Assembly: GCA_019309115.1 (NCBI GenBank)
Contig: JAFDGW010000011.1
Span: 1 to 57,568 of the forward strand
Origin: Deltaproteobacteria bacterium
Lineage (GTDB): Bacteria; Desulfobacterota; Syntrophobacteria; Syntrophobacterales; Thermodesulforhabdaceae
Length of the DNA stretch: 57,568 bases
Direction of reading: 5' to 3'
Position numbers and translations under genes: made by a program. A model generated the notes under the pieces. The model was not told where the DNA came from. It searched no databases and worked only from the letters and a program-made list of their open reading frames with translations. Of this stretch, positions 1 to 57,568 are shown piece after piece. Positions within the stretch are counted from its first letter, which is position 1. Each line of letters starts with the position of its first letter.

Positions 1-113
1 CGCGCCACATCCACAATGGTCTTGCGGCCTTTAAGGATCTCCAGCACAACATCCCTCTTGCGATTGGCGGTCCATCTTTGCATCCGAACTGGCTTAACCG
101 ACTTCCCTTCCAT
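1..113 (-). CDS. IS3-type transposase OrfA, N-terminal part (runs off the window)
   Basis: The minus strand opens with ATG at 113 and reads without a stop to the window edge (about 37 codons). The peptide starts MEGKSVKPVRMQRWTANRKR and continues with DVVLEILKGRKTIVDVA, the start of a helix-turn-helix of the kind found in the small first protein (OrfA) of IS3-like elements. A possible GGGGGA ribosome-binding site lies just upstream (about 121-126). Only the N-terminus is visible, so I cannot tell whether the element is intact or what subgroup it belongs to. It lies next to IS66 debris. Confidence 0.6.
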   Translation of the reverse strand, partial: MEGKSVKPVRMQRWTANRKRDVVLEILKGRKTIVDVA

Positions 114-164
114 CATTCATCCCCCTTTCACAAACTAAATCTATTGCTTATTGCTGGTCCAGTC

Positions 165-352
165 CACTTGGGGGTCACTATAGAGACTCCGTGGTATAAC
201 TCCGGCGGTTTACACTGGCTGTGGGTTATGGTTAACCCCGTGATAGCTTTTTTATGGTTCATGGGGAAGCGTTCAAAAGAAGCTTTTAAGCAGTTGATAG
301 GGCAGTGGGAAGGGATTCTCGTTAGCGATGGATAAGGTAATACATGTTGGTA
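165..352 (+). pseudogene. IS66-family transposase fragment, catalytic core piece
   Basis: The plus strand encodes a short stretch matching the core of IS66 transposases: a segment reading ETPWYNSGGLHWLWV (family pattern DET-W-x-NGK-x-HWLWV) followed by SKEAFKQLIGQWEGILVSDG, where LVSD holds the second catalytic Asp region. A TAA stop follows where family members read DGYG, and similarity continues a few codons beyond. No start and no C-terminus are present, so this is a dead fragment. The rest of 114-473 holds nothing else I recognise apart from the hicB ribosome-binding site. Confidence 0.6.
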
Positions 353-473
353 TGAATTGATTTGTAATTGAAACACCTTTGGTTTTTAAGCTCAAAAAGT
401 TGAAAATGGTAGAATACAAGAGTAGTTATCAAGGGTTCAGGAATTAAAATAAAAACTTCAATGGAGGTTGCAC

Positions 474-683
474 ATGAAAGTGAGAGTTATTCTTGAACCA
501 AGTGAAGATGGAGGATATACCGTGTATGTTCCTGGACTACCAGGATGCGTCAGTGAGGGCGATTCCAAAGAAGAAGCTCTTAGGAACATCAAAGAAGCTA
601 TAGAACTTTATCTTGAGCCTGTAGAAGATGATCTGGTTGCTTTTAACCATGAAAAAACGGAAATAGTAGAGCTTAACTTATGA
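474..683 (+). CDS. hicB: HicB-family antitoxin
   Basis: A 69-residue protein with the HicB partial RNase-H-like fold signature: MKVRVILEPSEDGGYTV, then VPGLPGCVSEGDSKEEAL and NIKEAIELYL. HicB binds and neutralises HicA and often represses its own promoter. This is the short form without an obvious C-terminal DNA-binding domain. I chose ATG 474 because GGAGG (463-467) sits 6 bases upstream; a TTG at 468 would overlap it. The stop overlaps the hicA start (ATGA at 680-683), so the two are translationally coupled. Gene order here is antitoxin first, the reverse of E. coli hicAB. Confidence 0.85.
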   Translation: MKVRVILEPSEDGGYTVYVPGLPGCVSEGDSKEEALRNIKEAIELYLEPVEDDLVAFNHEKTEIVELNL

Positions 684-909
684 GCAAAGTTCCAAGCCTG
701 AACTATGATAAAGTCATAAAAGCCCTTCAACGAGATGGATGGATTGTTGTAAGGCAGAAAGGTAGTCACATCAGATTGCACAAATACACTAAAGATAGGA
801 AGAAGTTGAAATTGATCGTTCCTGCCCACAAGCCTACAAGAGATCAACCTTATCGCATATTTTAAAACAGGCAGAGTTAAGTGTAGAAGAATTTTTAAAG
901 CTGCTTTGA
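680..909 (+). pseudogene. hicA: HicA-family mRNA interferase toxin, frameshifted near the C-terminus
   Basis: HicA is a small double-stranded-RNA-binding-fold ribonuclease that cleaves mRNA. The frame from ATG 680 gives the expected N-terminus, with the catalytic His in KGSHIRLHK and the VPAHKP segment, but stops at 865 after 61 residues. From 841 the next frame continues with RSTLSHILKQAELSVEEF and ends at TGA 907-909, which is exactly the usual HicA tail (TL..IL+QAGLSVEEFL). One base missing around 838-841 explains the break; a restored protein would be about 76 residues. The toxin is therefore truncated by 22 residues and carries 9 aberrant ones. Loss of toxin activity is likely but not certain, since the catalytic His is kept. 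Confidence 0.8.
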
Positions 910-995
910 GACTTAAACTCAAGTTTTCCAAAACGCCCCATTTTGGTGGTTTAACTATGTGTAATCATTATTAAAAAACGTAATGCTAATTTTGC

Positions 996-1447
996 TCAGG
1001 TATACTTATCCAGGCCGTAGATCTGGAACAACTTATGGACCACAAGGACACTGAAGGTGGACTTACATTGGAGCTTACAGGTATGGCGCAGCGACAGAAT
1101 CCGCTCGTATCACCTCTACTACCCTGGCTTCTCTTCCGCCATAAAACTCCAAAGCGAATGGTTCGTTCAGCCAGATTGTTGGCGGGCTCCACTCCCTCTT
1201 CAACAAGAAAGGTGAAAAGGAATTCCATTTTTTCATCCAACCTTCGGACAAATCCCCCCACTTTGCTCTTGCTCTCACGATAAAGAGCGATGAGATAGCA
1301 CAGCCTGGCATAAAAAGCATTCCATTGACCCTCACTAGGAGGAACCCTCGCCATATGCACCAGGGTGTGCAGCTTCTTCAATGCCCATTCGCCACCGGAG
1401 CTCTCTGCCCAATCAGCTTTCAAAAGCTTCTTTTGAACACTTTCCAT
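996..1447 (-). pseudogene. IS66-family transposase, C-terminal remnant with frameshift
   Basis: The minus strand carries the C-terminal third of an IS66 transposase. FVRRLDEKMEFLFTFL is followed by EPANNLAERTIRFGVLWRKR, the family's NNLAER motif containing the catalytic Glu. After RKRSQGSRG the reading frame is lost. The next frame resumes with ERILSLRHTCKLQCKSTF and ends at the stop at 996-998, matching the usual RILSVL.TCRLQG..PF tail. The N-terminal two thirds are absent. The element cannot be active. No clean terminal inverted repeats were recognised. The 1448-1708 stretch beyond it contains no gene I recognise. Confidence 0.8.
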
Positions 1448-1708
1448 GAACCATAATGTTTTTTAGATGCATTCTCTGCTTATTCCAAGGGACAGAAATC
1501 TGATCTTGAATAGTTAGCCAAGGCAGGCAGCATAGCCTGCGATTGCTTACGTATGACATTTTTTGCCCATGATAACAAAATTTGTCATGAAGCTCTTGCT
1601 TGAATGACAGAAAGTAGCTTGCATGAGGTACCGGTTTAGAGCTATTATAAGCTTAAATTGGCAGAGTTCAGCAAATTTAAAGGTTAGGAGCAGTTAGGTG
1701 GGCAGTTT

Positions 1709-1724
1709 TGGTACAAATTTAGCA
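1709..1724 (+). promoter_or_regulatory. Candidate sigma-54 promoter for the pilin gene
   Basis: The plus strand reads TGGTACAAATTTAGCA. The GG (1710-1711) and GC (1722-1723) are 12 bases apart, the required -24/-12 spacing, and TGG, AC and GCA match consensus. Transcription would start near 1735, about 45 bases before the pilin ATG. Type IV pilin genes are classically sigma-54 dependent (PilR-activated). A second TGGCAG...AGCA at about 1661-1675 has spacing one base short. Upstream, GCAGGC-N6-GCCTGC (about 1526-1543) is a perfect inverted repeat that might be an operator. Confidence 0.5.
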
Positions 1725-1780
1725 TTTTAGGAATAGACGATTTTGGAAGAAGTAAAAAACCAAAAAGGAGGTTAGGAGCA

Positions 1781-2209
1781 ATGAGCAGACTAAAGAGGTC
1801 AAGTGAAGCAGGCTTTACGCTTATTGAGTTAATGATCGTTATTGCGATCATCGCGATTTTGGCAGCGGTGGCAATACCGCAGTACAACGCATACAAGAAT
1901 AAAGCTAAGGCAAAGGACTTGATCGGAATAGCCAGGAATTGTGCTCAGGAAGCAGTAACGCAATGTCAAATTGATACAGGAATAACTCTAGATTGGAATA
2001 AGCTTGAAAGCTGTAATCCAAGTAGTAACATCGGAAAGTATCTCACCAAGGTTAACCTAAGCATCCCAACAAGTAGTAATTGCGACGATATTAATGGTAG
2101 CAGCTTTAACATCACAGTCACTGGCAATGTAGACAGTACTAAGTACGAAGCAAAATGCTTTATTGGTAATAACTACTCCATAGACTGTAGAGGAGTAACT
2201 AAACATTAA
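1781..2209 (+). CDS. pilA: Type IV pilin, major pilin-like
   Basis: A 142-residue prepilin. The leader is 11 residues ending in Gly, cut before Phe (EAG|FTLIELMIV), with Glu at mature position 5 as required for prepilin peptidase and assembly. A 20-residue hydrophobic helix follows (IVIAIIAILAAVAIPQY), then a globular domain with several Cys residues that could form disulfides. A strong ribosome-binding site (AAGGAGG, then GGAG) precedes ATG 1781. The gene is followed by a perfect hairpin, so most transcripts probably end there and the pilin is made in excess over the downstream genes. Whether it is the main pilus subunit cannot be proved from sequence. Confidence 0.85.
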   Translation: MSRLKRSSEAGFTLIELMIVIAIIAILAAVAIPQYNAYKNKAKAKDLIGIARNCAQEAVTQCQIDTGITLDWNKLESCNPSSNIGKYLTKVNLSIPTSSNCDDINGSSFNITVTGNVDSTKYEAKCFIGNNYSIDCRGVTKH

Positions 2210-2233
2210 ACTAACTAAAGGTTAAGCTAATTA

Positions 2234-2258
2234 AGAAGAGGGGAAGTTCCCCTCTTCT
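2234..2258 (+). terminator. Hairpin after the pilin gene, likely terminator or attenuator
   Basis: AGAAGAGGGGA (2234-2244) and TCCCCTCTTCT (2248-2258) form an 11-bp perfect stem with a 3-base loop, 25 bases after the pilin stop. There is no long T-run, so it may be a partial terminator or an mRNA 3'-stabilising hairpin. Either would raise the pilin level relative to the next two genes. Confidence 0.6.
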
Positions 2259-2276
2259 GAGTTTGTGGTGAAGGTG

Positions 2277-2753
2277 ATGAAACTTAACAATATCGTAAGA
2301 AAAGGGGGTTTTACTTTAATTGAGTTAATGCTGGTAGTGGTTATCATGGCCATCCTAGCTGGTGTTGCAATTACGTTGTATCATTCTTATCTGAAAACAG
2401 CGTTTGAAATTGACCCCGTTAACACGCTTCTTGCCGTTTCGGCAGCACAGGAAAGCTATTATGCAGATAACGGAAAGTACGCCAGTAGAATAGAGATGCT
2501 ACCCGGCTTTAACGATGGAACTTCTGACGGTAATTTCGTGCTTCACGACGACAAAGATGACCGCCGGAAGTTTTATCTGAGCGTTAATTGCAATAATGAT
2601 TGCAACGAGAGTTACGTAGCAACAGTGGAAAACAAACCGGGAGATTCAAAGTGGAAAGTTAAATGGAACTTATCATGCGGTGTTAATACCACCTACGGAA
2701 ACTGTAAGCCCGTGCAGGTCAAGGGTTCTTCGACTCTTAGAAACGTATTCTAG
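2277..2753 (+). CDS. Second type IV pilin-like protein (minor pilin)
   Basis: About 158 residues. The prepilin signature is clear: RKGG|FTLIELMLVVVIMAILAGVAI, with Gly at -1 and Glu at +5. Beyond the helix there is a SYYADNGKYAS segment, common in pilins and pseudopilins, then four Cys residues in the C-terminal half. The start is uncertain: GTG 2265, GTG 2268 and ATG 2277 are all in frame and none has a strong ribosome-binding site. ATG 2277 gives an 11-residue leader like its neighbour. The stop is 3 bases before the next ATG, so it is probably co-translated with the glycosyltransferase-like gene. Confidence 0.8.
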   Translation: MKLNNIVRKGGFTLIELMLVVVIMAILAGVAITLYHSYLKTAFEIDPVNTLLAVSAAQESYYADNGKYASRIEMLPGFNDGTSDGNFVLHDDKDDRRKFYLSVNCNNDCNESYVATVENKPGDSKWKVKWNLSCGVNTTYGNCKPVQVKGSSTLRNVF

Positions 2754-2756
2754 CGC

Positions 2757-5006
2757 ATGAGCATTCCCTGCCCTTTTTCCAAAGCTTGCCTTCGCAATTT
2801 TCTTTCATTGTCATATAGGCTCCTTTGGGTATTGTGGTTTGTTTTTTTCCTTTTTTTATCCCTCTCTAAAATCAGATGTTACGACATCTGGTGGCACCTA
2901 GCAACAGGTCGTTATATACTTAATAATTTTACCATTCCTCGAGTTGACCCTTTTTCGTATACCCATTCTGGTGCCCCGTGGATAGACTCAATGTGGCTTT
3001 TCCAAACAATCGTTTACGGAATATATTCAGTTAGCGGATATTGCGGGTTATTATTTCTCAAAGCCCTGATATTGTTCCTAGCCTTCTGGCAGTTAAGAAG
3101 CTTGCTAAAAACCATTACCCAGGACAAAGCGTTGATTCTTGCCATAATGTGGTCTGTGCTCTTAGCTGCTTCGTTCAGATTTACCATCAGGCCCCATATC
3201 GCTGGCTATCTCCTGTTTGTCTTGTGTTGGTACTGCCTGATACGACTTGATTCTGAGTTATCCTGGAAGAACATAATACTCATCTTTTTGTGTTTGGTGG
3301 TTTGGGTTAACACGCATGGAAGTTTTGTTCTCGGAGTTTTCTTGATTGGCGTTTATTGCCTGTATAGGCTTTCCCCCTTTTTAAAGGAAGAGATAAAAAC
3401 ATTATGGCAACACGACGAGTTCCGAAAAATCGTTTTCCTCGCTTGTTTCACACTGATCGCAACAACAATCAATCCCTACGGTGTAAAGCTGTTACATTTT
3501 GTTCTCTTTTCGCATTCCGGAGAAAGCAAAGAAGCTTTAAAGCACATTCAAGAATGGTACTCTGTGTCTCCTGGTTTCTTCTTCGTCTTTAGCTGGGATA
3601 AAACTTTATTCTTCAAAATTTTGTTCTGGTCATCTTTTGGTTTGATGTTCCTTCCTATTTTCAAGGGTGAGCTCCGCCATTGTTTATGGATATTCTATGT
3701 TGGTGGTTTGACTTATCTTGTCTTACAACACTATCGCTTTGCGGGTTTCTTCGCCTTTGGAGTAGCGCCACTGATTGCGTTATTCTACGAAAAATGGTAT
3801 AGAGAACTTCAAGGTTTCGCTCGATTTATTATTAATTCTACCCTATTTTTAGCAATTATTTTTGCAGGACAAACTTACGGATCGGCTATTTTTAACCCTA
3901 GGTGGAGCGGTTGTGTAAGATGGGAATTATACCCAAAAGCCCTGGCTGAATTTGTTAAAGTAAAACACCTGCCTCAACCCATTTTTAATACTTACGGTTG
4001 GGGCGGATTTTTAATTTGGGAACTCTACCCTGAATACAAGGTATTCATAGACGGCAGGACACCAACGGTGTACTCAACCGACTTTTATTGGATATTCCGA
4101 AAAGCCGAAAACGGTAACAAAAGTGTGATCGAATACTTAATGAAGCAGTACCAGATCAAGACGGCAATCACTGGAAGTTCAAAGCTGTGCAGAGTTTTGA
4201 GGAGAAAATTTGGCTTCAGGGTTGTTGGCTTTGATGATCGAGGTTACTTGTTGGTGAATAAAAATGAAATTCCGAATGGGGTAAAGATTTTTAAATTTTA
4301 CGACCCATGCAAAGAATTTCACGACCAAGTTAAAAAACTAACAGGTTCAAAAGGAAAGGAAAATGGGCGAATTAAAAAGAGTTTAGAGCAAATAGAAAGA
4401 GAACTGAATTATGCCATTACCGTTTTCCCAAGCGTCAAAGCCTTAAACAACTTAGGGGTTTTGTACTCAAATTACAGGGAAGAACCGACCAAAGCTCTTA
4501 AATTTTACCAAAGAGCCTTAACTCGATCCCCAGATAACTATGGAATTTATTACAATATAGGTCTCTGCTACTTTGATTTGGGTAATTATCGTCAGGCACT
4601 GCCTTATTTTGCAAAGATCACACGGAAAGATTCCCAAAATTCCAGAGCGTGGCTAATGCTCGCCAAAACTTACCACAATCTTGGTGAATACAAGAAGGCA
4701 TATACAGCCATCAAAAAGCACCTAACACTTGTAGGAGACGGTGCAACCAGCGAAGCTTACCAGTACCTCGGCATGATAAAAAACCAGCTTTATGACGTGA
4801 GCGGAGCCGCAAGAGCTTTTAAAAGGGCGTTGTTGTTGGCGAAAGATGAAAAAGAAAAAGCTGTTAATTATTACAATCTTGGTAAATGTTACGAGGCAAT
4901 AGGAGACCTAGAACAAGCCGAAAAGTACCTATCCGCTGCTCTTAATACTGACCCTGGGTTAAAAGCAGCAAGAAAAAGCCTTAACGAGCTAAGAAATTCC
5001 AGATGA
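2757..5006 (+). CDS. Multi-spanning GT-C-like membrane protein with C-terminal TPR repeats
   Basis: 749 residues. The N-terminal ~400 residues hold about ten hydrophobic segments. After the first comes an extracytoplasmic loop with DIWWHLATGRYIL and VDPFSYTHSGAPWIDSMW, an Asp/Trp-rich pattern seen in GT-C-type oligosaccharyl or glycosyl transferases and related membrane proteins. A soluble domain follows (about 400-540), then four or five TPRs from about 560 (ALNNLGVLYSNYREEPTKAL, YYNIGLCYFDLGNYRQALPY, YYNLGKCYEAIGDLEQAEKY). It starts 3 bases after the second pilin gene. By analogy to TfpW/TfpO, pilin glycosyltransferases encoded beside pilA, I infer that it decorates the pilins, but no catalytic residue can be assigned with certainty. 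Confidence 0.65.
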   Translation: MSIPCPFSKACLRNFLSLSYRLLWVLWFVFFLFLSLSKIRCYDIWWHLATGRYILNNFTIPRVDPFSYTHSGAPWIDSMWLFQTIVYGIYSVSGYCGLLFLKALILFLAFWQLRSLLKTITQDKALILAIMWSVLLAASFRFTIRPHIAGYLLFVLCWYCLIRLDSELSWKNIILIFLCLVVWVNTHGSFVLGVFLIGVYCLYRLSPFLKEEIKTLWQHDEFRKIVFLACFTLIATTINPYGVKLLHFVLFSHSGESKEALKHIQEWYSVSPGFFFVFSWDKTLFFKILFWSSFGLMFLPIFKGELRHCLWIFYVGGLTYLVLQHYRFAGFFAFGVAPLIALFYEKWYRELQGFARFIINSTLFLAIIFAGQTYGSAIFNPRWSGCVRWELYPKALAEFVKVKHLPQPIFNTYGWGGFLIWELYPEYKVFIDGRTPTVYSTDFYWIFRKAENGNKSVIEYLMKQYQIKTAITGSSKLCRVLRRKFGFRVVGFDDRGYLLVNKNEIPNGVKIFKFYDPCKEFHDQVKKLTGSKGKENGRIKKSLEQIERELNYAITVFPSVKALNNLGVLYSNYREEPTKALKFYQRALTRSPDNYGIYYNIGLCYFDLGNYRQALPYFAKITRKDSQNSRAWLMLAKTYHNLGEYKKAYTAIKKHLTLVGDGATSEAYQYLGMIKNQLYDVSGAARAFKRALLLAKDEKEKAVNYYNLGKCYEAIGDLEQAEKYLSAALNTDPGLKAARKSLNELRNSR

Positions 5007-5123
5007 TATTTTCAAAAGTAAGCGACCGCAGGGTATCATACTGAATTAGAACTACTTTGCTTCAACTGTGAAGCTGTAAAAGATGCACGCCAAGGTCAGT
5101 CAACACTTACGAAAATTTGCATT

Positions 5124-6185
5124 TCAGTTATGGTTACCCTGGGATTGCTTACCTCGCGAATCCAATGCAGAGTTCTTGCTTTTAAGGTAAAATACCCCTC
5201 CCAGAAAACCCGTTGCGAGTGAGATAGAATAGGACAGTAAGCCCAATGCCACGGCTTTTTCCGGTGGGACATCCATAAGGCCCATAATCCAGACGAAGCC
5301 ACCTTCTCTCACACCAATGCCCTGTATCGAAACAGGCAAAGATGCAAAAAGCGACACAACCGGTACTGCAAAAAAATAGAACCACGGTTGAACGCCTATA
5401 CCCATACCACCGGCCAAGAGGTAGTGCACAATGCAGTTGCCGACTTGCAGTAAAATGCTCAAGCCAAGGGCACCGGCGAACACGTTTGTTTTCCAGAAAA
5501 CCAGGAAGGCCGGATTTTCTATGTTAAACGGCAGGACATTCTTTAAAAGGCGAGCAGCCAAGGGATGCCACAGGACAAAGGTTGTAAAACCGACCACCAG
5601 TAGAGCTGATAACATAACAACCGACTCGGCCACACCGGCTGGCATCAGCTTATTGAATGCTGGCGTCACAACGGCACATATGATGGCCAAAGCAATCACT
5701 CCGAAAATTCTGTCCCCCAGTACAGAATAGGTTACCAGTGATGGAGGAAAACCTCGTTTTACAAGCATGTATCCTTTAATGGCATCTCCTGTTACACTGC
5801 CAGGCAAAAACATATTGAAAAAACAACCAATGAGATAAAACTGATAGTAAAAACTGATACGCCCCTGCATCCCCATGGCATTGGATAGGATCATCCACCT
5901 GGCAGCACTCAAAAACTGTACGATCAGAAAGATACCAAAGGCTAGGAGCCATATTTTCAGAGGAAAACGGTTCAATATCTCGATAATCGATCCAATGTCC
6001 GCCTTACGCAGCACAATTGCCACACAGAGACCGCTAACCGACAATTTGATAAACAAACTAAACCACTTCCGAGTGACATCTTTTGGCATGTGATCAAAAA
6101 ATTTTGTCAAATTGTCATGAATATGAAGAGCAATCTCCAGTGAACAGGGTTTGAATCGTTCACCGCCGGCATTCCTTTTTTTCAA
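5124..6185 (-). CDS. Lysylphosphatidylglycerol-synthase-TM / UPF0104 family membrane protein (flippase-like)
   Basis: About 353 residues with roughly eight hydrophobic segments and the family motifs: SAARWMILSNAMG near the N-terminus, PGSVTGDAIKGYML in the middle and SIQGIGVREGGFVW toward the C-terminus. This membrane domain (PF03706) is the flippase half of MprF and also occurs alone next to polyprenyl-phosphate glycosyltransferases. The start is doubtful. TTG 6185 has GGAGA upstream and overlaps the glycosyltransferase stop by 26 bases; ATG 6089 would remove 32 residues but has no visible ribosome-binding site. It is cotranscribed with the glycosyltransferase at 6160-7134. Confidence 0.8.
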   Translation of the reverse strand: MKKRNAGGERFKPCSLEIALHIHDNLTKFFDHMPKDVTRKWFSLFIKLSVSGLCVAIVLRKADIGSIIEILNRFPLKIWLLAFGIFLIVQFLSAARWMILSNAMGMQGRISFYYQFYLIGCFFNMFLPGSVTGDAIKGYMLVKRGFPPSLVTYSVLGDRIFGVIALAIICAVVTPAFNKLMPAGVAESVVMLSALLVVGFTTFVLWHPLAARLLKNVLPFNIENPAFLVFWKTNVFAGALGLSILLQVGNCIVHYLLAGGMGIGVQPWFYFFAVPVVSLFASLPVSIQGIGVREGGFVWIMGLMDVPPEKAVALGLLSYSISLATGFLGGVFYLKSKNSALDSRGKQSQGNHN

Positions 6186-7134
6186 TGTCGGTTTTCTCCA
6201 AGATTTCTCTGATTACATAAGGTCTTTTGCCCTGGGATTCGTAGTAAGTTCTCATCACCATTTCGACGATAATTCCCGTTCCCAATATGCTAATTCCCGA
6301 CAGAATAAGTAAGACTCCCAGTTGAAGAAGTGGCCTGTGGCCTATGGATTGTCCCATAACGAGCTTTATGAAGGACAGGTAAGTTTCTATCAGGAATCCC
6401 GTAATCAACATGAATCCGCCCAAAGGACCAAAGAAATGCAAAGGTCTTGTCATAAACTTTTGAAAGAACAGCACCAGTAGCAGATCCGACAAAACCCGGT
6501 AAATCCTTGACAGGCCGTATTTGCTGCTACCGTGAGTTCTGGAACGGTGGCTCACAGGGATTTCGGTATATTTGACACCATAAAGACTGGCCAGGACGGG
6601 TATAAAACGATGAAGTTCGCCATAAAGCCCCAAATTTTTTACCACATCAGCTTTGTAGGCTCTTAATGAACATCCGTAATCATGAACCCGAACTCCTGTT
6701 ATCCATCCTATGATCTTATTTGCCACAAGGGATGGAAGCCTTCTGGACCAGAATGGATCTTTGCGATTTTTACGCCAGCCGTTTACGACATCATAACCTT
6801 CTTCTATTTTGGCAACCAGTTTGGGTATATCTTTTGGATCGTTTTGGAGATCTCCGTCCATGGAAATCACAATATCCCCTCTGCTAAAGTCAAAACCTGC
6901 AGCCATGGCGGCGCTCTGGCCGAAGTTTCTTCTGAAGATTACAACTCTGACACGGTCATTGCGCTTAACGAGATCTTTCAGAATATCCAACGTGCCGTCT
7001 GTGCTCCCGTCATCCACGAACAACACTTCGTAGTCCATGCCTGTCTCTTCCATAACAGCGGCAATTTCTTCCATGAGTTTTTCCACATTGGCTTTTTCGT
7101 TGTAAACAGGAACAACTATCGACACATCCGGCAT
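6160..7134 (-). CDS. Family 2 glycosyltransferase, polyprenyl-phosphate sugar synthase (DPM1/ArnC type)
   Basis: 324 residues. The GT-A domain begins MPDVSIVVPVYNEKANVEKL, with DDGSTDGT (nucleotide binding) and the catalytic DGDLQNDP motif containing DxD; FRRNFGQSAAMAAG is also typical of the family. Two hydrophobic helices at the C-terminus (about 235-260 and 270-295) match membrane-anchored polyprenyl-phosphate mannose/glucose synthases. The predicted reaction is transfer of a sugar from an NDP-sugar to undecaprenyl phosphate on the cytoplasmic face. With the flippase-like partner it could supply lipid-linked sugar, for example to the GT-C-like protein encoded at 2757-5006, which points toward it. 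Confidence 0.85.
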   Translation of the reverse strand: MPDVSIVVPVYNEKANVEKLMEEIAAVMEETGMDYEVLFVDDGSTDGTLDILKDLVKRNDRVRVVIFRRNFGQSAAMAAGFDFSRGDIVISMDGDLQNDPKDIPKLVAKIEEGYDVVNGWRKNRKDPFWSRRLPSLVANKIIGWITGVRVHDYGCSLRAYKADVVKNLGLYGELHRFIPVLASLYGVKYTEIPVSHRSRTHGSSKYGLSRIYRVLSDLLLVLFFQKFMTRPLHFFGPLGGFMLITGFLIETYLSFIKLVMGQSIGHRPLLQLGVLLILSGISILGTGIIVEMVMRTYYESQGKRPYVIREILEKTDIEKKECRR

Positions 7135-7204
7135 TTACTGGCCTCCGGTACGTAAGCAGTCACAGGCTAACCTTAACTGGGACGCAGATTTTTGTAAACA
7201 TTGA

Positions 7205-7312
7205 CCGATGGTTGGACGAACCGTTCTATTTGGAATTTTGTGGTGGGAGAAAAGTCAAGGTATCAGAAGTAACAGGAGCAAATTTCGTCTCTGCACCCAC
7301 ATCTGTGTCCCC
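7205..7312 (+). pseudogene. Short decayed IS66 transposase C-terminal scrap
   Basis: The intergenic DNA aligns base for base with the IS66 remnant at 996-1447: ACGAACC, TTTGGA, TTTT.TGG, GAGAAAAG.CA.GGT, and then a further ~40 bases with about two-thirds identity. In frame it reads RTVLFGILWWEKSQGIRSNRS, against ERTIRFGVLWRKRSQGSR in the other copy. It stops abutting the ruvB stop codon. It is a third independent scrap of the same family and is too short to be functional. Confidence 0.65.
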
Positions 7313-7314
7313 AA

Positions 7315-8343
7315 TCAGATCTTTCTGTCAAAAAGGGTAAGCTGATGATAGTGCCTTACAGGAATGCCGAAATGCTCGTAAGCTTTCCGTGTGGCCATTC
7401 TACCACGTGGGGTTTTCTTGATGTAGCCCTGCTGGATCAAAAAAGGTTCGTAAACATCTTCTAAAGTACCCTTTTCTTCCGACAGAGCAGCCGCGAGCGT
7501 ATCTATTCCCACCGGACCTCCGTCGTACTGCTCAATTATAAGCCGAAGTATTCTGCGGTCCATACTGTCAAAACCCATTTCGTCAATATCCAGCATCTCC
7601 AAAGCTTCCACCGCCACTTGCTTGGTTATGACACCATCGGCTCTAACCTCGGCAAAGTCCCTGACTCTTCTCAATAAACGATTGGCAATTCTGGGCGTCC
7701 CTCTCGCCCGCCGGGCAATCTCAAAGGCACCGTCATCTTTAATAGGGATTCCCAATATCGCTGCAGATCTCCTCACGATAAGTGCCAGTTCTTCAGGCTC
7801 GTAAAAATCCAAGCGTAGCATCACACCAAAACGATCTCTTAACGGCGGAGTAAGCAAGCCAGCCCTGGTGGTTGCACCAACGAGCGTAAAAGGCGGAAGA
7901 TCCAGCTTTATTGTCCTGGCCGAAGGTCCCTGGCCAATGATAATATCGAGTTGAAAATCCTCCATAGCCGGATAGAGTATTTCTTCTACAATGGGATTGA
8001 GGCGGTGAATTTCGTCTATAAAGAGCACATCTCTTGGCTCCAGATTCGTCAGTATAGCCGCCAGGTCACCAGGGCGCTCTATCACAGGCCCTGAAGTTGC
8101 CCGCAGGTTAACTCCCAGCTCATGGCTAATTATCACGGCAAGCGTGGTTTTCCCCAAGCCTGGGTATCCGTGGAGGAGAACATGGTCCAGGGCCTCACCG
8201 CGCTGTCTGGCCGCTTCTATGAAAACCTTTAAAGATTCTTTCACCTCCTTTTGACCAATATAATCATCCAATTTCCTTGGCCTGAGGTTTTGCTCAACAA
8301 CCAGATCTTCCTGCTTTGGCTCAGGGGTAATAAGACGATCCAT
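7315..8343 (-). CDS. ruvB: Holliday junction branch migration helicase RuvB
   Basis: 342 residues, full length. Walker A is [11 protein letters not shown] and Walker B is [10 protein letters not shown]; the sensor segment is [19 protein letters not shown] and the winged-helix C-domain contains [16 protein letters not shown]. RuvB forms the hexameric AAA+ motor that, with RuvA, drives branch migration of Holliday junctions. ruvB is last in the rlmE-yebC-ruvC-ruvA-ruvB run, 51 bases after ruvA. The C-terminus ends at the IS66 scrap but appears complete. Confidence 0.97.
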
Positions 8344-8394
8344 AAAAACACCTGCAAAGTTTAATCGACAAACGCTAAGCTCGCTTTTCTGTCA

Positions 8395-8991
8395 CTACAC
8401 CATGGTGCGCAAGGCTTCTCTCAGCAAATTTTCAAGGGTTATTTCATCGCCAAGCCTTTCACGAGCCTGTGATAGGGACTTTTGCGCTTCTGCCGGTTTG
8501 TAACCCAAGTTCACCAAGGCAGATAATGCATCAGACCAGATTGACGGCTCAGCAGAAGGAAAACGATCCCCCGCAGTTTCTGCGCCCGCTCGCTTCAGCT
8601 TGTGCCGCATCTCCAGAATGATCCGTTCTGCTGTTTTTTTGCCAACTCCGGGTATTTTCTGCAAGCGTTTAACATCATTGTCAAAAACCGTTCGTCTAAG
8701 CTCAGAAGGTGATATTCCCGAAAGAATCTGTATGGCCATTCTTGGCCCGACGCCACTAACGGTCATTAAATCAATAAAAGTGGCTTTTTCTTCTTTGGAT
8801 GCAAAACCATAGAGCTGGATGGAATCCTCGCGAACGTGAGTATATATGTAGAGGTTCACCTCCTGACCAGGATCGGGAAGTTCGTAAAATGTATTAAGCG
8901 AAACGTAAACTTGATAGCCAACGCCGCCAACGTCAACAATCATATATTCAGGCGATTTATGAAGAATGAGACCTCTAAGATAAGCTATCAT
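8395..8991 (-). CDS. ruvA: Holliday junction DNA-binding protein RuvA
   Basis: About 198 residues. The start MIAYLRGLILHKSPEYMIVDVGGVGY is the OB-fold; the helix-hairpin-helix pairs VSGVGPRMAIQILSG and IPGVGKKTAERII bind DNA. The C-terminal domain III (about 150-198) regulates RuvB. ATG 8991 is chosen over 9003 because GGGAG lies 5-9 bases upstream and the ATGA overlap with the ruvC stop (8988-8991) indicates translational coupling. Confidence 0.96.
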   Translation of the reverse strand: MIAYLRGLILHKSPEYMIVDVGGVGYQVYVSLNTFYELPDPGQEVNLYIYTHVREDSIQLYGFASKEEKATFIDLMTVSGVGPRMAIQILSGISPSELRRTVFDNDVKRLQKIPGVGKKTAERIILEMRHKLKRAGAETAGDRFPSAEPSIWSDALSALVNLGYKPAEAQKSLSQARERLGDEITLENLLREALRTMV

Positions 8992-9479
8992 TTTCTCTCC
9001 CACATAGAACGCGCTCTATGGGTGTGAACATGGCACAGGGCAACAGCAAGGGCATCCGAAGCGTGCGAATCTATACCACCATTGATCTTCAATAATTTTG
9101 ATACCATATGGGCAACCTGTTCCTTTGTAGCACGTCCATATCCGACTACCGCCTGTTTGACTTCCAGAGGGGTGTATTCATATACTGGAACACCTGAATT
9201 TACCGCCGAAAGAAGCACAGCACCTCGAATGTGACCTAATTTCAGAGCAGTTTTAACATTGTGAGCATAAAAAATATCCTCTACAGCAACCCCGTCAGGT
9301 GCGAATTTTTCTATAACCCGCACCAGCTCGCAGTAAACCAGGCCAAGGCGTTCAGGAAAGGAAAGCCTACGGGGAAGGTGAACTGTTCCATGGAATACAC
9401 ACTCTACTGTCCTACCGTTTTGGACGATCACCCCATAACCTGTATGCAATGATCCCGGATCTATACCAAGAATCACCAT
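8988..9479 (-). CDS. ruvC: Holliday junction resolvase RuvC
   Basis: 163 residues, the family's usual length. The RNase-H-like fold's acidic residues are visible: Asp7 in ILGIDPGSLHTGYG, Glu in AVEDIFYAHN, and the C-terminal pair in DSHASDALAVALCH. RuvC cuts Holliday junctions symmetrically while bound to RuvAB. It lies between yebC (13 bases upstream) and ruvA (overlapping). Confidence 0.96.
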   Translation of the reverse strand: MVILGIDPGSLHTGYGVIVQNGRTVECVFHGTVHLPRRLSFPERLGLVYCELVRVIEKFAPDGVAVEDIFYAHNVKTALKLGHIRGAVLLSAVNSGVPVYEYTPLEVKQAVVGYGRATKEQVAHMVSKLLKINGGIDSHASDALAVALCHVHTHRARSMWERK

Positions 9480-9492
9480 GAAAACCCTGCTT

Positions 9493-10245
9493 TTATGCTG
9501 CGATGCTTTTCAGCAGCTCATCAGGTATGTCAAAATTGGCATAGGCATGCTGGACATCGTCGTGATCTTCCAGAAGCTCCATTAGACGGATCACCTGCTG
9601 AGCCTGCTTCGGATCCTCGATTTTAACCACTGTCTGCGGGATCATACTAATTTCGGCAAGTTCGTATTGCATCGAATGTTCATCAAAAACCTGTTTGACC
9701 TTAAGAAAATCTGCTGGGTCTGTGAGCACTTCGAACTGATCACCCTGATCCCGCACATCTTCAGCGCCAGCTTCTAAGGCCACTTCCATAAGTTCATCTT
9801 CTGTGTATTTGTCCTTGGGAAAAACTATGAGTCCCTTCTTATTAAACATCCACGCCACACAGCCAGCCTCACCAAGACTACCCCCATTCTTGGTAAAAAT
9901 GTGACGAATCTCACTGATAGTCCTGTTCCTATTATCAGTCATGGCTTCAACCAAAACGGCAACGCCACCAGGGGCATATCCTTCACATGTGATTTCTTCG
10001 TAAGACACGCCCTCCAACTCTCCAGTACCCTTTTTTATCGCGCGCTCAATATTTTCCTTGGGCATGTTCTCAGCTTTGGCAGCCGCAATAGCTGCCCTTA
10101 ACCTTGGATTATTATCAGGATTACCACCGCCCATTCTTGCGGCAACCATTATTTCCCGAATAAGCTTTGTAAAAATTTTACCTCGCCTGGCATCCTGCAC
10201 TGCCTTTTTGTGCCTAATATTTGCCCATTTGGAATGTCCAGCCAT
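9493..10245 (-). CDS. YebC/PmpR-family protein
   Basis: 250 residues, starting [22 protein letters not shown], the invariant N-terminus of the TACO1/YebC family. Internal landmarks are [20 protein letters not shown] and the central [20 protein letters not shown]. Members act as transcription regulators (PmpR) or as ribosome-associated factors easing translation of proline-rich stretches (YebC2, TACO1). Linkage with ruvC is common in bacteria. I cannot decide between the two roles from sequence. Confidence 0.93.
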
Positions 10246-10255
10246 AAAATCCTCC

Positions 10256-10855
10256 CTATTCTGTCAAGCCTTTATATCCTGTGCCGAGAATATACGTTTC
10301 CCTGCTTTCTCTTCTCGAGGCCGCCGGTTTTATCACCCTAGCCTTTTTAAATAGCTTACGTAAGGTCAGCAGAAAATCATGAAAATCACTGCCCTGGAAT
10401 ATCTTTACCAGAAATGTGCCATTCGGTTTTAGCACCTTCTGAGCAACATACAATGCTTGCTCGGCCAGCAAAGCTGATCTAGCACTGTCAGCGTGTTTGT
10501 TGCCCGTTGTAAAAGGGGCCATGTCACTGAGCACAACGTCAAAGGGACCATAAGAATCCACAAGAATTTTGACAAAAGCCTGATCCGTCATGTCTCCCTG
10601 CAGGACTGTAACGTTACCGGGCATTGGGTGAGTTACCTTCTGAATATCCACACCAACAACGCGGCCGCTTTTACCAATTCGACTGGAAACCCATTGAAGC
10701 CACGACCCTGGCGCTGATCCAAGGTCAAGCACCTGCATTCCTTTCTTTAAAAGGGCATACTTCCTATCAATCTCTATCAATTTGTAAACTGCTCTGCTGA
10801 GATAACCTTCTCTCTTGGCACGCTGGAAGTAATGATCCTTTTGCGGAACGAACAT
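10256..10855 (-). CDS. rlmE: 23S rRNA 2'-O-methyltransferase RlmE (FtsJ/RrmJ)
   Basis: 199 residues. The methyltransferase Rossmann motif [14 protein letters not shown] binds S-adenosylmethionine. The K-D-K-E tetrad is visible: Lys in AVYKLIEID, Asp in [11 protein letters not shown], Lys in FLVKIFQG and Glu in [11 protein letters not shown]. RlmE methylates the ribose of U2552 in 23S rRNA in late 50S assembly. It is the first gene of the run leading to ruvB, with yebC 10 bases downstream. Confidence 0.93.
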
Positions 10856-11156
10856 ACATAATCCTTACTCTGTGTTTTTATTGCCTTTTCCGCTGCTTGT
10901 ATAACAAAGCAATTCCGGTTTGTAAACGAAAGGACCAACTCGGAAGACAAGAAAAAAGCAGAAAAACGGCTTGCCAGAATAAACAATTAGAAGTCGAACA
11001 AACAACACCTGGGGCAGGTTTGTAAATGCTGTGGCGAGTTTTTCTTCCATTTGGACTTAGGTACACAAGGATCTCGGTATATGGTATAAGGGAAGAGGCT
11101 GTTGGGGTTGTTGAGAGTTGCTCAAACTGTTAAACGCAGAAAACAGGGGATAGCCT
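10856..11156. other. Divergent intergenic region
   Basis: About 300 bases separate divergently transcribed rlmE and the DUF1847 gene, so promoters for both should be here. The 10-mer GGTTTGTAAA occurs twice (10917-10926 and 11017-11026), 100 bases apart. It resembles half of a biotin-type operator but lacks a partner. No RNA gene or coding remnant was recognised. Confidence 0.4.
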
Positions 11157-11840
11157 ATGAAACAGAAGCCAGATTGTGCCAATTGCCATGTAGAAACAGC
11201 CAAAAGGATTTGCAGGACAGAAGACGGGATTCATCCGAAATATTGTCCAACTGTCGCCAAGAAAGACCTTATTGAAAGGAGCATTGAAGAGTACAGAAAG
11301 AAGGACGTTCTGCATCTTGCATACAATGCATCACTTCAAGAAGCTCAAGGTTATGGAAATCGCGAAAAAGGATACGAAAGAGTGGTTCCAATCAAGCCAA
11401 GGATTCTTGAGGTGGCTGAATTTGCACATAAGATGGGGTTTAAGAAGCTTGGAATAGCATTTTGTATAGGTCTTAGAAAAGAGGCCAAAACGGTGGCTAA
11501 ATTCTTTACAGACAACAGTTTTGAGGTGGTATCCGTTGTGTGCAAGGTTGGACGAGTACCTAAAGAAACGATTGGAATAAAAGACGACGAGAAAATTTCG
11601 ATTGGGAACTTTGAGTCCATGTGCAACCCAATCCTTCAGGCCATGATTCTTAACTCCGAAAGTACTGATTTGAACATCCTGCTCGGCCTTTGTGTTGGCC
11701 ACGATACTCTTTTTTTAAAGTACGCGGAGTCTCCCTGTACTGTTCTTGCAGTAAAAGACAGAGTGCTTGGCCACAATCCACTAGCTGCCGTCTATAATAT
11801 TGACAGCTACTATAGATACCTAAAAAGGCTGAGCTACTGA
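11157..11840 (+). CDS. DUF1847 family protein (Cys-rich, probable metal-binding)
   Basis: 227 residues of the DUF1847 family, found mainly in anaerobic bacteria and archaea. The N-terminus has a Cys-rich segment (PDCANCHVETAKRIC, then KYCPT), likely to hold a metal or cluster. The body contains MGFKKLGIAFCIGLRKEA, CNPILQA and LGLCVGHDTLF, a pattern of conserved Cys and His. The biochemical function is not known. ATG 11157 has AGGGGA upstream. It stands alone between rlmE (divergent) and two tRNA genes. Confidence 0.8.
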   Translation: MKQKPDCANCHVETAKRICRTEDGIHPKYCPTVAKKDLIERSIEEYRKKDVLHLAYNASLQEAQGYGNREKGYERVVPIKPRILEVAEFAHKMGFKKLGIAFCIGLRKEAKTVAKFFTDNSFEVVSVVCKVGRVPKETIGIKDDEKISIGNFESMCNPILQAMILNSESTDLNILLGLCVGHDTLFLKYAESPCTVLAVKDRVLGHNPLAAVYNIDSYYRYLKRLSY

Positions 11841-11884
11841 GACTTGATTTTTCGTGGTTTTGTGGATGATGTTAAATTTTAAAG

Positions 11885-11961
11885 TGGTGGCGGTGCAGGG
11901 CTTCGAACCCCGGACACTGCGGATATGAGCCGCATGCTCTGACCAACTGAGCTACACCGCC
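11885..11961 (-). tRNA. tRNA-Met (anticodon CAT), elongator type
   Basis: The minus strand folds as a full cloverleaf starting GGCGGTGTAGCTCAG. Its anticodon stem is TGCGG/CCGCA with loop CTCATAT (anticodon CAT), and the T arm contains GGTTCGAA. The 3' CCA is encoded (11885-11887). The acceptor start GGCGG is that of elongator tRNA-Met rather than the initiator (CGCGGGG) or tRNA-Ile2. Confidence 0.93.
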
Positions 11962-12020
11962 AGCGTTTTTATATTTAAGAAATCGGTCGCGGGTTGTCAA
12001 CACTTTGTCGATTACACTTC

Positions 12021-12049
12021 TTGACTTATAGGAAACAAGTATGTTAGAG
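12021..12049 (+). promoter_or_regulatory. Possible sigma-70 promoter for tRNA-Lys
   Basis: TTGACT (12021-12026) is followed after 17 bases by TTAGAG (12044-12049), placing a start near 12056, about 12 bases before the mature tRNA. The -10 box is weak, so this is only a plausible assignment. Confidence 0.35.
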
Positions 12050-12067
12050 AAACTTGCAACTGATTGA

Positions 12068-12143
12068 GGGCCGTTAACTCAGTTGGTAGAGTATCTGCCT
12101 TTTAAGCAGAGAGCCGCTGGTTCGAGTCCAGCACGGCCCACCA
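12068..12143 (+). tRNA. tRNA-Lys (anticodon TTT)
   Basis: A 76-base cloverleaf beginning GGGCCGTTAACTCAG, with anticodon stem TCTGC/GCAGA and loop CTTTTAA (anticodon TTT), T arm GGTTCGAGTCC, acceptor end CGGCCC and an encoded CCA (12141-12143). Confidence 0.95.
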
Positions 12144-12311
12144 TCTTATAGGCATGAATGGATCGTTTGCACTCCAAGCATTTCAATCTTCGGCATATAC
12201 CTAAGATACCCACCATTGAAGGATGTAATAATCCGAAATGCAGTGCCAAAGTGCTGATGGCAATGGAAAATTGACCCGCCCTAAAGGACCTTCTGGTAAT
12301 TCGGCCAGAGG

Positions 12312-12550
12312 TTAACCAAGCCATCAAAGGAAATGCCAGAAGCGATTCGGCTCATGGTAGACATCTCTGGTGGTGTTGTGTAAGACCTTCCTCCGGGCAA
12401 AGACTTTGAAAACCCGGAAATAGGTGGGGCTTATAAAGAAAGACATGAAGAGAGTCGACGGTGTCCCTATGAATAGTTGAATACGAATGTTTCGTTTGAC
12501 TGAAAAACTGGCTATGAAAACGCCGACTTTGTTTTGGACATTCACGAAAG
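12312..12550 (+). pseudogene. Decayed AbfD/HpaB-family gene fragment (4-hydroxybutyryl-CoA dehydratase-like)
   Basis: Between tRNA-Lys and the MFS gene the plus strand holds a broken coding remnant. One frame reads AIRLMVDISGGVV, a stop, then DLPPGKDFENPEIGGAY. A second frame continues with VDGVP, a stop, then IRMFRLTEKLAM. Joined, these match the C-terminal part of the 4-hydroxyphenylacetate 3-hydroxylase / 4-hydroxybutyryl-CoA dehydratase family (pattern: R...DI.GG.VV..PS..D..NPE.G...KYLKG.DGVPTE.RIRMFRLIE). At least two stops and one frameshift make it non-functional. The stretch 12144-12311 has a 37-codon open frame from 12159 (containing GCNNPKCSAKVL) that I could not place; it may be further debris. 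Confidence 0.6.
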
Positions 12551-12592
12551 AACAAAAAAACATCTGGCGAGCATAAACAAAGAACAGTAGAT

Positions 12593-13855
12593 ATGGACAA
12601 TCCAATGGCGGCATCCAAAGGCAGATGGCGCGTTTTTTTATTATGTGCCCTCCTGTTCATTCTTTCTCAGTTCTATCGCACTTCCAGCGCTGTAATTGCA
12701 CCTGATCTTGAGCAGGAGTTTTCTCTGTCGTCAACTCAACTTGGAATTCTGGGAGCGGCCTTTTTCTATGCCTTCGCAATTTCTCAAATTCCCACTGGTT
12801 TGTTGATTGATCGAAAAGGGCCTCGATTGACCATGACGGTACTAAGTGTGCTCGCTGCCATTGGGTCATGTGTTTTTGCAATCGCTTCCGACTTCAGGAC
12901 CGTCCTAATGGGCAGAATACTACTCGGTATCGGCATGGCCGGTAACCTTATGGGATCCATGGCGCTTATTGGTAATTGGTTTGAGCGCAACAGGTTTGCA
13001 ACCCTTTCAGGCGCAATGCTTGCCCTTGGAACTATTGGGAACACCTTATCCACGAGCCCTCTGGCATACGTGAGCAAAATGGTAGGTTGGCGTTCTACGT
13101 TCCTTGCCCTAGGGGTGCTAACATTTTTGCTGAGTTTCTTGTTTTTTCTAAGTGTAAAAGACAGTCCGAATCCTGAAAGAGCCAAAAATAAGGAATTTCA
13201 GGCGCATTTTTCCGTAAAGAAAGCGCTGCTTCACCTTTTTGGAGATAGAAATTACTGGCTGATCTCGGCCGGAACGTTCTTGAGATACGGGACATTCGCC
13301 GCAATTCAGAGCCTCTGGGCAGGTCCATATCTGATAAAACAGCATGGTCTCAGTGCAGTTACAGCGGGTAATATATTGTTGCTTCTAAATATAGGCCTGA
13401 TTGTGGGATCGCCCTTAGGGGGATGGTTTTGTGAAACAGTCATCAAGTCCACACGGAAAACGGTGATAATTGGGCTTGGTGGTCTGAGTTTCTTTCAGGC
13501 TGCCTTGGGCATGTACGAATTGGGAGGCAAAGTATCTATCCTTGGCATGCTCTTCTGGGGAGTTGGGTTTTTCGGGGGTTTTGGAATAATCATGTATGCT
13601 CACATAAAAGAGCTCATGCCGGATCAAATTACGGGGACGGCTTTGACGGGTGTTAACCTTTTCACCATGCTGGGTGCGGCCGTGTTTATTCATGGACTTG
13701 GATCTTTGATAGACCGCATGTCCCTGGTGGCGCAGGGAGCGGGATACTCCAGGGCATTTCTTGTATGCGGCTTGAGTGCTTTCTTGGGAATGGTCCTATA
13801 TTTTTTTACTTCTGAAGGGGAAAAAGGCAGAAAAGATATTCAGCAAGATTGTTAA
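12593..13855 (+). CDS. Major facilitator superfamily transporter
   Basis: 420 residues with twelve predicted membrane helices. The MFS signature between helices 2 and 3 is present as GLLIDRKGPRL, and helix 4-5 contains GRILLGIGMAGNLMGSMALIGNWF. The N-terminal helix region FYRTSSAVIAPDLEQEF recalls the anion:cation symporter / nitrate-like MFS groups. The substrate is not predictable. Start ATG 12593 has a weak ribosome-binding site; ATG 12605 is an alternative. It precedes the biotin transporter genes by about 115 bases but is separated from them by their own operator, so it is probably a distinct unit. Confidence 0.85.
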   Translation: MDNPMAASKGRWRVFLLCALLFILSQFYRTSSAVIAPDLEQEFSLSSTQLGILGAAFFYAFAISQIPTGLLIDRKGPRLTMTVLSVLAAIGSCVFAIASDFRTVLMGRILLGIGMAGNLMGSMALIGNWFERNRFATLSGAMLALGTIGNTLSTSPLAYVSKMVGWRSTFLALGVLTFLLSFLFFLSVKDSPNPERAKNKEFQAHFSVKKALLHLFGDRNYWLISAGTFLRYGTFAAIQSLWAGPYLIKQHGLSAVTAGNILLLLNIGLIVGSPLGGWFCETVIKSTRKTVIIGLGGLSFFQAALGMYELGGKVSILGMLFWGVGFFGGFGIIMYAHIKELMPDQITGTALTGVNLFTMLGAAVFIHGLGSLIDRMSLVAQGAGYSRAFLVCGLSAFLGMVLYFFTSEGEKGRKDIQQDC

Positions 13856-13918
13856 CAACTATATAAGCCTGTTCGAAATCGATCTGTCCCCCGATAACTT
13901 GACAATCATTCAGGCGAG

Positions 13919-13950
13919 TTGTAAACCGCTTTACGCTTGTGTGTTTACAA
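13919..13950 (+). promoter_or_regulatory. BirA-type biotin operator upstream of bioY
   Basis: TTGTAAACC (13919-13927) and TGTTTACAA (13942-13950) are inverted half-sites separated by 14 bases. They match the BirA operator (TTGTAAACC-N14-16-GGTTTACAA) at all but one position. A possible -35 TTGACA (13899-13904) places the operator over the promoter core, as in other BirA-regulated genes. The bioY ribosome-binding site is 8 bases beyond it. The site predicts biotin-dependent repression of bioY-bioM-bioN-thi4 by a BirA carrying an N-terminal DNA-binding domain; birA itself is not in the window. Confidence 0.8.
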
Positions 13951-13970
13951 GGGAAACAAGGAGATTCTAC

Positions 13971-14507
13971 ATGCGTATTAAGGAAATGGTGCTAGCTTCT
14001 CTGTTTGCAGCCCTAATGAGCATAGGAGGGTATATTTACATACCTATCGGTCCTGTGCCAATTGTTTTGAACAACCTTTTTGTACTGCTGGCAGGGCTTG
14101 TGTTGGGGCCACTCTATGGCGGGCTAAGCGTCATCTTATATCTGCTGCTTGGAATTGCGGGTTTTCCTGTCTTTGCCGGCGGAAAGAGCGGGTTGGCTCA
14201 TATTGTCGGTCCGACGGGCGGCTATCTTTTTGGTTTCCTAGTCGGAGCTTGGTTGACGGGCATTATCAGTCGCCTAAAGCCCTTCGGTAAAGATATTATA
14301 AGCAGCACCGCTGCTGCAATCTGCGGTGGACTGGCGATATACGTACCCGGTTTAATCTGGCTTCATATTGTTAGCAAAATGAGCTGGGCAAAGACGCTGA
14401 GTGTAGGTTTTTTCCCCTTTCTCCTGGGAGATGCTATTAAAATAGTCGGGGCAGTTTTGGTGGCTTATAAGATAAGACCTTATGTATCCACGTCGGGCGT
14501 TCATTAA
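13971..14507 (+). CDS. bioY: Biotin ECF transporter substrate-binding protein BioY
   Basis: 178 residues, six hydrophobic helices. Family landmarks are PIGPVPIVLNNLFVLLAGLVLG near the N-terminus, GIAGFPVFAGGKSGLAHIVGPTGGYLFGF in the middle and GDAIKIVGAVLVA near the C-terminus. BioY is the membrane S-component that binds biotin. ATG 13971 is chosen because AAGGAGA lies 7 bases upstream; a longer frame from 13776 would overlap the MFS gene and the operator. Stop to next start is 3 bases. Confidence 0.93.
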   Translation: MRIKEMVLASLFAALMSIGGYIYIPIGPVPIVLNNLFVLLAGLVLGPLYGGLSVILYLLLGIAGFPVFAGGKSGLAHIVGPTGGYLFGFLVGAWLTGIISRLKPFGKDIISSTAAAICGGLAIYVPGLIWLHIVSKMSWAKTLSVGFFPFLLGDAIKIVGAVLVAYKIRPYVSTSGVH

Positions 14508-14510
14508 GTC

Positions 14511-15260
14511 ATGGTCATCGTTGAGAAATTAACCCTGGAGTATAGCAACGGGACAAAAGCTATTAAAAATATAAGCTTCTCAATTCCCAAGGGGAAATTA
14601 GTCCTTATTTGTGGCCCCAACGGCAGCGGTAAATCGTCCCTCCTCAAAGTTCTTGCAGGGTTACACCATCCAACAAAGGGAAGAGTCCTCCTTGAGGGAA
14701 AGGATCTCCACTCGGAAATTCGTGATCCGCGAAAACTGGCGGGATTGGTTTTTCAGAATCCCGAACACCAGATTTTGGGGGAAACGGTGGAAGAAGACGT
14801 TGCCCTGGGACCGCGATACTTAGGCCTTCCGCAGGATGAGATACAAAAACGTGTCAATGAAGCCCTTTCCTTTTGCAATCTATCACACATGAATCGTAAA
14901 AACTGTCACCTCCTATCAGGGGGAGAAAAAAAACGGTTATCTATAGCCTCCGTGCTAGCAATGAAGCCACAAATTATTCTGCTAGACGAGCCGTTCGCAA
15001 ACCTTGATTTTCCTGCAGCAAAATCTATACTTCGCTGCATTCTGAGCATGCGAACTCAGGGGTACACAATCGTTGTTGCGTCACACGAAGTTGAAATGTT
15101 GGCACCTCATATTGATAAAATACTGGTGCTTTACGGCGGTGAATTGAAAATGGAAAGTAATACCCCTGAAACAATATATTCTTCACTTGCAAGCTATGGC
15201 GTTCGGCCTCCTTGTTATGCAATTTTCGGGACGAAACCCCCAGAATGGCTAGCAATCTGA
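14511..15260 (+). CDS. bioM: Biotin ECF transporter ATPase BioM (EcfA type)
   Basis: 249 residues, one ABC ATPase domain. Walker A is CGPNGSGKSSLLK, the Q-loop FQNPEHQILGETVEEDVALGP is the hallmark of ECF-type ATPases, the signature is LLSGGEKKRL, Walker B is ILLDEPFANLD and the switch His is in ASHEVEM. It energises biotin uptake with BioN and BioY. It starts 3 bases after bioY and overlaps the bioN start. Confidence 0.9.
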   Translation: MVIVEKLTLEYSNGTKAIKNISFSIPKGKLVLICGPNGSGKSSLLKVLAGLHHPTKGRVLLEGKDLHSEIRDPRKLAGLVFQNPEHQILGETVEEDVALGPRYLGLPQDEIQKRVNEALSFCNLSHMNRKNCHLLSGGEKKRLSIASVLAMKPQIILLDEPFANLDFPAAKSILRCILSMRTQGYTIVVASHEVEMLAPHIDKILVLYGGELKMESNTPETIYSSLASYGVRPPCYAIFGTKPPEWLAI

Positions 15261-16009
15261 GTTTTCATTATATTCCATGTGAAAAGGGATTTCTCTATAC
15301 TTGGGACGCTCGATGCAAATGGGCAGCCTTCATTCCCTTGAACATGGCGATTCTGTTGACAGGTTACTATGGCGCATTTTTAATGTCGGTCTTTTTTACC
15401 GTTGTAACCCTTAGACATTCTCCTAACCTAAGGAAGAACCTGGTAATACCTCCGACCTGGTCTTTGTTCCTAGCGGTAATATTCATTATGAATATCGTCG
15501 AAATAGATGGTTGGGAACATGTGTACATAAACCTGCATCAGATAGCTCCGTCGGCATTGTTATGCTGGAAAATTGTCTTAATGATCTTTTCTGCTATGCT
15601 TCTTACTGCTACCACCAGACCCTCCGATACCGTTATGGCTCTAACATACTACCTGCGATTTCTACCCCTTAGCTGGAACCATCGCATAAGTCTCATGATT
15701 ACGCTAGTTTTGAGGTTTATACCCATTTTACTTGGCGAATATTCCAGCATTCAGGAAGCGCTTTATCTTCGGTGTGGAAGAAGGCGAAATCCGTTGTGTT
15801 TTTTCCGCTGGTGTATTGTTCCTTTCGTCACCAGAGTTTTAAGGCAGACAGAAACAATTGCGGACGCAATATGGGCTCGCGGATATCGTGAGGACCTCCC
15901 GGTTTCCTTCTATCCTATCCCTTCTAAAAGTATTTTGCAGTTGATAGGTGCCCTTACATTTGCCATATTTATCATGATTGTTGATGCTTTTGTGAAGGTC
16001 GTTCTTTAG
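15248..16009 (+). CDS. bioN: Biotin ECF transporter transmembrane protein BioN (EcfT type)
   Basis: About 253 residues with several hydrophobic helices. The ECF-T signature near the C-terminal half is present: LRFIPILLGEYSSIQEALYLRCG followed by ETIADAIWARGYRED, which contains the Ala-Arg-Gly (ARG) coupling motif that contacts the ATPase. The N-terminal sequence DARCKW matches the family's D.R.K. ATG 15248 overlaps bioM by 13 bases; an upstream TTG at 15212 is possible but less likely. The gene completes bioYMN. Confidence 0.88.
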   Translation, partial: ASNLSFHYIPCEKGFLYTWDARCKWAAFIPLNMAILLTGYYGAFLMSVFFTVVTLRHSPNLRKNLVIPPTWSLFLAVIFIMNIVEIDGWEHVYINLHQIAPSALLCWKIVLMIFSAMLLTATTRPSDTVMALTYYLRFLPLSWNHRISLMITLVLRFIPILLGEYSSIQEALYLRCGRRRNPLCFFRWCIVPFVTRVLRQTETIADAIWARGYREDLPVSFYPIPSKSILQLIGALTFAIFIMIVDAFVKVVL

Positions 16010-16044
16010 GAGTAATGTATCGCAAAAAAGAAAGGACTCAAGAA

Positions 16045-16833
16045 ATGCCAGAGTTGAACGAAGTTACAATAACAAGAGCAATCGTTGACAGATTTTTCAA
16101 AAAGTTATCCGATAATCTCGAACTTGACGTTGCAATTGTGGGCGGAGGTCCGTCCGGACTCGTGGCGGCGGCCCACCTGGCAAGTAAAGGCTACAAGACG
16201 GCTATATTCGAAAGAAAGTTGAGCATAGGTGGCGGAATCTGGGGCGGGGGAATGCTCTTTAACGAAATAGTTGTTCAGGCCGATGCGAAACGAATACTTG
16301 AAGATTTTGGAATCAGGGTTACGAGATTCGAAGATAACTATTTCACGGCCGATGCCATTGAAACAGCCACTGTGTTAGCAGCTTCTGCAGTTCAGGCGGG
16401 GGCAACGATATTGAATTGTATAACGGTTGAAGATGTTATCATGCGGCCAAACAGGGTCATAGGGCTGGTAATAATCTGGAGTGCTGTGGAAATAGCGGGT
16501 TTACATGTCGACCCACTCGCCGTGCGAGCCAGGTATATTGTTGACGCTACTGGTCATGATACAGAGGTGGTAAAGGTTGTTCACAAAAAAGTTCCCGGCA
16601 AGCTTATGACACCATCCGGTAACATTGAAGGCGAAAAATCTATGTGGTCTGAAGAAGCGGAAAAGCTAACATTGGATAATACACGTGAAGTATTCCCTGG
16701 CCTTTTCGTAGCCGGAATGGCGGCTAACGCCACTTTTGGAGGTCCACGCATGGGTCCTATATTCGGCGGTATGCTTTTGTCGGGCGAAAAGGTGGCCCAA
16801 CTGATTGACCAAAGGCTGAAAGAAGAAAAATAG
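16045..16833 (+). CDS. thi4: Thi4-type thiazole synthase, probably sulfide-dependent
   Basis: 262 residues. The FAD/NAD-binding motif is VAIVGGGPSGLVAAAHLASKGY, followed by ERKLSIGGGIWGGGMLFN; the C-terminus has FVAGMAANATFGGPRMGPIFGGMLLSG. Thi4 makes the thiamin thiazole from NAD, glycine and sulfur. Yeast Thi4 uses an active-site Cys as a suicidal sulfur donor. Here the corresponding region (ATGHDTEVVKVVHKK) has no Cys, and His180 fits the His of the methanogen enzyme, which uses free sulfide catalytically. ATG 16045 is preferred (AAAGGA upstream, family start M.EL.EVTITRAI) over ATG 16015. It follows bioN in the same operon. Confidence 0.88.
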   Translation: MPELNEVTITRAIVDRFFKKLSDNLELDVAIVGGGPSGLVAAAHLASKGYKTAIFERKLSIGGGIWGGGMLFNEIVVQADAKRILEDFGIRVTRFEDNYFTADAIETATVLAASAVQAGATILNCITVEDVIMRPNRVIGLVIIWSAVEIAGLHVDPLAVRARYIVDATGHDTEVVKVVHKKVPGKLMTPSGNIEGEKSMWSEEAEKLTLDNTREVFPGLFVAGMAANATFGGPRMGPIFGGMLLSGEKVAQLIDQRLKEEK

Positions 16834-16899
16834 CTTTTTCCACTTCACAAACCACATTACAGGGTATTTGCTGAATCAAGCTGAATTTACATAGCCAGC

Positions 16900-18321
16900 T
16901 TAATGGTTATATTTGTCTTTAGCTTTTCTATCTTCTTGTTCAAATTCTTTCAAAATATCGTCAATTTTCTCCTTTACTCCCTTTAGACCCTCTGCTTTTA
17001 TGTTTACGGTTTTAGTTTTACCCCCTTCTGTAATCCACAACGGCACCAGTTTTTCCCCATCTTCGGGCAGTTTTCCCCATACCCAGCGACCAAGTTCTTT
17101 CCCTGTTTTATCAAAGAAGCTGATTTCCATCGCGGGCTTTGACGGAGGGCTGGATGCCGACGAAGCAACAGAGTCGTATTCGATATCCTCTAATTCCCAA
17201 AATAGCGAACGAACACGCCAGCTTTCTTTCATTTCCTTCGGCTTTTCACCGTCTTTAATACGAATTCCCCACTTATCCTCACTCAATTTGACAACCTCAT
17301 AGGATTTGCCTCCCTCCGCCCATGCAATCCTGTAAATGTCCTCCTCTTTCCAGACAAAAACCGATCGATCTTCAACATCCCTCGGCGACTTAGGAATTTC
17401 ATTCAGAATATCTTTATCCACGTAAACCACGAACGGAAGATCATCCGTGTAAGCCATCAGAAAGTTTTTTGCTTCCTTTTCATTATCCTTTCTGGGCTCA
17501 GCTAATAGAACCTCATGTTTTTTATCATCTCCCGTTACAACCACGATAGAAACTTTTGGCCTATCCAGACCGTAGTCTTTCAAATTGGGGTTTTCAAAAC
17601 TGAGGAACTTTCTCGCCCTCATCCATCTTATCTGGTCAAGGACATTTTCGACCTTTGAATTTTTGATTTTCATACCCGGGTTGCCAACACACTTCCACCC
17701 ACCACCCTCACGAACAAGTTGCACAGAAAAACTATTATCCCATCCAATAGTCAACGACTTAACATCTTCATCTTCAAAGGTAACAAGTTCCTTCCGCCTC
17801 AGATCAAACAATTGCTTATTGAGCACTCCCCATCGCCCCGTGTCCATGAGAAAAACTCGATTTTGCCCAGCTACTTGGGCATAATAACTGGTTCCAGCGG
17901 GGTTTTTCTGCCCAACCCTGAGACTATAGGTTTTGCCATTCACCATCACTGTGATTTCCAGTGCTGGTTTATCCAGTCCGTAATTTTTCAAAGCCTCTCT
18001 TTTTTCAACATCCAACCATTTATTTGCTTCAATGTCAGCCACAACGTTTACCAATCCTTTGACAGATGCCTGATCAGCCTCCGTCTTCACCGGTTCTTCC
18101 AGCATCCATTTACTTCCGGTTTTTTTGATAATAATCTTCTTACTATTCGGCCTTACCAGATGAACTTCTGATGCACCATCTGGCTCGAAATGAAACACCT
18201 TCTTCTCCAACCTCTTCCGTTCCTCTTTTTCATGTCGCTTTACAACCTCAAAGTAGTAAAAGTATCCCCCCAGAAAAATAAACACTACCAAGTATATAAT
18301 AACCCTACGCCATCTTCTCAT
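16900..18321 (-). CDS. DUF4340 domain protein, accessory of Gld-like ABC system
   Basis: 473 residues: one N-terminal membrane anchor (VIIYLVVFIFLGGYFYYFEVV), a charged stretch, then a long periplasmic region of DUF4340 repeats. Typical motifs are the repeated NYGLDKPALEITV and KDYGLDRPKVSIVV with SLRVGQKNPAGTSYYAQV and VFLMD. DUF4340 proteins are regularly the last gene after GldA/GldF/GldG-like ABC systems in Desulfobacterota and related groups. The biochemical role is unknown. The start overlaps the GldG-like stop by 4 bases. Confidence 0.85.
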   Translation of the reverse strand: MRRWRRVIIYLVVFIFLGGYFYYFEVVKRHEKEERKRLEKKVFHFEPDGASEVHLVRPNSKKIIIKKTGSKWMLEEPVKTEADQASVKGLVNVVADIEANKWLDVEKREALKNYGLDKPALEITVMVNGKTYSLRVGQKNPAGTSYYAQVAGQNRVFLMDTGRWGVLNKQLFDLRRKELVTFEDEDVKSLTIGWDNSFSVQLVREGGGWKCVGNPGMKIKNSKVENVLDQIRWMRARKFLSFENPNLKDYGLDRPKVSIVVVTGDDKKHEVLLAEPRKDNEKEAKNFLMAYTDDLPFVVYVDKDILNEIPKSPRDVEDRSVFVWKEEDIYRIAWAEGGKSYEVVKLSEDKWGIRIKDGEKPKEMKESWRVRSLFWELEDIEYDSVASSASSPPSKPAMEISFFDKTGKELGRWVWGKLPEDGEKLVPLWITEGGKTKTVNIKAEGLKGVKEKIDDILKEFEQEDRKAKDKYNH

Positions 18322-19751
18322 TTCTGGGACCTCCTGCGTCTATATACGCCAACTCCGGCCAGAATAACCACCAAGGGTATAAGAACCAAACTGATCCAGA
18401 AAACCAGCCTCATCTGGTTGGCCGTCAACACAAGAGGTTGTCCTTCTTTCTTCCTAGGTTTTATAGTTATGAGGTTTTGTTCTTCCGCAAGATAATGGAC
18501 TATGTTCAGGAAAAAGTCTCCGTTTCCTGAAAGGCCGAAGTGAGTATTATCAATAAAATCGGAATCACCGATCACAACAAGATAACCCTTTTTACCCGCC
18601 TTACTATCTTTCTCCGCTTGCCGGTTATGATTTTGTTTTGCCTGCTTACCCTCTAGTCCTGAAAGCTTGTCCACATCAACTCTCACCAGCAGAACCACGG
18701 GAACCGGGCCCATGAGATCCTCCTTTTCATCATAACTGGCCTGCCCCTGATCAAGCATTTGTTTGTTCATTTCCGCCCAAGCTCCCTGAGATGTCATAGC
18801 CAGTTTTGTTATTGCTACATAATCTGGTTTTTCTTTGGCTTCCCGAACTGACCTGGCTTCAGGGTAAAAGGTTGCCACTCGGAAATCTTTAGTGATGGGG
18901 TGAAATCCATATTGCGTAACAACGGGAAGTAGATAGCTTCCACCAAATATTCTACTGAGCTTATCAATGATAACGTCGTCGTAAATCGCCACACCATAAG
19001 ATGCAAGCCACTTCTTGAGCCCCCCGTCCTGATAGGGATCGAGCATAACGATAATCCGACCACCGGCTTTTATATAACGGTCCAAACTTTCCACTTCCTC
19101 AGGAAATAAACTCTTGTGCGGCCCCGGCACGATAACCACCGACGCATCCTCGGGCACCTCCTTTGTGGACATCAGATTAAGTTCTTTAACCTCGTAATTC
19201 TCCTTTCCCAAAGCAGACTTAATTGTAGAGTACCCGGTCTTTCCGAACTCTTCGACGGAGTGCTCTCCGTGTCCAATCAGAAAATATATTTTCTTCTTTT
19301 CGGCCCTGCCCAATTTCAACAGAGCATTTGTTATTGCTTCTTCGGTAGCACTTTGGACGGTTTCCTTTTTACCGTAGCCTTCCAGAACCAAGGTTCCGTA
19401 AGTTCGAATTTCATATTTTCTTGCAAGCTCAGGTCTTTTATCGGGATCTATGAACTCGTAAGTAATTTTTTTGTTGTAATAATGGTAAGTTTCCAGAAGA
19501 CCTTTTGCTTCATCCTGACTTGAACCTGCTGAAAAAAAAGCAAGTATGTGAACTGGTTCTTTAAGATTCTTCACCACTTTCTGAGACTCTTCACTCAAGG
19601 TATGCTCCTTATTCTTGGTCAGGTCCCATCTGATCGGATGATGTTCAACAATAAGGGCGATAAAAACTAGAATCCCCAAGAACAAAAGGGTGGACAGAAT
19701 AGTCTGAGCACCAAAACTCAGAACCCTCCTTCGGTACTTTTCTTTCCTCAT
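18318..19751 (-). CDS. GldG-family ABC-type transport system auxiliary protein
   Basis: 477 residues with a membrane helix at about 15-35, a large periplasmic domain and a C-terminal helix (FWISLVLIPLVVILAGVGVY) followed by RRRRS. The N-terminal periplasmic part has the family features HPIRWDLTKNKEHTLSEESQ and ADDUCED-type beta segments such as GGRIIVMLDPYQDGGLKKWL and VIGDSDFIDNTHFGLSGNGD (DUF4350/GldG-like, also called ABC_transp_aux). GldG-like proteins partner ABC-2 permeases. In Bacteroidetes they serve gliding; in this group the substrate is unknown. Confidence 0.85.
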   Translation of the reverse strand: MRKEKYRRRVLSFGAQTILSTLLFLGILVFIALIVEHHPIRWDLTKNKEHTLSEESQKVVKNLKEPVHILAFFSAGSSQDEAKGLLETYHYYNKKITYEFIDPDKRPELARKYEIRTYGTLVLEGYGKKETVQSATEEAITNALLKLGRAEKKKIYFLIGHGEHSVEEFGKTGYSTIKSALGKENYEVKELNLMSTKEVPEDASVVIVPGPHKSLFPEEVESLDRYIKAGGRIIVMLDPYQDGGLKKWLASYGVAIYDDVIIDKLSRIFGGSYLLPVVTQYGFHPITKDFRVATFYPEARSVREAKEKPDYVAITKLAMTSQGAWAEMNKQMLDQGQASYDEKEDLMGPVPVVLLVRVDVDKLSGLEGKQAKQNHNRQAEKDSKAGKKGYLVVIGDSDFIDNTHFGLSGNGDFFLNIVHYLAEEQNLITIKPRKKEGQPLVLTANQMRLVFWISLVLIPLVVILAGVGVYRRRRSQK

Positions 19752-19781
19752 GCTTACATCTCCTCATGTGTTTAGCGAGGC

Positions 19782-20555
19782 TTAGCCGTGCCAACGATAT
19801 GAGTCGATTCTACGCCTGGTGAGGAAAATAAAGAACGCCACAAAAAGCAGGTAGTAAACTATATGTCTTACGTCAACCAGCCCTTTTGTGAATGGCTCCA
19901 CATGGTGGGTAATAGAAAAATATTCAAAAAACCTCTTCCAGGTTGTACTCTGGGCGATGGAACCCATCCATGAAATGATCCAGAACCCTAAAAGGGCACC
20001 AAAAGATAGAGTTGCTGCAATTATTTGATTTTGGGTCAGAGAGGAGGTGAACAAACCAAGCGATATGAAGGAAGCTCCCATGAGCAGAATTCCACCGTAA
20101 CATGCGGCTATCACAAGCCAGTTTGGATCAGTCAAATACTCTAGGACAAAAAAATGAGGAAGCGTGCCCACAAGGAGGAAAAGAAAGATTGTAACCACAC
20201 CGAAAAACTTTGCCCATACTAAAGCCCCGTCGGAAATTGGATACGTCAGAAGAAGCTCAATTGTACCGCTCTTGCGCTCTTCTGCGTATAGTTTCATTGT
20301 AAGGAGCGGAGACAGAAGTAAAAACACAATACTCAAATCCAGAAAAAATGGACGTATAACCATGTTTGTAATGTTCAGCTGCTCGGCCATAAAGGGATTT
20401 TGCATCGCTCGAAAACTTATCATACTGTAGTAGGCCACATCGCTATAGAAAAAATACCCACAAAGCACGAAAAAAACGAAAGCAACCACGTAAAAAATAG
20501 GAGACGACCAGAAAGAATACAGCTCCTTCTTGTAAACTGCCCAAAACCCCCTCAT
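19782..20555 (-). CDS. ABC-2 type permease (GldF-like)
   Basis: 257 residues with six hydrophobic segments. It begins MRGFWAVYKKELYSFWSSPIFYVV, the standard start of ABC-2 permeases, and has PLLTMKLYAEERKSGTIELLLTYPI, the conserved EER..GT..LLL..P element before helix 3. It is encoded with an overlapping ATPase gene upstream (4-base overlap) and the GldG-like gene 30 bases downstream. Confidence 0.88.
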   Translation of the reverse strand: MRGFWAVYKKELYSFWSSPIFYVVAFVFFVLCGYFFYSDVAYYSMISFRAMQNPFMAEQLNITNMVIRPFFLDLSIVFLLLSPLLTMKLYAEERKSGTIELLLTYPISDGALVWAKFFGVVTIFLFLLVGTLPHFFVLEYLTDPNWLVIAACYGGILLMGASFISLGLFTSSLTQNQIIAATLSFGALLGFWIISWMGSIAQSTTWKRFFEYFSITHHVEPFTKGLVDVRHIVYYLLFVAFFIFLTRRRIDSYRWHG

Positions 20556-21517
20556 GATTGAACCTCCGACTCATCCGCCTGCACAACCTCTTCCGTAACA
20601 AGCTGCATAAAGACCTCTTCAAGGCTCAAATCAATCGACCTCATCTCAACCAACCCCAATCCACTCTCAACAACTGCCTTTGCCAGTGCAGGCCTTACCT
20701 CAACGTCCGGATCCGTTTCCACAATCCACGTCTTACCGTCTCCATTAGCAGGAGAAAATCCTGTCACCCCATCGATATCTTTCATAACATCCTGGATTTT
20801 CTCCACAGGTACCGAGCTATCAAACATAAGCCGTACCTGGCGCGTTCTCTGAAGCTGTTTCGTCAGGTTTTCTGGCGTGTCTGTGGCTACAATCTGACCT
20901 TTGTTAATTATAACAACACGCTGGCACGTCTGAGCCACTTCGGGAAGAATATGACTGCTGAGAAAAACAGTATGCTTACCAGCCAGCGATTTTATAAGCT
21001 CTCGAATTTCAACAATCTGTGCTGGATCAAGCCCTATGGTGGGCTCATCCAAGATAATGACCGAAGGATTTCCAATCAGCGCCTGTGCCAAACCAACCCT
21101 TTGGCGATATCCCTTAGATAGGTGACCGATTATTCTGTTTTCCACATTACTCAGTCCGCAAAGAGAAACAACTCTATCAATTTCCCTTTTTATTTGTTTT
21201 GCGGGTATTCCTTTTGCCTCTGCGCAGAACCGTAGGAACCTCTGAACGGTCATTTCTGCGTACAGAGGCACAATCTCGGGCAAATAGCCTATTTTACGGC
21301 GAACCTCCAGTGAGTTTTCCAAGCAATCAATGCCATCTATTCGGGCAGTACCGGATGTTGGGGGCATAAAACAGGTTAGGATTTTTATGGTTGTAGATTT
21401 TCCAGCGCCGTTCGGTCCTAGAAATCCAACAATTTCACCTCTTGCAACCGTGAAGCTGACATCCCGTATCGCAGGAATGGGACCATAGAATTTGGTCAGA
21501 TCAATAGCCTCGATCAT
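20552..21517 (-). CDS. ABC transporter ATPase (GldA-like)
   Basis: 321 residues. Walker A is FLGPNGAGKSTTIK, signature LSKGYRQRVGLAQAL, Walker B VIILDEPTIGLDP, and the switch His in LSSHILPE. A C-terminal extension (about 215-321) with beta structure is typical of ABC-2 exporter ATPases such as GldA/CcmA-like proteins. It is first in the four-gene operon ATPase-permease-GldG-DUF4340. The 280-base region upstream holds a candidate structured RNA (see 21579-21656). Confidence 0.9.
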   Translation of the reverse strand: MIEAIDLTKFYGPIPAIRDVSFTVARGEIVGFLGPNGAGKSTTIKILTCFMPPTSGTARIDGIDCLENSLEVRRKIGYLPEIVPLYAEMTVQRFLRFCAEAKGIPAKQIKREIDRVVSLCGLSNVENRIIGHLSKGYRQRVGLAQALIGNPSVIILDEPTIGLDPAQIVEIRELIKSLAGKHTVFLSSHILPEVAQTCQRVVIINKGQIVATDTPENLTKQLQRTRQVRLMFDSSVPVEKIQDVMKDIDGVTGFSPANGDGKTWIVETDPDVEVRPALAKAVVESGLGLVEMRSIDLSLEEVFMQLVTEEVVQADESEVQS

Positions 21518-21578
21518 AACCGCTACCTTTTTCCTATCTCCAGCTTTCTGTTTCTGATCAAATGAACACCTACTTCCC

Positions 21579-21656
21579 TGAGCTGTGGAGTCAGACGTAA
21601 CGGCTCATGTTGCCTGACACCTTCAGAGCTCTGCCCCTCCGGTTTCCCACAGCTCA
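21579..21656. ncRNA. Possible structured RNA or cis-element between dnaJ and ABC operons
   Basis: TGAGCTGTGG (21579-21588) and CCACAGCTCA (21647-21656) form a perfect 10-bp closing stem around 58 bases. Inside are GTCAG/CTGAC (21590-21594/21614-21618) and a self-complementary CAGAGCTCTG (21624-21633), so the whole folds as a multi-branch structure on either strand. It lies 62 bases upstream of the GldA-like start, so on the minus strand it could be a leader; on the plus strand it would be a free RNA. I matched it to no riboswitch family. The remaining gap (to 21796) shows only a tandem TTCCTATATC and a 6-bp hairpin at 21745-21761. Confidence 0.4.
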
Positions 21657-21796
21657 CAAATTTTATAGCTATGAAAAGCTTAATCCTCCTCACTCATCTT
21701 TCTTTAGCTCGGGCTTCAGATTCCTATATCTTCCTATATCCATGCCGCATCTCCTATGCGGTATAGCCTGCACGTGTGTATATTAAATAAATCATC

Positions 21797-23217
<1,421 letters not shown>

Positions 23218-23240
23218 TTACCAATGCCTAAGGTTTTCTG

Positions 23241-23660
23241 TTAAGCATGGCTTGACCTAGTGTCAAGTTTGGCACTCTCTGCACCATTGCCGGCAACAAA
23301 CATAAGACGCGCCGCATCGTCGCCAGCACCGGCTCTCTTGTATGCCTGAGAAGCAAAAACAAACTTTTGAAGCTCCTCAGCTCTTTTGGCAAGTTCCAAC
23401 CACCCCTCTGAAGACCAGTCCTCTTTAAGAAAGCGTAAAGCTGCGTCGGCAATAAAATAATCGCCTTCCTCACGAGCCATTTCTAAAATGTGCCTTAGTC
23501 CCTCCTCATAACCTGCCTTGCCAAAAAACTCTAGGGCATCATGAATTAATCCATCCTCAAGGCACATTTCGCCAATCTTTTTTGCTTCATCGGAAGAAAG
23601 CCCTGCATCGTTCAACAAATCCCGCTTCTTCAAGTAATCCGAAACCGGAGATCTTCCCAT
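23241..23660 (-). CDS. Small helical-repeat (TPR-like) hypothetical protein
   Basis: 139 residues, mostly alpha-helical, with three degenerate repeats of about 34 residues: IGEMCLEDGLIHDALEFFGKAG, ILEMAREEGDYFIADAALRF and LAKRAEELQKFVFASQAYKRAG, each with the A..Y/F...G spacing of tetratricopeptide-like hairpins. No signal peptide or membrane segment. It lies 9 bases downstream of rpoZ and 53 bases upstream of dnaJ, so it is probably cotranscribed with both. I do not recognise a named family. Confidence 0.65.
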   Translation of the reverse strand: MGRSPVSDYLKKRDLLNDAGLSSDEAKKIGEMCLEDGLIHDALEFFGKAGYEEGLRHILEMAREEGDYFIADAALRFLKEDWSSEGWLELAKRAEELQKFVFASQAYKRAGAGDDAARLMFVAGNGAESAKLDTRSSHA

Positions 23661-23669
23661 TCACCTTCC

Positions 23670-24029
23670 TCACTCATTCAAGTTGTCCGAATCGCTATCC
23701 TCCATAGCGTTGCTCACTCGAGAAGCCGCCTCATCAAAGGCTTCTTTAATTTCCTGCTGTTTTTTCAGAGCTTCCTCATCCACAGCTGTAGCAGGAGCCG
23801 AATCAATCAATCCGAGCACTTGTTCCTGCTCAAGTGCGTCAATGTTATCCAAGGTAACCTTGCCCGCTGCTATTTCCCTGAGAGCCACAACAATTTCCTT
23901 GTTTTTCGGAGCATCAATCATTGGTTTGGCTCCATTTCTTAACTGAAGTACCCTGCGTACGGCAAGATGAACCAGGGCAAAACGGCTATTCATTCGCTTC
24001 ATGCAATCTTCTATGGTAACCCGCGCCAT
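23670..24029 (-). CDS. rpoZ: RNA polymerase omega subunit
   Basis: 119 residues. It begins [30 protein letters not shown], the omega fold that wraps the beta-prime C-terminus. An acidic, Glu/Asp/Ser-rich C-terminal tail (about 75-119) extends beyond the short E. coli-like core and is variable in the family. It is the first gene after tRNA-Leu and its terminator. Confidence 0.92.
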
Positions 24030-24071
24030 GATATTTATCCCTTCCGATTGATATGTTTTTACACAAAAAAC

Positions 24072-24099
24072 AAGCCGTAATCCCCAAAGATTACGGCTT
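24072..24099. terminator. Intrinsic terminator between tRNA-Leu and rpoZ
   Basis: AAGCCGTAATC (24072-24082) and GATTACGGCTT (24089-24099) form an 11-bp stem with a 6-base loop. On the minus strand it is followed by GTTTTTTG, so it terminates tRNA-Leu transcription before rpoZ; on the plus strand it is followed by TTTT within TTTTTG. Confidence 0.85.
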
Positions 24100-24122
24100 T
24101 TTGATCAACCCTGTTTACTGTC

Positions 24123-24210
24123 TGGTGCCGGAGGAGAGACTCGAACTCTCACGGGCACGAGGCCCACTGGATTTTGAGTCCAGCGCGTCTACCAGTTTCA
24201 CCACTCCGGC
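24123..24210 (-). tRNA. tRNA-Leu (anticodon CAA)
   Basis: The minus strand gives an 88-base class II tRNA starting GCCGGAGTGGTGAAACTGG, with anticodon stem CTGGA/TCCAG and loop CTCAAAA (anticodon CAA), a long variable arm, T arm GTTCGAGTC and an encoded CCA (24123-24125). Confidence 0.95.
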
Positions 24211-24245
24211 ACCTAATTATTTGTTTACAAAAACCGCTTTCTCTG

Positions 24246-25343
24246 TCAAGAGGCTTTCGACTTCGCAAGATTGCGATCACGAATCCTAGCCTCCTCTCTC
24301 CCTCTAACTCTGAAGTCCTCATACAAGATAAGCAGGGGACTGGCAATGTAAATGGATGAATAAGTCCCGACCATGACACCAATAATAAGTGCAAAAGAAA
24401 AGTCTCGTATAACCGTCCCACCTAACAAGAATAGTGTGATCAGAACTATTAGCGTTGTTCCCGACGTGAGAATTGTCCTGCTCAAGGTCTGGTTGATGCT
24501 TCGGTTTACCAAGTCTTTGAAATTATACTTTTTTTCACGCCGCAAATTTTCCCTGATTCTATCAAAAACAATAATTGTATCGTTCAATGAGTATCCTATG
24601 ATGGTTAGCAACGCCGCAACTATCTGGAGATTGAATTCCTTATTCAATAGGGCAAATACTCCTACCGTAACCAGAACATCGTGCACCAATGCAAGAATAG
24701 CCGCCAAGGCGTAAGAAAGCTGAAAGAACCAGGAAAGTATCAGTGTCAATACCAGAGCGCCAATTGTCAGATAAACATACCCCACCCCCAGGGCTTCCAG
24801 CAGTTTGAGCCCTATAATCAGAATTGCCGCTATAGAACCACTGGTTACCCACTTCAACTCAAACCGTCCGGAAATGTAAATGGCTATAAACAACAGCGAA
24901 TAGTAGATTGCGAGAAGTGCCTTGTGACGTAAATCCCTACCAACCTTGGGACCAACCATTTCCACCCGCAGTATCTCCGCCTTCCCCTTACCAAACTCCT
25001 TCGCCAAGGCATCTTGAACCTGATGCGACAAAGATTGTATCGCTTCACTTTGAATGTTGGACCGAATTAAAAACTCGTTGTCAGATTTGTTACCAATTTG
25101 CTGAATAGCACTGCTCTCTATTCCAACCGGCTTTAGAGCTTTGCGTATATCGTCTATGTTAACCGGGGCTTTGAATTTAATATGTATAATCGTTCCTCCG
25201 GCAAAGTCTATGCCCATATTTAACCCGCCACGTAAGATTATTGTGACGATACCAGCAATAATTAGTAGTATCGAACAGGTAATAGCAATGTAACGTTTGC
25301 CCACGAAGTTAATATTTACATCAGGCTTGACTATCTGAAACAT
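24246..25343 (-). CDS. secF: Protein translocase subunit SecF
   Basis: 365 residues with six membrane helices. Landmarks are the N-terminal FVGKRYIAIT helix, GMDFAGGT-type segment (GIDFAGGTIIHIKF), and helices containing ALVHDVLVTVG and IGYSLNDTIIVFDRIREN. SecDF uses proton motive force to assist late steps of Sec export. ATG 25343 is chosen because AGGAGC lies upstream and residues MFQIVKPDVNINFVGKR match the usual start. It is 14 bases after secD, in the order yajC-secD-secF. Confidence 0.95.
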   Translation of the reverse strand: MFQIVKPDVNINFVGKRYIAITCSILLIIAGIVTIILRGGLNMGIDFAGGTIIHIKFKAPVNIDDIRKALKPVGIESSAIQQIGNKSDNEFLIRSNIQSEAIQSLSHQVQDALAKEFGKGKAEILRVEMVGPKVGRDLRHKALLAIYYSLLFIAIYISGRFELKWVTSGSIAAILIIGLKLLEALGVGYVYLTIGALVLTLILSWFFQLSYALAAILALVHDVLVTVGVFALLNKEFNLQIVAALLTIIGYSLNDTIIVFDRIRENLRREKKYNFKDLVNRSINQTLSRTILTSGTTLIVLITLFLLGGTVIRDFSFALIIGVMVGTYSSIYIASPLLILYEDFRVRGREEARIRDRNLAKSKAS

Positions 25344-25357
25344 AATTCCATAGCTCC

Positions 25358-26962
25358 TTATATACTGAGTTCGGCAACCCTTCTGGTCGAGGTCCAATAA
25401 TCAAAGAACAACCGGGTTACCACAATCGCTGTGAACATGCTGGCAACAATGCCAATCGAAAGAGTTACCGCAAACCCTCTTATAGGTCCCGTGCCGAACT
25501 GAAAGAGAACAATTGCGGCAATTAGCGTTGTTATATTGGCGTCGAGAATGGTAAGAGTCGCGCGGCTATAACCAATGTCTATTGCAGCCCTTGGGGTTTT
25601 TCCGATCCGAAGTTCTTCCCTTATGCGTTCAAAGATCAAAACATTGGCGTCAACGGCCATACCTATCGTTAAAATGATACCGGCGATGCCAGGCAAAGTT
25701 AAGGTGGCTTGAAATGCGGCAAGCCCTGCCATAATGAGAACGATATTGAGTATAAGCGCAACGTCGGCGACCAGCCCGGACAGTCGATAATAGACCGCCA
25801 TAAATAGCACGACCAGCACACCGCCCACCAGCATAGCAATCATACCCTTGCGAATCGAATCACGTCCAAGAGACGGACCGACCGTTCTTTCTTCAAGAAT
25901 CTTAACAGGAGCTGGCAATGCACCGGCACGCAAAACTATAGCTAGGTCCCTGGCTTCTTCCATGGTGAATGATCCGGTAATACTGGCGCGACCTCCTGCA
26001 ATTCGTTCCTGAATGACCGGGGCAGAATAGACAACCCCGTCCAGCACTATAGCAAGCCGTTCCTTTACGTGTTCACCGGTAATCCGCTCAAAAACTCTTG
26101 CACCACGAGCATCGAACTCAAGAGCAACATAAGGTGTATTGTACTGGGGATCGATCCTCACCCTAGCATCTGTGATGTACTCACCGGTGAGGAGCGTACG
26201 GTCCCTCAGAACGATCTCGGTTTGATAAGTCCTTTTGGTTATCGGATCAAATCGCTTCATCGGATATATCTTGGAACCAGGTGGTAACTTACCGGCCTTG
26301 GCTTCCCTAAGGCTCACTCGTTCGTCTACCAGCTTGAATTCCAGCCGAGCCGTTTTGCCAATAACGCTGATTGCCCTGTCCGGATCCTTTATACCTGGCA
26401 ATTGTACCAAAATTCTATTTTCACCCTGCGGGCGAATGTCCGGTTCAGAAACACCGAACTGGTCAATCCTGTTTCTAATTGTTTCCAAAGCCTGCTGCGC
26501 CGCAAGCTTTTTTATGTGGGCAATCTCTTTACCATCAAAGGTTAAGACCAGCTTCACCCCTTTATCTGTAATTTCCCTGTTCTGTTCCACCAGGGTTGGA
26601 AATTCTTTGCGCAAAACCTCGTGTAGGTTGCTCAAATCAACATCTTTCGGAAAAGTAACAACGAGGTCGCATAAACCCTTTCTTCTAACCCCAAAAAAGG
26701 GAATCTTCTCCTTCCTGAAGGCGTCTTTTATCTCGTCAACAAACCTGTCTGCCGTGCTTCGCACCGCTTCATCAGTTTGAACCTCAAGCACCAGATGCAT
26801 ACCCCCTTGCAAGTCAAGCCCCAGATGGAGCTTTTCCCTGGGTAGCACCCCCTTCCACCAGGATGGTAGAGACGGATTAACGGAGGGAATCAAATATATT
26901 ATTGAAACAACAACTACTGCCACAACCAACAAAAACCGCCATTTCAGACCTTTCAACTTCAC
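25358..26962 (-). CDS. secD: Protein translocase subunit SecD
   Basis: 534 residues. An N-terminal helix is followed by the motif LGLDLQGGMHLVLEV, a large periplasmic P1 domain (TEIVLRDRTLLTGEYITDA and IVLDGVVYSAPVI segments), then five helices containing GMAVDANVLIFERIREELR. Works with SecF and YajC at SecYEG. It starts 14 bases after yajC. Confidence 0.96.
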   Translation of the reverse strand: MKLKGLKWRFLLVVAVVVVSIIYLIPSVNPSLPSWWKGVLPREKLHLGLDLQGGMHLVLEVQTDEAVRSTADRFVDEIKDAFRKEKIPFFGVRRKGLCDLVVTFPKDVDLSNLHEVLRKEFPTLVEQNREITDKGVKLVLTFDGKEIAHIKKLAAQQALETIRNRIDQFGVSEPDIRPQGENRILVQLPGIKDPDRAISVIGKTARLEFKLVDERVSLREAKAGKLPPGSKIYPMKRFDPITKRTYQTEIVLRDRTLLTGEYITDARVRIDPQYNTPYVALEFDARGARVFERITGEHVKERLAIVLDGVVYSAPVIQERIAGGRASITGSFTMEEARDLAIVLRAGALPAPVKILEERTVGPSLGRDSIRKGMIAMLVGGVLVVLFMAVYYRLSGLVADVALILNIVLIMAGLAAFQATLTLPGIAGIILTIGMAVDANVLIFERIREELRIGKTPRAAIDIGYSRATLTILDANITTLIAAIVLFQFGTGPIRGFAVTLSIGIVASMFTAIVVTRLFFDYWTSTRRVAELSI

Positions 26963-26976
26963 GCCTCCCTGAAGGA

Positions 26977-27324
26977 TTACTCCTCTTTCTCTTTCCCCGG
27001 GGTAACCACACCGGCTATGTAGCCTCTCTGAACCTTAACCTTTATCCCGTCAGCAATCTCTAACGTAACCACCGAATCGGTTAAGCCAGTAATGGTGCCA
27101 TGGAGTCCACCTTGCGTGATCACATGATCACCCCTTTTGAGGTTTGCCAGCATCATTCGATGTTCTTTCTGACGTTTTTGCTGAGGTCTAATAAGAAGAA
27201 AATAGAAAATAAGAATCATCAAGATAAGGGGTATAAAGGCCGCCAATCCCCCTCCTGCATTTTGACCCGCCGCTCCCTGACCTGTTGTTCCCATAGCATA
27301 AGCAACACCAATCAAATTCATCAA
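26977..27324 (-). CDS. yajC: Preprotein translocase accessory subunit YajC
   Basis: 115 residues. A Gly/Ala-rich N-terminus is followed by one membrane helix (FIPLILMILIFYFLLIRPQQKRQKEH, whose IRPQQKR end is the family hallmark) and a small cytoplasmic beta domain (LKRGDHVITQGGLHGTITG). It starts right at the nadC stop and precedes secD. Confidence 0.94.
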   Translation of the reverse strand: MMNLIGVAYAMGTTGQGAAGQNAGGGLAAFIPLILMILIFYFLLIRPQQKRQKEHRMMLANLKRGDHVITQGGLHGTITGLTDSVVTLEIADGIKVKVQRGYIAGVVTPGKEKEE

Positions 27325-28170
27325 TTAACCTCCTTCGCTTCCTGTTATTTTTAGGCTCAAATCCACGGCAGGAGCAGAATGAGTAATTGCCCCAGAGCTG
27401 ATAAAATCCACCCCCACCTTTGCAACTTCACGAACATTGCTCAGATTAATCCCCCCTGAGGCTTCACATAAAACTCTCCCCTTGCACAGTGAGACCGCCT
27501 TCTTTAGCTCATCAATGCCAAAATTGTCCAGCAAAACCATATCGGCACCGGCTTCCAGCGCTTCTTCAAGCTCGTCCATACTAGACACTTCAACCTCAAC
27601 CTTGAGCAAATTATGAACCTTTGACCTCGCAAGCTCGACAGCTTTCCTAACCGATCCCACAACTGCTATGTGATTATCCTTTATCAATACGCCGTCAAAC
27701 AAACCAAACCTGTGGTTACTCCCTCCGCCGTGCCGTACAGCTTCCTTTTCCAGAATTCTCCAAAGCGGAGTAGTCTTCCGAGTATCCAACAGACGGCAAT
27801 CTGTGCCTTTCAATTTTTCCACCATAAGTCGGGTGTAAGTAGCTATACCGCAAAATCGCTGCAAAAGATTCAAAAGCACCCGTTCAACCTTGAGTATCGT
27901 CCTAGCCTTTCCAACGTACCTGGCGATGACAGATCCCTTGCTTACCCAGTCGCCGTCTCGAAAAAAAACCTTACAGCCAACCTCTTCACCAATACAGGGA
28001 AAAATGCTTTTTATTATCGTCACCCCGGAAAGCACCAGGTCTTGCTTCGCCAGAATAACGGCCTCACACAGGACATCTTCCCCCACAAGGGCTTCACTGG
28101 TAACATCACCGCAACCGATATCTTCAAGAAGTGCCATTTTCAAAAGGTCACACAATTTGAAATCCAGCAT
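27325..28170 (-). CDS. nadC: Nicotinate-nucleotide pyrophosphorylase (carboxylating), quinolinate phosphoribosyltransferase
   Basis: 281 residues. It begins with the substrate-recruiting domain (MALLEDIGCGDVTSEAL) and has the barrel signatures CGIATYTR, DTRKTTPLWRILEKEAVRHGGG (catalytic Arg/Lys/His), IKDNHI, VEVEVSSMDE, MVLLDNF and EASGGI. It converts quinolinate and PRPP to nicotinate mononucleotide in de novo NAD synthesis. nadA and nadB are not nearby. It sits 6 bases after valS and abuts yajC. Confidence 0.95.
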   Translation of the reverse strand: MLDFKLCDLLKMALLEDIGCGDVTSEALVGEDVLCEAVILAKQDLVLSGVTIIKSIFPCIGEEVGCKVFFRDGDWVSKGSVIARYVGKARTILKVERVLLNLLQRFCGIATYTRLMVEKLKGTDCRLLDTRKTTPLWRILEKEAVRHGGGSNHRFGLFDGVLIKDNHIAVVGSVRKAVELARSKVHNLLKVEVEVSSMDELEEALEAGADMVLLDNFGIDELKKAVSLCKGRVLCEASGGINLSNVREVAKVGVDFISSGAITHSAPAVDLSLKITGSEGG

Positions 28171-28176
28171 GATCTC

Positions 28177-30843
28177 CTATCTGTCAACATAACCGGATAT
28201 TTGCTCGAAATGCTCTCGCAGTTTCTTGAACTTTGCCGTAAGCCTTTCGGCTTTTTCCCTTTCCTTATCTATGATTTCCTTCGGGGCCTTGCTTAGAAAA
28301 TCTTCATTGTGAAGTTTCCTCTTAGAAAGCTCCAGTTCCTTTTCGATTTTCGCCATTTCTTTTTGCAGACGCTTGAGTTCGGCTTCAAAATCCAGAACAC
28401 CTTCCAAAAGCACGTAGGCTTCAATCTTTTCTGTGACAGCACCGGCTGCAACCTCAGGCTTATCCCCTTCAGAAATGGAAACAATCTCAAGACCGTCAAC
28501 CTTTGCAAGATCCCTGATGAGATAGCCGTACTCCATTAACAAATCTCGATCCTCTTCATCATGATAACGGCAGACAACATTTACTTTTGCCGCCGGGGCA
28601 ATATTCATCTCGCCTCGAATGTTCCGTATTCCCGATATTACGTCCTGCAAAAGCTTCATCTGCGCCTCTGCAATGGGATCTTTACGGTTCTCTTCGACCT
28701 GTGGGAACTGAGCCTGCATAATACTTCCCTGAGTCTGAGGAAGTTTCTGCCAGATTTCTTCTGTGACGAAAGGCATGATGGGATGAAGCATAACAAGAAC
28801 CTTTTCCAAAACCCGGGCGGATACTGCCTGAGCCAGCCTTTTCCTGTACTCATCATCGCCGTAAAGATCAGGCTTGATCATTTCCAGGTACCAGTCACAG
28901 TACTCGTGCCAGAAGAACTGATAGAGAACACCAGCGTGCTCGTTAAAATGATAAGATTCTAACGCTTTATCCACTTCCTCAACGACACTCTGAAGTCGGC
29001 TCAAAATCCACCTATGCACAAGGTTTTCAGGCTTTTCCGGCAGGTCCATGAGCGTTTCCGATGTATCTAAATTCATCAAAACCAGTCGCGATGCATTCCA
29101 GATTTTGTTCACAAAATGGCGATATCCCTCAATCCGCTCTTCTGAAAGCCTTATATCACGACCTTGCACGGCAAAGGCAGCCAGCGTAAACCTGAAGGCG
29201 TCAGTTCCGTAATTTTCCATCATCACAAGGGGATCTATGACGTTACCCTTGGATTTACTCATCTTCTGTCCCTGGGCATCCCTCACCAGGGCATGAACAT
29301 AAACATCGTAAAAGGGAACGTCTTTCATGAAATGGATTCCCATCATCATCATGCGGGCAACCCAGAAAAAGAGAATATCAAAGCCTGTTACCAGCACCGA
29401 TGTAGGGTAGAACCTTTTCAGCTCCGGCGTCTCTTCAGGCCAGCCCAGGGTAGTAAAAGGCCAGAGTGCAGAACTGAACCAGGTATCTAGGACATCGGGA
29501 TCCCTGCGTATCTGCGAAGAACCACAGGATTCACAGACATCAGGATCCTTCTCATCTACCGTGATGGCCCCACAGGAATCGCAATACCAGGCGGGAATCC
29601 TGTGGCCCCACCATATCTGCCTGCTTATGCACCAGTCTTCTATGTTTTCAAGCCAGTTAAAATAGTCTTTTTCCCATTTTTCAGGAACAATACGGGTTCT
29701 ACCTCTTCTGACCGCTTCAACTGCCTTTTCTGCTAGCGGCTTCGTTTTCACAAACCACTGCATGGAAATCATGGGTTCAACGGCGCTCTTGCAGCGATAA
29801 CAATGCCCGACCCTGTGCACGTAAGGTTCAATTTTTTCCAGAAAGCCCTTTCGCTCGAGATCTTCTACTATCTTTTGACGACACTCATAGCGGTCAAGGC
29901 CGACGTATTCATCACCAGCGTCGTCGGTCATCTTTCCATCCGGCCCGATGACCTGTACAACTTCCAGTCCGTGCTTCTGGCCAATTTCAAAATCGTTAAA
30001 ATCGTGAGCCGGTGTGATCTTGAGTGCACCGGTTCCGAATTCGCGATCTACATAAGCATCTGCTATAATCGGTATCCTGCGTCCAACAAGGGGAAGAATA
30101 CAGTACTTGCCCACGATATGGCGATATCTCTCGTCTTCCGGGTGAACCGCCACTGCCGTATCGCCGAGCATGGTTTCCGGCCTTGTGGTGGCAACAACAA
30201 CATGACCAGAATTATCCTCCAGTGGATACTTGATGTAGTAAAAAGCTCCTTCACGCTCTTCACCCTCGACTTCAATGTTGGCCAGGGCAGTATGGCATCG
30301 AGGACACCAATTAATCATGCGCTCACCGCGGTAGATAAGACCCTCTCTGTAAAGTCGGACAAAGACCTGCCTGACGGCGCGCGAAAGCCCTTCGTCCATG
30401 GTAAACCGCTGGCGCTCCCAGTCGCACGAAGCACCCAACCTCTTAAGCTGGTTGATGATAATGTTCCCATACTTTTCCTTCCACGTCCATACTCGTTCGA
30501 TGAAAGCTTCACGCCCAAGCTCATGCCTGGTTTTGCCTTCTTTTGCAAGCTCGCGTTCTACAACATTCTGAGTGGCTATGCCTGCGTGGTCTGTACCGGG
30601 CACCCAAAGAACTTCAAAGCCCTTCAATCTTTTATACCTGCAAAGTATATCCTGTAGGGTGTTGTTCAGAGCATGGCCCATGTGAAGTTGGCCGGTTACA
30701 TTTGGTGGCGGAATTACGATGGAAAAGGATGGCTTATCACTGTTTACATCAGCATGAAAAAAGCCCTGTTCTTCCCAGAACGAATACCATTTCGGCTCAA
30801 CTTCCTTAAAATCGTAGGCTTTTGGCAAGTTAACTGACCCCAT
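28177..30843 (-). CDS. valS: Valyl-tRNA synthetase
   Basis: 888 residues, class I. The HIGH motif is PNVTGQLHMGHALN and the KMSKS motif is GQKMSKSKGNVIDP; the editing domain contains TTRPETMLGDTAVAVHP. The zinc-like Cys pattern CDSCGAITVDEKDPDVCESCGS is present. The C-terminal coiled-coil arm (EAELKRLQKEMAKIEKELEL) binds tRNA. A glycine-rich start MGSVNLPKAYDFKEVEPKWY fits the family. It is 3 bases after the acidic-protein gene and 6 bases before nadC. Confidence 0.97.
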   Translation of the reverse strand: MGSVNLPKAYDFKEVEPKWYSFWEEQGFFHADVNSDKPSFSIVIPPPNVTGQLHMGHALNNTLQDILCRYKRLKGFEVLWVPGTDHAGIATQNVVERELAKEGKTRHELGREAFIERVWTWKEKYGNIIINQLKRLGASCDWERQRFTMDEGLSRAVRQVFVRLYREGLIYRGERMINWCPRCHTALANIEVEGEEREGAFYYIKYPLEDNSGHVVVATTRPETMLGDTAVAVHPEDERYRHIVGKYCILPLVGRRIPIIADAYVDREFGTGALKITPAHDFNDFEIGQKHGLEVVQVIGPDGKMTDDAGDEYVGLDRYECRQKIVEDLERKGFLEKIEPYVHRVGHCYRCKSAVEPMISMQWFVKTKPLAEKAVEAVRRGRTRIVPEKWEKDYFNWLENIEDWCISRQIWWGHRIPAWYCDSCGAITVDEKDPDVCESCGSSQIRRDPDVLDTWFSSALWPFTTLGWPEETPELKRFYPTSVLVTGFDILFFWVARMMMMGIHFMKDVPFYDVYVHALVRDAQGQKMSKSKGNVIDPLVMMENYGTDAFRFTLAAFAVQGRDIRLSEERIEGYRHFVNKIWNASRLVLMNLDTSETLMDLPEKPENLVHRWILSRLQSVVEEVDKALESYHFNEHAGVLYQFFWHEYCDWYLEMIKPDLYGDDEYRKRLAQAVSARVLEKVLVMLHPIMPFVTEEIWQKLPQTQGSIMQAQFPQVEENRKDPIAEAQMKLLQDVISGIRNIRGEMNIAPAAKVNVVCRYHDEEDRDLLMEYGYLIRDLAKVDGLEIVSISEGDKPEVAAGAVTEKIEAYVLLEGVLDFEAELKRLQKEMAKIEKELELSKRKLHNEDFLSKAPKEIIDKEREKAERLTAKFKKLREHFEQISGYVDR

Positions 30844-30846
30844 AGG

Positions 30847-31446
30847 TTATGAATTCCCCCTTTCCATTTTGGCTTCAAATTCCTTGCGAAGTGCTTCAAG
30901 TTCATCTCTGACCGTTTTGAGCACAAGTTCCGGCAACCGCTCGTTAACAATTTCTTCTATACGAGCAGCTATTTTTTCCTCCAGATCTGAAACTAGCCTA
31001 TCGACGTCAACTTCCGGCTCCAACTCAGCAGGCCTTTCCTCAGCAATTTCAGTTGAAGATACTTGCTCAATGGCCTCTTCGCGACTCGCTTCTTCAAACA
31101 ATGCATCGATATCATCCTGACTAGACAGAACATCCTTTTCCTCTTCTTCAGACTCTCCAACCTCTGCAGCTTCTTCGGTAACGGTCACACCTTCTGTATC
31201 TACAGCTTCGTCAGACAACCCCAGTTCTGTATCCAGTTTGTCTAGGTCAATATCATCATCAGATAAACTATCACCATCCTTAAAAAGTGACTCGTCCAGA
31301 TCATCCTCTATTTCTATTCCAACCGGCAAGGGCTCAGGTTCTTCCACGATGTCATCTTCTCCCAATTCCAGTATGTCTTCTTCATCAGAAAGTTCTTCCC
31401 GTTCTTCATCCCGTTCCGGTGGTTCGATCTTTTTTTTCTTTACCAT
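30847..31446 (-). CDS. Highly acidic, mostly disordered protein with a C-terminal helical motif
   Basis: 199 residues from ATG 31446 (31461 has no ribosome-binding site). After a basic start (MVKKKKIEPPERDEE) the chain is dominated by Asp, Glu and Ser to about residue 140, including LSSQDDIDALFEEA, which resembles the SQ(D/E)IDALF peptide found at the N-terminus of FliM. The C-terminus is helical: IEEIVNERLPELVLKTVRDELEALRKEF, resembling the C-terminal LP.LVE..VR.EIERV pattern of PopZ/DUF2497 proteins. No signal or membrane segment. It precedes valS in the same operon. I cannot assign a function. Confidence 0.6.
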   Translation of the reverse strand: MVKKKKIEPPERDEEREELSDEEDILELGEDDIVEEPEPLPVGIEIEDDLDESLFKDGDSLSDDDIDLDKLDTELGLSDEAVDTEGVTVTEEAAEVGESEEEEKDVLSSQDDIDALFEEASREEAIEQVSSTEIAEERPAELEPEVDVDRLVSDLEEKIAARIEEIVNERLPELVLKTVRDELEALRKEFEAKMERGNS

Positions 31447-31542
31447 AAACACAACCCCCATATTTTGTACTGAAAATTAGGGTTCCGATACCATGCACCT
31501 GAGTTAGCAGTCAAGAAATAGCAATAGAATTGCATAAAACCA

Positions 31543-31571
31543 TTGCCTTTCGAGGAATGTGGAATTAAAAG
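31543..31571 (+). promoter_or_regulatory. Probable sigma-70 promoter of the SRP RNA gene
   Basis: TTGCCT (31543-31548), a 17-base spacer and TAAAAG (31566-31571) place a start at about 31578-31580, where the paired 5' end of the SRP RNA begins. The region 31447-31579 also must hold the divergent promoter for the acidic-protein/valS operon, which I could not pin down. Confidence 0.45.
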
Positions 31572-31579
31572 GATTGGTA

Positions 31580-31855
31580 CCCGGTCGTGCTAGACGGCGA
31601 GTTAGCGGTGCGCTGTACCCGAAATCCGCTTAGCGGGGTTGAATTCCCTCCCGAGGGCATTGGAGGTGACCTGCACTGCCGTCTGGCCTCCGGACGCACC
31701 GGACACCACGTAACAGACGGGTGTGAACCCCGTCAGGTCCGGAAGGAAGCAGCGGTAAGCACTGCGGTCTGTGTCGTGGTTCACTCTGGTGAGTGTTCGG
31801 AGGTTTTGGGCTTGCAGGCTCCCGTGTTCGACGGAGGGTGCACGGCCGGGCTTTT
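31580..31855 (+). ncRNA. ffs: Signal recognition particle RNA, long form with Alu domain
   Basis: The apical S-domain signature GTCAGGTCCGGAAGGAAGCAGC is at about 31732-31753, with the asymmetric loop that binds Ffh. The 5' part (CGTGCTAGACGGCGAG...AGCGGTGCGCTGTACCCG) and the 3' part pair over a long distance: CCCGGTCGTGC (31580-31590) with GCACGGCCGGG (31840-31850). At about 275 bases it is the long type with an Alu domain, like B. subtilis scRNA, rather than the 114-base 4.5S RNA of E. coli. CTTTTC follows as a short terminator. The RNA scaffolds Ffh-FtsY targeting of membrane proteins. Confidence 0.93.
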
Positions 31856-31890
31856 CAACACCGGTTATTAAGAGAGGGGAATACGGGCGA

Positions 31891-33168
31891 ATGACTCAGC
31901 TTGAAATGGCAAAGCAGGGAATCATTTCTCCAGAAATGAGAAAAGCCGCGGAAGCGGACGGTGTGGATCCCGAATTTCTCAGGCAACAAATTGCCGCAGG
32001 AAAGGCCGTTCTTCCAAAAAACAAGAACCACGAGATAAAAACACTTTATGCTATTGGGGCAGGACTATCTACTAAAGTGAATGCCAATATAGGTAGTAGC
32101 GGGGCTTGTGCATCCGTCGAAAATGAGATTGCTAAGTTAAAGGCGGCCATTAAGGCGGGAACACATTCCGTGATGGACCTGTCAACGGGTGGAGACCTTC
32201 AGGCTATTAGGGAAGCAATCCTGGAGCATTCACCTGTTATGGTCGGTACCGTCCCTGTGTACGGAATCGCAACAAGGTTGCATCGTAAGAGAATACCCCT
32301 GCACAAAATGGACGTCGATGAAATGTTCAAAGATCTAGAAAAACAGTGCTCTGAAGGCATTGACTACATAACCATACATTGCGGCGTAACTCTTGAAACA
32401 CTGAAGCGGCTGGAAAAAAGCGACCGTCTTTTACCGTCGGTGAGCCGCGGTGGATCAATATTGCTTAACTGGATGAAGCATAACGGTAAGGAAAATCCTC
32501 TTTATGCTGAATTCGATACGGTGCTAGAAATAGCTTACAGGTATGACGTCACGTTGAGTCTTGGGGACGGAATGAGGCCAGGGACGGTGTTGGATGCCAC
32601 CGATCGGCCACAAATTGAAGAGCTTGTTCTCCTGGGCGAACTTGCACGGAGGGCGCGAGAGAAAAATGTTCAAGTAATTATTGAAGGTCCTGGGCATGTG
32701 CCTCTCAATCAAATTGAAACAAACGTACTCCTGGAAAAACGACTTTGCGATGGAGCTCCCTTTTACTTACTTGGTCCTTTGCCAACAGATATTGCGCCTG
32801 GATACGATCACATAACGGCGGCAATTGGGGGAGCCATTGCGGCGGCAGCCGGTGCGGATTTTCTTTGTTATGTAACCCCGGCAGAACATCTTTCTCTACC
32901 AAATCCTGACGATGTTTACCAGGGAGTAATAGCCGCCCGCATTGCGGGACATGCTGCTGACATAGTAAAAGGTGTTAAGAACGCCATTGAAAAAGACAGG
33001 CTTATTTCCCAGTACAGACGTGATCTAAACTGGGAGGGCATCCTTTCTATGGCTATCGATCCGGAAGCGGCAAAAAAGCGCCTCAGCCTGGCATACGATA
33101 AGGAAACCTGCACCATGTGCGGCGAACTGTGTGCCGTCAAGCTTTCTAGGCAGTTTGCCAAACGATAG
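31891..33168 (+). CDS. thiC: Phosphomethylpyrimidine synthase ThiC
   Basis: 425 residues, a radical-SAM enzyme that rearranges AIR to HMP phosphate for thiamin. The beginning MTQLEMAKQGIISPEM is typical of the short anaerobe form. Landmarks are VNANIGSS, MDLSTGGDL, TIHCGVT, SRGGSILLNWM, LSLGDGMRPG, IEGPGHVPLNQIE and the C-terminal cluster motif CTMCGELC (CX2CX4C). The frame extends upstream into the SRP RNA, but ATG 31891 is the start supported by the family. No TPP riboswitch is visible in the 35 bases between the RNA and thiC. With thi4 at 16.0 kb both halves of thiamin are covered. Confidence 0.96.
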   Translation: MTQLEMAKQGIISPEMRKAAEADGVDPEFLRQQIAAGKAVLPKNKNHEIKTLYAIGAGLSTKVNANIGSSGACASVENEIAKLKAAIKAGTHSVMDLSTGGDLQAIREAILEHSPVMVGTVPVYGIATRLHRKRIPLHKMDVDEMFKDLEKQCSEGIDYITIHCGVTLETLKRLEKSDRLLPSVSRGGSILLNWMKHNGKENPLYAEFDTVLEIAYRYDVTLSLGDGMRPGTVLDATDRPQIEELVLLGELARRAREKNVQVIIEGPGHVPLNQIETNVLLEKRLCDGAPFYLLGPLPTDIAPGYDHITAAIGGAIAAAAGADFLCYVTPAEHLSLPNPDDVYQGVIAARIAGHAADIVKGVKNAIEKDRLISQYRRDLNWEGILSMAIDPEAAKKRLSLAYDKETCTMCGELCAVKLSRQFAKR

Positions 33169-33215
33169 GACCAACTGCTGTAAGCTTTTGCTCGATAGTA
33201 GACTTTTTCCGGTTG

Positions 33216-34643
33216 TCAGCCCAACTCACTGAGCACATAGCGTGCTCCACGCCCTTTGCCGATACGAACGAGCACTCCCTTTGCGATCATGTCATCCAAC
33301 TCACGCAGGGATTGCCTTGCCGATATTTTGTTTATTTCGGCATAATATTTGTTGGTTATGTAGCCGTGCTCTTTTATGAAGTTCAGCGCCCGTCTTTGAC
33401 GTTCGGACAAAAGTGGCATCTGTTTCCGGTCATTAGTCAAGCTTATTCCAACAGTTTCTGTTTCTTTAAACGGCATTCTAACTTCCGGTGGCAAATCATT
33501 TATGGTTATTTCGCTACCAGAGCAGAGCACGACCGCCCGCTCAATTACGTTTTCCAGCTCCCGAACATTACCAGGCCAATCGTAATCCATGAGACACTTC
33601 AAGGCGTCGCGGGCTATCCTAATATTTTCTATGCCGCTCTCGGTGCCATATTTATCAAGAAAATGCCTGACTAAAAGGGGAATGTCTTCCTTTCGCTCTC
33701 GCAACGGCGGAACGTGCACGTGCACCACATTAAGCCTGTAATAAAGATCTTCCCGAAAACGTCCTTTCTTTATTTCTTCCTTCAAATCTCTATTAGATGC
33801 AGCAATTACTCTGACGTCAACGTGAATTGTATCCGTTCCTCCTACCCTTTCGAACTCCATCTCCTGAAGAATTCTTAGAAGTTTTACCTGCAAATACGGT
33901 GACATCTCGCTAACTTCGTCAAGGAACACAGTGCCTCTGTGGGCTATTTCAAACCGCCCTTTTCTCCTCTGAACCGCCCCTGTAAAAGCCCCTTTCTCAT
34001 GACCGAAAAGTTCACTTTCCAGCAAAGTTTCCGGTATGGCTCCACAGTTTATGGAAACGAAAGCCTTGTCCCGCCTTGGACTGTTGAAGTGGATGGCCCG
34101 GGCTATCAGCTCCTTTCCCGTTCCCGATTCGCCTGTGATAAGCACAGTCGCTTTTGAAGGAGCTATCTTCTCGATAGTGTCGTAAAGTTTCTGCATAACG
34201 GCGCTTTTTCCGATGAGATTCCCAAACTGATAACGTTCTTCCAGGGCCTGGGTGAGCTCCCGATTGCGGCACACCAGCCGGTAATGTTCCAGCGCTTTGC
34301 GGACGACCACAAGAAACTCTTCATTCTCGAATGGCTTGCAGATGTAGTCAAAGGCTCCTTTTTTCATTGCTTCGACAGCTTTTTCAATGGTCCCGTAAGC
34401 GGTCATCATTATTATTGGAACATCGGGTTTTGCTTTATGAAGCTGATCAAGAAAACTCATACCGTCAATGCCGGGCATTTTCATGTCCGTTACTACTACG
34501 TCGAGGTCGGTTTCCATGGCAAGTTTCAGAGCTTCCCGTCCGTTGTCGGCTGTGAAAACTTCGTAACCTTCCTCTTCAAGCAGTTCTTGAAGGATAATCA
34601 GGTAGTTTCGTTCATCGTCAACAACAAGAATGGTTCCTTTCAT
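33216..34643 (-). CDS. Sigma-54-dependent response regulator with a winged-helix output domain
   Basis: 475 residues. Receiver domain 1-120 has Asp9/Asp10, phospho-acceptor Asp53 ([10 protein letters not shown]) and Lys102 (CKPF). The AAA+ domain has Walker A GESGTGKE (about 170-177), GAFTGA (218-223) that contacts sigma-54, and VFLDEVSEM. The usual C-terminal Fis-type helix-turn-helix is missing; residues ~410-475 instead read as a winged helix ([19 protein letters not shown], then [19 protein letters not shown]). It lies 19 bases after its sensor kinase gene, so the two form a two-component system. The signal is unknown. Confidence 0.9.
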
Positions 34644-34662
34644 CCCCCCTTTTCCTCACTAA

Positions 34663-36177
34663 CTAATCTTCTTTCTTCAAAGCGGGTATTCTTACCCTTA
34701 CGACGGTTCCTTTTCCTTCCTCACTTTCAACAAAAATCTCGCCTTCGTGCTCATCTATAATCGTCCTAGCTATGGCAAGGCCAAGTCCGGTGCCGCGTTC
34801 CTTAGTGGTAAAAAAGGGACGAAAGATCTTTTCTTGAACTTCTTTGGGAATTCCAACTCCTGTATCACGAATGGTCACCTCGAGATATCCGGTCCCGTTA
34901 ATTCCAATGTGATCGGTCTTCACGCTCAGTATTCCGCCCTTTTCTTCCATTGCCTGAAAGGCATTGGATATTAGGTTAAAAAAAGCTCGATAAAGCAACA
35001 TCTGGTCGGCCAGCACTATACCACCACGAAGATCTGTCTCCAATCGAATGTTTTTTCCTTCTAGGGCCGACTCGAATGTTTGCAACGCCTTTTTGAGCAC
35101 GTCGGCAACGTCGCATATTGAAAACTCGGGTTCCTTAGGACGAGCAAAATCAAGAAACTCCGTAACAATACCGTTAAGTCGCTCGGCCTCTTCAACAATT
35201 ATCGAAGCAAGTCTGGTGTTTTTTTCATCAGACATACGGTTACGCATCAATTGAGCTGTACTCTTAATGATTCCCAGAGGATTTTTTATCTCGTGAGACA
35301 CAGACGCTATCATCTCACCCAGAGTAGCCAGGTGTTCAGCCCTATGGAGTTTTTCTTCAAGGCGCTTCCGCTCCAAAGCCCGACGTTCGATTATTCTGTC
35401 TGCGCGCTTCGCTATAAGAGACAAAGCAACTACCAACACTCCCACAAAGACTGTAAAACTACCCAGCACGAGCCACTGGAACCTGAAAATGGTTTCATAG
35501 TCGGAAGAAATATCCTGGATGATTTCAAAAACCCCCAGAACTTTTCCCCTTTTCCAGGTCATAGGGCGTTCAACCCACATAGGAATGTAGGTTTTCAGTC
35601 GATGAATTCGGTTCCCCCAAGGCCATTCAAAACCGATAAAAGCTCTCCCGCCTTCGAAAACGGAAACAGTGGCACCTTCGAGGGCCTTTTGAAAAACATC
35701 ACCGAGATGTCCTTTTGTCCCTACCCCCTCCGACTCTGTGCTGTACGTGAGAATTTGTTGCCTGTCGTATATATTAACCTTTTCCACAGAAAAGCCGTGA
35801 ATGGTATTGCGAACAACCCGATCAAGCCTCTTATACTGATTTTTCTTCCTCAAACGAATTTCGCCTTCAGTAATGAGCGTTGGAAGCGTAAACTGATAAA
35901 AAACCTGATGATTCAGGTTTTCCGCTACAAGCGAAGCATACTCCTCACTCTTCCTCAGAACAATGTTCTTCACGCCTCTGGCAATAATGCTCGACATCAC
36001 CACGGTGCTTACCAGCACTACCACAAGGCTGGACACTGACAGGTATTTTACAAGCCTAAAAGGCTTAATAGCTTCAAGCTCTTTTCGTTGTTTTTCAGCC
36101 GCCTTTTTATGCACCGCCGAATCTTCTGTGGGCCGCATCATGACGCGCCCGCCATGGGAGTCATCAGGACACAGCAC
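34663..36177 (-). CDS. Membrane sensor histidine kinase
   Basis: 504 residues. Two membrane helices (about 45-65 and 230-255) bracket a periplasmic domain of about 165 residues. The H-box is ASVSHEIKNPLGIIKST, the N-box LISNAFQAMEEKG, G-boxes DTGVGIPKEVQEKIF and GTGLGLAIARTII: an NtrB-class kinase. It is encoded before the sigma-54 response regulator and is presumably its partner. GTG 36177 has AAGGA 7 bases upstream; ATG 36141 is a shorter alternative. pgi ends 18 bases upstream. Confidence 0.9.
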   Translation of the reverse strand: MLCPDDSHGGRVMMRPTEDSAVHKKAAEKQRKELEAIKPFRLVKYLSVSSLVVVLVSTVVMSSIIARGVKNIVLRKSEEYASLVAENLNHQVFYQFTLPTLITEGEIRLRKKNQYKRLDRVVRNTIHGFSVEKVNIYDRQQILTYSTESEGVGTKGHLGDVFQKALEGATVSVFEGGRAFIGFEWPWGNRIHRLKTYIPMWVERPMTWKRGKVLGVFEIIQDISSDYETIFRFQWLVLGSFTVFVGVLVVALSLIAKRADRIIERRALERKRLEEKLHRAEHLATLGEMIASVSHEIKNPLGIIKSTAQLMRNRMSDEKNTRLASIIVEEAERLNGIVTEFLDFARPKEPEFSICDVADVLKKALQTFESALEGKNIRLETDLRGGIVLADQMLLYRAFFNLISNAFQAMEEKGGILSVKTDHIGINGTGYLEVTIRDTGVGIPKEVQEKIFRPFFTTKERGTGLGLAIARTIIDEHEGEIFVESEEGKGTVVRVRIPALKKED

Positions 36178-36194
36178 GCTGCATCCTTACTAGA

Positions 36195-37568
36195 CTAAAC
36201 ATTTGCAAGTTTCTTCGAAAAGCCTTTTGCTATATTTGCAAAGTCTTCAAAGCCTGGCCTTCCCATAAGACCGTAGGTCATCCGCTTGGACAACTCTACC
36301 CCAGGCTGGTCAAACGGATTTATCCCATACAAATAACCCATAAAAACGGTTTGTAGCTCGTACAGAAAAAAAGCCTGCCCCAGTGTAAACTCATCCAGTC
36401 GAGGAAACCATAAGGTAATGTTAGGCCTTGAAGCCTCGGCTAAAGCGCAAGCCGTGGCTTTCTGTTCTGCATGAAAAAGCTCGCCAAGCGTATGCCCCTG
36501 CAAATACGATAGATCCTCCATATCGGCATCAGTGTTTATGGTCACGTCCCGTCTCCAATGTTCCACGCCAAGAATGGTTATAATCTTATCATTAGGGCCC
36601 TCACGGTAAAGCTGAAGCTGAGAATGCTGATCCGTTACTCCAAGGGCCTTTACGGGTGTCGGTCCAACAGCATCTCCGTTCCTGGACTTGCCAAGACTCT
36701 CCGCAATGAGTTGCCGTAACCAGTCGGAAAATCCGTAAAGCCCTTGAGCATAAGCCCAATAGACGTGAATTTTCTTTCCCTTTTTTCTGTCGGCAATCAC
36801 GTGATACAAGCCATTTTTATAAGCCGGATTGGCATCAATATCACCGGATTTGCATTTCTCGGCCATAAACTTGGCCCCTTCCACAAGTTGCCCTACATCT
36901 ACTCCTAAAAATGAAAGGGGAAGCAGCCCAACAGGAGAAAGAACCGAAAATCGTCCACCCAGGCGAGGGGGAACCGTGCAGGTCAGAATATCAGCCCTTT
37001 TTGAAAACTGCCGTAAAATTCCTTTCTCCGGATCGGTAATAACCACAAAAAATTCCTTCAAACGCCCCGTTCCAAATTGCTTCACGATCAAATCGTAGGC
37101 AACTAAAAACTGACTGACCGTTTCAGCCGTTGTCCCGGACTTGCTTATAACTACGAACAGAGTTCTCTCCAGATCCAGCAAGTCAAGAAGCGCCCCAAAT
37201 TCCTCAGGGTCAATATTATCAGCAATAAAAAGACGGGGCTTTGCCTGCAGGTTGTGAAAGGGGCTACGGAGTGCTTGAAAAGATGCCTTCGCGCCAAGGG
37301 CCGAGCCGCCTATACCAAACACAACCACATTGGCAAGGTCTCTTTTGGCGAAATATTCCCTAACTTTCAGAACCTCTGATAATGCCGATGAGGTCTCTAT
37401 CACCTGCCAAAACCCAAGTTTTCCATTCCTTCGCTCATCGGTGATGCGATCATGCACTTTTTCAAAACTATTCTGCCATTCTTCCACCTCAGAATCCTCA
37501 ATGCCGTGTTCCTTACCAATTGCCTCAGCTTTCACAAAGGTCCAGTCAAACTTAAGCTCGCTCATCAT
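36195..37568 (-). CDS. pgi: Glucose-6-phosphate isomerase
   Basis: About 457 residues, the short bacterial form. Landmarks are VVFGIGGSALGAKASFQAL, the phosphate-binding VVISKSGTTAETVSQF, RLGGRFSVLSPVGLLPL (signature 1) and GINPFDQPGVELSK with the catalytic Lys (signature 2). It interconverts glucose-6-phosphate and fructose-6-phosphate. The start may be TTG 37574, 5 bases after GGAGG, or ATG 37568; both overlap the rarA stop, implying coupling. Confidence 0.95.
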   Translation of the reverse strand: MMSELKFDWTFVKAEAIGKEHGIEDSEVEEWQNSFEKVHDRITDERRNGKLGFWQVIETSSALSEVLKVREYFAKRDLANVVVFGIGGSALGAKASFQALRSPFHNLQAKPRLFIADNIDPEEFGALLDLLDLERTLFVVISKSGTTAETVSQFLVAYDLIVKQFGTGRLKEFFVVITDPEKGILRQFSKRADILTCTVPPRLGGRFSVLSPVGLLPLSFLGVDVGQLVEGAKFMAEKCKSGDIDANPAYKNGLYHVIADRKKGKKIHVYWAYAQGLYGFSDWLRQLIAESLGKSRNGDAVGPTPVKALGVTDQHSQLQLYREGPNDKIITILGVEHWRRDVTINTDADMEDLSYLQGHTLGELFHAEQKATACALAEASRPNITLWFPRLDEFTLGQAFFLYELQTVFMGYLYGINPFDQPGVELSKRMTYGLMGRPGFEDFANIAKGFSKKLANV

Positions 37569-38922
37569 TATCAATACTTCCTCCCTTCCTGATTTGCCCT
37601 TTTATCATCCGTCTGACCTTCTCCCGGCGCTTTACAAGCACATTTCGCCATTTACCTTCCCATCCCACCGATTTTGGTTCATAGAAGATCGCATCTTCAT
37701 AACCTTCAGGCAAGTAACACTGAGGTATCCAACCTTCGGGAAAGTCATGAGGGTATTTGTATTCGAGGCCAAATCCCATTTTTTTCATAAAATCTGTGGG
37801 AGCATTCCTGAGATGTAACGGTACCGGCACCGTACCGGTTTGATAAGCTAGCGACCTGGCCTTTTTCAGCGCTTTGTAAACCGCATTGCTCTTGGGAGCA
37901 AGAGCAATGTAAACGGCTGCTTGAGCCAGTGCCAGTTCTCCTTCCGGGCTTCCCATAAATTGATAAGCCTGAAGGGCCGCTGTAGCCTGAACGACGGCGA
38001 AAGGATCTGCAAGACTTACATCTTCACATGCCGCCTGCACGATGCGTCGGGCTATATACAGGGGGTCTTCGCCTGCATGCAACATTCTGGCAAGCCAATA
38101 AAGCGCTCCGTCGGGGTCGCTACCCCGGAGGCTTTTATGAAAAGCCGAGATGAGATCGTAATGCTGATCTCCTGCCCTGTCGTATCTTACAGCAGGTCTT
38201 TGCATAGCTTCTCTTACAGCATCAACATCAATTAACCTTATGCCCTCTTCCGGGTCCGGAGGGGTGGTTAAAACCACGGCTTCCAGGGTATTCAGGAGTT
38301 TTCTTGCATCCCCGCCCGACCATGAGAGCATGATTTCCTCCGCTTCCGGCGTAATTACCGCTGGATATTCTCCGATCCCACGTTCGGTATCAGATAGCGC
38401 TATATGCATTATCCTGCGAAGGTCATCACGAGACAGCGGTTCAAGAACAAGCACATGAACCCTAGAAAGCAATGGGTGAATAATGGCAAAGGATGGATTT
38501 TCCGTTGTGGCCCCTATAAGCCTAAGAACCCCGGATTCCACATAGGGCAAAAGCACGTCCTGCTGAGCTTTGTTGAGACGGTGGATTTCGTCAAAAAACA
38601 ACCAGGTTTTTCTTGCTTCCTTTTTCCAAACTGCTTCGGCTTCCTTAGCAGCATGCCTTATGTCCTGCACAGTGGCAGCCACTGCAGAATAACTTATAAA
38701 ATGGCCGTTACAAGCATCGACTATGAGGCGTGCAAGGGTGGTTTTCCCCGTTCCGGGCGGTCCCCAGAAAATTAAAGACGGAAAATCCTTTCGCTGGAAA
38801 TATCGCCACAGGATTTTTCCATGTCCCAGCAGATGCCGCTGACCGACGAACTCATCCAGCTGCCTCGGTCTTAAGCGCTCTGCCAAGGGTTCCCTTGCTA
38901 TGGCTGTCGTTACGTTCTGCAT
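37552..38922 (-). CDS. rarA: Replication-associated recombination ATPase RarA (MgsA)
   Basis: 456 residues, AAA+ clamp-loader-like. It begins PLAERLRPRQLDEFVGQRHLLG. Walker A is FWGPPGTGKTTLA, Walker B WLFFDEIHRLNKAQQD, sensor 1 LIGATTENPSF. The C-terminal MgsA domain contains SAFHKSLRGSDPDGALYWLARML and ends with PLHLRNAP and YPHDFPEGWIPQCYLPE, the family tail. RarA acts at stalled forks and gaps. It overlaps the hydrolase stop upstream and pgi downstream. Confidence 0.95.
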   Translation of the reverse strand: MQNVTTAIAREPLAERLRPRQLDEFVGQRHLLGHGKILWRYFQRKDFPSLIFWGPPGTGKTTLARLIVDACNGHFISYSAVAATVQDIRHAAKEAEAVWKKEARKTWLFFDEIHRLNKAQQDVLLPYVESGVLRLIGATTENPSFAIIHPLLSRVHVLVLEPLSRDDLRRIMHIALSDTERGIGEYPAVITPEAEEIMLSWSGGDARKLLNTLEAVVLTTPPDPEEGIRLIDVDAVREAMQRPAVRYDRAGDQHYDLISAFHKSLRGSDPDGALYWLARMLHAGEDPLYIARRIVQAACEDVSLADPFAVVQATAALQAYQFMGSPEGELALAQAAVYIALAPKSNAVYKALKKARSLAYQTGTVPVPLHLRNAPTDFMKKMGFGLEYKYPHDFPEGWIPQCYLPEGYEDAIFYEPKSVGWEGKWRNVLVKRREKVRRMIKGQIRKGGSIDNDERA

Positions 38923-39719
38923 CGCATCTCAAAAAACTCGTCCACCTTCTTGTTAAACATATCTGCCGCTTCCACATGTACAGCATGACCGACATCATCA
39001 AATTCTACCAACTCAGAATTGGGTATCAACCTGTGGAGGATCCTGGAATTTTCTGGCGGAACCAAAGTATCTTTTTTACCGGTGATGATTAAAACCGGAG
39101 TGGAAATTGTAGACAGTTTTTCACAAACATCAAAACCTTGTATAGCCGCTATCTGAGAGGCGAACCCTTCGGGGCTCTGAGGCGGTACACTCAGGGCGTT
39201 TCGTTTGTATTGTTCAATTATCTGGGGATTAGCCTCGACAAAAGATTTGTTAAAAAGGATCGGGATATTTTTGTCGATTATCTCCTCGGGGGATAAGCCC
39301 TCATTGTTCGCAAGAACTTCCATGACTTCTCCCGGAGGTGGAATCCGTTGCGACTTGCCACAATGCGTGCAACCCAGCACCATACCTTTTACTCTCTCCG
39401 GCGCTATGACGCACAACTGCTGGGCGATCATGCCTCCCATTGATACTCCCACCACCATAGCCTGATCGATTCTTAAGTTATCCATGATTGCAATAACATC
39501 CAATGCCAGGTCCTCCATTGAGTACGGCCCGGCTGGAGTGGATGAACGTCCGGCGCCTCGGTTGTCAAAAACAATGACTAGGTATCTTTGTTGAAAAAAC
39601 GGAAGCTGCATAAACCAGGACCAGGCACCACCACCAAGTCCGCTAACAAATATTAACGGTTCACCATCGCCATGAACTTCATAGTAAAGTGTAACGTCAC
39701 CATTCTTGCACATCGCCAT
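38910..39719 (-). CDS. Alpha/beta hydrolase fold protein
   Basis: 269 residues. The oxyanion segment is FVSGLGGGAWSWF, the nucleophile elbow GVSMGG (Ser), the acid in ITGKKDTLVP (Asp) and the His in DVGHAVHVE, so the catalytic triad looks complete. The closest general match is the 3-oxoadipate enol-lactonase-like / esterase group. The natural substrate is unknown. It overlaps the rarA start by 13 bases and follows the lipoprotein gene. Confidence 0.85.
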   Translation of the reverse strand: MAMCKNGDVTLYYEVHGDGEPLIFVSGLGGGAWSWFMQLPFFQQRYLVIVFDNRGAGRSSTPAGPYSMEDLALDVIAIMDNLRIDQAMVVGVSMGGMIAQQLCVIAPERVKGMVLGCTHCGKSQRIPPPGEVMEVLANNEGLSPEEIIDKNIPILFNKSFVEANPQIIEQYKRNALSVPPQSPEGFASQIAAIQGFDVCEKLSTISTPVLIITGKKDTLVPPENSRILHRLIPNSELVEFDDVGHAVHVEAADMFNKKVDEFFEMRCRT

Positions 39720-39734
39720 TCCAACCCCCCCCGA

Positions 39735-40268
39735 TCAGCGGTAAATCTTAAAATCGTCTTCTCCATCATGCTGCCTCTCAAACTCAAAGAATATGTGCCC
39801 TATGCAGTTTTTTCGAGCCTCCGTCCACTTTTCCGGAATTTTGTTCGCAGAAATTCTGCCAAATCCCACAGTCACCCGGTGCACTTTTACCATACTACGA
39901 TGCCCGCTGTTGTCCACAGCCTGAATGGAAATTGTCAGATATTCTGGATCGATTAAATTGGGTATATCCAGAGAAATGCATCCCTTAACCATTAAATGCC
40001 CGTCCCTTTTCAATGGCACAAAATAGTTCTCAAACATATTCCCTCCGGCCTGAGTGACTTCAACACGGAATCCCGCAAGATCACCATCAGGATCAGATGC
40101 TTCAACAAAGATAGGCAACCTAGTTCCAGACCACACGGCAGGTGGCACAAATGAATCTACCAGCTCGGGTGGAGTGGTACTCTTACCTGCAACAAGCGAC
40201 GGAGGCGTACGATAACTTACGCACCCTGCAATAAAAACAAGAAAAACCAGAAAACAACACCTCTTCAT
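39735..40268 (-). CDS. Putative lipoprotein with Ig-like region
   Basis: 177 residues from ATG 40268 (AGGAGG 6 bases upstream; a longer frame to 40331 has no site). Signal peptide MKRCCFLVFLVFIAGC ends in a lipobox with Cys16-17, so the protein is probably lipidated. The rest is beta-rich, with PPAVWSGTRLPIFVEASDPDGDLAGFRVEV resembling Ig/cadherin-type strands, and a basic-aromatic C-terminus. No named family recognised. Asp at +2 is absent (Val), so outer-membrane location is likely. Confidence 0.7.
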   Translation of the reverse strand: MKRCCFLVFLVFIAGCVSYRTPPSLVAGKSTTPPELVDSFVPPAVWSGTRLPIFVEASDPDGDLAGFRVEVTQAGGNMFENYFVPLKRDGHLMVKGCISLDIPNLIDPEYLTISIQAVDNSGHRSMVKVHRVTVGFGRISANKIPEKWTEARKNCIGHIFFEFERQHDGEDDFKIYR

Positions 40269-40395
40269 GGTTAGCCTCCTGTTCGACAATCGATGAAAAA
40301 TGGCTTTAATGTTGAGTCCGTAACCGATCACCTAATAACTATAAACGGTAGGTAACATCTGGGGCAATTCGACTTTTCATTATCTTCAATAGCAA

Positions 40396-41765
40396 TTAGA
40401 AAAAGTCACTGCCCTTGAGAAGTAGCTTTGCCATTGTAGAACCTGGATTTAGCCGCAGAGCCTTTTTCAACAACTTGATCCGTTCTGGACCGGGAGGAAC
40501 GCACTGGGACGCACCCAGATAGGGTAAGTACTGCTCTGGCTGCTCTTTTGCCGCGCGTAAGAAATGTTGGTATGCCCTTTCGGCATTTCCACACGCCAAT
40601 TCACTATAACCAGCCCGCATTGACAGCTCGTAATCCGACGGAAGCAGAAGAACGTACCTGCCCTCCACCCTGGCACCGTTTGTACACGCAACTTGCTCCC
40701 AGATGGTATCAGCCATATCGCCGGTGCAGGATCTGTCTGACCTGGACGAAAGCAACGACAGATAGAAAGATTCTCGTTCCTTCACCTTGGACACCATCAT
40801 TCTCTCTTTTTGAACATAATTTCTAGCTCTTAGGGCTATCTTTTTTCCGAGATCCGGTCGTCTAACCAGCATCTCCAGATAACCTATACACTCGTCAGAA
40901 TTCCTGAAAAGAAACCCCGTTCTGCCGTGTACAACCACCCTTCTGTATGGTTCAATATCTTGCAAGACTGGAGCAATACCATGCGCGGCATATTCAAGGA
41001 ACTTTACGTCCGATCGTGCTCGATTAAATGGAATGTCAAGCAAAGGAGCTATCCCGATGTGAAGCTTGTTCAGGAAGCTGTAATAGCGGTAAATCGACCC
41101 GGTCGGGAAATAACGAAACCGACTACAATCAAGGGAGTGGAAAAACCTGGCGACAAACGAATCGGCCATTAGATTGAACCGAACATCTTGCCGATTCTGA
41201 AGCCATGGCACAAGATAAGGAACTATGGATGCAACATCGTATAAATGGCCTGCCGACCCTCCGTAACCAATCTCTGTACAATCCGCATGCATAGAAAGGT
41301 CTCTTTCGCCGATGTGCAGCATGTGATTCAAGAATACCTTATGCCTCTTGTTTATTTTACCATAAATGGCAGCCAGATAATCGGAACTGAATTGCAAAGC
41401 ATCGGCCAGAGCAGCCAGCGAAAAAATAGTCCTTCTTACCCACTTCCTAGAAAAAACCCGTAAAGTGGATTCCAGTAGGGAACGCTGCAAATGTCATCGT
41501 TCCATTCGTAAATAGTGGGCAGCCCAAGGCGCTTACGATATCTCACAAGTGGTATCAAATCTACATCTGCTACAAGGTTTATGATCGCAATATGTGCAGT
41601 CCTCAGCAATTGATCCCTTAGACGGTTTTCGCTGGTAAGGCTTATCGTTAGAAACAAATCAGAAGCATTCGCCAGAGCAGACAGCGGAACGTAAGTACGG
41701 TAGTAATGATCTCCGCAAAATTCTCTTGTAGGCGGGTCAATTTGCACAACCAAAAATGGAGGCAT
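40396..41765 (-). pseudogene. Glycosyltransferase (GT4-like) with C-terminal TPR-like tail, frameshifted
   Basis: Two frames together encode one protein of about 456 residues. The N-terminal frame (41765 to 41436) ends YEWNDDICSVPYWNPLYGFF; the C-terminal frame continues as KWVRRTIFSLAALADALQFSSDYLAAIYG and later has the GT-B donor-site pattern FLEYAAHGIAPVLQDIEPYRRVVVHGRTGFLF. Beyond residue ~350 lies a TPR-like piece (GNAERAYQHFLRAAKEQPEQY). The break is at a run of six A (41451-41456, T on the coding strand); one more base restores a single frame. It could be mutation, phase variation or an assembly error. Upstream, 41766-42117 is otherwise without a gene. Confidence 0.75.
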
Positions 41766-42028
41766 CAAGCACTGCTCGCTTCAATGCAAACAATTAAACT
41801 GCATCAATCTTTCGACCACCCTATTTTTCGAACCCTATGATACTCTTTTCGCCTGAGTTATTCACGTATTTCCGTCCTTACGTTTTGAGAGATTCCACGA
41901 AGTTATATAAACCACCATCTCAACTTGCCTCTGCCCTGAAACACACAACATTTCATGCAACAAAATGGTTGTGTCATTCTATTTTACCGGCCCGAATTCC
42001 TTTGCTTTCATTTCCGCACCGTTATGTG

Positions 42029-42045
42029 ATAAATGTAACATTTAT
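42029..42045. promoter_or_regulatory. Perfect palindrome upstream of cysC, possible operator
   Basis: ATAAATGT-A-ACATTTAT is a perfect 8-bp inverted repeat about 70 bases upstream of cysC, in a 350-base gap (41766-42117) that shows no other gene. Such a dyad suits a dimeric regulator of the CRP/FNR or MarR kind. The gap also contains ACACAAC/GTTGTGT (41943-41949/41968-41974). Confidence 0.4.
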
Positions 42046-42117
42046 TATTCTGGTAACCCCATTTAGTGGCAGTTAAACATCGAACGTGAAACACTATAGT
42101 GTTGGAGGATGTTCGCT

Positions 42118-42732
42118 GTGAAGGAGAATAGTCGTGAATGTCGACGGTATATTGTCCCCTACAGAGGAAAAATCCGAAGAGATGACCGTGAGAAACTTCT
42201 TGGGCAACGAAGCTTTGTTTTGTGGTTCACAGGACTTTCCGGTTCGGGCAAGTCAACCATTGCCCATGGCGTTGAAGAAGCTCTGCATAAGATGGGAAAG
42301 CTCACCTATGTTTTTGATGGAGACAACATCCGCAGTGGTCTCTGCAGCGATCTCAGCTTTTCCCCGCATGCACGTTCGGAAAATCTCAGGCGGGTTGCCG
42401 AGGTAATCAAGCTCTTTCTGGATGCCGGGGTCATATGTTTGGCCGCTTTTATATCGCCTTTCGAAGCTGAGCGCAGAAAAGTGCGCAAAATGATTGACTG
42501 TAATGCCTTTTACGAAGTCTATGTGAAGTGTCCCCTTGAGGTGTGCGAGTCACGAGACACAAAAGGCCTTTATCGGCTGGCCCGTGAGGGCAAGATCAAG
42601 AATTACACGGGCATATCATCGCCCTACGAGGAGCCTGCTTCGCCAGATCTGACCATTGACACAAGCAAACTGAGCATCTATGACAGCATCAAGACGGTGT
42701 TGGACTTTCTGGAAACAAAGGATCTCATATAG
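42118..42732 (+). CDS. cysC: Adenylylsulfate (APS) kinase
   Basis: About 204 residues. The P-loop is FTGLSGSGKSTIAHG, followed by DGDNIRSGLCSDLSFS (substrate site), ISPFEAERRKVRKMI and KCPLEVCESRDTKGLYRLAREGKIKNYTGISSPYEEP, all CysC hallmarks. It phosphorylates APS to PAPS. GTG 42118 is chosen because GGAGG is 9 bases upstream; ATG 42109 directly abuts it. No sat or other cys genes are near, so PAPS here may serve sulfation (for example of surface polysaccharide) rather than assimilation. Confidence 0.93.
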   Translation: MKENSRECRRYIVPYRGKIRRDDREKLLGQRSFVLWFTGLSGSGKSTIAHGVEEALHKMGKLTYVFDGDNIRSGLCSDLSFSPHARSENLRRVAEVIKLFLDAGVICLAAFISPFEAERRKVRKMIDCNAFYEVYVKCPLEVCESRDTKGLYRLAREGKIKNYTGISSPYEEPASPDLTIDTSKLSIYDSIKTVLDFLETKDLI

Positions 42733-42832
42733 TGCAGTGATTTTGTCAACGGCAGACAGAGATTATTGTTTGAATAATCATCGGGGCTTTCCTAATGTTT
42801 TGCTCTATCTTTGGAAAAATACTTGCGTAGAG

Positions 42833-42862
42833 TTAACCCCCTGAGCAAAATGGATGTATAAT
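42833..42862 (+). promoter_or_regulatory. Probable sigma-70 promoter for the coiled-coil protein
   Basis: TTAACC (42833-42838), 18-base spacer, TATAAT (42857-42862, perfect -10). The start would fall near 42869, about 12 bases before ATG 42881. An overlapping sigma-54-like TGG-N9-TTGC (42812-42826) has correct spacing but poor -24 match. Confidence 0.55.
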
Positions 42863-42880
42863 AAAAGTGGGGAGGGAAAC

Positions 42881-43696
42881 ATGCCTGTAAGCGTTGGTTT
42901 CATGAAGAAGCTCGATAAGGTCTCCCCTGATATGAGGGAGATTCTGATAGGACTCCTGGAGGAGATAGAGAAACAGCGGGAAGAGTCTGTAGGCAGGAAA
43001 GATTTCCTGAGGTTTGCCCAGAGAACAGAGGAAAACTTCCAGCAAACCTGGAAGGTGATTCGGGAGTTAGCGGATGCTCAAAGGAGAACCGAGGAACGAG
43101 TATCAAAACTCGAAGAGGCTATAGAGCGTCTCGCTGAAGCTCAGAGAAAAACTGAGGAACGAGTATCAAAACTCGAAGAAACGGTAGAACGCCTCGCTGA
43201 AGCCCAGAAGAGAACCGAGGAAAGACTTAATGAGCTGTCCGAGGCTCAAAGGAAAACCGAGGAGGAACTGAGAAAGCTCATTGGGGAGCACAGAAAGACC
43301 CGGGAGGAGCTTGGGGGGTTGTCTCATGCGGTGGGTTACATTCTTGAGGACAGGGCCTACGCCTCCTTGCCCGAACTGCTAAAGAAGGATCTCAGTGTGG
43401 ATGTCGAGGTGTTGAAGAGAGACTTCGTCGAGCTCGGTCCAGGACGGTACGAAGAGGTCAATATCCTGGGCAAAGGACAAAAGAACGGAGAAATGGTGTG
43501 GATTATAGGGGAATGCAAAACTCAACTGAAAAAGAGGGATGTGGACACTTTTCTTCGAAAAATGTCACGAATAGAACACCTTTTCCCAGGCGATAAGGTC
43601 TATGTGGCCGTCACATACCAGACATCCCCTCAGGTAAGAGAGTACCTGAAGAAAAAGGGCCTGAAGCTTTATTTCTCATATCAGTTCCGCATCTGA
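42881..43696 (+). CDS. Coiled-coil protein with C-terminal PD-(D/E)XK nuclease-like domain (DUF3782-like)
   Basis: 271 residues. Residues ~55-150 form a long coiled coil built of near-identical 21-residue repeats (LAEAQRKTEERVSKLEE units), also repeated at DNA level (about 43075-43260). The C-terminal ~110 residues carry EEVNILG and WIIGECKTQL, matching the acidic and ExK residues of a PD-(D/E)XK nuclease core. Proteins of this architecture occur in many thermophiles, archaea and cyanobacteria, with unknown role. ATG 42881 has GGGAGGG 5 bases upstream. Preceded by its own promoter; followed by a hairpin terminator at 43845. Confidence 0.75.
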   Translation: MPVSVGFMKKLDKVSPDMREILIGLLEEIEKQREESVGRKDFLRFAQRTEENFQQTWKVIRELADAQRRTEERVSKLEEAIERLAEAQRKTEERVSKLEETVERLAEAQKRTEERLNELSEAQRKTEEELRKLIGEHRKTREELGGLSHAVGYILEDRAYASLPELLKKDLSVDVEVLKRDFVELGPGRYEEVNILGKGQKNGEMVWIIGECKTQLKKRDVDTFLRKMSRIEHLFPGDKVYVAVTYQTSPQVREYLKKKGLKLYFSYQFRI

Positions 43697-43844
43697 AGAA
43701 AATCAGAATTTTTTCTCCGCGTTCCTCGCGTCCACCGCGGTAAAAAATACACCACCGGGGGTAAGAGGGGAGATTTAAAAATTAACAAATTGAGGTTAAG
43801 CGAAGCTTTTTATGCATTGTAAACCCCCATTTTACCCAATGGAC

Positions 43845-43869
43845 AGCAGGGTCAACCGACAACCCTGCT
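43845..43869 (+). terminator. Hairpin terminator, plus strand
   Basis: AGCAGGGT (43845-43852) and ACCCTGCT (43862-43869) form an 8-bp stem with a 9-base loop, followed on the plus strand by ATTTTCTTTTTATT. It is 150 bases beyond the nuclease-like gene and 10 bases from the end of the convergent beta-helix gene. The 43697-43844 stretch holds nothing recognised. Confidence 0.6.
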
Positions 43870-43878
43870 ATTTTCTTT

Positions 43879-45357
43879 TTATTGAATAACTTTGAGATTA
43901 CGAGGAGGAGCTGGTTTTTCCGTTTCAGGGGGCGACGGTGCCGATGCCAATGCTTCCAGAGCACCTATGTCAACTCCATTCCCTTGGGGCACATTATTGC
44001 CGGAAATGTCCCGCGATTGACCTAAGTTAATTCCTTTGTCTATAGCCGGTGAACCCGTTTTTAACTGAAGATCTGAAACCTGAGACGGCGTGGTTCCCTG
44101 TAATGAAACAAAAAGCGGGTCGCCGTAAAGATCATCCCCTCCACCAGCAGCTTTTTTGTTCCATGTTGTTATGTCTTTACCCTTGGTTCCGCCCCAGTAG
44201 AAAATCGCATCTCCGGCCTTATGATACAAGAGGTTATGACCTATGCTAATGGGGTTGCCTGTGACCGGAGAATAAACTGCTATGGCCGGAACGCCAGGAC
44301 GGACAGCAACAAGTATGTTATTTACAACCGTAACATTCTGAACATGGTTTACATTATTTGCCACGTCACTTGCCAAATACAGTTCCGCTTTGAACGGGTG
44401 GCTCTTGCCTGGATCGATCATGTTTCCAACTAAAGTGTTATTGTAAACCTTGCTGTCGGAACTATCGTATATGCTTATCCCTGCGCCGTCATTGTCAAAG
44501 CAGATATTGTAATAAACTTCATTGTAGTCACACCATTGATCCAGCTGAATACCGTTACCATCCGGACCATTTGATTCTTTATTCTGAAACACTACATTGT
44601 AACGTATGACGTTGTGATCTCCAGAATCCTCCTGAGGGCTTCTCGAAAAAATATGTATTCCGCTCGTTCCAGAAACAGCGGCTCCATTCTGGTAGACGAC
44701 ATTTCCTTCGACGATATAATAGCTCCCCAAAATTTCAATGCCGTGGTGTCCGTTCCCGTATACCTCATTAGACGAAATGACGGTTTCTTTGCCTGACGCA
44801 CAATTTACAGAATCAACTGCTATTCCATGAGTTGAGTTGTTGTAAACGCGGTTATTCAGCACCATATTCGAATCGCCCGCCTGGTTTCCTATCCAGATTC
44901 CAAGGGCATTATCATGTATGTCGTTGTCTGCAATGGTAATGTGATTGCTTCCCTTTTGAATAATAATTCCCGCATAGGCGCTTCCGGTAACGGTAAGTCC
45001 CTCCACATGGACGTAAGCAGAATCCGTTATGACTATGGAGTTTTCTATCACAGGCGCCTCGCCAGAAACTGCCCTTACTATTATCGGAGCGGTTTTAGTT
45101 CCCCGCACAGCAATCACCAAAGACTCTTTAAAAGAGCCCAGAGATCCCTTGATCTCCAAAACATCGCCGGGTTGAATTTTCGACCAATCTATGCTGCTAA
45201 AGCCGACTATCACATTTGCGCCTTCCGTAGCTTTACCGACAGGATAAACGGTCCACACCCTTGCCTGTGCATCCGATACCGTCCACAGTATCAGGCCAGA
45301 ATATACCAAACCTGCAAACAGGCAGATCTTTATGATTTTTCTGATAGCATTCATCAT
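43879..45357 (-). CDS. Secreted right-handed parallel beta-helix protein
   Basis: 492 residues. Signal-like N-terminus (IIKICLFAGLVYSGLILWTV, then DAQA) is followed by parallel beta-helix repeats of the NosD/pectate-lyase-like fold, seen as repeated N-rich turns: HITIADNDIHDNALGIWIG, NMVLNNRVYNNSTHGIAVD, ETVISSNEVYGNGHHGIEI. The C-terminus is Pro-rich (APSPPETEKPAPP). Such domains bind or cleave polysaccharides, but catalytic residues cannot be named. ATG 45357 has AGAGG upstream. It is 19 bases after the lectin-like gene and shares its riboswitch-bearing transcript. Confidence 0.85.
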   Translation of the reverse strand: MMNAIRKIIKICLFAGLVYSGLILWTVSDAQARVWTVYPVGKATEGANVIVGFSSIDWSKIQPGDVLEIKGSLGSFKESLVIAVRGTKTAPIIVRAVSGEAPVIENSIVITDSAYVHVEGLTVTGSAYAGIIIQKGSNHITIADNDIHDNALGIWIGNQAGDSNMVLNNRVYNNSTHGIAVDSVNCASGKETVISSNEVYGNGHHGIEILGSYYIVEGNVVYQNGAAVSGTSGIHIFSRSPQEDSGDHNVIRYNVVFQNKESNGPDGNGIQLDQWCDYNEVYYNICFDNDGAGISIYDSSDSKVYNNTLVGNMIDPGKSHPFKAELYLASDVANNVNHVQNVTVVNNILVAVRPGVPAIAVYSPVTGNPISIGHNLLYHKAGDAIFYWGGTKGKDITTWNKKAAGGGDDLYGDPLFVSLQGTTPSQVSDLQLKTGSPAIDKGINLGQSRDISGNNVPQGNGVDIGALEALASAPSPPETEKPAPPRNLKVIQ

Positions 45358-45376
45358 GGCATCACCTCTCTTACGA

Positions 45377-46621
45377 TTAGTATTTAACTCTAAGGCTTGC
45401 AGGATCGAAATCAACCCACCACACGTCCTGAGCAAAGACTTGCTCACCAACGACCAAGACATCTACAAGCTCTTCAAGATGGTAGGTTTCAGAGTCTGCC
45501 GAAGTCTCTTCTTGTAACATAAGCTGAAAATCTCCTACCTGACTCCAATCCGAATCCACAATTGCCGAACCTACCGCATAAGGAATTCCGGCAATGGTAC
45601 CAGTTCCATCTGGGTTCCATACAGCAATATAACCAACAATTTCTGTACCGTGAGGCTGACCATTCGCTTCTTCATGAAACAACGCAGCTTCGAAGCCATT
45701 AGAATCAACATTTCGCGCCCTAACTATGACAGGTGTCGAATCATTGTGTGTTTGTATAGTTAGAAAAACCTTGGGAGCATCGGGAAATTCATCTGTAAAA
45801 GCCACGTAATGCCAATCTCCATTTCCACTCAAGGTTACAATTCCAACTTCCCAAATACTTCCATCATCGAGAACATAACGGCCTTCGTCCATTACAAGGT
45901 ACGCAGCCTTTTCCCGTTTATGCTTGCCGTCTAAATATTCCCATTCGTTAAAAGCAACATCAAACGAATCGGAGCCAACATTGTTGATCCTAACTATACC
46001 AGGCTGTTTTCCATAATACGTTGCCGGACCAATAAGAACAACGGGATTATGAAAGCTGGCATTTAAAGATATAGTCGTCCAAGAATTTTTAAATTGTGCA
46101 AATCCAACGTCAAGCATCACCAAAGAATTTTGAGTTCCAGTACCGTTGGGTGAATCTGCAACTAGCGGATCGGTGCCTCGAGCAACTTCGTTTCCGTCGG
46201 AAATCCCATCACCATCTGTGTCCGCATTGAAAGGGTCGGTCTTGTAAAGAGAGGTTTCCTCATCATCAGCTATGCCATCACCGTCAGAATCCACCGAAAT
46301 AGCCGTAGCAACTACTTCTTCGGAAAAATCACTCTCGAGTCCCTCCGTGTCATAAGCCGTCGCAGCAATGTAGTAAATCTTGCCCGCTTCAAGGTTAGTC
46401 AGCGTAAAGCTTGTTGTATTTCCCACATCGACAGAATTCGTGTAATTCCTGCTACTTGTGCCGAAATAAAGTTTGTATCCAACGACATCCGAATCCGGAG
46501 ACGGGTCCCAAGAAACGGTAATTTGAGCGGCCATAGCTTGCGAAACAACAAGAAGGAAAACACCGAAGAACAAAAATCCAGATAAGCAAGCTCTGACGAA
46601 TTCTTCCTTCTTTCTGTTCAT
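45377..46621 (-). CDS. Secreted protein: FnIII domain, calcium-type repeats, tandem lectin-like domains
   Basis: 414 residues. Signal peptide CLSGFLFFGVFLLVVSQAMA|A. A fibronectin type III domain follows (VSWDPSPDSDVVGYKLYFG...IYYIAATAYDTEG). Next come thrombospondin-3-like calcium repeats (DSDGDGIADDEE, DTDGDGISDGNE). Then two copies of an H-type-lectin-like module, each with NP/AP-x-V, then VRINNVGSDSFDVAF or VRARNVDSNGFEAALF. The arrangement suggests a carbohydrate-binding surface or matrix protein. It is the first gene after a c-di-GMP riboswitch and a sigma-54 promoter. The Gly-rich region GTGTQNSLVMLDVGF links the parts. Confidence 0.8.
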   Translation of the reverse strand: MNRKKEEFVRACLSGFLFFGVFLLVVSQAMAAQITVSWDPSPDSDVVGYKLYFGTSSRNYTNSVDVGNTTSFTLTNLEAGKIYYIAATAYDTEGLESDFSEEVVATAISVDSDGDGIADDEETSLYKTDPFNADTDGDGISDGNEVARGTDPLVADSPNGTGTQNSLVMLDVGFAQFKNSWTTISLNASFHNPVVLIGPATYYGKQPGIVRINNVGSDSFDVAFNEWEYLDGKHKREKAAYLVMDEGRYVLDDGSIWEVGIVTLSGNGDWHYVAFTDEFPDAPKVFLTIQTHNDSTPVIVRARNVDSNGFEAALFHEEANGQPHGTEIVGYIAVWNPDGTGTIAGIPYAVGSAIVDSDWSQVGDFQLMLQEETSADSETYHLEELVDVLVVGEQVFAQDVWWVDFDPASLRVKY

Positions 46622-46629
46622 TGCCACCA

Positions 46630-46656
46630 CCTCCATTCCGAAATTTCGAGTGGAGG
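46630..46656 (-). promoter_or_regulatory. Hairpin that masks the ribosome-binding site of the lectin-like gene
   Basis: On the minus strand CCTCCA (46656-46651) can pair with TGGAGG (46635-46630), the Shine-Dalgarno sequence 8 bases upstream of ATG 46621, across a GAAATTTC-containing loop. This gives a plausible expression platform for translation control just downstream of the riboswitch. Which state (ligand bound or free) opens it cannot be told from sequence alone. Confidence 0.65.
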
Positions 46657-46683
46657 CGCAGCATGAACGGATATTACTTCCAT

Positions 46684-46786
46684 CCGCCCGGCAACCCTGC
46701 TACCATATTCCGGTCGCTCGACGACCAAAACTTAGGCCAGTAGCTTTGCGCCCCACTCTTTCAAGTGGTTTGCCCTTTTCAGGCGG
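46684..46786 (-). promoter_or_regulatory. Cyclic di-GMP-I (GEMM-I) riboswitch
   Basis: The minus strand reads AAGGGCAAACCACTTGAAAG then AGTGGGGCGCAAAGC, very close to the Vibrio Vc2 aptamer, including GAAA tetraloop and its receptor arm (GCGCAAAGC...GGCCTAAG). The 3' half has GGTAGCAGGGTTGCCG. The outer stem pairs CCGCC (46786-46782) with GGCGG (46688-46684). The base equivalent to Vc2 G20 is G, so c-di-GMP rather than cAMP-GMP is the expected ligand. It lies about 60 bases upstream of the lectin-like gene start, with an RBS-masking hairpin between. Confidence 0.93.
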
Positions 46787-46821
46787 CCCCATTTTGCAGA
46801 GGCTTTCGCTAGAAAAATTAA

Positions 46822-46837
46822 AGCACCATCTGTGCCA
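46822..46837 (-). promoter_or_regulatory. Sigma-54 promoter upstream of the riboswitch
   Basis: The minus strand reads TGGCACAGATGGTGCT. GG and GC are 12 bases apart and the match to TGGCACG-N4-TTGCA is near full. A start near 46811 would put the riboswitch about 25 bases into the mRNA. It faces away from the sigma-54 promoter at 47072. Confidence 0.75.
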
Positions 46838-46950
46838 CAAAATTACAACAAAGCGTCCTTCTAATTTACCTATTTAAAACAACATGTTATGAGACACAAC
46901 TGGCTGGAGCGTTACATTAAGGCAGAAACAATTACGAAGTTTTGTGTGTC

Positions 46951-47044
46951 ATTGTAATTTGTGTATTGTAATTTGTGAAATAAAGAGGCCAATTTGAATG
47001 ACAATGTCTGGGATCGGAATCCTTTTTACTGTACGGGCCAGACA
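46951..47044. promoter_or_regulatory. Candidate activator-binding region between two divergent sigma-54 promoters
   Basis: Two exact copies of ATTGTAATTTGTG lie 14 bases apart (46951-46963, 46965-46977). A widely spaced inverted repeat TGTCTGG...CCAGACA is at 47005-47011 and 47038-47044. A further ATGACAATG (about 46998-47006) resembles the inverse of the direct repeats. The location suits enhancer sites for a sigma-54 activator, and an activator gene is next door. The rest of 46838-47071 holds nothing else recognised. Confidence 0.5.
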
Positions 47045-47071
47045 CCCATTGCTTGTGTCTTTTGTTATCGC

Positions 47072-47087
47072 TGGCACATGCTTTGCT
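47072..47087 (+). promoter_or_regulatory. Sigma-54 promoter of the small unknown gene
   Basis: TGGCACATGCTTTGCT: GG (47073-47074) and GC (47085-47086) have the exact 12-base spacing and all core bases but one fit TGGCACG-N4-TTGCA. The start would be near 47098, about 55 bases before ATG 47153. Confidence 0.85.
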
Positions 47088-47152
47088 TGCATTGGCACGT
47101 AGTAAACCCACAGTTGGTTAGGGGAACCGCTTAAAGAAAGGAGCGGCTGGAA

Positions 47153-47512
47153 ATGAAAAAGGTATTATTGGAAGTTCCCTATGCAGAGCTTTCAATGTCA
47201 ATATCTTCCGAATCCATGCTCGAAAAAAGAATTTTAACACCTTTTGGGATCGTGGACGTAACCGTGCAACCTATTTCTCAAGCTAGCCATAATGAAGAAG
47301 GTGAACTTTACTTCAGAATTACTTTCGGCGGTGATATCGAAAGATGGGTTATAGACGGAGCCTTAACCGAAGAATTTAAAGATGCCGTGCTTCTTTTTCT
47401 TAAACATCTGGTCTTGGAAGATATAACCTGCAGCCTTCCAGCCTGCCGCGTTTTCAAGCTTTTGATTAAAGTCAAGGGAATCGAAACCGTTATTACTCTA
47501 CCAGCCTCGTAA
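47153..47512 (+). CDS. Unknown small protein under sigma-54 control
   Basis: 119 residues, mixed alpha/beta, no signal peptide, no membrane helix. Sequence features are a leading MKKVLLEVPYAELSM, a central FRITFGGDIERWVIDGALTEEFKDAVLLFL and two Cys near CSLPACRVF. I do not recognise a family. AAGGAG lies 9 bases before ATG 47153, inside a CCGCT/AGCGG hairpin (about 47127-47146) that might modulate translation. It converges on the activator gene, whose stop is 8 bases away. Confidence 0.65.
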   Translation: MKKVLLEVPYAELSMSISSESMLEKRILTPFGIVDVTVQPISQASHNEEGELYFRITFGGDIERWVIDGALTEEFKDAVLLFLKHLVLEDITCSLPACRVFKLLIKVKGIETVITLPAS

Positions 47513-47520
47513 GTGCAGAA

Positions 47521-48867
47521 CTATTTGTGTTTCCGCCATTTTGGATGAGTGATACCGTATTTTTTAATGCGGTAATTAAGCACCCTGGGTGATACTCCCA
47601 GTAAACCGGCAGCGCATTTCTGAACCCAATTACATTTTTCCAGAGCATCAATTATTCTTTGACGTTCATTATCTGGGGTTTTGACCTGCGGAACGGCTTT
47701 ATCCGAGTGTATCCCTGGTAATAAAACATTATTTGATGTAATGACTTGGGATTCCTCCAAAATCACAGCACGCTCAATAACATTGGCCAATTGCCTCAGG
47801 TTACCAGGCCAGTGGTATCTCTGAAACATCTCGAGCACCTGTGGTTCAAAATCGACTATATTTTTCCTCAAACGCTGGCTCTTTAGCCTCAAAAAGTAAT
47901 ACGCCAGTGGGATTATACACTGAGGACGCTTTCTCAAAGGAGGCAACTCCACCCTGAGTATATTCAATCTATAATAAAGGTCTTCTCGGAACGTTCCATC
48001 TTCGACCATCTTTTCGAGGTTCCTGTTAGTTGCAGCAATAATGCGAACGTCCACTTCAATGGTCTTATTGGATCCCACCCTTTCAAATCGTTTTTCCTCA
48101 AGAAATCTCAAGAGTTTGGCCTGTAATGACAAAGGCAATTCGCCTATTTCATCAAGGAATACCGTTCCACCTCGTGCCTGCTCGATACGTCCAACCCTTA
48201 ACCTAACCGCACCAGTAAAAGCCCCTTTTTCATGTCCAAACAACTCACTTTCTAACAACAACTCTGGAATATTGGTGCAACTTATCTTAACAAAAGGATA
48301 CTTTCTCCTCTGGCTATTGAAATGAATCGCCCCCGACAAAAAACTCTTCCCTGTTCCCGTTTCCCCGGTAATCAAAACGGTAGCATCCACTTGCGAAAAC
48401 TTTTTCAGAGTTTCAATGACCGCTTTCATCGACGGGGATTCAGCTATTATTTGGTCAAAATCGTACACTATGTCCTGTTCTCTGCGAAGATAATCAATCT
48501 CGTTCTTGAGCCGTTTGCACTCTATTGCATTTTGCACCGAAAGTTTCACTTTTTCAGGTGAGGTCGGGAGCACTATGAAATCTGCAACTCCGGCCTTGGC
48601 AGCCTTGACAATCAATGATGCTTCGGTTTCCAAGCCCAGACCGATTATTGGTTTATCTGGACACAACTTCTGAACTTGCTTCACTACGGTGATATCACCT
48701 GGATCGCTTAAAGTAACGAAAATAACTTCGCAATCTGCTTTCTCAATATCATTGGAAAGCGAACGTAAAGTCCCCGCGTGGACTAAAAAATCTTTCCGGA
48801 GCAGTTCGCTTAAACGATCAGAAATCTCTCCAGTACCTAAATCCAGGACAAAAACTCTGCTAGGCAT
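47521..48867 (-). CDS. Orphan sigma-54 activator with degenerate receiver domain
   Basis: 448 residues. The N-terminal ~120 residues have receiver-like length and fold pattern, but the acidic pair is lost (FVLDLGTG), the phospho-acceptor position is Thr52 (VIFVTLSDPG) and the usual Lys-Pro is VLPTSPEK, so phosphorylation is unlikely. The AAA+ domain is intact: Walker A GETGTGKS, GAFTGA (215-220), FLDEIGEL, and WPGNLRQLANVIERAV. The C-terminus is a Fis-type helix-turn-helix (NWVQKCAAGLLGVSPRVLNYRIKKYG). No kinase gene is adjacent. It is the natural candidate to drive the two sigma-54 promoters nearby. nusB lies upstream in the same direction. Confidence 0.88.
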   Translation of the reverse strand: MPSRVFVLDLGTGEISDRLSELLRKDFLVHAGTLRSLSNDIEKADCEVIFVTLSDPGDITVVKQVQKLCPDKPIIGLGLETEASLIVKAAKAGVADFIVLPTSPEKVKLSVQNAIECKRLKNEIDYLRREQDIVYDFDQIIAESPSMKAVIETLKKFSQVDATVLITGETGTGKSFLSGAIHFNSQRRKYPFVKISCTNIPELLLESELFGHEKGAFTGAVRLRVGRIEQARGGTVFLDEIGELPLSLQAKLLRFLEEKRFERVGSNKTIEVDVRIIAATNRNLEKMVEDGTFREDLYYRLNILRVELPPLRKRPQCIIPLAYYFLRLKSQRLRKNIVDFEPQVLEMFQRYHWPGNLRQLANVIERAVILEESQVITSNNVLLPGIHSDKAVPQVKTPDNERQRIIDALEKCNWVQKCAAGLLGVSPRVLNYRIKKYGITHPKWRKHK

Positions 48868-48892
48868 AAAAATTTCCTATCCTTCAAAAAAC

Positions 48893-49342
48893 TTACGAAA
48901 GAGAAGAAGATTCGGAATGGGAAGCATCGGACTTGTAGATTTTGTCCAGAATGCCGTTGATAAAAGACCTGGAATTAACGTCTCCAAAAGCTTTTGCCAG
49001 CTCCACTGCCTCGTCAATGGCCACCAAGGGGTGAATTTCATCACAGTAAAGTATTTCGTATGTGGCAAGCCTCAGTATATTCCTGTCAACAATTGACATC
49101 CTGCTGATTTTCCAGTTTTCAGCCGCTTCCTCAATCTTAGAGTCTAACCTTTTTTTGTGCCTGGCAACTCCATGGACCAAATCTTCCATAAAAAGCCGAT
49201 CAACCTCAACAGGCCCTGCTACCTCTCCGTATAGCCGGAGGGCGGCATCAGCGTCCAGATCTCTGACATCCATCTGGTACAAAACCTGCAAAGCTGCCGC
49301 CCTTGAACCTCTACGTCCGGCGAAAAGTTTTTTTTTCTCCAT
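48893..49342 (-). CDS. nusB: Transcription antitermination factor NusB
   Basis: 149 residues, all helical. RRGSRAAALQVLYQMDV at the N-terminus, NWKISRMSIVDRNILRLATYEILY in the middle and AIDEAVELAKAFGDVNSRSFINGILDKIY at the end are the NusB pattern. NusB with S10 binds boxA in rRNA antitermination. It follows ribH, an arrangement common across bacteria. Confidence 0.95.
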   Translation of the reverse strand: MEKKKLFAGRRGSRAAALQVLYQMDVRDLDADAALRLYGEVAGPVEVDRLFMEDLVHGVARHKKRLDSKIEEAAENWKISRMSIVDRNILRLATYEILYCDEIHPLVAIDEAVELAKAFGDVNSRSFINGILDKIYKSDASHSESSSLS

Positions 49343-49354
49343 TCACTAAATCCG

Positions 49355-49819
49355 TCACTCAATCTGCTTCAACAAATTGGCCATTTCAATAGCTGCCATT
49401 GCAGCATCCCAGCCCTTGTTACCAGCCTTGGACCCCGCTCGTTCAATGGCCTGCTCAAGGGTATCGGTTGTTAAAACCCCAAACGCTATGGGTACGGTTG
49501 TTTCCAAGCTCACCGCCGCAATCCCTTTTGATACCTCATTGGCTACGTAATCAAAGTGTGGCGTTGATCCCCTGATTACCGCACCGAGGCAAATAACAGC
49601 ATCGTATTTGCCCGACATGGCCAGCTTTTTCGCTACCAGCGGAATTTCAAAGGCGCCGGGAACTTTAAAAACTTCAATATCGTCGGATTCTGCACCACTT
49701 CGAGTCAGAGCGTCCATAGCTCCACCAAGCAGCCTATTGCATATAAAATCATTAAATCGGCTAACCACTATTGCGAACTTTAAACCATGAGCTAACAGCT
49801 TTCCTTCATAAACTTTCAT
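49355..49819 (-). CDS. ribH: 6,7-dimethyl-8-ribityllumazine synthase
   Basis: 154 residues. [74 protein letters not shown] and [19 protein letters not shown] are the lumazine synthase blocks (catalytic His in TPHFD). It condenses the RibB product with the pyrimidine intermediate to form lumazine. ATG 49819 has AGGAAG 8 bases upstream. Between ribBA and nusB. Confidence 0.96.
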
Positions 49820-49872
49820 ATCCACAACTTCCTGTTTCTAATCGTCAGCCTAGTCTTAGCAGGAAATCTCCT

Positions 49873-51096
49873 CTACCTTTCCCTTTCTCTCACCAGCTGC
49901 AAGAGATGCCCCATTTTGCTGCATTTGGTTCTAAGGTACTCAATATTACACTCGTTGGGAGGCACCTCAATGGGTACACGCTCGGTTACGGTCAGGCCGT
50001 AACCCTCCAGCCCAACAATCTTCTTTGGATTGTTGGTCATCAGGCGCATCTTGCGGATACCCAGATCAACGAGGATTTGCGCCCCTATTCCGTAATCCCT
50101 CAGGTCCTCTTTGAAACCCAATACGTGATTGGCTTCAACTGTGTCCAGCCCATTTTCCTGAAGCTTATAGGCTTTTATCTTGTTCAGAAGCCCAATACCA
50201 CGACCTTCGTGGTTGCGGATGTAAAGCAGAACACCTTTACCCTCGCGGTCTATCTGTTTCATGGCCGCCCTTAGTTGATCTCCGCAATCACATCGCAGAG
50301 AACCAAAAACATCCCCCGTAAGGCACTCGGAGTGAACCCTCACAAGAATTTCCTCATTGGAATCAATTTCCCCCTTCACTAGGGCAATATGCACGTAATC
50401 GTCTATGTCATTGGTGTAGGCTATTATCTTGAACTCACCGGCAAAGGAAGTGGGAAGTTTTGCCTCGGCCGCTCGATGAACGAAACTTTCATGCTGCATC
50501 CTGTATTTGATTATGTCCGCAACTGTAACAATTTTCAGCTCATGCTCTTCGGCAAAAATCTCAAGGTCAGGCATACGGGCCATGGTGCCGTCGTCTTTCA
50601 TTATCTCACAAATAACGGCAGCTGGTTTAAGACCCGCTAGCCTCGCAAGATCTACAGACCCTTCGGTCTGGCCGGTTCGCACCAGAACACCACCTTCTCT
50701 GGCGCGCAAAGGAAAAACGTGTCCCGGGCTTACGAGATCTTCGGGCTTAGCATCGTCTGCAACGGCCGTCAATATTGTGTGAGCCCGGTCTGCAGCGCTT
50801 ATGCCGGTTGTAACCCCGTGTCTAGCTTCAATCGAAACGGTAAAAGCCGTTCCAAACTTTGAATCATTGTTCTGAACCATCATGGGAAGTTTGAGGCGAT
50901 CAACAATTTCCGGAGCCAGGGCCAGGCAAATGAGCCCTCGGCCGAACTTGGCCATGAAGTTTATCGCCTCAGGAGTAACCTTTTCAGCGGCAATACAAAG
51001 ATCGCCTTCGTTTTCTCTGTCCTCGTCATCCACCAGAATTATCATCTTACCCTGGCGGATATCCTCCAGTGCTTCTGGTATGGTTGCAAGAGGCAT
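49873..51096 (-). CDS. ribBA: Bifunctional DHBP synthase / GTP cyclohydrolase II RibBA
   Basis: 407 residues from ATG 51096 (AGGAG upstream; ATG 51114 has none). The N-terminal half makes 3,4-dihydroxy-2-butanone 4-phosphate: [17 protein letters not shown] and the [14 protein letters not shown] motif. The C-terminal half is GTP cyclohydrolase [26 protein letters not shown] with three zinc Cys, and [20 protein letters not shown]. Both halves look intact. ribD and ribE of the usual operon are not in the window, and no FMN riboswitch is seen upstream (51097-51332). Confidence 0.95.
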
Positions 51097-51332
51097 AGCG
51101 GCACCGCTCCTCATTCGATAAAATCGAGCTTCTCAACGAAGCCCACGATGGTCTATACCATGTCGCCGATGCTACCTCAACAAGCATATACTCACTAATC
51201 AAAATGGCAAGTCCTCAAAAGTCGATTCAAAGCCTGACCTTGTAACTCCAGTTGAAAGTGCGAAACAAAATGGTTATAGTCAACCGACAAATCGTCAGAA
51301 GGTGCAGATTAATGCATTACAAGGGAAAAAAC

Positions 51333-53105
51333 ATGAAGGAATGGGCGTCACATTTTCCAGATCCTGAGGAGCTTGAAAGGGAATTAAACGATTACCTTAA
51401 GAAAAAGTATGGAGTGCGAATTCGAGTCATGTCACCTATGCAAATGGCTTTCAAGGGCGAAGAAGATGCATCAGCAAAAAAGTCATCGGGCGTTAGAAAA
51501 ATACGCTTTGACCTCAAACCCAAAGACCTTGAAGATTACCTCAACCAGTACGTGGTCAAACAAGAGCATGCCAAAGCCGTACTGGCCACGAAAGTGTGCA
51601 CTCACTATAATCGCATAAAGTTGCAGCGCGAACGTGAGCGCTTTGGCCGACAACATACGGTGGGACGAATAAAAAATAACATCTTGCTGGTCGGACCTAC
51701 CGGAGTAGGTAAGACCTATCTAGTAAAGCTCATCGCCGAAAAACTCAACGTCCCATTCGTAAAGGGTGACGCCACCAAATTCAGTGAAACAGGGTATGTG
51801 GGTGGTGATGTGGAAGATTTGGTAAGGGACCTCGTGACCGCCGCAGACGATGATATCGAACTGGCAGAATACGGAATCATTTACATAGACGAGATAGACA
51901 AAATTGCATCATCCAGAAACATAATCGGTCCGGACGTATCCCGAACGGGGGTACAGCGCGCCCTTTTGAAGCCCCTTGAAGAAACGGAGGTTGACATCCG
52001 CGTGCCCCATGATCCCATTTCCCAGTTGCAGGCAATTGAGCATTACAGAAGAACGGGAAAACGAGAAAAACGCACCGTCAACACTAGGAATATCCTGTTC
52101 GTCATGAGCGGAGCGTTCCCGGAGCTGCCAGAAATCATAAAAAACCGCATGAAAAAGCAGGGTATTGGCTTTGGTGCGGAAATCCACAGCAAAGAAACGG
52201 ATATGGATTTCCTCAAGCACGTAACAGCGGAAGACCTAGTCCAGTACGGTTTTGAAAGGGAATTCATCGGACGTATTCCCGTGATAGCCGTGCTTGAACC
52301 CCTTACAACTGACGACCTTTACGAAATCCTGAAAAACCCGAACAACCCCATAATTTCCGGAAAAAAAGAAGATTTTCGCTGTTACGGTATCGATGTAGTT
52401 TTTGAAGACGCAGCACTGAGAAAGATAGCCGAACTGGCCCATGCGGAAGGAACGGGAGCGCGGGCATTGACGAGTGTGGTAGAAAAGGTCTTACTACCAT
52501 TCGAAAAGACTTTGCCTTCCACGGGTATCCGAGCCTTTGTGGTTACTGAAGCGGTAGTTGAGAATCCTGAAAGGGAATTACAGGCTTTGCTGGAAGAGGC
52601 AGACGATCCGGAAAGGATACACCTTTATGAGCGTGTTAAGGCGCAGGAGCGCATAGCAATTCTGGAAAAGTCCGAAGATAAACTCTCCCGTTTCAAAAAG
52701 AAATATCCCCTCATATTCACCCCTTCGAGAATCGAACTGGTGGTGGACTTCTACGGACGAACGGGGGTTCCCGTCGAAAAAATCTGCGAAGAAGTAACCT
52801 TGCTTTACAACCAGATAAAGATCTTTGAATCGGACTACTATGAGAAACACGGCTTTAAGATCACTTTCACAGAAGATGCCGTTGATGAAATCATTCTACG
52901 AGCGCTTGAACAGGATACCACCGCTGCCGTGGTATGCAGGGAAATATCACGAGACTATGATTACGCCTTCAAATTGATTGCCGATCGTTGTGGGCAGGTT
53001 CAGTTTGAACTACCTCGAGACGCAGTAGTGCAGCCTAACGAGTACATGGACCACCTGGTTAGAAAAACTTACGAACAATACCCTGATGAAGGTGACAAGG
53101 CATGA
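51333..53105 (+). CDS. ClpX-like AAA+ unfoldase without zinc-finger domain
   Basis: 590 residues (ATG 51312 or 51333, both with fair ribosome-binding sites). Resembles ClpX but lacks the N-terminal Cys4 zinc domain. Walker A is VGPTGVGKTYLVK, the pore loop TGYVGGDVED, Walker B IIYIDEIDKIAS, and the IGF loop that docks ClpP is KQGIGFGAEIHSK. The sensor-2 Arg is in GTGARALTSVVE. A C-terminal extension of ~150 residues follows the ClpX-like core (acidic then helical). The stop overlaps the ahbC start (ATGA 53102-53105), so it is coupled to heme genes. Confidence 0.85.
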   Translation: MKEWASHFPDPEELERELNDYLKKKYGVRIRVMSPMQMAFKGEEDASAKKSSGVRKIRFDLKPKDLEDYLNQYVVKQEHAKAVLATKVCTHYNRIKLQRERERFGRQHTVGRIKNNILLVGPTGVGKTYLVKLIAEKLNVPFVKGDATKFSETGYVGGDVEDLVRDLVTAADDDIELAEYGIIYIDEIDKIASSRNIIGPDVSRTGVQRALLKPLEETEVDIRVPHDPISQLQAIEHYRRTGKREKRTVNTRNILFVMSGAFPELPEIIKNRMKKQGIGFGAEIHSKETDMDFLKHVTAEDLVQYGFEREFIGRIPVIAVLEPLTTDDLYEILKNPNNPIISGKKEDFRCYGIDVVFEDAALRKIAELAHAEGTGARALTSVVEKVLLPFEKTLPSTGIRAFVVTEAVVENPERELQALLEEADDPERIHLYERVKAQERIAILEKSEDKLSRFKKKYPLIFTPSRIELVVDFYGRTGVPVEKICEEVTLLYNQIKIFESDYYEKHGFKITFTEDAVDEIILRALEQDTTAAVVCREISRDYDYAFKLIADRCGQVQFELPRDAVVQPNEYMDHLVRKTYEQYPDEGDKA

Positions 53106-54313
53106 TTGGAATTTCCAAGCTTTATTGTGGAACTGTGGAACCGTCCGATGCTCTTCGTTATGGAAGAAAAAGTAAATCCCTCCCTTCCCATCTTCTTCAA
53201 TTCTCAGAAGATAAAAAGCCCGTCGTGGTGTGGAACATAACTAAAAGGTGCAACCTTAGGTGTGTCCACTGTTACGCTCATGCAAATCCCACGGGCACTA
53301 GAGATGAACTTACTACGGAAGAAGGCAAGCGCCTCATAGACGATCTGGCCGATTTCGGATCGCCTGTAATACTTTTCTCCGGGGGCGAACCCCTTATGAG
53401 AGAGGATCTGACAGAACTGGCACATTACGCTATTGAGCGGGGCATGAGAGCCGTCATATCCACCAACGGAACGCTAATAACCCATAAGGTAGCGCAGGAG
53501 CTAAAAAATATAGGCCTTTCGTATGTCGGCATAAGCCTGGACGGCATGGAAGAAGTAAACGACAAATTTCGAGGCGTCCGAGGAGCGTTCAAGAAGGCGC
53601 TAGAAGGTATTGAAGCCTGCCAGGAAGCGGGAATAAAGGTTGGCCTCAGGTTTACAATAAACAAGCGGAACGTCGCCGAAATTCCTCGCATCTTTGACCT
53701 CATCGAAGAAAAAAACATCTCTCGCGTATGCTTTTATCACCTGGTGTATTCCGGTCGAGGCTCTAATCTCATCAATGAAGACCTGAACCACGAAGAAACC
53801 CGCAGAACTGTGGACCTCATCATAGATAGGACAGCGGACCTGCACAGGCGCGGGCTACCAAAAGAAGTTCTGACCGTGGACAATCACGCAGATGGCCCGC
53901 ACATTTACCTGCGGCTGGTCCGTGAAGGGTCTCCCAGAGCACCCGAAGTGCTCGAACTCTTAAAGATGAACGAAGGGAACAATTCGGGCAGAGGCATTGG
54001 CTGCGTGAGCTGGGACGGTTCGGTTCATGCCGATCAGTTCTGGAGGCATTACTCTTTTGGCAACGTGAGAGAAAGACCGTTTAGCGAAATCTGGACGGAC
54101 CTGTCAAATCCACTCATGAAGAAGCTGAAAAACAAAAAGAAGTACGTAAAGGGGCGTTGTTCCAGGTGTAGATGGCTGGACGTTTGCGGTGGAAATTTTA
54201 GGGTACGGGCAGAAGCAGCGACGGGTGATTTGTGGGCGCCTGACCCTGCCTGTTATCTGACCGATGAAGAAATAGGCTTAACTCAAGAGAGGCTTGAAAA
54301 TGCGGTATCCTGA
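53102..54313 (+). CDS. ahbC: AhbC: 12,18-didecarboxysiroheme deacetylase
   Basis: 403 residues, radical SAM/SPASM. It begins [22 protein letters not shown], characteristic of AhbC. The radical cluster motif is CNLRCVHC, followed by LFSGGEPL and the twitch/SPASM Cys set near the C-terminus ([15 protein letters not shown]). AhbC removes two acetate side chains of 12,18-didecarboxysiroheme, giving iron-coproporphyrin III. The order ahbC-hemB-ahbD matches Desulfovibrio. It overlaps the ClpX-like gene upstream and hemB downstream. Confidence 0.93.
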
Positions 54314-55283
54314 GTATAGACCGAGGCGAATGAGGCGAACCGAGAATCTGCGGCGGATGATAAGAGAAACCCGCCTGAGTGTTGATGATCTTATCTATCC
54401 TATTTTTGTGATCGAGGGGGAGAATATTAAAAATCCAGTCCCATCCATGCCCGGTGTATTCCAGTTATCGGTGGATAAGCTGGTGGAAGAGCTCAAAGAA
54501 ATATCAAACCTCGGAATACCCGCTGTGATTTTCTTTGGCATACCCGCAGAAAAGGACGAAAGAGGAAGCGAAGCTTACGCTCAGTCCGGAATTGTCCAAA
54601 GGGCTGTGAAAGTTGCAAAAGAAACTTGTCCGGATCTTGTTGTAATAACAGACGTTTGTCTGTGTGAATATACAAGTCACGGTCACTGTGGGATCCTGAA
54701 GGGACGCGAAGTTGACAATGATGCAACCCTGGAGATTCTCAGCAGGGTGGCAATATCGCACGCAAGGGCGGGAGCTGATATCGTTGCACCGTCCGATATG
54801 ATGGACGGCCGAGTTGGAGTAATACGGAAAGCTCTTGACGAAAATGGATTTACACATACGGCAATAATGGCTTATTCGGCCAAGTACTGCTCTTCATTTT
54901 ATGGCCCTTTCAGGGAAGCAGCCGATTCTGCTCCACAGTTCGGAGATCGCAGGTCCTATCAAATGGACCCCCCGAACGCACTGGAAGCGCTGCGGGAGGT
55001 TCAGCTTGACATCGAAGAAGGAGCCGACATTGTGATGGTCAAGCCGGCTCTGGCCTATCTCGACGTAATTCGCCTTGTTCGTGAAAACTTCGACTATCCC
55101 GTTGCCGCATACAACGTAAGCGGTGAGTATTCCATGATAAAGGCGGCTTCCCAAAAGGGATGGCTCGACGAGCGCCGTGTTGTTATGGAAGTACTGACAT
55201 CAATCAAGCGAGCAGGAGCTGACTTAATTCTCACCTACTTTGCTAAAGATGTAGCTCGCTGGTTAAAGGAAGGAAAGGTGTAG
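54300..55283 (+). CDS. hemB: Delta-aminolevulinic acid dehydratase (porphobilinogen synthase)
   Basis: 327 residues from ATG 54300 (GAGAGG 7 bases upstream, overlapping ahbC by 14). Start [23 protein letters not shown]. The zinc site is [14 protein letters not shown]; catalytic Lys residues are in [18 protein letters not shown] and [11 protein letters not shown]. It joins two ALA molecules to porphobilinogen. It lies between ahbC and ahbD. Confidence 0.97.
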
Positions 55284-55285
55284 AT

Positions 55286-56365
55286 GTGAAAAAAGAAAGC
55301 GGTACCGTTTTGCCGGCAAACCTGAGGTTAGTCGCCTGGGAAGTAACCAGAAGTTGTAATTTGTCCTGCGTGCATTGCAGGGCAGCATCGATGGATAAAC
55401 CTTACCAGGGTGAATTCACCACCGACGAAGCCTTTTCACTGCTGGATGATATAGCGAAGGTTGGTAAACCCATTATAATCCTCACAGGCGGAGAGCCCCT
55501 GCTCCGGGATGATGTTTTTGAAATAGCCCGATACGGGACGGCCAGGGGTTTTAGAATGACCCTGGCAACCAATGGCACCTTGATAACGGACGATGTGGCT
55601 CAGAACCTTAAAGAAGCGGGAATCCAGCGAGTTAGTATAAGCATAGATGGTGCCACGGCGGAATCGCACGACAACTTCCGCAAGGTGGAGGGAGCATTTG
55701 ACGGTGCGGTAAGGGGTATTGAAATTCTGAAAAAACATGAAATCCCTTTTCAGATAAATACCACCATTACGAGCGCCAACCTGGGAGAACTGGAGGGCAT
55801 ACATAGGTTTGCAATTTCCATCGGAGCGGTGGCGCATCACATATTTTTACTGGTACCGACCGGCCGCGGTAAGAATCTGGCAGATCAGGCATTACCTGCT
55901 GACGAGTACGAAAAAGCCCTTCATTGGTTCTACGAGCAACGAGGCAAAAGCTCGCTGCAGTTGAAGGCAACATGCGCTCCGCACTACTACAGAATACTCC
56001 GCCAGCGAGCCCATGAGAAGGGAGAACGGGTGACCTTCGAAACCCATGGCCTCGATGCAGTAACTCGCGGATGTCTTGCTGGCATCGGTTTTTGCTTTGT
56101 ATCCAACATTGGAACCGTGCAGCCGTGCGGTTATCTGGAGGTTGACTGTGGAAACGTGCGCAAAGCACCTTTTTCGGAAATATGGGAGAATTCCGAAATC
56201 TTCCGATCCCTGAGAAACCTATCTCTTTACGAAGGTAAATGTGGTTACTGCGAATTCATTCGAGTATGTGGCGGTTGCAGGGCTCGAGCTTACGAGGCAA
56301 CCGGAAATTTTCTGGCAGAAGAGCCGCTTTGTACTTATAAGCCTCGCGCTAAAACAAAAGCTTAA
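55286..56365 (+). CDS. ahbD: AhbD: siroheme-derived heme synthase
   Basis: 359 residues, radical SAM/SPASM. Radical SAM motif CNLSCVHC with LTGGEPLLRDD; the C-terminal SPASM-type region has CLAGIGFC, CGYLEVDCGNVRKAPFSEIW and CGYCEFIRVCGGCRARAYEATG. It oxidatively decarboxylates two propionates of iron-coproporphyrin III to vinyls, giving heme b, in the siroheme-dependent route. It starts GTG 55286, 2 bases after the hemB stop. Confidence 0.93.
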   Translation: MKKESGTVLPANLRLVAWEVTRSCNLSCVHCRAASMDKPYQGEFTTDEAFSLLDDIAKVGKPIIILTGGEPLLRDDVFEIARYGTARGFRMTLATNGTLITDDVAQNLKEAGIQRVSISIDGATAESHDNFRKVEGAFDGAVRGIEILKKHEIPFQINTTITSANLGELEGIHRFAISIGAVAHHIFLLVPTGRGKNLADQALPADEYEKALHWFYEQRGKSSLQLKATCAPHYYRILRQRAHEKGERVTFETHGLDAVTRGCLAGIGFCFVSNIGTVQPCGYLEVDCGNVRKAPFSEIWENSEIFRSLRNLSLYEGKCGYCEFIRVCGGCRARAYEATGNFLAEEPLCTYKPRAKTKA

Positions 56366-56370
56366 CATCC

Positions 56371-57333
56371 ATGCTTTTCCTCGAAGAAGTACAAACTTCT
56401 CAAGGTATGATATTACTGCTTCAAGAAACACCGTCCTACTACGCCCAAGTGGCTAATCTGTTTCGCAAAGTGTTTTACAGGAATTACACTTCCGACTATT
56501 TCAAATGGAAATACAGGGAAAGTTTTCGGGAACAAATATTCGCAATCGGAGCGGTAGAAACAGCCACCAATACTCTGGTTGGCCACGTGGCTGCAGTACC
56601 TCTTAGGGGCAAGCTGTACGACAAAGACTGCACATTTTTTCAGTTCGTTGACGCAATGGTTGATCCTCATTGGAGAGGGCATAATCTACTAACCCGTATG
56701 ATCCACCTTCTAGTAAAACTGATAAAAGCAACAACGCAAAATTCGTTTTGTTATGTCTTTCCTGGTCCAATTTCTCTAGAAATTGGGAAGAAATATAAGT
56801 GGCTATATCCTGTTGATGCGGTGCAGGATATCAGTTTTAGAGCCCCATCTGTATTACCACGCTTAACAAAACCAGTTATCCAGTTTGAGGAAAACAGACT
56901 AACAGTGGACACCCATGAAAAGTTGTTCAGACAAATACTAATCGATTACCCATGTTGTATACAGCGAGATTGGACTTTCTTCAAATGGAGATTTTTTGAG
57001 CACCCAGCAAATAAGTACAATTATTGCTTGGTCAAACTTATGGGTAAACCCATTGGATGGAGTGTGTTTATGAAGGTTCAGCACGAGTTAAGATTGATTG
57101 ACTACTGGGTATTCAAAAAGTTTTTACCCCTATTTTTTACAGCCCTCTGCAACTATAACGGTGTTACGGTTTGGATTCCAAAACACATAAGAATCGCTAT
57201 TAAACATCTTAGGCCACGTTACAAGGATACGCCAATAACAGCGTGCTTGATAGGAGACGAAAAGATTTGGGCAAATCCAACATCCATACGCGACGACATA
57301 TTTTACACCATGGCTGATATAGATATTTACTAA
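56371..57333 (+). CDS. GNAT-like acetyltransferase protein
   Basis: 320 residues. N-terminal half: YFKWKYRESFREQIFAIGAVE, GHVAAVPLRGKLY and DAMVDPHWRGHNLLTRMIH, the last containing the acyl-CoA-binding (R/Q)GxG-like element (RGHNLL). The C-terminal half (about 170-320) continues with a second GNAT-like fold (WRFFEHPANKYNYCLVKLMGKPIGW). Such tandem proteins occur with surface polysaccharide genes. The ribosome-binding site is weak, and M at 56407 is an alternative start. It follows ahbD by 5 bases but is unlikely to belong to heme synthesis. Confidence 0.6.
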   Translation: MLFLEEVQTSQGMILLLQETPSYYAQVANLFRKVFYRNYTSDYFKWKYRESFREQIFAIGAVETATNTLVGHVAAVPLRGKLYDKDCTFFQFVDAMVDPHWRGHNLLTRMIHLLVKLIKATTQNSFCYVFPGPISLEIGKKYKWLYPVDAVQDISFRAPSVLPRLTKPVIQFEENRLTVDTHEKLFRQILIDYPCCIQRDWTFFKWRFFEHPANKYNYCLVKLMGKPIGWSVFMKVQHELRLIDYWVFKKFLPLFFTALCNYNGVTVWIPKHIRIAIKHLRPRYKDTPITACLIGDEKIWANPTSIRDDIFYTMADIDIY

Positions 57334-57472
57334 CCCAAGTTTGTCAAAACGGTTTCTTGAATGCCTTTCGTAGCTTGTTGAAAAATTCCTTGAACGAAGT
57401 AACCTTTTGTAATGACCCCTATAAATCAAGACCAAAATTTGCGTTATTTAAAACACCCTATCCTTCCCCTGT

Positions 57473-57568
57473 CTATCTGTAGCAAGAACAAAGCGTTGTG
57501 ATCTTTTGGCCTTCGCTCCAGACCTTGACAACCGGCTCTGGGCCTGATGGCCGGAAGGCGGTTTTGGC
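57473..57568 (-). CDS. C-terminal end of an open frame running off the window, unidentified
   Basis: On the minus strand 31 codons are open from the window end to a TAG at 57473-57475, reading AKTAFRPSGPEPVVKVW then ITTLCSCYR. Its composition looks like coding sequence and could be a transposase tail, but I cannot name it. 57334-57472 is intergenic with no recognised feature. Confidence 0.3.
   Translation of the reverse strand, partial: AKTAFRPSGPEPVVKVWSEGQKITTLCSCYR

Follow-up and report, generated by a model that had tools for sequence, protein, structure and literature searches.

The stretch of DNA analysed here (the window, 57,568 nucleotides) carries on its minus strand a c-di-GMP-I (GEMM-I) riboswitch aptamer, a Shine-Dalgarno (SD) sequence that can be paired into a hairpin, and genes for a lectin-like protein and a right-handed beta-helix protein; a sigma-54 activator gene and a small divergent gene lie on the upstream side (Table 1). 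As originally predicted, the target is a lectin-like FnIII/calcium-repeat protein: it has one FnIII domain and two bacterial TSP3 (calcium-type) repeats, its N terminus resembles a signal peptide by eye, and an H-type lectin domain is predicted from a weak, partial match to PF09458 (residues 272-313; 26.4 bits against a cut-off of 24). The beta-helix start codon lies near 45357, about 20 nt past the lectin stop codon, and the beta-helix gene is probably the second gene of the lectin operon. Both genes stand side by side in four family genomes that have the riboswitch, the other three lectin proteins being 45-58% identical to that of the window. At the C terminus of the beta-helix protein (43879-43912, minus strand), the residues PAPPRNLKVIQ resemble the start of an FnIII domain, and this C terminus is possibly a shortened one. 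Elsewhere, a large bacterial SRP RNA (RF01854, 142 bits) is found at 31585-31845 on the plus strand.

Table 1. Features of the riboswitch locus, with positions in the window
Feature	Position	Strand	Remarks
c-di-GMP-I (GEMM-I) aptamer	46784-46687	minus	RF01051, cmscan
P1 5' strand CCGCCTG	46786-46780	minus	7 pairs with 46690-46684
P1 3' strand CGGGCGG	46690-46684	minus	pairs with P1 5' strand
Aptamer core strand GAGTGGGGCGCA (P2 3' strand and junction)	46758-46747	minus	predicted alternative partner of anti-SD
Anti-SD, proposed aptamer-breaker strand TGCGCCTCCACTC	46660-46648	minus	
Predicted SD-masking hairpin, CCTCCA (46656-46651) / TGGAGG (46635-46630)	46656-46630	minus	
Shine-Dalgarno GGAGG	46634-46630	minus	8 nt upstream of ATG 46621
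Secreted FnIII/TSP3/H-type lectin domain protein, 414 aa (predicted)	46621-45377	minus	PF00041, PF18884, PF09458
Right-handed beta-helix protein	45357-43879	minus	PF13229
sigma-54 type -24/-12 element TGGCACAGATGGTGCT	46837-46822	minus	10/11 consensus positions
AATTAC/GTAATT half-site region	46975-46839	minus	candidate activator sites
Four AATTAC/GTAATT sites	46975-46966, 46961-46952, 46937-46928, 46848-46839	minus	
Divergent sigma-54 type element TGGCACATGCTTTGCT	47072-47087	plus	11/11, before 47153-47512 gene
Small conserved divergent gene	47153-47512	plus	kept in island of four family genomes
sigma-54 activator (AAA+, Fis-type HTH, weak receiver-like N terminus)	48867-47521	minus	PF00158, 6.8e-71

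A cmscan search of the window matched RF01051 with 74.7 bits (gathering threshold 35; E = 7.2e-13), covering the full model (positions 1-87) with no broken or non-standard pairs, and a search of the whole genome found this copy only. The core is complete, P2 and P3 pair, and P1 can close the structure; model position 11 is G (46774) and position 46691 is C, which we take to be the equivalents of G20 and C92 in Vc2 numbering. The window aptamer is an ordinary member of the known c-di-GMP-I class. The original prediction, which gave no strand, had described a Vc2-like aptamer with G at the position discriminating c-di-GMP from cyclic AMP-GMP, and had proposed the GEMM-I covariance-model scan as a check; the scan returned the match, and the G is in place.

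A sigma-54 element and a conserved regulatory island

The sigma-54 type element begins 53 nt upstream of the aptamer, with transcription expected to start near 46810. Scored over the 11 positions of the -24/-12 consensus TGGCAC-N5-TTGC(A/T), its single departure is at one -12 position, which has G instead of T. Matches with at most one mismatch are no commoner in the window than chance (4 against 2.1 expected), so the argument depends on where the element lies and on its recurrence. Matches to RF01051 were found in 57 of 98 related genomes, and 30 of the 123 leaders examined precede proteins with a common N-terminal FnIII domain. When an element was required to match at least 9 of 11 positions and to begin between 70 and 35 nt upstream of the aptamer, it was found in 18/30 FnIII-linked leaders against 5/92 other GEMM-I leaders; the latter comprise 5/45 of the other GGC-type leaders and none of 47 leaders with GCC for GGC. 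Fisher's test gives 1e-9 for FnIII-linked leaders against all others, a value that is no true probability because the genomes are related. The 18 FnIII-linked loci come from 18 genomes in about ten genera, where the rate in flanking sequence predicts about 0.6. A strict pattern scan across the phylum gave a weak signal: 15 matches, mostly not GEMM, compared with 8 at a control distance. We therefore limit the association to the sampled relatives. Among these, there is good statistical evidence that sigma-54 type elements accompany FnIII-linked leaders, and we infer that the promoter is used at the window locus; rpoN and GGDEF genes are present in the genome. A sigma-70-like site at 46979-46951 is a conceivable alternative promoter, but such matches occur about as often as expected by chance.

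The original prediction, whose riboswitch features held up, missed both this promoter and the island in which it lies. The activator gene is syntenic in the four family genomes, and in all four the corresponding intergenic region has sigma-54 elements facing both ways. In the window the divergent element sits 66 nt before the start of the small gene, the product of which has no Pfam or NCBIfam match and is 27-39% identical to its island counterparts in the relatives. The N terminus of the activator matches PF00072 weakly, and the usual phospho-acceptor aspartate seems absent by eye. The motif AATTAC/GTAATT occurs 19 times in the four intergenic regions (1.7 expected; 0/500 shuffle sets), a count that is descriptive, the motif having been chosen after viewing the same sequences; it replaced the upstream inverted repeat AGACAC-N9-GTGTCT, which was rejected as an activator site since it is not conserved in the orthologues. 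We regard the activator as a candidate regulator of the island, probably acting at the AATTAC/GTAATT sites.

Pairing in the leader and predicted direction of the switch

The SD lies inside the TGGAGG arm of the hairpin, and the leader fold is more stable than that of dinucleotide shuffles (z = -4.8; none of 200 equally stable). Between the aptamer and the start codon we found no terminator-like stem with a T-run; the sole nearby match of this kind (46836-46822) precedes the aptamer and overlaps the sigma-54 element. Control by an intrinsic terminator was therefore rejected, and the leader does not group with transcription-terminating GEMM-I riboswitches. The computations support the translational control that had been proposed from the CCTCCA/TGGAGG pair, which is present and covers the SD, and our confidence in SD-masking translational control of the window gene, as modelled, is high. 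The hairpin cannot be the switch by itself, however, because it is predicted in the complete leader whether or not P1 is forced; as a complete mechanism it was rejected as insufficient. The P1 3' strand also has a possible alternative partner, the downstream AUCCGUUC arm.

A competition between the anti-SD and the aptamer core is the more likely switch. The anti-SD strand, UGCGCC-U-CCACUC, can form 12 pairs with one bulge with GAGUGGGGCGCA, a stretch comprising the 3' strand of P2 and the conserved junction. The energy of this duplex in the window is -24.8 kcal/mol, against -13.5 +/- 2.5 kcal/mol in 200 shuffles, and it lies at the shuffle extreme in 4/4 family orthologues; no other FnIII leader gave an extreme value against 200 shuffles, except for the borderline L087 (p 0.05). 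In the orthologue L031, one U-A pair of the duplex is changed to C-G, an independent compensatory change in a part of the anti-SD outside its pairing with the SD. Two further pairs are altered on both sides in L033, where the SD hairpin accounts for the changes equally well, so that the comparison comprises four orthologues and one clean compensatory change. A scan of genome contigs for additional orthologues gave one distant match.

Folding of partial transcripts points the same way. In transcripts ending between the anti-SD and the SD, the anti-SD is predicted to lie on the core with a probability of about 0.75-0.9 and P2 is broken, in 4/4 orthologues. Once the SD has emerged, the window leader and L031 shift to the SD hairpin, L033 is approximately even, and L032 remains on the core. 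With P1 and P2 forced, opening the SD of the window leader costs 14.2 kcal/mol instead of 9.0, and the cost rose by over 0.5 kcal/mol in 21/26 FnIII leaders. As constraining any aptamer removes alternatives and may bias the raw bound-minus-free comparison, aptamers were swapped between loci as a control: the window gave 5.1 kcal/mol with its native aptamer and 1.1 +/- 1.2 kcal/mol with swapped ones (0/14 reached the native value), and all loci together gave 3.12 native against 1.69 swapped (Wilcoxon p 0.007). For the full-length leader, the predicted minimum lies 5.5 kcal/mol below the fold with core/anti-SD pairing; given also that the hairpin is predicted regardless of P1, the ON state would need co-transcriptional folding or ribosome capture. 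We have moderate confidence, from models of four sequences, that the anti-SD cannot be paired with the core while the aptamer is folded around its ligand. Ligand should then favour SD masking, and the predicted OFF direction is likewise held with moderate confidence.

We propose, with a probability of roughly 0.6, that the leader is a c-di-GMP-I translational OFF switch on an operon transcribed by sigma-54 RNA polymerase and encoding the secreted FnIII/TSP3/H-lectin and beta-helix proteins. Transcription would need the sigma-54 polymerase, probably with the linked activator at the AATTAC/GTAATT sites. Without ligand, the newly made anti-SD would pair with the P2 3' strand and junction, breaking the aptamer and making the ribosome site more accessible. 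Binding of c-di-GMP would lock the aptamer and release the anti-SD to pair with the SD, and translation would drop.

The opposite direction, in which ligand exposes the SD and turns the lectin gene on, would suit the usual role of c-di-GMP in promoting surface proteins and attachment. It also has a precedent in Bc2 of Bacillus thuringiensis, a GEMM-I ON switch that, like the window aptamer, precedes a surface adhesion gene (cap, for a collagen adhesion protein) and acts through an antiterminator (PMC4933901), whereas the window leader has no terminator and is predicted to switch OFF. We consider an ON switch unlikely here: the leader models showed no pairing through which P1, once bound, would capture the anti-SD strand, and in the models the SD opens less readily, not more so, when P1 and P2 are in place. 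Still less likely is control of transcription or mRNA stability rather than of ribosome access, for example by Rho-dependent termination after loss of translation; Rho-type control carries no simple sequence signature, but the stretch between aptamer and gene lacks an intrinsic terminator and the anti-SD complements the SD exactly, orthologues included.

Other leaders appear to differ from the OFF switch proposed for the window. By eye, those outside the window's family seem to take another route, one that involves the P1 3' strand and a hairpin with the anti-SD in its loop. Three leaders of family f2 (L039, L044, and L057) have a different platform, with a TTTCCGAAAGGG aptamer start and GAAACGGGA repeats flanking the anti-SD, and precede a common protein family beginning near "...GRILVQARVGV".

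Ligand, related systems and meaning

We infer c-di-GMP as the ligand. Since G20 is a selectivity factor and no hard filter (PMC9262584), specificity for c-di-GMP, as judged from the sequence, is likely rather than proven. That property of G20, and the cyclic AMP-GMP-sensing GEMM-I RNAs common in Geobacter (PMC6456294), would allow the aptamer to sense cyclic AMP-GMP, or both dinucleotides, but this is improbable, as the discriminating position carries G and c-di-GMP-I is the best-matching model within the clan. The idea that the GCC-type leaders of relatives form a cyclic AMP-GMP class was dropped: the three loci tested (L037, L092, and L094) best match RF03167 (c-di-GMP-I-GGC) in Rfam, show a compensated pair change and retain the G of position 20. 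This group, which includes most of 44 further loci, precedes other, often secreted, proteins.

Both the linkage of GEMM to FnIII genes and translational OFF switching of the Vc2 type are already published. Vc2 of Vibrio cholerae, the type example of GEMM-I, is described as a translational OFF switch (PMC9262584); the window leader shares its aptamer fold, core letters, G20, dependence on P1, and predicted translational OFF control, and differs in its sigma-54 type promoter and target gene. A further proposed contrast, drawn from the window's platform only, is that the anti-SD would base-pair with the aptamer itself, on the 3' strand of P2 and the junction. In Geobacter, GEMM precedes the FnIII genes Gbem_1796/1798/1799 (PMC2996986) and KN400_1971 (PMC13194489); as far as the accessible parts of these descriptions go, the GEMM-I leader before a secreted FnIII protein is shared, the window adds the TSP3 and H-lectin domains and the linked activator, and neither a sigma-54 link nor a mechanism is given. 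The RpoN-dependent PEP-CTERM genes and their PrsR-type activators (PMC9850573, in its accessible parts) likewise combine sigma-54 control with secreted, aggregation-type proteins. The window activator resembles the PEP-CTERM response regulator TIGR02915, yet at 348.5 bits it falls below the cut-off of 502.6 and is not assigned to that family; compared with those systems as described there, the window locus includes a riboswitch, and its lectin shows no obvious PEP-CTERM tail. Our literature search, which covered few subscription papers and so leaves novelty unproven, found no paper describing a c-di-GMP riboswitch with a sigma-54/RpoN promoter. This arrangement appears to be new, as does the proposed expression platform, in which the anti-SD and the aptamer core pair.

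FnIII proteins of Syntrophobacterium fumaroxidans increase in late aggregates (PMC10787695), an observation consistent with a role in aggregation; riboswitches were not linked to them there. More broadly, we see about an even chance that the secreted FnIII/lectin proteins of this lineage form a two-key regulon, in which an enhancer-dependent sigma-54 promoter sets transcription and a c-di-GMP-I riboswitch close behind it vetoes translation, and that in the window's family a single strand serves as anti-SD and aptamer breaker within an island that has its own sigma-54 activator. The riboswitch itself belongs to a known class and is unremarkable within it, and to that extent the analysis mostly confirms the earlier finding. 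The predicted mutually exclusive pairing of core and anti-SD makes the OFF direction directly testable. The analysis adds a link, open to testing, that joins sigma-54/activator transcription to c-di-GMP riboswitches, two systems usually studied separately, and the link concerns a defined set of genes, those for FnIII surface proteins.
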